Positions 1 to 34,340 of a stretch of 34,340 nt of DNA are shown here, in pieces. Source of the DNA: an uncultured Alphaproteobacteria bacterium (GTDB lineage Bacteria; Pseudomonadota; Alphaproteobacteria; RF32; CAG-239); the NCBI GenBank assembly GCA_944392265.1, contig CALXWC010000019.1, positions 1 to 34,340 of the forward strand, written 5' to 3'. Each line of letters begins with the position of its first letter. Within the stretch, counting starts at the first letter, position 1. The translations under genes were made by a program, and so were the position numbers. The notes under the pieces were generated by a model, which did no database searches, had not been told where the DNA came from, and was given only the letters and a program-made list of their open reading frames with translations.

Positions 1-189
1 TCTGCTTTGGTCAGAAAATTGATTATCGAAAGAGTATCTGCTTTGGGTATTGAATTGGATGAAGAAAAGAACCAAATTCGCGGTGAAATCGTTGAAATCA
101 GCAAACCTGGGTCTAAAGTCAGAGCTTTTGTTATTCCAACCAACGAAGAATTGGCAATTGCTAAAGACACGGTTGAATTGACCAAATAA
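1..189 (+). CDS. ackA: Acetate kinase, C-terminal end (5' truncated by window edge)
   Basis: The reading frame is open from base 1 and ends at TAA 187-189, so only about 62 C-terminal residues are visible. The tail has the typical acetate kinase ending: a helix with LGIELDEEKN, then IVEISKPGSK, then the strand VIPTNEELAIAKDT, which is the most conserved part of the AckA C-terminus. AckA interconverts acetyl phosphate plus ADP with acetate plus ATP in the cytoplasm and is the ATP-yielding step of acetate fermentation. The codon TTG at 7 is an internal Leu, not a start. A strong intrinsic terminator follows directly. Together with adhE in the same window this points to mixed acetate/ethanol fermentation. 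The related propionate or butyrate kinases are less likely given the VIPTNEEL motif. Confidence 0.9.
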   Translation, partial: SALVRKLIIERVSALGIELDEEKNQIRGEIVEISKPGSKVRAFVIPTNEELAIAKDTVELTK

Positions 190-210
190 GTTTTGAAAAA
201 AACAACAAAA

Positions 211-244
211 AAAGCGGGGATGAATTTCATCCTCGCTTTTTTTT
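211..244 (+). terminator. Intrinsic terminator after ackA
   Basis: A hairpin with arms AAAGCGGGGATGAA and TTCATCCTCGCTTT (one G-T pair) is followed by a run of T. It starts about 20 bases after the ackA stop. The unknown minus-strand gene ends at 254, so the same hairpin may also stop that transcript, although its T-run on the minus strand is weaker. Confidence 0.85.
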
Positions 245-253
245 AATTGAACT

Positions 254-1810
254 CTAACCGAGTTTTGCCAATAGATACTGAACTTTACGTTCGTAAAGTT
301 CTTTTTTTTCTTTCTCTCTCTGTACTATTCCCTCGAGATAACGCTTTTGTTCCATGGCCTGATTATAAACATCTTCGAGAGCATCATAGTTCTTCTCAAA
401 GAAATCTTTTGTTGTCAAAAACGCCGTCAGCTGATTAAGCGAACAATGCTGAACATAGTGTTTCAAACCTGTTTTTAACAACGTAAATTCAGCATCTGAC
501 AACTCTCGCTGAGCAAGATACTTCCAGATAACAAGCAAATCTTCATCTGAAGCGTCGCTCCAATCTTCGGAAGACAAGTTTTTCAACAACGGTTTATAAC
601 CGGCGCCAAATAAAAGCGGCTCTGCATTACGCATATACAATAGCGAGAAATAAAGGTTCGCCTTTTTGGGAAAATTACCATCCGTTTCGGCAATTGATTT
701 ATAAACACAAACCATTGCTTTTTTCCAAAAATACGAAGAATTAATCAAATCTTCGAAGTTAAAACCTAAACTTCTGCTATCAAGTACAGATGCCTTCTCA
801 AAGCTAAGCATACGCTTTAACACATCTGATGCGTTTTGAGGAAAAGCTCTCAAGGCAAATGCGATAATTTCAACAAATGTTCGGCTGACATTCTCTCTTT
901 TATATGCATAAATTGCATTCAAAGACCTGAGAACTTGCAATGAAGATGCCGGAGTTTGCTGCTTATGCATGAGTTTAAGAACCATATTTTCTTTCCAGTC
1001 CAAGCTAAAGCCATCGCATTTTTCAGACAAAGTATCCATTATATCTGAAACCTTACTTGCTTCACGCCCCTCGAACCAAGAATCCCAGTTTTTGTAACAA
1101 CGATTAAAATCGTCTAACAAATAACCCTCGCACAAGCGTCTGAAGTTTGGATAAATCCTGCAAAATTTAGACATATCCGAAACCACTTTAGACATCGGAA
1201 CATCAAATTTTTGAAAAACCTGACAGCAAATGTCAAAAACCTCTTGAGCATAAAACGGATAATTTTTGCTTTGAGAAATGATAGCTGAGCACACTTCCCA
1301 ATCAAATGAATTAAGCGTTTCCATGCGTTTTTTAATGTTTTTCAAAACTTTGAAGGACAATCCAAATTTTTCAAACACAAATACCCATTCTTCAACACTC
1401 AGAGTCCATAATTCATCTTGAAACTCTTCGAAAGCCCCATCATGATAAGCTTTAGCGCACTTTCCATATGGATTAGCCTGAATATGCATCAACAATGCAT
1501 AATACAAACTTCCCCCAAACAAAGGCGTCTGTCCAACTTTAATGTTCAACAAAAGCTTAACTTTAGACGGATCCAAAGACTTCTCGCTAGAAACAAGATA
1601 AGGAACTTGGCTCCGTGCTTCATCAATAGCTTTGTTGTATACATCATCAGCCAAATAAGCTTTCAATGCATAAATCTCTTCCAAGGATTTTGGACCATAG
1701 GAAGATGAGGTCAACCATTTCTTGAAGATGAATGAAAAATAAGGTTTGTAAACCCGAGCATCAGGAAAACTAATTCCTTGCAGCAAAATTTTTGGTGAAA
1801 TTGTTTTCAT
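254..1810 (-). CDS. Uncharacterised 518-aa cytoplasmic protein, mostly helical
   Basis: I do not recognise this protein. It starts at ATG 1810 (MKTISPKILLQ) and has no signal peptide and no membrane segment. The sequence looks almost entirely alpha-helical, with amphipathic helices rich in Phe, Tyr, Trp and Leu. Several Cys residues are scattered without a metal-site pattern. The last 40 residues (about 475-515) are a charged probable coiled coil (NQAMEQKRYLEGIVQREKEK). The helix-after-helix texture suggests an alpha-solenoid or scaffold rather than an enzyme, but that is only a guess from composition. It stands alone: converging on ackA, and diverging from the tetR-RND operon across 146 bases. 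Base composition resembles the neighbours, so recent transfer is not obvious. Confidence 0.75.
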   Translation of the reverse strand: MKTISPKILLQGISFPDARVYKPYFSFIFKKWLTSSSYGPKSLEEIYALKAYLADDVYNKAIDEARSQVPYLVSSEKSLDPSKVKLLLNIKVGQTPLFGGSLYYALLMHIQANPYGKCAKAYHDGAFEEFQDELWTLSVEEWVFVFEKFGLSFKVLKNIKKRMETLNSFDWEVCSAIISQSKNYPFYAQEVFDICCQVFQKFDVPMSKVVSDMSKFCRIYPNFRRLCEGYLLDDFNRCYKNWDSWFEGREASKVSDIMDTLSEKCDGFSLDWKENMVLKLMHKQQTPASSLQVLRSLNAIYAYKRENVSRTFVEIIAFALRAFPQNASDVLKRMLSFEKASVLDSRSLGFNFEDLINSSYFWKKAMVCVYKSIAETDGNFPKKANLYFSLLYMRNAEPLLFGAGYKPLLKNLSSEDWSDASDEDLLVIWKYLAQRELSDAEFTLLKTGLKHYVQHCSLNQLTAFLTTKDFFEKNYDALEDVYNQAMEQKRYLEGIVQREKEKKELYERKVQYLLAKLG

Positions 1811-1891
1811 AAAAAATAATTTAAAATTAATAAATATTTTATCTCTTTGAAATTATCATAAAAAATATAAAAAAACAAGAATAAAAAAAGC

Positions 1892-1918
1892 TTGATTTTT
1901 ATGTCTTTTAATTATACA
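1892..1918 (+). promoter_or_regulatory. Candidate promoter of the tetR-RND operon
   Basis: A TTGATT (1892-1897) and a TATACA (1913-1918) lie 15 bases apart, with the -10 inside the left arm of the inverted repeat at 1908-1941. Spacing is shorter than the usual 17. The position fits a promoter that bound repressor would block. Confidence 0.4.
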
Positions 1919-1941
1919 TACAAACCAAAATGTATAATTAA
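1908..1941. promoter_or_regulatory. TetR/AcrR-type operator (perfect inverted repeat)
   Basis: TTAATTATACAT and ATGTATAATTAA form two perfect 12-base arms around a 10-base centre, ending 15 bases before the tetR start codon. The core resembles AcrR-type operators, which are also built on TACAT/ATGTA half-sites. The likely role, inferred from position, is autorepression by the regulator and ligand-controlled expression of the downstream pump. The arms could also form a hairpin in RNA, but no T-run follows. Confidence 0.75.
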
Positions 1942-1956
1942 TATAAAGAGGAAATT

Positions 1957-2580
1957 ATGGCCAGAAGAACAAAAGAAGAAGCAGAACAAACCAGACAAGC
2001 AATATTACTAGCCTCTCTGGATTTATTTTGTGAAAAAGGATATTCAAAAACCACGTTTGATGAAATTGCCAAGCGCATTAACCTAACCAAAGGAGCCGTA
2101 TATTGGCATTTTCGCAACAAACCTGACTTATTGATTGCCATAATCAGAGAGGCCATTACACAAAGCCAAGGCTATATGAAACAAAAAGTTCCTAATGTTT
2201 CCAACATAGAGGATTTAAAAAAATATTTTACAACTTTGGCTGAACTAATATCTCAACATTCAGAGTTTAGAAAGTTTATGTTTTTTGCGCTTTACCAAAT
2301 GGAATGGTCTGAAACCATTTATAAAAAAGCAACCAAAAGTTTGGAAGATATCATAGATATGCCGTTCAAACTTTTAAAAGAAACATTGACAAATTTACAA
2401 AAAAGTGGAGAAATATCCCCATCTGTAGAAACAAACAAAATATCAGAAATGTTTATATGCTTTTGGAAAGGTGCACTTGGTCAAGACATAACCAAATCTG
2501 CCACCTATAATCTTGTGGATTTTGCTGCTTACGGATTTGATAATATCATCATCCGTAATTTAAATTTGGAGGAAAAATAA
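1957..2580 (+). CDS. TetR/AcrR-family transcriptional repressor of the RND pump
   Basis: A 207-aa protein with an N-terminal TetR helix-turn-helix at about residues 12-58. Recognisable parts are MARRTKEEAEQTRQAIL, then LFCEKGYSKTTFDEIAKRINLTKGAVYWHF with R/NKPDLL following; this start and the YWHF ending are typical of AcrR. The C-terminal part (about 70-200) is the variable ligand-binding helical domain. It is the first gene of an operon with the RND adaptor (2-base gap) and pump. The family normally releases DNA when a pump substrate binds, so the operon is probably induced by its own substrates. The start is set by AGAGGA about 8 bases upstream. A perfect inverted repeat just upstream is the likely binding site. 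The inducer cannot be read from the sequence. Confidence 0.92.
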   Translation: MARRTKEEAEQTRQAILLASLDLFCEKGYSKTTFDEIAKRINLTKGAVYWHFRNKPDLLIAIIREAITQSQGYMKQKVPNVSNIEDLKKYFTTLAELISQHSEFRKFMFFALYQMEWSETIYKKATKSLEDIIDMPFKLLKETLTNLQKSGEISPSVETNKISEMFICFWKGALGQDITKSATYNLVDFAAYGFDNIIIRNLNLEEK

Positions 2581-2582
2581 AA

Positions 2583-3743
2583 ATGCGCGTAACCAAAATA
2601 AATAAAAGAACCATTATCAGAAAAGTTTGCATCATGCTTTTATGCGTTGGTGCCGGTTGGTATTTAAAAGCAAGATTAACCCCTCAAGGTTTCAGCATGG
2701 GTGCAATGGGCGGTGGAACCCCTTATGTTTTAACTCAACAAGTCAAAGTTGCCGAAATTTCTCCAAAGAAAAGTTATATCGGACGTGTTGAAGCTATAAA
2801 AAGTGTAGACTTAAAACCGCAAATCACCGGTTATGTTGAAAAGGTTCTTTTTAAAGAAGGTGGTTTGGTTAACGAAGGCGATATTTTGTTTATCATTGAA
2901 CAAAAACGCTATTTGGCCAATGTCGAATTGCGTCAGGCCGAATTAGACAGCGCAAAAGCAAATTTGGTAAAAACAGAAAGAGATTACAAACGCCAAAAAT
3001 CTTTAAGCAAACAAAACTATGCTTCAAAGGCCACATTAGATACATCTGAAAGCAACTACCTCCAAGCAAAAGCAGCCGTTGCTCAGGCCGAAGCAAATTT
3101 AGAATTAGCAAAAATTGATTTAGATTATACAGAGATTAAAGCTCCGTTTACCGGATACATCGGTAAAGCTAACATTACTGAAGGCAACTATGTAACCTCA
3201 TCAAGCGATAACTTGGCACGCATCGTTCAAATCAGCCCGATCAGAGTATCTTTTGCCGTAACAGATAAAGATATTTTGGAAAGCAGACAATCTAATCCTC
3301 AAAATTTGAACTTGCAAACAGAACTTGTTTTGCCTAACGGACAAATTTTAACTGAGCCAATGAAATCAAGCTTCAGCAGCAATGAAATTGATTCAAGCAC
3401 TGCAACAATCAATATTTATGCAGAATATGACAATCAACAAAACTTACTCATTCCGGGCAACTATGTAGATATCCGCATTGGAGACCAAGAACCGCAAATG
3501 GCCATTTTGGTTCCGCAAGCAGCCTTGGCTCAAGATGAAAATGGCAACTACGTTGTTGTTGTAAATGATAAAAACATTGCCGAACAACGCCGCGTTGTTT
3601 TAGGAGATGTTGTTGAAGATTCTCAAATTGTGTTAGATGGCTTATCTTCAGAAGATAAAGTAATTATCCAAGGCTTGCAAAAAGTTAAAAACGGTCAAGA
3701 AGTTAAAGCCCAATTAATTACTGAAACACAGGAGGCTAAATAA
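2583..3743 (+). CDS. RND efflux periplasmic adaptor subunit (AcrA/MexA type)
   Basis: A 386-aa membrane fusion protein that links an inner-membrane RND pump to an outer-membrane channel. An N-terminal hydrophobic anchor (about 13-30) has no clear lipobox. Then come the barrel-sandwich/lipoyl half (ITGYVEKVLFKEGGLVNEGDILF, about 78-100), an alpha-helical hairpin (about 105-175, rich in Ala, Glu and Lys), the second lipoyl half (APFTGYIGKANITEGNYV), a beta-barrel (about 210-290) and the membrane-proximal domain (VPQAALAQDENGNYVVVV). A GGAGG lies upstream, overlapping the end of tetR, and only 2 bases separate the genes. Three bases separate its stop from the pump start. Length is normal for the family. 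Confidence 0.93.
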   Translation: MRVTKINKRTIIRKVCIMLLCVGAGWYLKARLTPQGFSMGAMGGGTPYVLTQQVKVAEISPKKSYIGRVEAIKSVDLKPQITGYVEKVLFKEGGLVNEGDILFIIEQKRYLANVELRQAELDSAKANLVKTERDYKRQKSLSKQNYASKATLDTSESNYLQAKAAVAQAEANLELAKIDLDYTEIKAPFTGYIGKANITEGNYVTSSSDNLARIVQISPIRVSFAVTDKDILESRQSNPQNLNLQTELVLPNGQILTEPMKSSFSSNEIDSSTATINIYAEYDNQQNLLIPGNYVDIRIGDQEPQMAILVPQAALAQDENGNYVVVVNDKNIAEQRRVVLGDVVEDSQIVLDGLSSEDKVIIQGLQKVKNGQEVKAQLITETQEAK

Positions 3744-3746
3744 TCC

Positions 3747-6700
3747 ATGTTCTCAAGAATATTTATTGAAAGACCTCGCTTTGCGATGGTAATTTCCATC
3801 GTATTGACCTTAGCCGGTGCTATTGCTGTCTTTTCATTACCTGTTTCTTTATATCCGGAAATTACCCCTCCTGAAGTTGTGGTTTCAGCTTCATATCCGG
3901 GCGCCAGTGCCGAAGTTATTGCAAAAACCGTCGGTATCCCGTTGGAAGAAGAAATTAACGGTGTTGAAGACATGCTTTACATGAGTTCATCATCTGAAGA
4001 CTCTCGTTATTCATTAACTGTAACATTTAAGGTTGGTGTTGATCCGGATATGGCACAAGTTAAAGTGCAAAACCGTATTCAACAAGCCACATCAAAATTG
4101 CCGTCAGATGTTACACGTCAAGGTTTGACTGTTAAAAGACGTTCTTCTGACATGTTAGGTTTTATTACAATTCTTTCTCCTAAAAGAACATTTAATACCC
4201 AACAATTGAGTGACTATGTTGAAAACAACATCAAAAACAGCTTAAGCCGTGTAAATGGTGTGGGTGAAGTAAATATTTATGCATCTGCTTCATCAATGCG
4301 TGTTTGGTTAGATGCAGACAAAATTGCTGCGCTTAACTTACCATTAGACACAATCACCGCTGCCATTGAGAGCCAAAACTATCAGCCATCCTTAGGTAAA
4401 GTTGGTGCCATGCCCGGAGACGGACATCAACAAATGGTATATTCTTTACAAACCCAAGGCCGTTTGAACGAAGTAAAAGACTTTGAAAATATTATTGTTC
4501 GCACAGCAGAACAAGGTGGTCTTGTATACTTAAAAGACATTGCCCGTGTTGAGGTTGGTCAAGAAAGTTATAGCATTACATCTCAATTTAACAATGCACC
4601 GTCTGTAACCATTGCCATGAACTTGTTATCAGGTGCAAACGCTTTGGATACAATGGAAGGTGTAAAAAAAGAATTAGCAAGATTAGCAACCTTCTTCCCT
4701 GATGACTTAACTTACCTCATTGGTTACGATGCAACCAACTACATCAGCGCCTCAATTGAAGAAGTGGTATTCACACTTATCTTAACATTTGCATTGGTTA
4801 TCGGTGTTTGTTACTTGTTCTTACAAGATTGGCGCGCCACATTGGTTCCGTCATTAACCATTCCGGTATCACTTTTTGCAACCTTTGCCGTTATGTCTGC
4901 CTTAGGATATAGCATTAACATGTTAACCTTATTTGGTTTGGTATTGGCTATCGGTTTGGTGGTTGATGATGCAATTGTGGTTGTAGAACGTGTTTTATAT
5001 TTGATGGAAAATGAAGGTTTAACCCCAAAAGAAGCAACCATTAAGGCAATGGAAGAAGTATCCGGTGCCGTTATTGCAACAACATTGGTGTTGTTGGCAA
5101 TTTTCGTACCGGTTGGCTTTATGGGTGGTATTACAGGTAGAATTTATCAACAATTCGCTATTGCCATCTCAACAGCCGTGTTCTTCTCATCCGTCAATGC
5201 ATTAACATTGTCCCCTGCTCTTTGCGCAACCTTGTTAAGACCATTAAAACCATATACAAGCGGTCCGTTATACATTTTCAATAAATATTTGAACTTTGCG
5301 CGTGATCGTTACACTGGCATTGTGGCCTTAATCGGACGTAAAGTCGGCGTTATTGCCTTAATTTTAGGTTTATTGGTTTTAGGAAACTATGCATTCTTAA
5401 AAATCAGCAACACCTCATTTATCCCGAGTGAAGACCAAGGTGTGATTATGATGAACATTCAGCTTCCTGAAGGTGCATCTCGTGAACGCACACAAAAATT
5501 CATTGATAAAATCTACCCGATTTTGAAAAATGAACCTGGTGTAAGCGGTGTTATGAACGTTGTTGGTACATCTATGATTGGTGGTAGTGGTGAAAACGTT
5601 GGTATGGGTATTATCATCTTAAAACCATGGAATGAACGTACAGCTCCTGAGCTTTACTCCACCAACATTTTGAACAGCATTCGTTCTAAACTTATCGGTA
5701 TGCCGGAAGCAGATATTCAGCTTTTTGAAATGCCAGCTATTCCAGGACTTGGTAATAGTGGTGGTATGGACTACCGTCTGCAATCAATGGATACGGATAA
5801 TCCGCAAAAAATTGATGCTGCTTTGCAAGGAATTTTGGCAAAATTAAACCAAATGCCAGAAATTCAATATGCATATTCAACTTATACAGCCAAAACACCG
5901 AATATTTACGTTGATATTGATCGTGATAAGGCTGAAGCAATGAAAGTTCCGGTTGGAAACATTTTCTCCACCTTGCAAAACTATCTTGGTTCAAGCTACA
6001 TCAATGACGTAAACTTCGGAACACAAGTAAACCAAGTTATCATTCAAGCTGACTGGGCAAACCGTAAAGATATTGAAAGTATCAAAGATCTTTATGTTCA
6101 AAGCACAACCGGTAAAATGGTACCATTGGGTTCATTGGTTAAGTTGACCAAAATCTTGTCACCTCGTGTTGTAACACGTTATAACCAATACCCAAGTGCT
6201 ACAATTACGGCCGTTCAAAACAATGCCGTTAGTACCGGTCAAGCAATGACTGCTGTTGAAAACATGTCAAAAACATTGCCGGCAGGCTTTAGTTATGACT
6301 GGTCTGGAATGAGCTATCAAGAAAAGTCAAACCAAGGACAAATCGGATACCTTTTGGTCTTGGCTATCACATTCGGTTACTTATTCTTGGTTGCTCAATA
6401 CGAAAGTTGGTCAACTCCGTTACCAGTGTTAACCTCAGTATCTGTGGCAATGCTAGGCGCTATGGCTGGTCTGTTTGTTTGCAACTTGCCTTTGAGTATT
6501 TACGCACAATTAGGTTTGATTTTGTTAGTCGGTTTGGCTAGTAAAAACGCAATTTTGATTGTGGAATTCTCTAAAGAAGAAAGAGAAAGAGGCTCAAGCA
6601 TTGTAAAAGCCGCCATGGTTGGTACCAAAGAACGTTTCCGTGCCGTATTGATGACAGCTTTCACCTTTATTTTAGGTGTATGGCCAATGATTGTGGCCAC

Positions 6701-6887
6701 GGGCGCAGGTGCATCAAGCCGTGTAGCTATCGGTGTTCCTGTATTCTATGGAATGTTATTAGGTACAGCTGCTGGTTTGATTGTTATTCCTCTGTTATAC
6801 GTATTGTTCCAAACCATGCGTGAAAAAACATATGAATTGACAAGAGGAAAACCAGAATTTGAACAATTCTCGGCTAAAAAGAAATAA
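3747..6887 (+). CDS. RND multidrug efflux pump, inner-membrane subunit (AcrB/MexB, HAE1 type)
   Basis: A full-length 1046-aa RND transporter that exports hydrophobic or amphiphilic compounds by proton antiport. The ends and motifs are typical: [19 protein letters not shown] at the start, SLYPEITPP, and the proton-relay pair Asp407-Asp408 in [12 protein letters not shown] (codons at 4965-4970), matching the position in E. coli AcrB. The TM10 Lys is present at residue 933 ([13 protein letters not shown]). Twelve membrane segments and two large periplasmic loops are evident. No outer-membrane factor gene lies in the operon, so the pump must use a TolC-like channel encoded elsewhere. It is the last gene before a strong terminator. 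Confidence 0.95.
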
Positions 6888-6905
6888 AGCTATTCTCTAA
6901 GAACC

Positions 6906-6936
6906 AAAGCCCGCCTTAAAAAGCGGGCTTTTTTTG
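6906..6936 (+). terminator. Intrinsic terminator of the RND operon
   Basis: AAAGCCCGC pairs with GCGGGCTTT around a short A-rich loop and is followed by seven T. It sits about 20 bases after the pump stop codon. An almost identical hairpin lies at 9048-9077, after the next gene. Confidence 0.92.
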
Positions 6937-6975
6937 TTTTAATTTTAATTTTGATAATGGAAATTGTTTTTAGGG

Positions 6976-7004
6976 TTGTCAAATAAAAGAAATCATAGTA
7001 TCAT
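6976..7004 (+). promoter_or_regulatory. Sigma-70-type promoter of the Cys-rich gene
   Basis: TTGTCA (6976-6981), a 17-base spacer and TATCAT (6999-7004) lie between the RND terminator and the next gene. Transcription would start near 7011, leaving a leader of about 35 bases that contains GAGGAG at 7032-7037, 9 bases before the ATG. Confidence 0.7.
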
Positions 7005-7046
7005 ATATTTTGTAGGCCTATTTTATTATTTGAGGAGAATTATATC

Positions 7047-9023
7047 ATGTTTAAGTCTAAATTTATTAGATTTCTGACTTGTCCCTTTTTTATAGTCGGG
7101 AGTCTTTGTTTGTTTATCGAATCTGCTGACGCAAATCCTCCTCAAGTGACGGCTATGCCGGAAGGTTCTTATCAATTGGCTCGTTCTATTTTTTTACCTG
7201 AAGCAAATGATGATGTTTGGTTGTCTAATTATAATAAAGCTCCCAATGATTACAATCAAAGCCCATGTAAAAAAATGGGATATCCTTTGAAAAACCAATG
7301 TCCTGATCATGGTAATTGTTCTAAATGCCCTACTGATTCAAACTATTTTAAGCTTGATTCTTGTAATAATGATGGATCACAAAGATATCAAGTTTCATCA
7401 GACCGAACTTCTTGTAAAAAAGTTTGTAACGTACAAACTTGTAATACATCCACTTACTTTATGTCAACTTGTCCGGATGGTATGGACTGCGACAAATGTA
7501 CCGAAGTTAAATCCGATTGTACAACTATCGTACATTTAAAACCAACCACCAGATGTATTTCTGGTTTCCACTATGAAGGTGGTCGCTGTGTTAAAGACTG
7601 TGCTGAAGTAAAATGTGGCCCAGGATACGGCATCTACAAAGAATGGAAAGATCAATGTGCTAAAGGATATTTATGTACAAAACGATCTACAGATTATCAA
7701 ACCACAGATTGTAAAACCGGATCTTGCTACCAATATAAAGGTTGCGACGAAGCTAACGGATATTTTAAGCCGAGTTGGTCTTCTGGCGGTGAATGTGAAT
7801 ACATGGCATGCTATCAAACGGCAACAAACTGCGCCGGATATTCATTTACATCTTGTCCGGCTAACGGTGTGTGCGATGACTCTTGCACAGTCAAAAATAA
7901 AGATTGTTCTACAAAAGAAACAAAATATAACCTTACAGGTTGTGCATCAGGATATCATTTTAATAGCACTAAGACAGCTTGTGATAAAGACTGCTTGAAA
8001 GATTCAGTCGGTACTTATCCTAATACTGTATATTATGCTCCGATATATAAAACAGAGATAGAATGTGAAAATGCAGAAGGTGTTTCACAATGTATGTCTC
8101 GTTATGTTAACACAGATGCACAATGCAATACGTCAATATACTATATTCCGGCAAGATGTGAAACCGGATATAAAATGGTTCAAAACAAAACCACTGAAAA
8201 CGGATATCCTAAAACCACTTTCAAATGTGAAAAAGAAAACATCTGCCCAATTGAAGAATATCCGATAACAGATAAAAATTATTGTAAAGACATGGATGGT
8301 ATTTGTACTGGATGTAAATGTAATGAATGTACAGAAACCGATGGTAGCAAACACTATGGCTGCACTGAATATTCTAATTGTCCTAGTGATATGAGCGGAT
8401 ACATTACTGAAGAAGAATTCAACAAACTCCGTGAAAAGAATCTTAGATTAAAATATGTGTGGTGTTGGTCTTTAAATAAAAATTGCGATGTTCCTTCAAT
8501 GTTCAAAATCACTGGTGAATGCGCAGTAGGAGAAATTGCTGACGGAGAAAAATGTAATAAAGATAATACTGGAGGTTCTTCAGAAACACCTGAAGAGAAA
8601 TCTCCTCTGGAATTGGTATTTGCAGTTGGTAGTAGTTGGTCATATAATGATGCCTACGATGAAAATAAACCTGTTATTTCAATAAGATTACGCGGAAATA
8701 ATAGATCTATTGATATCCCTGTAGATCAAAAAACTCTGTATATGGCCCGCAGTGACTGGACAGATTCCAGATATAAAACATTCTGCAAATATCTGCAACC
8801 TTTAACAAAAGAGGACATGGAGATATTTATGGCTAATCATGCAGCTCTTGTTGAAGTATTAGAAAAAATTAAATATGCTCCAAATGTAAACCCTGATCTT
8901 TCATCTTCGTTGAAGCTTTTTGATTGCTATATCACGTCTACCCAGCCATATTATGGTAATGTGAAAGATAAAACTATTTATACAACTGGATCATGCCAAC
9001 TTCTTAGAATATGCAAAAGATAA
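7047..9023 (+). CDS. Large secreted cysteine-rich protein of unknown function
   Basis: A 658-aa protein with an N-terminal signal peptide (hydrophobic stretch about 8-24, probable cleavage after ADA near residue 29). About 52 Cys follow the signal, roughly one in twelve residues and mostly within 74-505. The Cys occur in recurring units: a CP-x(3-5)-C-x(2)-C start, then C-x-SG-[FY]-H and a closing C-x-KDC. Two copies align well (about 140-185 and 268-316), and a more diverged one is at 84-127. After a charged linker (about 505-525) comes a different, Cys-poor C-terminal domain (about 528-658) that ends with CQLLRICKR. There is no membrane anchor or sorting signal. The Cys density implies disulphide-bonded modules in the periplasm or outside. 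It is transcribed alone between two terminators. I cannot name a family; I recall similar Cys-rich proteins only from uncultured gut Alphaproteobacteria. Confidence 0.85.
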   Translation: MFKSKFIRFLTCPFFIVGSLCLFIESADANPPQVTAMPEGSYQLARSIFLPEANDDVWLSNYNKAPNDYNQSPCKKMGYPLKNQCPDHGNCSKCPTDSNYFKLDSCNNDGSQRYQVSSDRTSCKKVCNVQTCNTSTYFMSTCPDGMDCDKCTEVKSDCTTIVHLKPTTRCISGFHYEGGRCVKDCAEVKCGPGYGIYKEWKDQCAKGYLCTKRSTDYQTTDCKTGSCYQYKGCDEANGYFKPSWSSGGECEYMACYQTATNCAGYSFTSCPANGVCDDSCTVKNKDCSTKETKYNLTGCASGYHFNSTKTACDKDCLKDSVGTYPNTVYYAPIYKTEIECENAEGVSQCMSRYVNTDAQCNTSIYYIPARCETGYKMVQNKTTENGYPKTTFKCEKENICPIEEYPITDKNYCKDMDGICTGCKCNECTETDGSKHYGCTEYSNCPSDMSGYITEEEFNKLREKNLRLKYVWCWSLNKNCDVPSMFKITGECAVGEIADGEKCNKDNTGGSSETPEEKSPLELVFAVGSSWSYNDAYDENKPVISIRLRGNNRSIDIPVDQKTLYMARSDWTDSRYKTFCKYLQPLTKEDMEIFMANHAALVEVLEKIKYAPNVNPDLSSSLKLFDCYITSTQPYYGNVKDKTIYTTGSCQLLRICKR

Positions 9024-9047
9024 TAGCATTTGTCCTACAATAATTAC

Positions 9048-9077
9048 AAAGCCCGCCTTAGGAAAGCGGGCTTTTTT
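9048..9077 (+). terminator. Intrinsic terminator of the Cys-rich gene
   Basis: AAAGCCCGC pairs with GCGGGCTTT and is followed by six T. It differs from the hairpin at 6906-6936 at only a few loop positions. Confidence 0.9.
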
Positions 9078-9083
9078 AATAAT

Positions 9084-9118
9084 AAGAAACCCACCGAAAA
9101 CATCGGTGGGTTTCTTGT
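9084..9118 (-). terminator. Intrinsic terminator of the outer-membrane protein gene
   Basis: A perfect 14-bp stem (9084-9097 with 9103-9116) surrounds the 5-base loop AAACA. It lies just past the stop of the minus-strand outer-membrane protein gene. The minus strand reads into TTATTATTAAAAAAG, a modest T-rich tract. The plus side also reads TTTCTTGTTCTTG, so it could back up the previous terminator. Confidence 0.75.
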
Positions 9119-9131
9119 TCTTGATATTTTT

Positions 9132-10262
9132 TTAATATTTAACGCCTAAACCGGTAATAAATGCATATCCTTTATTATTATCCGTACTGTTTCTTTCATC
9201 ACCTTTAGAGTTCAAATAAGCATTAATGACATAAAAGTTCAAATAATCATTAAGCTCAAAAATGTTAGATTGAATAATTAAGTCATCGCTGTTTCTGGTA
9301 TTTTCAGCTTCAGTATGCAAATAAGCCAAGTTGGTTTTATATCTGCCAAAGTCATATCCGACGCTGAAATCCCAAGCCTCGCCTTCACGGTAGTTATCAA
9401 AATAGGCAGGCAAATTAGCAATCGGTTTGGTAGAAATTGGATTTTTATCACCATCGATATAAGCTTTTTTATAAGATGCACCGATATTAAATTTATTATA
9501 TACCCAGCGTGTACCGAAAGCCCATTCTTTATCATCGCCATTAAACTGACCATAGGTCACAGAAGTATAAATATTGTTTTTCTCCCCCAAATTCCAAGTA
9601 TTTTTCATACCGGCGGTATAACCATCTTGAGGTCCGTCATAGTTAACATATCTGCTCACCATGCCTCGTCTGTTTGCATTATCAGGTGTATAGCTGAAAC
9701 CAAATACTGTATTATAAATTTGCGGCGTAAAATAATTAAATTTCAGAGCACGACCATCATCCATAATACTGGTTGATTTTGGAGTGGCAAAGCCCACACT
9801 TTTCAATCCATTTGACCAGTTGGCACTACTCAAGAAATAAGGAAGGTTACTATCCTGAATACCCAACCATGTGATTTCTTGAGCACCTTGGTGCAATTGG
9901 AAAGCAGCATTATAAGTATAACCGACGCTCAATTTACCAAGTTTTTTAGATTCACCTTGCAAATATGGATAAAAGCGCCAGTCTCCGTCATTATAATCTT
10001 TATCATGCTGACGATATACAAAAGTATAGTTGGCATAAGCCCCCACTGTTGAATCATCAGCAAAACGATACAATCCGGATACGGCACCATCAACACGCGT
10101 AACCATTCTGTTTGGCATATTGTTTAAGTTATCGTGTTTTTTGGTTTCCATAATACCATAATATTCACCGGCCAAACCAGATTGAGAAAATTCAAAACCT
10201 TGAGCAAAAGCAATTGATGGAAGCGCTGTGGAAATACTAAGCGCAAGCATAAATTTTTTCAT
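9132..10262 (-). CDS. Outer-membrane beta-barrel protein, porin-like
   Basis: A 376-aa protein when read from ATG 10262 (MKKFMLALSIS). GGGGAAG lies about 4 bases before this codon, so the longer frame from 10277 (MRGSF) is probably not used. A signal peptide ends near SIAFA-QG (about residue 20). The mature part consists of alternating short strands rich in Tyr, Gly, Asn and aromatic pairs (SVGYTYNAAF, FGFSYTPDN, YDFGRYKTNLAYLH), and the chain ends in GLGVKY with a terminal aromatic, the usual BamA recognition signal. A porin for small nutrients is the likely role, but the specificity cannot be read. The gene follows glmS by 73 bases with no terminator visible between them, so it may be partly co-transcribed. 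Confidence 0.8.
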   Translation of the reverse strand: MKKFMLALSISTALPSIAFAQGFEFSQSGLAGEYYGIMETKKHDNLNNMPNRMVTRVDGAVSGLYRFADDSTVGAYANYTFVYRQHDKDYNDGDWRFYPYLQGESKKLGKLSVGYTYNAAFQLHQGAQEITWLGIQDSNLPYFLSSANWSNGLKSVGFATPKSTSIMDDGRALKFNYFTPQIYNTVFGFSYTPDNANRRGMVSRYVNYDGPQDGYTAGMKNTWNLGEKNNIYTSVTYGQFNGDDKEWAFGTRWVYNKFNIGASYKKAYIDGDKNPISTKPIANLPAYFDNYREGEAWDFSVGYDFGRYKTNLAYLHTEAENTRNSDDLIIQSNIFELNDYLNFYVINAYLNSKGDERNSTDNNKGYAFITGLGVKY

Positions 10263-10299
10263 GAAACTTCCCCTCACTTGTTAAAGTTGATTAATAACT

Positions 10300-10322
10300 G
10301 CAGTATATAGTATGTATATTGC
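10300..10322. repeat. Imperfect palindrome upstream of the outer-membrane protein gene
   Basis: GCAGTATA and TATATTGC match as inverted arms at 7 of 8 positions around 7 bases. It lies about 40 bases before the start codon and could be an operator, but AT-rich DNA gives such matches by chance. Confidence 0.3.
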
Positions 10323-10335
10323 TAATTTATTAATT

Positions 10336-12162
10336 CTACTCAACCGTAACAGATTTTGCCAAGTTTCTCGGTTGATCAATCTCTCTGTTCAAAGCCTTTG
10401 CCGTATAATAAGCCAAGAGCTGAACCGGCACACACATCAACAAAGGAGAAAAACAAGAAAGTGTTTTAGGTGTTTTTATAAAAGCATCAAATATATTTGA
10501 TAACTTTTCTCCGCCAATCCCGATTAAAAATGCGTGACGCGCCTTTGCTTCTTCACAATTGGAAATCAATTTTGCATAAGTTTCATCTTGTTCTAACAAA
10601 GCAATCACCGGCATATTTTCATCCAATAAGGCAATCGGACCATGTTTTAACTCTCCGGCCGGATACGCATTGGCATTTATATAGCTGATTTCTTTCAACT
10701 TCAAAGCCCCCTCATAAGCTGTTGGCAGATTAAATGCTCTTGAAATAAAAATTGCGGACGGATAATTTTTAATTTGTTTTGCAATTTCTTCAATTTGAGA
10801 TTTATGGCTTAAAATTTCTTCAATTTGTTCCGGAATTTTTTCAAAACTCTCAAGTAAAGAAACAATCTCATCTTGTGAAAGCAAGTTTTGTTCTTGAGCC
10901 ACATATAAACCCACCCAATAAAATGTTATAAGCTGAGCCAAATAAGATTTTGTTGCGGCAACACTGATTTCCACACCGGCATCCAATCCAATAACCGATT
11001 GCGCATAACGTACGATTGTTGAATCAAGTCGATTCGTCACCACCAAAATCTGTGTATTCAAATTTTGAGCTTGTTTCAGAGCCGTAATGGTATCAGCTGT
11101 TTCTCCTGATTGAGATATACCGATAACCAAAGAATTTTCATTTAACAAATTTTTCTGATAAATAAATTCGCTGGCGGCTTCTACCCTAACCGGAATATTG
11201 AGCCAATTTTCCCAAACTTTTTGGGCAACCATAGCCGCGTGCAAAGATGTTCCGCAAGCCACAAAAGTAATATCCTTAACCTTTTTCCAATCTATGTTAA
11301 GCTTATCTTCATTTAAGATGATTTTATTGTTTTGAACATGCTTTTGCAAAATTTTGCGAATAATAATCGGCTGTTCTGCAATCTCTTTGAGCATAAAATG
11401 TTCATAACCTTGCTTATCAATCAAATCAGCCTTCATGTTGATTTCTTCAGATTTTTTCAAAACAATGTTTCCAAAAATATCTTTTACGATAACACTGTCT
11501 TTTTTTACCACGGCCATTTCATTATCATCAAGATAAATCACCTTTTTAACCTTACCGAGCAAAGCCGTAATATCGCTGGCAATATAATTTTCATTTTGAT
11601 TGCAGCCGATAATCAATGGAGCATTTTTTCTAACCGCAATCATTTTATCTTGCTCATTATGATGCATAATACAAAAAGCAAAAGCCCCTTTCAAACAAGC
11701 CAAACCGCTTCTAACAGCCGCCTCCAAAGAACCAAATTTTTTATATTCTTCGGCAAATAAATGAACAGCCACTTCCGTATCTGTCTGCGAATAAAAATGA
11801 ACACCTTGCTGCTCTAGTTTTTCTCGCAGTTCTTTATAGTTTTCAATAATTCCGTTATGAACCAAAACCAAATTTCCATCATTTGAAATATGCGGATGAG
11901 CGTTTTCAACCGTGGGAGCACCGTGAGTTGCCCATCTGATATGCCCTATTCCGATATGAGACGGATTTTGTGAAATATTATTTTGCAGCAAAACAGCTTT
12001 CAAATTTGCCAATTTTCCCTGAGCTTTGAAGACCTCGATTTTTTGATTATCATTCAGTGCAATACCGGCAGAATCATATCCTCTGTATTCCAAGTTTTTC
12101 AAACCGTCCATAAGTTTGTCTGCCACTGCATTATTACCGATATATCCAACAATTCCGCACAT
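10336..12162 (-). CDS. glmS: Glutamine--fructose-6-phosphate aminotransferase (isomerising)
   Basis: A 608-aa GlmS, the usual length. It makes glucosamine-6-phosphate from fructose-6-phosphate and glutamine, the entry step to UDP-GlcNAc for peptidoglycan and lipopolysaccharide. It begins MCGIVGYIG with the catalytic Cys next to Met1. The glutaminase domain (about 2-215) includes RWATHG and HNGIIENY. Two SIS isomerase domains follow (about 285-590) with CGTSLHAA, SQSGETADT and ELKHGPIAL. The end DQPRNLAKSVTVE contains Lys603, the residue that forms the Schiff base with the sugar in E. coli GlmS. It is translationally coupled to the acyltransferase upstream: GGAG lies inside that gene's last codons and only 2 bases separate stop and start. 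No glmS ribozyme is seen, as expected outside Gram-positives. Confidence 0.97.
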   Translation of the reverse strand: MCGIVGYIGNNAVADKLMDGLKNLEYRGYDSAGIALNDNQKIEVFKAQGKLANLKAVLLQNNISQNPSHIGIGHIRWATHGAPTVENAHPHISNDGNLVLVHNGIIENYKELREKLEQQGVHFYSQTDTEVAVHLFAEEYKKFGSLEAAVRSGLACLKGAFAFCIMHHNEQDKMIAVRKNAPLIIGCNQNENYIASDITALLGKVKKVIYLDDNEMAVVKKDSVIVKDIFGNIVLKKSEEINMKADLIDKQGYEHFMLKEIAEQPIIIRKILQKHVQNNKIILNEDKLNIDWKKVKDITFVACGTSLHAAMVAQKVWENWLNIPVRVEAASEFIYQKNLLNENSLVIGISQSGETADTITALKQAQNLNTQILVVTNRLDSTIVRYAQSVIGLDAGVEISVAATKSYLAQLITFYWVGLYVAQEQNLLSQDEIVSLLESFEKIPEQIEEILSHKSQIEEIAKQIKNYPSAIFISRAFNLPTAYEGALKLKEISYINANAYPAGELKHGPIALLDENMPVIALLEQDETYAKLISNCEEAKARHAFLIGIGGEKLSNIFDAFIKTPKTLSCFSPLLMCVPVQLLAYYTAKALNREIDQPRNLAKSVTVE

Positions 12163-12164
12163 AA

Positions 12165-12692
12165 CTATTCTCCTTTTATATATCCGATTTTTTTCAACGT
12201 ATTAATTACATTTTCTTTATTTCTTTTCTTAATCGGACGAATAGGTCTGCCGGCATATACCGTCCATGGCTCAAATTTATAATTTGAAGGCACAAAGCTC
12301 AAAGCCCCGATACAAACCCCTTCGGGAATATCATTATTTGGCATAATCACAGAGTTTGTACCCACACCGGTATATTTTCCCAAAGTAACATTACCCTGAA
12401 TTTCTTTAACCTCCGGCACAGAATGGGTAACCAACTCATTAACATAATCATTACTGCTGAGCCAAACTTTAACACCGGCGGCCAAGCTTGAACACTCGCC
12501 CATTGTGAACTGAAATTTTCCGTCTCCGCCGGCAATATATGTTCCGGGAGCAATCTCACAATCAGAGCCAATTTTGCAAGCAGAAGAAATACGACAAAAA
12601 TCAGCGATTCGGACATTATCTCCGACTTCAATCAAATCCGGCTTTTTCAAAATAACATAATCACCTAAAACAAAATTTTTTCCGTGTTTCAT
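12165..12692 (-). CDS. Left-handed beta-helix (hexapeptide repeat) acyltransferase
   Basis: A 175-aa protein made of hexapeptide repeats that form a left-handed beta-helix: VILKKPDLIEVGDNVRIADFC, then CKIGSDCEIAPGTYIAGG, and GNVTLGKYTGVGTNSVIMPNN with IPEGVCIGALSFVP. The ending EPWTVYAGRPIRPIKKR is typical of sugar O- or N-acetyltransferases of the WbbJ/xenobiotic acetyltransferase group. The family transfers acetyl from acetyl-CoA. The THSVPEV segment near residue 88 holds a candidate catalytic His. The acceptor is unknown; because it is coupled to glmS, an amino-sugar or surface polysaccharide step is a reasonable inference. The start ATG 12692 has GGAG 8 bases upstream. Confidence 0.82.
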   Translation of the reverse strand: MKHGKNFVLGDYVILKKPDLIEVGDNVRIADFCRISSACKIGSDCEIAPGTYIAGGDGKFQFTMGECSSLAAGVKVWLSSNDYVNELVTHSVPEVKEIQGNVTLGKYTGVGTNSVIMPNNDIPEGVCIGALSFVPSNYKFEPWTVYAGRPIRPIKKRNKENVINTLKKIGYIKGE

Positions 12693-12880
12693 GGCTTTTC
12701 TCCCAAAAAATATGAATAAGGAATAATTTTATCGTTATCGACATTAGAGAGAAAATCAAACAACAAAAAATTTCATTTTATTACGTCAATTGAAAAAAAA
12801 TGTAACAATTTGTAATTTTTGATTAATATTTTTTTAAGAATAAACAATAGGTTAAAAGAAAGCATAAAAAATTATTTTTC

Positions 12881-12897
12881 CTTAAGCGTTCCTTAAG
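12881..12897 (+). promoter_or_regulatory. QseB/PmrA-type response-regulator box (CTTAAG-N5-CTTAAG)
   Basis: Two perfect CTTAAG half-sites are separated by 5 bases (CGTTC), inside a larger 11-bp-period direct repeat TTCCTTAAG-CG-TTCCTTAAG (12878-12897). This is the known PmrA/BasR half-site arrangement, which the related regulator QseB also uses. It lies about 128 bases before ygiW and would overlap the -35 of a promoter whose -10 is TAAACT. Confidence 0.8.
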
Positions 12898-12912
12898 TTT
12901 GCTTTGTTGAAC

Positions 12913-12918
12913 TAAACT
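12913..12918 (+). promoter_or_regulatory. Probable -10 of the ygiW-qseBC promoter
   Basis: TAAACT begins 15 bases after the second CTTAAG half-site. There is no good -35 hexamer at the right distance; the regulator box takes its place, as in activator-dependent PmrA/QseB promoters. Transcription would start near 12925. Confidence 0.45.
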
Positions 12919-13024
12919 CATCAGTTAATAACACTTCCTTTATAAAGCTGATAAACCTTTAAAAAAAGAAATACAAAATTAAATAAAAGTAGGATATAAC
13001 TATTTTTAAGACAGGAGAAAAGAT

Positions 13025-13393
13025 ATGAAAAAAATGTTAGCTAAAACCGCTTTTGCCGCAACTCTTGCTTTGTCAACAGCTGCTTTTGCAAACTTCAATA
13101 TGGGTGGTGGTTTCACAGGCCCAACAGCCAACCAAACCAAAGTAACCGCTGCAGAAGCTGCAAAACTTTCTGATGATACAAATGTTATCTTAACCGGAAA
13201 AATTGAACAAAAATTAGGCGATGAAAAATATATGTTCAAAGATGCAAGCGGCACCATCATTGTAGAGATTGATGATGAAGATTGGAAAGGTGTAACCGTT
13301 GGCCCGCAAGACACCGTTGAAATCTACGGCGAAGTTGACACCGACATGTTTGAACCAAGCAAAATTGATGTAGAATCAATTATCAAAAAATAA
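13025..13393 (+). CDS. ygiW: YgiW/YdeI-family periplasmic OB-fold stress protein
   Basis: A 122-aa exported protein with a signal peptide (MKKMLAKTAFAATLALSTAAFA, cleavage before NFN). A short GGGFTGP segment follows and then a bacterial OB-fold (BOF) domain at about 40-122. Key family features are DDTNVILTGKIEQ, the FKDASGTI strand, WKGVTVGPQDTVEIYGEVD and the terminal IDVESI strand. In E. coli, Salmonella and Aggregatibacter, ygiW (visP in Salmonella) lies directly upstream of qseBC, as here. The family is linked to stress tolerance, ligand binding in the periplasm and modulation of QseC. A gap of 19 bases separates it from qseB. The start has AGGAG about 8 bases upstream. Confidence 0.93.
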   Translation: MKKMLAKTAFAATLALSTAAFANFNMGGGFTGPTANQTKVTAAEAAKLSDDTNVILTGKIEQKLGDEKYMFKDASGTIIVEIDDEDWKGVTVGPQDTVEIYGEVDTDMFEPSKIDVESIIKK

Positions 13394-13412
13394 AAAAATA
13401 GGCTGATAGAGA

Positions 13413-14072
13413 ATGCGCATTCTTTTAATAGAAGATGATAACTTAATCGGAGACGGATTAAACTTAGGCTTAAACAAATTGGGCTTCAATGTAGATTGGT
13501 TCCAAAACGGAGCAGACGGCAAAGAAGCCCTCTATCAAGCCCCTTATGACGCCGTTGTCTTAGATTTAGGTTTGCCGGAAATTGATGGCTTAAGTATATT
13601 AAAAGAATGGCGCTCTCGCGGTCAAAAAGAACCTGTATTGATATTAACGGCGCAAGGAGACGTTGACCACCGAATAATCGGTTTAGACAGCGGAGCAGAT
13701 GATTATTTGGCCAAACCCTTTGCTTTAGCAGAGGTTGTTGCCAGATTAAAAGCACTCATCCGCCGCCGCACAGATACCCTGACGCCAACCATAAAATATC
13801 AAAATATTATTTTTAATCCCTCTACCAAAAAAGTAGAGTTAGACGGGAAAGAAATTATTTTATCTCCCAAAGAGCTAAACTTACTAGAGCTATTTTTAAA
13901 CAACAAAAACAAAGTACTATCTAAAGAATTAATTGAAAACAAGCTATATTCTTGGGATGATGATGTCAGCAGCAACGCGGTAGAAGTGCATATTCATCAT
14001 TTAAGAAAAAAACTGGGTAAAAACCTTATTAAGACCATAAACAAAATTGGCTATATGTTAGGTGAACAATGA
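13413..14072 (+). CDS. qseB: OmpR-family response regulator, QseB-like
   Basis: A 219-aa two-domain regulator. The receiver domain (1-115) has acidic residues D8 and D9, phospho-acceptor D51 (YDAVVLDLGLP), T79 (LILTAQG) and K101 (DDYLAKPFAL). A winged-helix DNA-binding domain (about 125-217) ends in VEVHIHHLRKKLGKNLIKTINKIGYML. The N-terminal MRILLIEDDNLIGDGLNLGL and the VDWFQNG / EALYQAPYDAV segments match QseB better than PmrA, PhoP or CpxR. It overlaps qseC by ATGA, so the two are translationally coupled. A perfect QseB/PmrA-type site lies ahead of the operon, so positive autoregulation is likely. The ribosome site is weak (GAGA 2-3 bases before ATG), which suggests coupling to ygiW. Confidence 0.93.
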   Translation: MRILLIEDDNLIGDGLNLGLNKLGFNVDWFQNGADGKEALYQAPYDAVVLDLGLPEIDGLSILKEWRSRGQKEPVLILTAQGDVDHRIIGLDSGADDYLAKPFALAEVVARLKALIRRRTDTLTPTIKYQNIIFNPSTKKVELDGKEIILSPKELNLLELFLNNKNKVLSKELIENKLYSWDDDVSSNAVEVHIHHLRKKLGKNLIKTINKIGYMLGEQ

Positions 14073-15424
14073 AAAAACTAAGCCTTCAATTAAGACTTAT
14101 TTTCTTTTTTATAATCATCTCGGGATCAATATTTTTGCTCACGGGTGCTTTTTCGTGGTATGAAGGCAAAGAAAAAATAGATGAATTTTTTGATACCTAC
14201 CAAGTTGTTATGGCTAGAAAATTAGCCTCTTTGGATTGGAACAATCTTAATCCGGAAAATCAACAAAAAATCAATTACCTCATCGAAAATATTGATGATG
14301 ACGGAGAAGAAGATGATGACGCTCTGGGCTTTGCCGTATTCAGTCGCCAAGGCGAGCGTATATTCAGTGACAATAATGAAGGTGAATATTTCCGTTTCAA
14401 CAACTACACATCCGGATTTGAAAATCAAAAAATCGGTAAAAAAAATGAACCATGGCGAATTTTTTGGATAGAAAGCATTGATAAAAATTATATCATCGCC
14501 ATCGGACAAGAACTAGACTTTAGAGATGATGCCGCTTTTGATTTGGTCGAAGAAACCATTTTGCCATGGCTTATCGGCTTATCCATCCTTCTTTTGGTAT
14601 ATATTTGGATGATTAGTCGAGAATTCAGACCCTTAAAAAAATTAGCTCATGAACTGCGCCATCGCTCAGCTCAAGATTTATCTCCGATAGAAAACAACAA
14701 TATGCCAGAAGAGATAAAACCCCTAACCAATGCCTTAAATAATTTATTTATAAAAATTCAAGAAACCTTCAACCGAGAAAGAAGCTTTATTGCAGATTCC
14801 GCTCATGAATTGCGCAGCCCGCTAACAGCCTTAAAAGTTCAGGCCGAAATTGTAGAGCTTGCCGCAGATGATGAAGAAATGCGCAAAAACGCATTAGACA
14901 AACTAAATCAGGGCATCAACCGCGCCTCCAGATTAATTGAACAGCTTTTAGAGCTTACCAGATTAGAAGCCTACAAAGACAAATCTCAGCAAGAAAAACA
15001 AGAGCTCAACTGGCAAGAAATCATCACTCAAGTAATTGCCGAACAACAAAAGAGCATACAAGAAAAAAATATTACGGTTGAAACCGACATAAAACACTCT
15101 TTTGGTGTGAACCAAGGCTTTCCGCTTTTGTGTTCTCTGATGATTAGAAACCTAGTGGACAATGCCGTCAAATACAGCCCTGAAAAAGCTTTGGTAAGAA
15201 TCAAAATGCAAAAAGATTCAATCCAAATTTATAACTCGGGCGTAAAGGTTGAAGAAAAATTCATACCAAGATTAAAAGAACGCTTTTTCAGACCATCCGG
15301 TCAATCTCAAGCCGGAAGCGGTCTTGGATTATCCATTGTAAACCGCATTGCCCGATTACATCAATGTGAAGTTAATTTAGAAAACGTGGATGACGGATTT
15401 TTAGTTTCAATTAAGCACAAATAA
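14069..15424 (+). CDS. qseC: Sensor histidine kinase, QseC-like
   Basis: A 451-aa inner-membrane sensor kinase. TM1 (about 9-30) and TM2 (about 164-183) enclose a periplasmic sensor of about 130 residues, including FDTYQVVMARKLASLDW typical of QseC and a strongly acidic run at 76-84 (DDDGEEDDD). A HAMP-like linker follows. The HisKA helix has H246 in SAHELRSPLTALK, and the ATPase has an N box (NLVDNAVKYSP, from N361) and G box (GSGLGLSIV, from 416). The kinase phosphorylates the co-encoded QseB. The acidic run resembles metal- or cationic-peptide-sensing patches of PhoQ/PmrB; the actual ligand is unknown. No terminator is visible before the next gene, 81 bases on. Confidence 0.93.
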   Translation: MKKLSLQLRLIFFFIIISGSIFLLTGAFSWYEGKEKIDEFFDTYQVVMARKLASLDWNNLNPENQQKINYLIENIDDDGEEDDDALGFAVFSRQGERIFSDNNEGEYFRFNNYTSGFENQKIGKKNEPWRIFWIESIDKNYIIAIGQELDFRDDAAFDLVEETILPWLIGLSILLLVYIWMISREFRPLKKLAHELRHRSAQDLSPIENNNMPEEIKPLTNALNNLFIKIQETFNRERSFIADSAHELRSPLTALKVQAEIVELAADDEEMRKNALDKLNQGINRASRLIEQLLELTRLEAYKDKSQQEKQELNWQEIITQVIAEQQKSIQEKNITVETDIKHSFGVNQGFPLLCSLMIRNLVDNAVKYSPEKALVRIKMQKDSIQIYNSGVKVEEKFIPRLKERFFRPSGQSQAGSGLGLSIVNRIARLHQCEVNLENVDDGFLVSIKHK

Positions 15425-15464
15425 ATAAAAAACTTTTATTCATATTTACAAATAAAATTCAAGT

Positions 15465-15477
15465 GTATAGACTATAC
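15465..15477. repeat. Short palindrome upstream of the 335-aa membrane protein gene
   Basis: GTATAG-A-CTATAC is a perfect 6-1-6 inverted repeat about 30 bases before the start codon. It overlaps the likely -10 area (TATACT at 15473-15478; TTTACA at 15445-15450 as a poorly spaced -35). It may be an operator, but it is short. Confidence 0.3.
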
Positions 15478-15505
15478 TCAGTGTAAATAAATATAGGAAA
15501 AGATT

Positions 15506-16513
15506 ATGGGAAAAATTTTTAATTATATTTTAAAAGGGAAAGGTATCGGCTTAAAATATATTTTCTATGTTGCAACAATCATTTCTTTAATTTTTGCATT
15601 ATACATTCGTATTGCCGGCGCAGACCTTGTTCCTTATGCCAATGACATCATCAATCAAATGTTACCGCTTAAGGTAGAAAACGGTGTTGTTGTTAATCCG
15701 CAAAACACTATAAAAGTTGCCCAATTAAGAGAGGGAGATGTTTCAATTCCGCTTCCTTTGGTACTCAATACAAATATTGAAGATATTAATCCGGCAGAGG
15801 TTCCAGAAGGTATTTATATTACCAAGACCAAGATTTATGCCATTAACGACCAAGAAATCAGAATTTATCCGTTTAGTGAAGATTTTGAAGCTCTTCCTCA
15901 AGATTATTCTGAAGGTATAAAATCTGGTTTAACATGGGTTGCCGTATTTGCTTTTGTTGCGGGCGCAATTCTTATATCTGTTCTTTACTTTATTGCCGTA
16001 CTTTTATATTCGGTTGCAGCCCTCTTGCTTGGCGTAATGTTTGGCAAAAAATATGAATTTGATGCCAGAATGCGTTTAAGTTCTGTTTGCTTCTTAACGG
16101 TATATGTGGCGTTGTTCTGCCTTAACTTAGCGGGAGCCGCAATCACCGTTGGCGGTTGGACATCTTTTATTGTAATCATTTTATTGCAATCTGCCATTAT
16201 TTATAAATTGCCGGCAGCAAACAATGAAGAAATTGCCTTAGAAGTTAAATCTGAAGACAAACAAGAGGTAAAAGCCAAAGAAGTTAAACAAGAAGAAGCA
16301 AAGCCTCAAAAAGAAGTTGTTGCAGTAAAAACAGAAGCTAAAGCACAAGCTTCTAAAGCTGTAAAAAAAGAAACTAAAAAAGCCGCAGACAAACCTAAAA
16401 AAGAAGTTGCTAAAAAAGAGGCTCCTAAAAAAGAGGCAGCCAAAGCTCCCAAAAAAGCTGAAGCAAAAAACAATAAGTCTAAGGCAAAACCAAAGAAAAC
16501 AACCAAAGAATAA
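15506..16513 (+). CDS. Polytopic membrane protein with Lys/Ala-rich cytoplasmic tail
   Basis: A 335-aa protein. TM1 is at about 18-38. A soluble loop of about 100 residues (40-135) follows, then three to four membrane segments (about 137-162, 158-178, 190-212 and 214-233), and a 100-residue tail (236-335) made almost only of Lys, Ala, Glu, Pro and Gln. The tail repeats KKEAPKKEAAKAPKKAEAK-like units, resembling histone H1 or mycobacterial HU tails. The membrane part recalls the layout of DUF1189 proteins (one TM, a large loop, then a TM cluster), but I am not certain of the family. It follows qseC without an evident terminator, so it may be partly co-transcribed. The positive tail could hold DNA, RNA or acidic lipid near the inner membrane. 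Confidence 0.75.
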   Translation: MGKIFNYILKGKGIGLKYIFYVATIISLIFALYIRIAGADLVPYANDIINQMLPLKVENGVVVNPQNTIKVAQLREGDVSIPLPLVLNTNIEDINPAEVPEGIYITKTKIYAINDQEIRIYPFSEDFEALPQDYSEGIKSGLTWVAVFAFVAGAILISVLYFIAVLLYSVAALLLGVMFGKKYEFDARMRLSSVCFLTVYVALFCLNLAGAAITVGGWTSFIVIILLQSAIIYKLPAANNEEIALEVKSEDKQEVKAKEVKQEEAKPQKEVVAVKTEAKAQASKAVKKETKKAADKPKKEVAKKEAPKKEAAKAPKKAEAKNNKSKAKPKKTTKE

Positions 16514-16520
16514 GGCAACA

Positions 16521-16553
16521 AAAAAGGCTTGAAGAAATTCAAGCCTTTTTTAT
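16521..16553. terminator. Bidirectional intrinsic terminator between convergent genes
   Basis: AAAAAGGCTTGAA pairs perfectly with TTCAAGCCTTTTT (13 bp) around a GAAA tetraloop. It lies between the stop of the membrane protein (16513) and that of the lipoprotein gene (16564), with T-rich sequence on both strands. Confidence 0.9.
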
Positions 16554-16563
16554 TCTTTATTTT

Positions 16564-17151
16564 TTATTTCATTTTTTTAGCCAAACCAACTGAAATTTGT
16601 TTAGCCAATTCATTCACCAAGTCGCTTTCTGTTTGGATCAAACCATCAAAACTACCTGATGTATTAAGAATAAGATTTGCCTTTTGCGTTAAAATAACAT
16701 CTCCGTTTTTATCGGCCACATACCACCAACCGACAAGAGCAGCTTGTTTATCTAATGCACCTTCAAATTTTTCAATTTCCACAAAGACAAGATAATCAAA
16801 TTTTTCTTGTCCCAAATAACGTGGTTTAACTAAAGAATTTGGCAAATAAAGAGCCATATCGTTAGCTAAAACGCGTTGCATCATTGAAGAAAGCGGTTCG
16901 CTCCAACGATTATCTTCCGAAAAACGAAGTTCAACGGCCTGAGGTTCTTTTGTCACAATCTGAGGTTTATCCAAATAAGTTGGTATTTTGATTTCTTCAA
17001 CACCTATTTTTGCTGTTTTTAAACTTATAGACTGCACATCTTGTGATGGTGCACTTTGCAAGCTATAAAACTTTGACGGAGCACTTGTCCCGATGCTAAA
17101 ACATCCGGAAACAAACATAGAAACCAACAGCCCTAAAACAACTTTTTTCAT
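16564..17151 (-). CDS. Mla/PqiC-type ABC transport auxiliary lipoprotein
   Basis: A 195-aa lipoprotein. The signal peptide ends in the lipobox VSGC (Cys17). The rest fits the ABC-type transport auxiliary component family (PqiC, formerly DUF330): SKFYSLQS near the start, then KIGVEEIKIPTYLDKPQIVTK and RWSEPLSSMMQRVLANDMA, and the late strand ALVGWWYVADKNGDVI. PqiC-like proteins sit in the outer membrane or periplasm and help MCE proteins move phospholipid across the periplasm. It is the last gene of the mlaE-mlaF-mlaD operon. GGGAGGA lies in the end of mlaD and only 1 base separates stop and start. It is followed by the bidirectional terminator. Confidence 0.85.
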   Translation of the reverse strand: MKKVVLGLLVSMFVSGCFSIGTSAPSKFYSLQSAPSQDVQSISLKTAKIGVEEIKIPTYLDKPQIVTKEPQAVELRFSEDNRWSEPLSSMMQRVLANDMALYLPNSLVKPRYLGQEKFDYLVFVEIEKFEGALDKQAALVGWWYVADKNGDVILTQKANLILNTSGSFDGLIQTESDLVNELAKQISVGLAKKMK

Positions 17152-17152
17152 C

Positions 17153-17917
17153 TTAATATCCTCCCTTTCCTTTCAATAAGGCTTCCGGATGTCTTTCCAA
17201 ATAATCAGCCAAATTTCTAAAAGATTTTGCCGCCTGTCCCACGTCAATAATTGCCTGATTTAAGTTTCTGACCGTATCAGCCGAAGCTTGAGAGTTTTTA
17301 CTAACCACTCTGTCTAAATCAGAAATCATTTTATGAACACGAGGCATTTCTTTATTCAAATTATCAAAAAACAAGTTAAAAGCTTCCACACTATGGCGAA
17401 TAGGCAAATCTTGAATTCCTTTGGATAATTCGCCAAGCTGAGAAAGCGCGGTTGGGATTTCAATCAGATTTGGATTTTTATTTTTGAAAACCACAGGCGC
17501 ATTCGGAAGCATTTCAAATTCAATCATCAATTGTCCGGTTACAAAGCTTTGTGTTGCTAATCGAGCACGCAAACCTTTTTTAATCAACTCTTCAAGCAAG
17601 GCATCTTTATTTTTATATTCATCCATAGAATCAATACCTTGTTTATTCATTTTTGCCGTTACGGGAATATTAAAGTCTAATGTCTGCAAGTCTGTCACAA
17701 TTCCGATACTTGACACCTGACCAATCTGCACACCCTTAAAAACAATTGGAGCCCCAACATTCAAACCGGTAATAGATTCCTCAAAAAACATCACAATCTG
17801 GTCATTTTTATTGCCGACAAATTTATCTTTCGTAAAGTCAAAGACCACAATAACAAATAACGCAATTCCGATAGCAAGAAACAAGCCTATCATTTTGGTA
17901 TTAGGTTTTTTACGCAT
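17153..17917 (-). CDS. mlaD: MCE-domain substrate-binding protein MlaD
   Basis: A protein of about 254 aa with one N-terminal membrane anchor (MIGLFLAIGIALFVIVVFDF) and a periplasmic MCE domain (about 35-140). The hallmark segment is SITGLNVGAPIVFKGVQIGQVSSIGI. A helical tail of about 100 residues follows (LSQLGELSKGIQDLP, ending HPEALLKGKGGY). MlaD rings bind phospholipids for the MlaE/MlaF ABC complex. I chose ATG 17917, which has GGGGAAAAAGGAA just upstream; a GTG at 17932 in the same frame (MGKKEM) is also possible. Either way it overlaps the end of mlaF. The tail is longer than in E. coli MlaD (183 aa), and is closer to the alphaproteobacterial form that works with a lipoprotein. Confidence 0.88.
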   Translation of the reverse strand: MRKKPNTKMIGLFLAIGIALFVIVVFDFTKDKFVGNKNDQIVMFFEESITGLNVGAPIVFKGVQIGQVSSIGIVTDLQTLDFNIPVTAKMNKQGIDSMDEYKNKDALLEELIKKGLRARLATQSFVTGQLMIEFEMLPNAPVVFKNKNPNLIEIPTALSQLGELSKGIQDLPIRHSVEAFNLFFDNLNKEMPRVHKMISDLDRVVSKNSQASADTVRNLNQAIIDVGQAAKSFRNLADYLERHPEALLKGKGGY

Positions 17918-18674
17918 TTCCTTTTTCCCCACGGGTTAAGAAGTTAAGTAACTTTTGATTAGGCGGATTTTTCAATAATTCTTTCGGGTCACCGTATCCG
18001 CCCACACCTTTAACATCAGCATCCAGAAAAACAGAATTATTTCCGATAGCAAAAATAGAGCTCAATTCATGAGTAACAACCACAATGGTTGTTCCCAAAC
18101 TTTGGTTAATTTCAATAATCAAATCATCAAGAAGCTTAGAGCTTATAGGATCAAGTCCGGCAGAAGGCTCATCAAAATATACAATTTCAGGATCAAGAGC
18201 CAAAGCGCGAGCCAAACCGGCACGTTTTTTCATACCACCGCTGATTTCGGAAGGATAAAAATCTTCAAATCCGGTTAAGCCGACCAAAGCCAATTTTAAG
18301 GAAACCAGCTCTTTAATTAATTTATCTGAATAATTAGTATATTGTTGCAAAGGCAAAGCAATATTTTCGGCCAAAGTCATAGAACTGAAAAGCGCCCCAC
18401 TCTGATAGAGGATTCCGCATTTTTTCATCACTTCGTCTTTTTGAGCTTGAGAAGCATTAGCAAAGTTAACATTATTAATTAAGACATCACCTTTAGCGGG
18501 TGGTACCAAACCGGTTAACACACGCAACAAACTACTTTTTCCGCAACCGCTTCCGCCCATAATGATAAAAATATCACCCTTGTTAACCTTAAAGCTGACA
18601 TTTTTCATCAAAACAAAATCGCCGTAAGCAATGGTTAAATCATCAACAATTATTTTGGCTTTATTTTCCATCAT
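17910..18674 (-). CDS. mlaF: Mla-type ABC transporter ATPase MlaF
   Basis: A 254-aa ABC ATPase. Walker A is GGSGCGKSS (about 39-47), the signature is SGGMKKRAGLARALAL, Walker B is IVYFDEPSAGLDP, and the switch His lies in VVVTHELSS. GGMKKRAGLARA and the GLDPISS ending of the D-loop are typical of the MlaF/Mkl subfamily. It powers phospholipid movement through MlaE. It overlaps mlaE by ATGA and mlaD by several bases, so the three are translated as a coupled unit. No unusual features. Confidence 0.95.
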   Translation of the reverse strand: MMENKAKIIVDDLTIAYGDFVLMKNVSFKVNKGDIFIIMGGSGCGKSSLLRVLTGLVPPAKGDVLINNVNFANASQAQKDEVMKKCGILYQSGALFSSMTLAENIALPLQQYTNYSDKLIKELVSLKLALVGLTGFEDFYPSEISGGMKKRAGLARALALDPEIVYFDEPSAGLDPISSKLLDDLIIEINQSLGTTIVVVTHELSSIFAIGNNSVFLDADVKGVGGYGDPKELLKNPPNQKLLNFLTRGEKGNA

Positions 18675-19774
18675 ATTCCCAACACCTCAAACAACATTGT
18701 GATAATTCCCGTTGCCACAATCATTAACACAATTGCAGAAACCACGGCTTTTGTGGTGGCCACACCGACACTATCGGCATTTCTGCCACAATTAATACCA
18801 TAATAACAACCACACAAAGCAATGATAATACCAAAGACAAAGCCATGAAAAATTCCGACCATAAAGTTTGATAAGTTCATAGCCTCAATGGAATATTTCC
18901 AATATTCTTGCGGAGAAATATCAAGCATAACCACGCCAACAAATGCACCGCCGAACATTCCCATAAAATCTGCCCAAATGGTTAAAAGCGGCATGGTTAT
19001 CATTAAGGAAAGCATACGAGGCAAAACCAAAAAATCCATTGTCGGAATGCCCATTGTTTTAAGTGCGTCTATTTCTTCATTAACCTGCATTGTGCCGATG
19101 GTTGCCGCATAAGAAGCCCCTGTTCTGCCAGACATAATCACGCCGGCCATAATTGCGCCCATAATACGCGTCATGCCGATTGCCACCAAACTGGCCACAT
19201 AAATCTGCGCTCCAAATGTTTTTAGCTGAACGGCACCGACAAATGCCAAAATCAAACCAATCATAAAGCTCACAAGAGACATAATGCCAACGGCTTTGTA
19301 GCTACATCCTTCCAGCGCAAACAAAAAATCCACACCGCGCATAACGGCAGCCCCTTGAAAGAGACGCCTAAAAGAAGAAAGAACCTTACCACCAAAAGAA
19401 AACGCACGATGCAAGCTCGAATATATATTCCAGCCCCATTCGCCCAAATTTTCTAAATAAGAACCTTTCTCTGATGATGGTAAAGAAGGTTTACGGTCAA
19501 CCTTTAAGGCCAGATGAACTAAATGTTCCAAGTTTTCAGGAACATCTTCAAACTCAACACCGATATGTTTTTCTTGAGCCTGTTTAACAAGTTGGTATAG
19601 AATAACCAACAAGGTTGAATCCCAATTTTTTAAGTTTTTAGCGCTAATAAAAAGCCCTGAAGCCGAATTCAATAAAGAATAAAGTTTTTCCTTTTCTTCC
19701 GGGAAATCATAGCCGACAAAATCTCCGGCTAAGGAAATACAAATTCTTTTATTCTGTACTTCATATTTTAACAC
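18671..19774 (-). CDS. mlaE: MlaE-family permease with fused N-terminal STAS-like domain
   Basis: A 367-aa protein. Residues about 1-105 form a small alpha/beta domain (ISLAGDFVGYDF, LFISAKNLKNWDSTLLVILYQLVKQA) like STAS/MlaB. The MlaE permease follows (about 130-367) with five to six membrane segments, the conserved GRTGASYAATIGTMQVNEEIDALKTMG region (written here in parts: GRTGASYAA and NEEIDALKTMGI), and LVLPRM. In E. coli the STAS protein MlaB is a separate gene; here it is joined to the permease, as in many Alphaproteobacteria. Start is GTG 19774 (GTG-TTA-AAA) with AAAGGG about 8 bases upstream. First gene of the four-gene operon. Confidence 0.92.
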   Translation of the reverse strand: MLKYEVQNKRICISLAGDFVGYDFPEEKEKLYSLLNSASGLFISAKNLKNWDSTLLVILYQLVKQAQEKHIGVEFEDVPENLEHLVHLALKVDRKPSLPSSEKGSYLENLGEWGWNIYSSLHRAFSFGGKVLSSFRRLFQGAAVMRGVDFLFALEGCSYKAVGIMSLVSFMIGLILAFVGAVQLKTFGAQIYVASLVAIGMTRIMGAIMAGVIMSGRTGASYAATIGTMQVNEEIDALKTMGIPTMDFLVLPRMLSLMITMPLLTIWADFMGMFGGAFVGVVMLDISPQEYWKYSIEAMNLSNFMVGIFHGFVFGIIIALCGCYYGINCGRNADSVGVATTKAVVSAIVLMIVATGIITMLFEVLGI

Positions 19775-19803
19775 GTTGAGTACCCTTTCTTAAACAAACA
19801 GAG

Positions 19804-19833
19804 ATATTATTCCACAAAAAAAAGGACTTTCAA
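19804..19833 (-). promoter_or_regulatory. Candidate promoter of the mlaEFD-lipoprotein operon
   Basis: Read on the minus strand: TTGAAA (19828-19833), an 18-base spacer and TAATAT (19804-19809). Transcription would start near 19797, about 23 bases before the GTG start. Confidence 0.55.
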
Positions 19834-19879
19834 GACATATTTAATTTATTTTGCCTTCTCGCGTATGTATATAATCATA

Positions 19880-19906
19880 AATTTGTAAAAAACAGCTTTA
19901 CAAATT
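19880..19906. promoter_or_regulatory. Inverted repeat between divergent mlaE and MATE genes
   Basis: AATTTGTAAA and TTTACAAATT are perfect 10-base arms around 7 bases (AAACAGC). It lies about 54 bases before the MATE start, just after a TATAAT (19870-19875). An operator for the MATE gene or a leader hairpin are both possible; no T-run follows, so it is not a terminator. Confidence 0.5.
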
Positions 19907-19959
19907 AAAAACACCGCATTAAAGTGCGTTGGTTTCAAAATAAAAATAAGGCAAAATAA

Positions 19960-21381
19960 ATGATTAAGGATATGACCGTTGGTAATCCGATAGGATTGAT
20001 TATCAAATTTGCATTTCCGCTTTTATTGGCAAATTTGTTCCAACAACTTTATAATATTTCAGATATTTTAATTGTCGGACGCTTTCTAGGTTTAAGCGCT
20101 TTAGCTGCAGCCGGAGCTTCCGCCCCTATATTTTTTACAATGCTGTTAATCACTTTTGGTTTTACGGCAGGTTTGTGCGTTATCACCGCGCAAAGATTCG
20201 GTGCCAAAGATGAAGAAGGTGTGAGAAGATCTGTCACTCATAGCATTATGGCAAGCTCTATTTTAAGTGTTGTCTTAACCATTACGCTATGCATCTTTAT
20301 GAAACCTGTTTTAAGAAAAATGAACGTTCCGGAAAATATTATGGATGATACATATAAGTTCATTTTTACCTTAACTTTGGGATTAATCTTAATTGTTGGC
20401 TACAATCTTTTGGCCGGTTTTATTCGTGCATTAGGAGATAGCAAAACTCCTCTTTACTTTTTGATTTTTTCATCTGTCATAAATATTTTGCTCAACTTAC
20501 TCTTTATTTCCGTATTAAAGTTGGGCATTGTCGGTTCTGCCTTGGGAACCATTGTTGCTATGACTATTTCGGTTATATGCTGCGCAATATATATTCACCA
20601 CAAATACCCGATATTGCGTTTAAGCAAAGAAGATTGGAGATACAACAAAACATTTATGAAAGAGCATTTAAATGTGGCTATTCCGATGTCCTTACAATTT
20701 TCTGTTATTGCCATTGGTTTATTAATTATTCAAGCTATCTGCAACTCTTTTGGTGAAAACACCATTGCTGCCTTTACCTCAGCTTTAAGAATAGAACAAT
20801 TAGGCACCCAACCTCTTCTGGCTTTAGGAATTGCCATGGCCACCTATACGGCACAAAACTACGGTGCCGGACAAATTGAACGCATTAGACAAGGTGTTAA
20901 TAAAACTTCTTTAATCTCAATCGTATTCAGCATCATCTTAGCATTGATTGTGCGTTTTTGGGGAGAAAACTTTATTGATATCTTTCTCAAAGAAAGAAAT
21001 GACGAAATTGTCAATATTGGCCACGATTATTTAAACATCAGTACCATGTTTTATATCTTCCTTGGTCAAATATTTATCTTCAGAAATGCGTTGCAAGGAA
21101 TGGGCAGAACAATTTCACCGATGTTGGCTTGTGTTGCTGAATTGGGTTTAAGAATTTTTGCCGCAGCATCCTTGGCTCCCAAAATCGGCTATCTTGGACT
21201 TTGCTATGCCAGCCCGATTGCTTGGGTTGGAGGATCAAGCGTTGTTGCAATCGGATATTTCCTAACCATGAAGAAGCTGCAAAAGCAAAAGCTTTTCAAC
21301 CGCTTCAAATGGCTCAGCCACAAACTTGGTTTTAGAAAAGAAAATCAACCGATTGTTCCGGATGGACGAAGCAAAGCATAA
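19960..21381 (+). CDS. MATE-family multidrug/metabolite exporter
   Basis: A 473-aa integral membrane protein with twelve predicted membrane segments in two MatE halves (about 10-225 and 235-445). Typical features are MTVGNPIGLIIKFAFPLLLANLFQQLYNISD at the start (seen in parts as GNPIGLIIKFAFP and LFQQLYNISD), VGRFLG, and ALGDSKTPLYF at the end of the first half. The second half has AFTSALRIEQLGTQPLLALG and AQNYGAG. The family exports cationic drugs or metabolites with Na+ or H+. The start MIKDMTVGNP resembles NorM/MepA/DinF-like exporters of gut bacteria; substrate is unknown. It has a 13-residue polar tail and is followed by a strong terminator. Confidence 0.93.
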   Translation: MIKDMTVGNPIGLIIKFAFPLLLANLFQQLYNISDILIVGRFLGLSALAAAGASAPIFFTMLLITFGFTAGLCVITAQRFGAKDEEGVRRSVTHSIMASSILSVVLTITLCIFMKPVLRKMNVPENIMDDTYKFIFTLTLGLILIVGYNLLAGFIRALGDSKTPLYFLIFSSVINILLNLLFISVLKLGIVGSALGTIVAMTISVICCAIYIHHKYPILRLSKEDWRYNKTFMKEHLNVAIPMSLQFSVIAIGLLIIQAICNSFGENTIAAFTSALRIEQLGTQPLLALGIAMATYTAQNYGAGQIERIRQGVNKTSLISIVFSIILALIVRFWGENFIDIFLKERNDEIVNIGHDYLNISTMFYIFLGQIFIFRNALQGMGRTISPMLACVAELGLRIFAAASLAPKIGYLGLCYASPIAWVGGSSVVAIGYFLTMKKLQKQKLFNRFKWLSHKLGFRKENQPIVPDGRSKA

Positions 21382-21390
21382 ACAAAAAAA

Positions 21391-21416
21391 AATCCCCTTA
21401 TTTAGGGGATTTTTTA
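21391..21416. terminator. Bidirectional terminator overlapping the mscL stop
   Basis: AATCCCCT (21391-21398) pairs with AGGGGATT (21404-21411), with T-runs on both strands. The stop codon of the minus-strand mscL gene (21398-21400) lies at the loop edge, so one arm on that strand is coding sequence. Confidence 0.85.
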
Positions 21417-21886
21417 TTACTCAAAGAAGATGTACAATGCGGACATTTTATTGCCTTTTCCGGAATTACGGAACAACAATACGGGCAAATTTTAGAAGCA
21501 TTTTTTTCTAAATTATTTTCTCCACGCTCTAATTTATCTCGCAAAGTATTAATCGCTTTAATTAGTAAAAACACGGCAAAAGCCACAATGATAAAACTGA
21601 TTAGAGCATTAAAAAAAAGCCCCAGATTAAGCGTAATCGCACCATCTTCTGCGGCTTGAGCCAATGTATTATAATCTGTCTGATGTTTTCCTGATTTTAA
21701 GACAACAAACAAATTACTGAAATCGACCTTGCCGAGCAAAAGTCCAAGCGGCGGTAATAAAATATCTTTAACTAAAGAGTCAACAATTTTTCCAAAACTT
21801 GCCCCGATAATGACACCAACAGCCAAATCAACGGCATTTCCACGCAAAGCAAATTTCTTAAATTCAGAAAACAAAGACTTTAACAT
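21398..21886 (-). CDS. mscL: Large-conductance mechanosensitive channel MscL with zinc-ribbon tail
   Basis: A 162-aa MscL. The N-terminal helix (LFSEFKKFALRGNAVDLAVGVIIG, here FKKFALRGNAVDLAVGVI) and TM1 with FGKIVDSLVKDILLPPLG match the family well. A loop follows and then TM2 (FFNALISFIIVAFAVFLLI). The pentameric channel opens when membrane tension rises and releases solutes on hypo-osmotic shock. Beyond the normal cytoplasmic helix there is an extra CPYC-x(10)-CPHC zinc-ribbon-like tail (about 134-152). E. coli MscL (136 aa) ends before such a tail. Start ATG 21886; AAGGAG overlaps the slyX stop. It follows slyX by 14 bases. Confidence 0.93.
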   Translation of the reverse strand: MLKSLFSEFKKFALRGNAVDLAVGVIIGASFGKIVDSLVKDILLPPLGLLLGKVDFSNLFVVLKSGKHQTDYNTLAQAAEDGAITLNLGLFFNALISFIIVAFAVFLLIKAINTLRDKLERGENNLEKNASKICPYCCSVIPEKAIKCPHCTSSLSNKKSPK

Positions 21887-21900
21887 TTAATGACTTCTCC

Positions 21901-22107
21901 TTAGTAATGAGGCGGAGGTGTTTCCTCAGACAATGGCTTAACCACATCTTCTTCAAGTTTTGAAAGCAGATATTTATTTTGCTTAATCAGATAATCAATC
22001 TTTTTACCTTGTTCAATAACTACCTGATTTAAATCATCCAAATATTTTTCATTAAGGGTTAATGAGGTCTCAATCTCCATTAACCTCTGTTCAAGTTCTT
22101 TTTCCAT
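21901..22107 (-). CDS. slyX: SlyX-family small coiled-coil protein
   Basis: A 68-aa protein, normal for SlyX. It is one long probable coiled coil (LEQRLMEIETSLTLNEKYL, then LNQVVIEQGKKIDYLIKQNKYL) ending in EETPPPHY; this PPPHY ending is characteristic of SlyX. Its function is unknown in general; E. coli slyX lies near fkpA/slyD. Start ATG 22107 has AAGGAG 5 bases upstream, which touches the terminator hairpin at 22121-22152. Only about 15 bases separate that terminator from the start, so expression needs read-through of the upstream transcript or a promoter inside it. Probable operon with mscL. Confidence 0.9.
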   Translation of the reverse strand: MEKELEQRLMEIETSLTLNEKYLDDLNQVVIEQGKKIDYLIKQNKYLLSKLEEDVVKPLSEETPPPHY

Positions 22108-22120
22108 ATGAGCTCCTTAA

Positions 22121-22152
22121 AAAAAGGCTTAATTTGCATTAAGCCTTTTCTT
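22121..22152 (-). terminator. Terminator or attenuator upstream of slyX
   Basis: AAAGGCTTAAT (22123-22133) pairs perfectly with ATTAAGCCTTT (22138-22148) around a 4-base loop, TTGC. On the minus strand it ends in a long T-run and is followed at once by the slyX ribosome-binding site. It stops the transcript of the upstream membrane-protein gene, but may act as a partial attenuator for slyX-mscL. Confidence 0.75.
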
Positions 22153-22159
22153 TTTTAGA

Positions 22160-22789
22160 TTATTTTTTAGATTGATAGTACAAACAATTAAATACTGTCA
22201 AGAGCATTAAGAACAGTGTTGTTAAAAGCATATTCAAAATTTCTGGTTGAACAAAATAAACCGAAAGCACATAAGGGAAATATACCAAAGCAGAAACTTT
22301 CAACCAATCAAGATAAGATTGTTTTGAAAAGTTCATATAAGCTTTCAAAGAAAACTTTTCACCTTGTGCAATCAAAACCAACCAAGAACTAAATTTTGCC
22401 AAGAACCAATTACCTAAAAACAAGTTAAGCAACAAGCCTAAAAACAAGTAGTTTCCATCAATTTGGTGATGAGCTAAAATTCTTAAGAAAACATATACAG
22501 GCACGAACATAATTGCACCCAAAACAAACTGATAAACAGCAAAAGCAACTGTTCTTTTGATAATTGCCAAAACATTTTTCAGTTCAAATTTCAAAATATA
22601 TTTTGTTAGATATATCTGTGTTAAGGCCAATACAACAAATGCCAAAAGAGCTTGCCAAACAGGGCGTACATTTGTCTCAAAAGCATAATCATCAACAGCG
22701 GAAAATACCAATAAAGGAAGAACAATTAATCCGTAACGATGAATATTTTTAAACAGAGATACATAACTTTCTTTAATAAGATTCCACAT
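22160..22789 (-). CDS. Uncharacterised multi-pass inner-membrane protein
   Basis: A 209-aa protein read from ATG 22789 (MWNLIKESYVSLFKN). AAGGAGGG lies 5 bases before this codon, so the longer frame from 22813 is not the likely start. It has about six hydrophobic segments (roughly 20-37, 48-70, 85-110, 120-145, 160-180 and 185-203) joined by short charged loops. No enzyme or transporter motif is visible. The first 20 residues are amphipathic. I do not recognise a family; the length and spread of membrane helices resemble small DUF-type proteins. It is upstream of slyX-mscL and downstream of the adhE terminator, with its own promoter. Confidence 0.75.
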   Translation of the reverse strand: MWNLIKESYVSLFKNIHRYGLIVLPLLVFSAVDDYAFETNVRPVWQALLAFVVLALTQIYLTKYILKFELKNVLAIIKRTVAFAVYQFVLGAIMFVPVYVFLRILAHHQIDGNYLFLGLLLNLFLGNWFLAKFSSWLVLIAQGEKFSLKAYMNFSKQSYLDWLKVSALVYFPYVLSVYFVQPEILNMLLTTLFLMLLTVFNCLYYQSKK

Positions 22790-22823
22790 AAGTCCCTCCT
22801 TATAAAAAAACACTAATATAAAT

Positions 22824-22851
22824 ATGTTACGCTTAAAAAAATAATTGTCAA
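22824..22851 (-). promoter_or_regulatory. Sigma-70-type promoter of the 209-aa membrane protein
   Basis: Minus strand: TTGACA (22846-22851), a 16-base spacer and TAACAT (22824-22829). The -35 directly follows the T-run of the adhE terminator. Confidence 0.65.
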
Positions 22852-22855
22852 AATA

Positions 22856-22890
22856 AAAAAAGCGCTACCACAAATGATAGCGCTTTTTTA
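22856..22890 (-). terminator. Intrinsic terminator of adhE
   Basis: AAAAAGCGCTA pairs with TAGCGCTTTTT around a 10-base loop and is followed on the minus strand by a T-run. It lies about 16 bases after the adhE stop. T-runs on both sides make it usable in both directions. Confidence 0.88.
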
Positions 22891-22905
22891 TTAAGAAAAA
22901 ATTAC

Positions 22906-25515
22906 TTAAATTTTTCCGTAAAATGCATCCAAATACATCTGTTTGATTTCAGAAATCAACGGATATACTGGGTTTGCACCTGTACATTGGTCATCAAATG
23001 CGCGTTCAGATAAGCTATCTAAATTATCTAAGAATACCTTTTCATCAACGCCCCATTCTTTGATAGAAGCCGGAATACCGATACTCTTTTTGAGTTTTGC
23101 AACGGCTTCAATCAATTTTTGAACTTTCTCTTCATCAGATTTTCCGCCCAAATGCAACAAGTCAGCCACACGAGCATAACGAGCGCGTCCTTCCGGATAA
23201 TGATATTGAGAGAAAGTACCTTGTTTTGCAGGTTTTTCATTTGCATTATATTTAACCACTTGGCAAATAAGCATTGCATTTGCAATACCGTGTGGAATGT
23301 TGTATTCACCACCGAGCTTATGAGCCATTGAGTGGCAAACACCCAAGAAAGCTTGAGCAAAAGCCATACCGGCAAGAGTAGCGGCATAGTGCATATTTTC
23401 TCTTGCTCTCGGATTATTAGCCCCATCGTTAACTGATTTTTCAATATTTTCAAAAATCAAACGAATAGCTTCATAAGCAATACCATCGGTAAACGGAGTT
23501 GCGTAGATAGATGCCAAAGCTTCCAAAGCGTGAGTCAAAGCATCAATACCTGAAGCAGAAGCCAAACCGCGCGGCATGGAGAGAACCAAATCAGGGTCAA
23601 TAATAGACATATTTGGTGTCAAAGCATAGTCTGCAATCGGATATTTGATGTGGGTTTTAGAGTCTGTAATAACAGCAAACGGTGTTACTTCAGAACCGGT
23701 ACCGGAGGTTGTCGGAATAGCAACCATATAAGCTTTAGAGCCTAAATCCGGGAACATGCAAATACGTTTTCTAATATCCATAAAGCGCATTGCCAAGTCA
23801 TCAAACTTAACTTCCGGATGCTCATACATCAACCAAACAATCTTAGCTGCATCCATCGGAGAACCACCACCCAAAGCGATAATAACATCAGGTTCCATAC
23901 TTCTAACCATTTTCAAAGCATCTTCAATGGTATCAGTATCCGGATCTGGTTTAACATCAGAGAAAATTTGGTAAGCAATACCCATTTCATCCAATACGGA
24001 TGTAATTTTGTCGGTATAGCCTAAGTTAAACAAAGATTTATCGGTAATAATGAAAGCTTTTTTATGACCGATGAGTTCTTTCAAAGCAAAGCCTGTTGCA
24101 CCTTGTTTGAAATAAATTTTTGGAGGAACTCTGAACCACAACATATTTTCTCTTCTTTCAGCAACGTTTTTAATATTAATCAAGTGCTTAACACCAACGT
24201 TCTCACTGGCGGCATTTCCGCCCCAAGAACCGCAACCCAAAGTCAATGAAGGATCAAGTCTGAAGTTATACAAATCACCGATACCACCTTGAGAAGACGG
24301 AGTATTGATAAGTACACGACCTGTTTCTACTTTGCTGCTGAAATATGCGATTCTATCTGCATTGTGGTCTGCTGTATAAAGAACAGATGTGTGTCCGGGT
24401 CCTGCAAAGTTAACCAATTGAACGGCATGGTCAACACCTTCTTCAAAAGATTTAACCTTATACATAGCCAATACAGGAGAAAGTTTTTCAAAAGAGAATG
24501 GCTCTTCCACGCCGATTTTTTCCACTTCGGCAATCAAAACTTTTGTAGCCTCAGGAACTTTTACGCCAGCCATTTCAGCAATTTTATATGCCGGTTGACC
24601 AACAATAGCCGCATTGAGTTTACCATTTTGAATGATGGTAGCGCCAACTTTTTCTCTTTCTTTTTTGTTCAAAATGTAAGCACCGCGATATTCAAATTCT
24701 TGCTTAACTTCATCATAAATATTTTTATGAACAATCACAGATTGCTCAGAAGCACAAATCATACCGTTATCAAAAGTCTTACTCATCAAAACAGAGCTGA
24801 CAGCCATTTTAATATCAGCTGTTTCATCAATCACGGCAGGCGTATTACCGGCGCCAACACCCAAAGCAGGTTTTCCTGAAGAATAAGCGGCCTTAACCAT
24901 ACCCGGACCACCTGTTGCCAAAATAAGGTTAATACCTTCATGGCCCATCAAGTGTTGTGTAGCTTCAATGGTCGGCTCTTCAATCCAACCGATAATACCC
25001 TTCGGAGCACCGGCTTCTTCAGCTGCTTTCAACAAGATTTTTGCAGTTTCAACGGTGCATTTTTTAGCTCTCGGGTGCGGAGAAAAGATAATACCGTTAC
25101 GGGTCTTTAAGGCAATCAAGGTTTTGAAAATTGCGGTTGAGGTAGGGTTTGTGGTCGGAATAACACCGGCAATCACACCCAAAGGTTCAGCAATTTTGGT
25201 CAAGCCGTTTGTGGCGTCACGTTCAATCACACCGCAAGTTTTGGCATGACGATATTTATTATAAATTTCCTCTGCTGCAAAGTGGTTTTTAATAACTTTA
25301 TCTTCAACCACGCCCATACCTGTTTCAGCCACAGCCATTTTAGCCAAAGGAATACGATTCTGGTTGGCAGCAATGGCGACGGCTTCAAAAATTTTATCAA
25401 CTTGTTCTTGAGAATAAGTTGCATATTCTTTTTGAGCTTTTTGAACGCGTGCAATAATTTCGTTCAAATCATCCAAGCTTTGAGCTACTTTATCCTCACT
25501 TTTTTTATCTTTCAT
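22906..25515 (-). CDS. adhE: Bifunctional acetaldehyde-CoA / alcohol dehydrogenase
   Basis: An 869-aa two-domain AdhE that turns acetyl-CoA into acetaldehyde and then ethanol with two NADH. The aldehyde dehydrogenase domain is residues about 1-440, with the catalytic Cys in the MICASEQS segment (about 253) and GVIAGVIPTTNPTST near 115. A linker leads to an iron-dependent alcohol dehydrogenase (about 455-869) with GGGSPMDAAK, TTSGTGSEVTPF and the metal-binding His run CHSMAHKLGGEYNIPHG. Such proteins form filaments called spirosomes. The gene is alone, with its own terminator. With acetate kinase nearby it implies anaerobic redox balancing by ethanol. The start has GGAG about 10 bases upstream. 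Expression is commonly redox-controlled; a palindrome at 25564-25577 is a possible site. Confidence 0.97.
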   Translation of the reverse strand: MKDKKSEDKVAQSLDDLNEIIARVQKAQKEYATYSQEQVDKIFEAVAIAANQNRIPLAKMAVAETGMGVVEDKVIKNHFAAEEIYNKYRHAKTCGVIERDATNGLTKIAEPLGVIAGVIPTTNPTSTAIFKTLIALKTRNGIIFSPHPRAKKCTVETAKILLKAAEEAGAPKGIIGWIEEPTIEATQHLMGHEGINLILATGGPGMVKAAYSSGKPALGVGAGNTPAVIDETADIKMAVSSVLMSKTFDNGMICASEQSVIVHKNIYDEVKQEFEYRGAYILNKKEREKVGATIIQNGKLNAAIVGQPAYKIAEMAGVKVPEATKVLIAEVEKIGVEEPFSFEKLSPVLAMYKVKSFEEGVDHAVQLVNFAGPGHTSVLYTADHNADRIAYFSSKVETGRVLINTPSSQGGIGDLYNFRLDPSLTLGCGSWGGNAASENVGVKHLINIKNVAERRENMLWFRVPPKIYFKQGATGFALKELIGHKKAFIITDKSLFNLGYTDKITSVLDEMGIAYQIFSDVKPDPDTDTIEDALKMVRSMEPDVIIALGGGSPMDAAKIVWLMYEHPEVKFDDLAMRFMDIRKRICMFPDLGSKAYMVAIPTTSGTGSEVTPFAVITDSKTHIKYPIADYALTPNMSIIDPDLVLSMPRGLASASGIDALTHALEALASIYATPFTDGIAYEAIRLIFENIEKSVNDGANNPRARENMHYAATLAGMAFAQAFLGVCHSMAHKLGGEYNIPHGIANAMLICQVVKYNANEKPAKQGTFSQYHYPEGRARYARVADLLHLGGKSDEEKVQKLIEAVAKLKKSIGIPASIKEWGVDEKVFLDNLDSLSERAFDDQCTGANPVYPLISEIKQMYLDAFYGKI

Positions 25516-25563
25516 GCGTTATGAACTCCTATAAAAATAATAACTGATAAAAAATATAAGCGT

Positions 25564-25577
25564 TAATTTGCAAATTA
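25564..25577. promoter_or_regulatory. Perfect palindrome upstream of adhE
   Basis: TAATTTGCAAATTA is a perfect 14-base palindrome about 49 bases before the adhE start. It lies next to a TATATT (25553-25558, minus strand), so a bound protein could block a promoter. It does not match Rex or FNR consensus well. Confidence 0.4.
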
Positions 25578-25626
25578 TTAGTTAAAAAAGGCTTTTTTTC
25601 CTATAAAGAAATATTACATAAAGTTA

Positions 25627-25654
25627 CAAAAAAGGCAGCTTTTTAAGCTGCCTA
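25627..25654 (-). terminator. Intrinsic terminator of the repeat protein gene
   Basis: AGGCAGCTT (25633-25641) pairs with AAGCTGCCT (25645-25653) around TTT; the minus strand continues in TTTTTT. It directly follows the stop codon at 25655. Confidence 0.88.
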
Positions 25655-26335
25655 TTAATCCATATCGCGCATTTTTCTGCGCTTTTTTCTATCTTCTTTT
25701 TGTTGTTCTCGTCTGGCTTTTTCTTTTGCCTTCATTTGTTCTTTAATCGCACGTCTCTCTTCTTTAGTCATATTGCGACGCTCTTCTCTGCGTGCTTTGT
25801 ACAGCATCTTAAGTTCTTCTTTAATTGCACGACGTTCTTCTTTGGTCATATTACGGCGTTCTTCTCGGCGTGCTTTAAGTGCATCTGTCACTTTTTCATT
25901 ATACTCAGAGTTTGAATAATTCGCTTTTGCAGCTTGTTCTTTAGCCTCTTGACGCTCTTTTCTAACCTTTTCCAACAATTCTTGCGGAGAAAGCTTTAAG
26001 TTTTCCTGAATTTCTTTTAAGCTTCTTTTTTTATATCCACCGATATATGGTTGAACATTTTCTTCTGCTGTTTTTTCTTGAGAAGTTTGCTCTTGGCTTA
26101 AGCTTTCTTCATTGGCTGTTTTTTGAATAGTTTCTTGAGTTTGTTGTTGTGCCAATTCTGCTTTTTTCTTTGCCACGTTATCAATTTTATAAATACGCTG
26201 TTGGCCGGAAATAACTGTTGTTCCGCCGGTTGTAACTTGTCCGTATGCCCCATCGACAACATTAACATTTTGTGCCCAAACAACAGGGCTGAACAATGTT
26301 AAAATCAAAGCCAAAGACCATTTTTCTTTATTCAT
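25655..26335 (-). CDS. Secreted basic protein with 26-residue tandem repeats
   Basis: A 226-aa protein. The signal peptide ends at VVWA-QN (about residue 21). The early mature part has short Gly/Thr-rich strands (GAYGQVTTGGTTVISGQQRIYKI), followed by a Gln/Glu/Thr-rich stretch (58-95). The C-terminal half is almost entirely charged helix. Two near-perfect copies of a 26-residue unit, KARREERRNMTKEERRAI followed by 8 less conserved residues, occupy 154-179 and 180-205; a partial third copy starts at 206. The MTKEERR core faintly recalls the LTxxQR motif of Spy/CpxP periplasmic proteins, but I would not assign it. The function is unknown; a periplasmic chaperone-like or nucleic-acid- or LPS-binding role would fit the charge. 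Divergent from a Nudix gene across 72 bases. Confidence 0.75.
   Translation of the reverse strand: MNKEKWSLALILTLFSPVVWAQNVNVVDGAYGQVTTGGTTVISGQQRIYKIDNVAKKKAELAQQQTQETIQKTANEESLSQEQTSQEKTAEENVQPYIGGYKKRSLKEIQENLKLSPQELLEKVRKERQEAKEQAAKANYSNSEYNEKVTDALKARREERRNMTKEERRAIKEELKMLYKARREERRNMTKEERRAIKEQMKAKEKARREQQKEDRKKRRKMRDMD
25721..25876 (-). repeat. Two tandem 78-bp coding repeats
   Basis: Copy 1 is 25799-25876 and copy 2 is 25721-25798, in frame in the secreted basic protein. The protein copies differ only in their last six residues or so, while the DNA differs at many third positions, so the duplication is not very recent. Confidence 0.85.
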
Positions 26336-26407
26336 AAAAACCTTGCCTAAAAAATCAAAATAACCTATATATTTTTAATAATAATCATTAAAAAAAGGAT
26401 TTGTAAA

Positions 26408-26806
26408 ATGAAAATTGTTGCCGCAGGTATAATCTGCAATCAAGGAAAAATTTTAATAGCTCAACGCATTCGCAATAAATCTTTAGCTTATAAATGGGAA
26501 TTTCCGGGCGGAAAACAAGAAGAAAATGAAAGTCTTGAAGATTGCTTAAAAAGAGAACTTCAAGAAGAAATGCATTTAGATATTGATGTTAAAGAACATT
26601 ATATGGATTCAAAATATGATTATGATTTTGGCACAATCTGCCTTAAAAGTTTTTTGGCTCAGAGCAAAACTCAAAACATCACTTTTTTAGATTCTCATGA
26701 AGCATACAAATGGATTGATGTTTCAGAGTTGGACAATTTTGAGTTTGCTCCGGCCGATTATCCGATAGTCAATGCCTTAAAAGCAAAAGGCTACCCATTC
26801 AAATAA
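26408..26806 (+). CDS. MutT-like Nudix hydrolase
   Basis: A 132-aa Nudix protein. The box runs from GG in WEFPGGKQEENES to REL-x-EE: GKQEENE, then SLEDCLK, then RELQEEMHL. The catalytic REXXEE is intact. The usual Gly near the end of the box (EExGU) is His here, a tolerated variant in some members. MutT-type enzymes hydrolyse oxidised or non-canonical nucleotides such as 8-oxo-dGTP to the monophosphate; the N-terminal VAAGIICNQGKILIAQR and PGGKQE match that group or the CTP/dCTP pyrophosphatase group. Start ATG 26408 has AAGGA 7 bases upstream. Its last 16 bases overlap the 3' end of opgH on the other strand. Confidence 0.9.
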   Translation: MKIVAAGIICNQGKILIAQRIRNKSLAYKWEFPGGKQEENESLEDCLKRELQEEMHLDIDVKEHYMDSKYDYDFGTICLKSFLAQSKTQNITFLDSHEAYKWIDVSELDNFEFAPADYPIVNALKAKGYPFK

Positions 26807-28845
26807 CGCATAATATTTGCCTGTTGCAACATTTCCGGATTATAAAGCAAAGCGGTTTCCTCCTCTTTGCTTAAATCCATTTCTTTGCCATAGTTAAGAT
26901 AATTTTCAAGCTTAATTTCGGCATTTTGCCAAACATCACGAGAAAACTCCGGTGCCGGACCATTAACATCCAAAAAGGCAATATGCATGGCATTTAACAC
27001 ACTGTCATTAACCAACAATTCAACACCTTTCAAAGTGCCCTGTTGTTGTTCCAACTTTTTGCGATAGGCTTTTGCTTCTTTCAAAATTTTTGGCATATCA
27101 CTTTCTTCGGGAATCAAGAAAAACTTCTTATCCTTAAACCATTGTCCGTTGCTCACGCGAGATGTAAACATTGAAATCGGAATAGAGAAAATCAAACCGA
27201 TGGTAATGGGCAACATCCACCAAAAAATAGAGTGAGCATAAAACCAAATCACAATCGTAGAAATAATACCAAGCAAGGTATGAGAACGGTGTCTTAAGAC
27301 AGCTTCTTTGAAACTGGTTCCCGTATCATCACGATTTTGTGTATTCCAGCTCACAGAATTTCCGGCAAAAATATCAAATACAAATTTGCTTTGAAACATC
27401 ATCATAATCGGAGCGCAAAGAGCACTGATAATAATTTCGGTCAAAACACTTTTTAATGCACCGATTCTGCCACCGATTTTTGCCTTATTTTTATTTTCTC
27501 TCAAATAAACAATCAAGCCGAGGAATTTAGGAAAAATCAGCATAAACATAGAAATTGCAAACAATGCAATTGTTCCGAGTTTATCAAAAATCGGCCAAAC
27601 CGGAAACAAGGTTCTCACCTCTTCAAAATAAACCGGTGGGAAGATTCCTCTACCCAAAACAATCATCGTTCCCACAACCAAAAATGCCAACCAAATCGGT
27701 GAAGACAAATAAGACATAACACCAATGGTAAAATGCACACGGCTAACCGGATGCAAACCTTTTGAAATCAAAATTTTCAAATGTTGCATATTTCCTTGGC
27801 ACCAACGACGGTCACGGATTGCAAAGTCAATCATGGTCGGAGGACATTCTTCATAACTTCCTTTTAGCTCAGGCAAGAGCCAAGCAGCCCAACCGCCACG
27901 TCTGATAAGAGCGGCCTCCACAAAGTCATGGCTCAAAATATGACCTCCAAACGGGGCCTTTCCTTTCAAAACCGGCAAACCGCAACAATCAATAAAAGCC
28001 TTAACTCTGATAATGGCATTATGTCCCCAATAGTTACTATCGCCCACTTGCCAATAAGCCAAACCGGCAGAAACAATCGGACCATAAACTTTTCCGGCAA
28101 ATTGTTGAATTCTGGCAAATAGGCTATGTCCGTTTAAGCACATCGGAGGAGCTTGAATAATACCTGTTTTAGGATTAGCCTGCATAAGTTGAGCCATTTT
28201 AACCATAGTATCGCCGTTGAGCAAACTATCAGCATCCAACACAATCATATAGTCGTAATATGCGCCCCACTTATTACAAAAATCTTCAATATTTCCGCTT
28301 TTGCGTGCCGTATTTTTTGCGCGTCTGCGATAATATAAATTAATCTCTTTAGGCATCAGAGATTTTGCTTCAAGCCAAGTTTTTTCTTCTTCTACCCAAA
28401 CTTTCGGATCTGTCGTATCACTCAGCACAAAAATATCAAAATGTTTGGCAAAAGCCGTTTTAGCCAAACTTTCAGCCATGGCCAATAAATTAGCAAACAC
28501 ATTTACCGAAGATTCATTATAAACCGGCATTAAAACAGCGGTTTTAGTTGTTAACGGTGTATCCGCCGGAACCCATTTAATTCCGGGAACTTTTCTTTTT
28601 CCCATAAGTTCAAAAAAGCCAAAAATGCTTGACCAGAAAAATAAAGCAATCCATGCAAAGGTTAAAATAAATAGCAAAGTCATCAAAAACTTGGTTAAAA
28701 TATTACTATCTGTCGGAATGGAAGAAATCCATTTGCATGTAGCAAGAAGCGTAGAAACAATCATCAACCCAAAAACTTTAATACGACGATGGCGTACACG
28801 TTCCGGATTCAAATTTATTAAATTTTCACTTATATTTTCAGACAT
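26791..28845 (-). CDS. opgH: Glucans biosynthesis glucosyltransferase H
   Basis: A 684-aa inner-membrane GT2 glucosyltransferase that makes the linear beta-1,2 backbone of osmoregulated periplasmic glucans from UDP-glucose. Two N-terminal membrane segments (about 24-42 and 54-76) precede the catalytic domain (about 95-390) with MPVYNE, a DAD motif in VLDADSLLNG, GHNAIIR, HDFVEAALIRRGGW and RRWCQGNMQH (the QxxRW-type region). Several more membrane segments lie in 400-580. E. coli MdoH is longer at its N-terminus (847 aa); this form is shorter, like other alphaproteobacterial OpgH. It is the last gene of opgG-ORF-opgH. Its 3' end overlaps the Nudix gene by 16 bases. Confidence 0.95.
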   Translation of the reverse strand: MSENISENLINLNPERVRHRRIKVFGLMIVSTLLATCKWISSIPTDSNILTKFLMTLLFILTFAWIALFFWSSIFGFFELMGKRKVPGIKWVPADTPLTTKTAVLMPVYNESSVNVFANLLAMAESLAKTAFAKHFDIFVLSDTTDPKVWVEEEKTWLEAKSLMPKEINLYYRRRAKNTARKSGNIEDFCNKWGAYYDYMIVLDADSLLNGDTMVKMAQLMQANPKTGIIQAPPMCLNGHSLFARIQQFAGKVYGPIVSAGLAYWQVGDSNYWGHNAIIRVKAFIDCCGLPVLKGKAPFGGHILSHDFVEAALIRRGGWAAWLLPELKGSYEECPPTMIDFAIRDRRWCQGNMQHLKILISKGLHPVSRVHFTIGVMSYLSSPIWLAFLVVGTMIVLGRGIFPPVYFEEVRTLFPVWPIFDKLGTIALFAISMFMLIFPKFLGLIVYLRENKNKAKIGGRIGALKSVLTEIIISALCAPIMMMFQSKFVFDIFAGNSVSWNTQNRDDTGTSFKEAVLRHRSHTLLGIISTIVIWFYAHSIFWWMLPITIGLIFSIPISMFTSRVSNGQWFKDKKFFLIPEESDMPKILKEAKAYRKKLEQQQGTLKGVELLVNDSVLNAMHIAFLDVNGPAPEFSRDVWQNAEIKLENYLNYGKEMDLSKEEETALLYNPEMLQQANIMRYLNG

Positions 28846-28853
28846 TTATAATC

Positions 28854-29300
28854 TTAGTCCTTATGAAAAAGATTGAATATTTTTGCAAAGAAATTAAAGA
28901 ATTCCAGATTTTCTATTTTTTGAGGCTCCATTTTAGAAAATTTGATTTCAGGAGCTGCTTGAACAAAATTTTCTTTAAGCTTTGTTTGCAATGTTTCAGG
29001 AATTTCTCCTTTTTCAAACAAAGAAACCCCACAAAGTTTTGCACCTTCATTTAGCAAAAAAACTGTTTTGAAATAAGATAAGCGCTGCTGCTTATTTTGT
29101 TTTGTTGCAGGCAAATATTTTTTCACAATTCCATATAAAACATCATCCAAAGAAGCTATAACCTTTTCCGGATCAAGTTTTTTTTCATAATTTAGATGAA
29201 TAAAGGGAATAATTTTTTTTATTTCTTTATTCTGATACCCCAATGAGGCGAAATAAGCCATCATAATATCATCTAAGCTTTGTACCTTTAAGGCAACCAT
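28854..29300 (-). CDS. Uncharacterised 148-aa protein between opgG and opgH
   Basis: I do not recognise this protein. I start it at ATG 29300 (MVALKVQSLDD); GGAG 6 bases upstream supports this, while an upstream ATG at 29312 has no such site. The coding start overlaps the last codons of opgG by 13 bases, and its stop lies 8 bases before the opgH start, so it is part of one coupled operon. It has no signal peptide and no membrane segment. It is predicted helical and fairly charged, with a Phe-rich end (LEFFNFFAKIFNLFHKD) that could be amphipathic and bind the membrane. The operon setting suggests a cytoplasmic helper or regulator of the OpgH synthase, but that is inference from position only. 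Confidence 0.8.
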   Translation of the reverse strand: MVALKVQSLDDIMMAYFASLGYQNKEIKKIIPFIHLNYEKKLDPEKVIASLDDVLYGIVKKYLPATKQNKQQRLSYFKTVFLLNEGAKLCGVSLFEKGEIPETLQTKLKENFVQAAPEIKFSKMEPQKIENLEFFNFFAKIFNLFHKD

Positions 29301-30868
29301 TGATAACTCCATATTTCAGAAAGATTTTTTCCTTCTTGATTAATCAATTTTACTCTGATTTCAGAAGTTTTTCCGTTAGGTTTGAAATCGACATAAAGCA
29401 AAGCCCCTCCTGTAAGCGGATTATACATCAAGTGCTTTCCTTTCAATGTGCCTTCACTAATGAATATATCAGGAATAACTTTTCCTTGTTCAATAGTTTT
29501 TTTCAAATTCTTTACCGGAATATTCTGAAAATCTATCACAAACTTGCGCTTTTCGTTTTCAAGCATACCGGACACTCCGCCCACACCTGTATAAGTGGCT
29601 TCAATATGCGCTAACTTACTGTCAACTGGGACACGGTTAGCCCAGTGCAAGACATAATTAAAATTATATTCTTTGCCGGCCTTAATTTTTTCATCCGGGA
29701 TCCAATAAGCAACAATATTATCGTGAATTTCTTGAATAGAAGGAATTTCCACCAATTGAACCACACCCTTGCCCCAATTATCCAAAGGCTCTACCCAAAC
29801 ACTTGGTCTTTGCTCATACATAGCTTCAAAATCCAAATAATGTTCGGGATTTCTGTCTCTTTGCATCAAACCAAAACCTTTAGGATTATTATCTGAAAAA
29901 GAGCTGATTCTCAAATATTTAGAATTATCCAAAGGACGCCACAACCATTCATCATTTCCGTTCCAAATCAATAAACCATCGCTGTCATGAACTTCCATTC
30001 TATGGTCATCAAATTTATTTTTGCTGTTTTCACCAAACAAATACATAGATGTTAAAGGAGCTACGCCAAGTATATTAATATCTTTTCTTGGAAACAAAGT
30101 TGCATCAACTTTAATAGTTGTATTCATTCCCGGAGTAATAACAAAAACATATGCACCGGTCACACTCGGACTATCAAGAAGTGCATAAAGCGTAATATCT
30201 TGGTCATGCGGTTTGGGACGCTTCAACCAAAACTCTTTAAAAATCGGAAATTCTTCGCCGGTTTGCACAGCTGTATCAATAGCCAAACCACGCGCTGAAA
30301 TACCATATTTTTGCCCAACACCCAATGCTCTGAAATAGCTAGCGCCCAAAAAAGAAACCAACTCATCATAATAAGTTCTGGTATTTAACGGAAAATGCAA
30401 GCGAAAACCGGCATAGCCAAGATCTTCAAAACTCTTTCCATCAAGCGTATTTTTACCATAGTTAAAAAAGTCAGAAGAATATTTAATACGTTGAACTTTT
30501 CCATCAACAATCTCATTAATTGGAACAGAAATTTGGAACATAGAACCAAGATGAAAAAATTGAACTTCGAAAGGCAATCTTTTATGATACCACGGACCGT
30601 TTTCTCTAACAAAACGAATATCACGATGTTGATCATAATTTAAGTTTTTTAATTCTGCAGGAAGATTATCTGCCGGTTTTTCATAATTTTTTTGAGACAA
30701 TGCGCGAGCAATTTCTACCAATTGAGCCTTGTCAAAACCATCAGCTAATTTAGCCTGTTCTTCCAATGCACTTAATTTTTTCCAAGCCTCATATTTTTGC
30801 CAACCATAAAAACCAGCGCCGCCCAAACATGCCAATATTAAAATTGACCACAAAAATTTTTTAATCAT
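29288..30868 (-). CDS. opgG: Glucans biosynthesis protein G
   Basis: A 526-aa periplasmic protein read from ATG 30868 (MIKKFLWSILILACLGG), which has GGAAG 5-6 bases upstream; a TTG at 30880 also opens the frame but has no such site. One N-terminal hydrophobic segment (about 5-23) lacks a clear cleavage motif, so it may stay anchored. The OpgG/MdoG beta-sandwich domain (about 55-400) contains YDQHRDIRF, GYAGFRLHFPLN and FLGASYFRALG, and later LRISSFSDNNPKGFGLMQRDR, with an Ig-like C-terminal domain. OpgG works with OpgH in extrusion or branching of glucans. It has a helical spacer (about 30-50) after the anchor, not seen in E. coli MdoG. Confidence 0.93.
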   Translation of the reverse strand: MIKKFLWSILILACLGGAGFYGWQKYEAWKKLSALEEQAKLADGFDKAQLVEIARALSQKNYEKPADNLPAELKNLNYDQHRDIRFVRENGPWYHKRLPFEVQFFHLGSMFQISVPINEIVDGKVQRIKYSSDFFNYGKNTLDGKSFEDLGYAGFRLHFPLNTRTYYDELVSFLGASYFRALGVGQKYGISARGLAIDTAVQTGEEFPIFKEFWLKRPKPHDQDITLYALLDSPSVTGAYVFVITPGMNTTIKVDATLFPRKDINILGVAPLTSMYLFGENSKNKFDDHRMEVHDSDGLLIWNGNDEWLWRPLDNSKYLRISSFSDNNPKGFGLMQRDRNPEHYLDFEAMYEQRPSVWVEPLDNWGKGVVQLVEIPSIQEIHDNIVAYWIPDEKIKAGKEYNFNYVLHWANRVPVDSKLAHIEATYTGVGGVSGMLENEKRKFVIDFQNIPVKNLKKTIEQGKVIPDIFISEGTLKGKHLMYNPLTGGALLYVDFKPNGKTSEIRVKLINQEGKNLSEIWSYQWLP

Positions 30869-30903
30869 TTTTTCTTCCAACTAAATTAAACAAACTCGGC
30901 TTT

Positions 30904-30932
30904 ATAACAATGCAGATTCCCTTAAATGTCAA
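30904..30932 (-). promoter_or_regulatory. Sigma-70-type promoter of the opg operon
   Basis: Minus strand: a perfect TTGACA (30927-30932), a 17-base spacer and TGTTAT (30904-30909). Transcription would start near 30897, about 29 bases before the opgG ATG. Confidence 0.65.
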
Positions 30933-30962
30933 CCAAATTTATACATACTCTTTTGTAAAATA

Positions 30963-30990
30963 TTGACTATTTTATTCATTGGAGTATCAA
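30963..30990 (+). promoter_or_regulatory. Candidate promoter of the MFS gene
   Basis: TTGACT (30963-30968), a 16-base spacer and TATCAA (30985-30990) lie ahead of the MFS start. It is back-to-back with the opgG promoter, with about 30 bases between the two -35 elements. Confidence 0.6.
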
Positions 30991-31016
30991 AGAATAAAAT
31001 CTTAAAGGAAAAAAAT

Positions 31017-32312
31017 ATGAAAGATATCACTTCAATCGTCCAATCTGCCAAAAGTATACTATCTCCGCTTTCCGCATTCTTTTTGGGAACGCTGTTAACT
31101 TGTTGTGCCTTTGCTCTGCTTTCGTCAACTTTAGCCTTAAGAATGCAAAATGCCCAGATTCCGACAGCAACATCAGGATTCGTTTTATCTTTATACTACT
31201 TAGGCTATGTAATTGCCTCTCTCAAATCATACAAGATTATCAACAAAGTCGGACATATTCGCACTTTTTGCGCCTTTCTTTCTATTTTTTCAGCCATTGT
31301 TCCTATGCACTTTATCTGCATAAATCCTGTTTATTGGAGTTGCTTACGTTTATTGGAAGGTTTTTGCATAGGCAGTTGTTTTTTGTGTCTGGAAAGCTGG
31401 CTTAACACAAGAGCCAACAATCAAAACCGAGGCACAATCATGTCTTTTTATATGCTCAGCACTTATCTTGGTTCAAGCTTAGGACAATTATTGTTAAACA
31501 TTCCCGATAACAACGGTTTAATAATCTATTGTGTTGTTTCAGGATTATTTTCCATTGCTCTTGTTCCTATTTCTTTAACGGCTCTTCCCACTCCTGATAT
31601 ATCCATTCATAAATCCATGCCGTTAAAAGAGCTTTACAAAAAAGCTCCTGTTGGTGTTTTAGGAAGTTTTTCCAGTGGCTTTTTTGTGGGAGCATTTTAT
31701 ATTCTTGGAGCCATTTATGCCAAAAATCTCGGCTTAGATATCAAACAAACCTCATTATTTATGTTTTTTGGAATTTTTGGCGGCATGATGGCGCAAATTC
31801 CATTAGGTCGTTTATCAGACAAATTTGACCGCCGCTATGTTTTAATGTGGGTAGCAGGTTTTTTAATGCTGATATCACCATGGATTCAATATTTAATAGA
31901 CAGTGGAACCGTTATTTTATGCATATCATCAGCCCTGCTTGGATGTGGTACATTTGTCATGTACCCAATAAGCGTATCTCACGTAAATGATAAATTAGAA
32001 GACAGTGAAAGAACTCAAGCGAGTGGCATGCTCATTTTGTTACAAAGCTCAGGCTTAATTATCGGACCAATTATAATTTCAGCCGCAATGCAATTTTTTG
32101 GAAACATTTGGTTTTTGCTTTCATTTTCAATAGTCAGCGCCTGCTTTATATTCAGTGCATTTCGCTTCATTGCGACCAGAGATAATAATTATATCTCCGT
32201 CACGCCGACAACACCGCAACCATTATCACCGACCCATATTTTTGATAAAATTAATGAAAATGAAAATATGTTCACTAAAATAAAGCAAGCACTAAAAGGC
32301 AAAAAGCACTAG
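31017..32312 (+). CDS. MFS transporter, YcaD-like
   Basis: A 431-aa protein read from ATG 31017 (MKDITSIVQSAK), with AAAGGA 8 bases upstream. The longer frame from 30963 begins inside the promoter. Twelve membrane segments are evident with MFS loop motifs: LESWLNTRANNQNRG and YMLSTYLGSSLGQLL in the first half, and PLGRLSDKFDRRYVL (the loop 8-9 motif) in the second. These match the E. coli YcaD group (UMF2), whose substrates are unknown. A polar tail of about 35 residues is cytoplasmic. The stop is directly followed by the stop of the GH24 gene on the other strand, with no spacer and no visible terminator. Confidence 0.9.
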   Translation: MKDITSIVQSAKSILSPLSAFFLGTLLTCCAFALLSSTLALRMQNAQIPTATSGFVLSLYYLGYVIASLKSYKIINKVGHIRTFCAFLSIFSAIVPMHFICINPVYWSCLRLLEGFCIGSCFLCLESWLNTRANNQNRGTIMSFYMLSTYLGSSLGQLLLNIPDNNGLIIYCVVSGLFSIALVPISLTALPTPDISIHKSMPLKELYKKAPVGVLGSFSSGFFVGAFYILGAIYAKNLGLDIKQTSLFMFFGIFGGMMAQIPLGRLSDKFDRRYVLMWVAGFLMLISPWIQYLIDSGTVILCISSALLGCGTFVMYPISVSHVNDKLEDSERTQASGMLILLQSSGLIIGPIIISAAMQFFGNIWFLLSFSIVSACFIFSAFRFIATRDNNYISVTPTTPQPLSPTHIFDKINENENMFTKIKQALKGKKH

Positions 32313-33989
32313 TTATCTGGATTTACTCTTTTGAGCCATAATAATTTTTTGAGCCTCTTGCGAGTTTTTCAAAGAATTAGATTTGACTTTATTAATAACA
32401 CTTTTGGGCAAAACTTCTTTTACAAGCAAACATTTTCCGATTTTTGAATATCTGGGCTTTTTAGCCGTTTCAATATTTTCCTTAAGATTATCTTTGCGGA
32501 ATGTTCCCAATCCTTTTGCATCTCGTTTAAGATTATCACCATTCATAAAGCAACAATCATCCATCTCAAGAGTATAACATCCTTCTGTACGCAAGTTCAA
32601 AAAATCTTTAGGAGTCATTTTCCCTGTCATAACATAAAATGCGAACAAATTACGTTTTACCACACCTTGGTCTTTGGCAAAGCCGAGCATATAACGAGCT
32701 AACTGCTCACCTTTAACGCCCTTATTCAGAGCCTTTAAAAATTCAGAATTCTTAAAATTATCCGGTCCAATAACATAGGCAAAAGAAGATATTGCCGTTA
32801 TTTCTTCCTTGGTTAATGGAACTTTTATGTCTTTTTTAATTTGTGGCAAAACACGAAACTTTAAATACCTGTCTTTTTGTATATTTGCTTCTTCCATCGT
32901 CATGGTCATATTGGGTGTAATTGGAGAAATATCCCTGTTTCCTCTTCCTTTTTCATCAATTAAAAAGGTGCACCCATAACCTATTGTCCAAACACCCTTG
33001 TCATCGTCAAAAGCCTTAGACGCAAAATTTTCCATAAAGCACAACAAGACCTTAATTTCATTAATATTTTCATTAAAGCATTTTTCATTATGTGCAATGG
33101 TTTGAGATAAAGACATAGATTTCGGATTAATCGAAGCACTTAACGCAACACCGCGGCTTGCAGCCTCTCTAACTTCTTCTTTTATGGGGTTTTGAACTTG
33201 TTCTTTCGTTTCAGTTTTCTTCTTTTCGGGTTTTATCTTAGTATCTATGTTTTCTGATTGCGCTTCTGTTTTTAGGCTATCTGATTTTGCTTCAGCAATA
33301 GTCTTTTCAGTTTTTTTCTCATTTTCTAAAGAATTAAGATATTGATTAATTTTAACACCCGAAGTCAGAGCAGAAGCACCGATTAAAGCACGCAAAGCAT
33401 ATTTATGAGCAAAAATTTTCAAATCTCTTTTATCAATTTTAGAAAGGGTATTTTTAGAAAAATAATAAGCGTCAGATAAAATATCTTCTGTTTTAAGAGC
33501 CATATATCGAACATTATCTTTGGTTTTTGCCCACAAATAAGCGTTATATTCTTCCCTCATGGTTTTTACGGCAGCAGTCTTTACGTTATAAAACCCAACT
33601 TTATTCGGATTAGCTTTTCGCAATTTTTTAGCCAAAGATGCTGCACGATTATACTTTTTTTCTGCTCTATTAAATATAAAAGTAATAACCTCACTGTTAG
33701 GTATTTTTTTATTTCTGAGAACATACGGCACATGAAATTCATAAGTAGCATGTCCATCAAACCAAGAGATATTTCGAGCCTCAATACCTTTCTTTCTATA
33801 CATGTCAAAATCTTTGATTTCGGCATCAAAAAAATCATCTAAAAATTCAGATTTAGCCGACTTTTCATCAGAATTATGAAGCAAATAAAACAAAGGGACG
33901 GTAAACTCTTTACCATTAATTTTTAATTTAACCGGAGACAAAGTAGACTCTTTATATTCAGCTTCGAAAAAATTTTCTTTTTTACTCAT
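32313..33989 (-). CDS. 558-aa protein with C-terminal GH24 (T4-lysozyme-type) muramidase domain
   Basis: The GH24 domain lies at about 300-480. Its catalytic triad is intact and has T4-lysozyme spacing: E320, D329 and T335 in the segment FMENFASKAFDDDKGVWTIG, followed by GYG. The later AISSFAYVIGPDNFKNSEFL part also fits. Such domains cleave MurNAc-GlcNAc bonds in peptidoglycan. The N-terminal 190 residues are an unrecognised alpha/beta domain (LKINGKEFTVPLFYLL, HATYEFHVPYV). A helix and a short hydrophobic stretch follow (about 195-213), then a Lys/Glu-rich linker (222-275). The tail (about 485-558) is basic. There is no signal peptide, so export needs another route, or the short hydrophobic stretch anchors it. 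No holin or other phage gene is nearby. It could be a domesticated lysozyme, an effector or a cell-wall remodelling enzyme. Confidence 0.85.
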   Translation of the reverse strand: MSKKENFFEAEYKESTLSPVKLKINGKEFTVPLFYLLHNSDEKSAKSEFLDDFFDAEIKDFDMYRKKGIEARNISWFDGHATYEFHVPYVLRNKKIPNSEVITFIFNRAEKKYNRAASLAKKLRKANPNKVGFYNVKTAAVKTMREEYNAYLWAKTKDNVRYMALKTEDILSDAYYFSKNTLSKIDKRDLKIFAHKYALRALIGASALTSGVKINQYLNSLENEKKTEKTIAEAKSDSLKTEAQSENIDTKIKPEKKKTETKEQVQNPIKEEVREAASRGVALSASINPKSMSLSQTIAHNEKCFNENINEIKVLLCFMENFASKAFDDDKGVWTIGYGCTFLIDEKGRGNRDISPITPNMTMTMEEANIQKDRYLKFRVLPQIKKDIKVPLTKEEITAISSFAYVIGPDNFKNSEFLKALNKGVKGEQLARYMLGFAKDQGVVKRNLFAFYVMTGKMTPKDFLNLRTEGCYTLEMDDCCFMNGDNLKRDAKGLGTFRKDNLKENIETAKKPRYSKIGKCLLVKEVLPKSVINKVKSNSLKNSQEAQKIIMAQKSKSR

Positions 33990-34024
33990 TTTTAGTCTCC
34001 TAAAATATACATATAATATTCGTT

Positions 34025-34053
34025 ATAATACAACAAAGTTAAAAAGATGTCAA
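34025..34053 (-). promoter_or_regulatory. Strong sigma-70-type promoter of the GH24 protein gene
   Basis: Minus strand: perfect TTGACA (34048-34053), a 17-base spacer and TATTAT (34025-34030). Transcription would start near 34018, about 29 bases before the ATG, with TAGGAG in the leader. The -35 directly follows the T-run of the upstream terminator. Confidence 0.8.
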
Positions 34054-34055
34054 AA

Positions 34056-34087
34056 AAAAGCGCCTGATGAATTTCAGACGCTTTTTT
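34056..34087 (-). terminator. Intrinsic terminator of the partial right-edge gene
   Basis: AAAAGCG and CTGA on one side pair with TCAG and CGCTTTT on the other (one C-A mismatch) around TGAATT. Eight T follow on the minus strand. It lies just past the stop at 34089. Confidence 0.82.
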
Positions 34088-34088
34088 A

Positions 34089-34340
34089 TCACACAAGTCC
34101 ATAAACCTCAAAAAGTCTTCTTACTTCCAAGCAATCTAAACTTACCTTATCTTTCATCTTAGACAACTTCTGTACAATTCCGTTCCACACATTAGGATAA
34201 ATATCTTTCCACTGCGGCAACCAATGCAAAAAAATCTGATAATTTGTAGAAAAAGCTAAGCTTGAAGCAAAAAACTGAATTTTGAACTGCATCATTTCCT
34301 GAAACACCTTTTGCACTTCCAAATTATCCGAATGCGAAAG
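34089..34340 (-). CDS. C-terminal end of an unrecognised protein (truncated by window edge)
   Basis: The frame is open to the last base of the window and ends at TGA 34091-34089, so about 83 C-terminal residues are visible. The TTG at 34322 is most likely an internal Leu. The fragment is helical, with an aromatic middle (FFASSLAFSTNYQIFLHWLPQWKDIYPNVW) best described as Phe/Trp-rich, and a charged end (QKLSKMKDKVSLDCLEVRRLF). There is no membrane segment of full length. I do not recognise it; a phasin-like helical protein crossed my mind but no motif supports it. It is transcribed upstream of, and separately from, the GH24 gene. Confidence 0.6.
   Translation of the reverse strand, partial: LSHSDNLEVQKVFQEMMQFKIQFFASSLAFSTNYQIFLHWLPQWKDIYPNVWNGIVQKLSKMKDKVSLDCLEVRRLFEVYGLV

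Follow-up and report, generated by a model that had tools for sequence, protein, structure and literature searches.

Exported cysteine-rich modular proteins with differing C-terminal domains form a multigene family in uncultured Alphaproteobacteria

Introduction

What might an uncultured alphaproteobacterium do with a large exported protein that is unusually rich in cysteine? The gene in question lies in a 34,340-nucleotide stretch of contig CALXWC010000019.1 (assembly GCA_944392265.1), referred to here as the window. An earlier note on this DNA had left several roles open: a surface structure, an adhesin, a toxin or a metal binder. The adhesin-like and surface options fit best, because several paralogues carry C-terminal domains (here, heads) of the Lcl_C/Fib_succ_major type, and nothing was found in favor of a toxin or a metal store. 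We assign a probability of roughly 0.6 to the reading in which the product belongs to a multigene family and acts at the cell surface as an adhesin-like protein that binds a ligand, with exchangeable heads on a stalk braced by disulphides. Its location at the surface, its ligand, its role in binding or adhesion, and the rigidity of the stalk are putative throughout.

The gene and its immediate surroundings

The open reading frame (7047..9023, forward strand) starts with ATG and reads through uninterrupted to encode 658 amino acids. The protein contains 54 Cys residues, 50 in residues 1 to 511 and 4 in residues 512 to 658. Two of these (C12 and C21) fall within the signal peptide, a hydrophobic segment read by eye as residues 1 to 29 and ending in ADA (7047..7133, +), and the other 52 lie downstream of it. 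The reading frame, the signal peptide, and this count bear out the earlier description of an exported protein with about 52 Cys, and the C-terminal domain is, as had also been proposed, distinct and Cys-poor.

Shortly after the signal peptide comes the signature SYQLARSIFLPEANDDVW (7167..7220), which sequence comparison finds to be common to the genus; this and the following protein features are all on the forward strand. An N-terminal Cys cap (C74 to C123; 7266..7424), which includes a partial module (residues 77 to 109), precedes module 1 (C127 to C185; 7425..7601) and module 2 (C255 to C316; 7809..7994). The rest of the Cys-rich stalk (residues 317 to 503; 7995..8555) contains no detected module and leads through a linker (8556..8594) to the C-terminal head (residues 514 to 658; 8586..9020). 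No anchor was identified for the protein.

Terminator-like hairpins lie on both sides of the gene: one follows the upstream efflux operon and separates it from the gene (6906..6931, +), and two stand between the gene and a convergent porin-like gene (9048..9119, no strand assigned). Their placement suggests a monocistronic unit. The "strong dedicated promoter" proposed earlier has weak support: the promoter-like site TTGTCA-17-TATCAT (6976..7004, +) has 10 of 12 matches, but such sites number 12 in the region versus a mean of 11.3 in shuffled sequence, which is not above background. Elsewhere in the window, inspection by eye picked out a channel protein resembling MscL and extended at its C-terminus by a zinc-ribbon-like CPYC...CPHC segment (21398 to 21886, -) and an exported protein with repeated KARREERRNMTKEERRAIKE units (25655 to 26335, -).

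Repeated eight-cysteine modules

The motif CP-x(3-5)-C-x(1-3)-C occurs three times (at residues 85, 142, and 270) versus 0.16 expected from shuffles of residues 30 to 511, of which 2 of 5,000 reach three occurrences. The two full units (C127 to C185 and C255 to C316) are 37% identical. As an independent gauge, a module HMM was built solely from the modules of L035, a paralogue in a different genome, with the window protein left out. This model retrieved both (residues 127 to 184, E = 6.8e-8; residues 258 to 309, E = 4.9e-14) and gave a partial third match at residues 77 to 109 (E = 8e-4). The earlier claims of repeated modules with a characteristic CP start and of growth by duplication are thus both upheld. 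Each module has 8 Cys and about 57 residues; the window protein contains about 3 of them and L035 about 15.

A multigene family with a constant N-terminal part

The search for paralogues that had been suggested earlier was productive. The window genome (G000) contains at least five family members, with relatives on contigs C11, C2, and C22 (two), and each of the six genomes in the genus has several. Members in the genus share one architecture: behind the signal peptide come the segment (S)YQLAxxxFLP[DE] and a Cys cap, next 8-Cys modules in varying number, and last a C-terminal domain; these C-terminal domains are unrelated. The window protein belongs to this family, as it has the signal peptide and the (S)YQLAxxxFLP[DE] signature and its modules match a profile built without it. 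Among the loci examined, the looser pattern [FYW]LP[DENG] falls within residues 16 to 90 in 23 of 45 Cys-rich ORFs versus 5 of 249 others, a count that describes the set rather than testing it independently, as the loci were chosen partly by that signature.

In the wider taxonomic family, 42 of 152 genomes, from 10 of its 16 genera, match the N-terminal profile; for the module by itself, the number of genera with a match is 11. Outside it, among 385 genomes spread over the class, one genome matches weakly (E = 6.5e-8). The protein family is therefore almost confined to one taxonomic family of uncultured alphaproteobacteria. Named matching records are mostly MAGs of uncultured Alphaproteobacteria; one record, L034, bears the label Opitutales, probably because its contig was misbinned.

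Gene content also differs at corresponding positions. In one slot with the same neighbors, the single gene on contig C2 of G000 (L008) encodes a weakly Lcl_C-like head, and the G002 counterpart (L036) is a tandem pair with different heads. A second conserved gene group is flanked by a 1,484-residue member in G002 (L035) and by one of 804 residues in another MAG (L039). Downstream of AcrB, G001 and G002 have other genes. In G003, G004, and G005 (L087, L088, and L089), no more than about 250 bases separate the AcrB-type gene from the end of the contig. The G005 end falls inside a signal peptide of the type seen in this family, so its repeats may interrupt assemblies. The idea that G004 has the window in circularly permuted form was considered and dropped: the porin there lies at a contig end that, by eye, reads into an rRNA-type leader. 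In G002, the counterpart of a contig C22 gene (L009:6762-8360), with the same neighbors, is split over two frames and has no intact start (L037:5047-6653), as would be expected of a decaying copy.

Mosaic stalks and probable exchange of heads

Comparison with the C11 paralogue from the same genome places the change between stalk and head at the linker. From 7668 to about 8580, the two genes are 93% identical in nucleotide sequence; past about 8580, identity falls to 38 to 61% per 50-base block. By codons, the stalks are 90% and the heads about 27% identical in amino acid sequence. Contig C11 breaks off within the near-identical stretch, and the comparison accordingly covers C11 without its N-terminal part. 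The two heads are still homologous (blastp, 26% identity, E = 2e-10), with differences that include gaps and are spread over the whole domain. Beyond these two, no relative of the head was found in 136 genomes of the taxonomic family.

Within the stalk, an island at residues 179 to 240 (7581..7766, +) is 95% identical in amino acid sequence and 76% identical at third codon positions to L034, the paralogue in another MAG, versus flanks that are 49 to 69% and about 50 to 60% identical, respectively (third positions of the adjoining stretches, 52% and 49%). Because identity rises at third positions too, the island points to sharing or conversion of this segment and not just to selection on the protein. 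We infer recombination as the cause of exchange in both stalk and head; very fast selection could instead have produced the head divergence.

According to the main rival to the binding reading, the proteins form a variable coat or decoy, with antigenic or receptor variation directed against host immunity, phage, or predators and with binding secondary, much like the Cys-rich variant surface proteins of Giardia. The number of paralogues, the mosaic nature of the stalks, and the differences between heads speak for it, as does the break of contig C11 within a near-identical stretch, which is expected of recombining repeats. However, the genes sit singly in separate slots flanked by ordinary genes, incidental observation rather than a systematic search gave no sign of expression switching or silent cassettes, and no reverse transcriptase of a diversity-generating retroelement (DGR) was found in the window genome. 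We regard a coat or decoy as unlikely.

DGR variable proteins themselves share with this family a variable C-terminal domain, but the window and C11 heads differ along their full length, gaps included. DGR-driven variation in the window genome was set aside, as no reverse transcriptase (PF00078) match was found in G000, which is 82% complete. Reverse transcriptase genes (PF00078) are present in G002 (L135), the sole genome of the genus with them.

Probable disulphides and the oxidation machinery

The modules themselves offer a reading of how some of the cysteines are paired. In 97 distinct modules, the third and fourth Cys (C3 and C4) are jointly lost in 13 and singly lost in 3 (odds ratio 520, p = 3.6e-13). 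After clustering at 80, 60, and 50% identity, p is 2e-12, 4e-8, and 8e-5, respectively; all of these values serve as guides, since the modules share ancestry. Even so, the joint loss turns up repeatedly among dissimilar modules from several genomes. Because C3 and C4 are lost together and the other six Cys are kept, the pattern fits a dispensable C3-C4 disulphide, the one pair of the module connectivity that we infer.

A check for DsbA and DsbB had been proposed, and its outcome was divided. Each of the six genomes in the genus encodes DsbA-family proteins, but neither DsbB nor VKOR gave a match in any of the six, in searches that both worked in control genomes. The disulphide-rich modules proposed earlier are probable, given the C3/C4 co-loss and DsbA; the failure to find DsbB or VKOR counts against them. 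A Cys-rich relative in another genus (L123:76-1977) has a C-terminal thioredoxin domain (E = 2e-10) and is perhaps an oxidoreductase for this protein class.

If the cysteines were instead metal ligands or a thiol pool, the product would be a metal or redox protein, a reading that could draw on the failure to find DsbB and VKOR and on a Cys-rich relative in another genus that combines a thioredoxin domain with a below-cut-off rubredoxin-like stretch. The concerted loss of C3 and C4 is what losing a disulphide would look like, however, and the N-terminal signal peptide points to export; we consider the metal or redox reading very unlikely.

Database matches, predicted structure, and known systems

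The window protein has no Pfam match at E ≤ 1, no NCBIfam match, and no PDB match by sequence, and the module profile has no significant PDB sequence match. Viral contigs, phage records, and plasmid records likewise gave no match. A match to a named family, which the earlier note had listed as counterevidence, was therefore not found in these collections, and its statement that such a protein is unusual in bacteria agrees with both this result and the narrow distribution. The structure prediction proposed earlier gave fair confidence in the module region only. In the full-protein model (mean pLDDT 48), residues 71 to 180 and parts of 261 to 370 reach about 70 to 85 and the tail is below 35, whereas a single-sequence model of the head alone (pLDDT 41) was not usable. 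Foldseek with the predicted model gave a best E of 0.26. Nine weak structural matches (Z of 2.1 to 2.8) are to EGF-like or TNFR-like modules (Pfs25, 4-1BB, and CD40), which is a hint at most.

Among paralogues, the L038 head matches Fib_succ_major (PF09603) above cut-off (E = 1.5e-10), the L039 head matches Lcl_C below cut-off (E = 7e-4), and the L036 and L041 heads have beta-helix-like repeats by eye. Heads in other genera include DUF285, PKD, and thioredoxin domains. The window's own head resembles nothing known: neither the whole protein nor the head alone matches PF07603 or PF09603. The possibility that it is a decayed Lcl_C found no support in a profile comparison (hhalign probability of 0.1% against Lcl_C-like paralogue heads, with a profile of two sequences).

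The closest known layout is that of Lcl, the Legionella collagen-like protein, whose C-terminal domain (PF07603/DUF1566) is C-type-lectin-like, binds glycosaminoglycans, and forms the tip of a collagen-like stalk (PMC11162425). Both are exported and place a C-terminal head on an extended repeat stalk, and some paralogues have Lcl_C/Fib_succ_major-like heads; the window stalk, however, consists of Cys-rich modules rather than collagen, and its head is not detectably Lcl_C. By layout, the window protein may work like Lcl, and it is not a member of the Lcl head family, because its head fails both the Pfam and the profile tests. Eukaryotic EGF-like, TNFR, and ephrin-receptor-like modules (PF07699 and PF12662) are small tandem disulphide modules, as those of the window protein probably are, but the window protein has no sequence match to the Pfam models. 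cEGF matches paralogues weakly. Two Cys-rich relatives in another genus (L056:1-2892 and L120:529-3075) match Ephrin_rec_like (PF07699), a domain named for animal receptors, above the Pfam cut-off. As a lead only, the variant surface proteins of Giardia are likewise exported, Cys-rich, and encoded by numerous paralogues in a large family; the present family differs in being bacterial, and the window protein has only 4 CxxC motifs.

The least probable reading is a secreted toxin, or an effector of antagonism, whose C-terminal domain is polymorphic. The constant N-terminal part and differing C-terminal domains do resemble a polymorphic toxin layout, but no immunity-gene-like ORF lies downstream (terminators are followed by the convergent porin-like gene), no toxin family matched above cut-off, and several paralogue heads are binding-type domains.

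A proposed working model and its meaning

For the adhesin-like reading, we propose the following sequence of events. The protein would be exported by Sec, after which DsbA-type oxidation would probably pair the Cys of the tandem ~57-residue modules, yielding a rigid, protease-resistant stalk. The (S)YQLAxxxFLP[DE] N-terminal segment would be the constant part and the C-terminal domain the variable working head, with a glycan, mucus, or a host or neighbor surface as its candidate ligand. Members would diversify by gain and loss of modules and by recombination between paralogues, such that the stalk is kept and the head exchanged.

More tentatively, and with doubt outweighing confidence, the family may be the bacterial equivalent of the variant surface protein families known from eukaryotes, with heads swapped by recombination, binding specificities particular to each species or strain, and a new module fold. 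Animals and parasites are where tandem disulphide modules of the EGF/TNFR type typically occur. If this extension is true, a bacterial lineage would have assembled for itself a large and shuffling set of proteins with such modules, and the family would offer a test of disulphide making without a recognizable DsbB or VKOR, as well as a way to study surface variation in symbionts.
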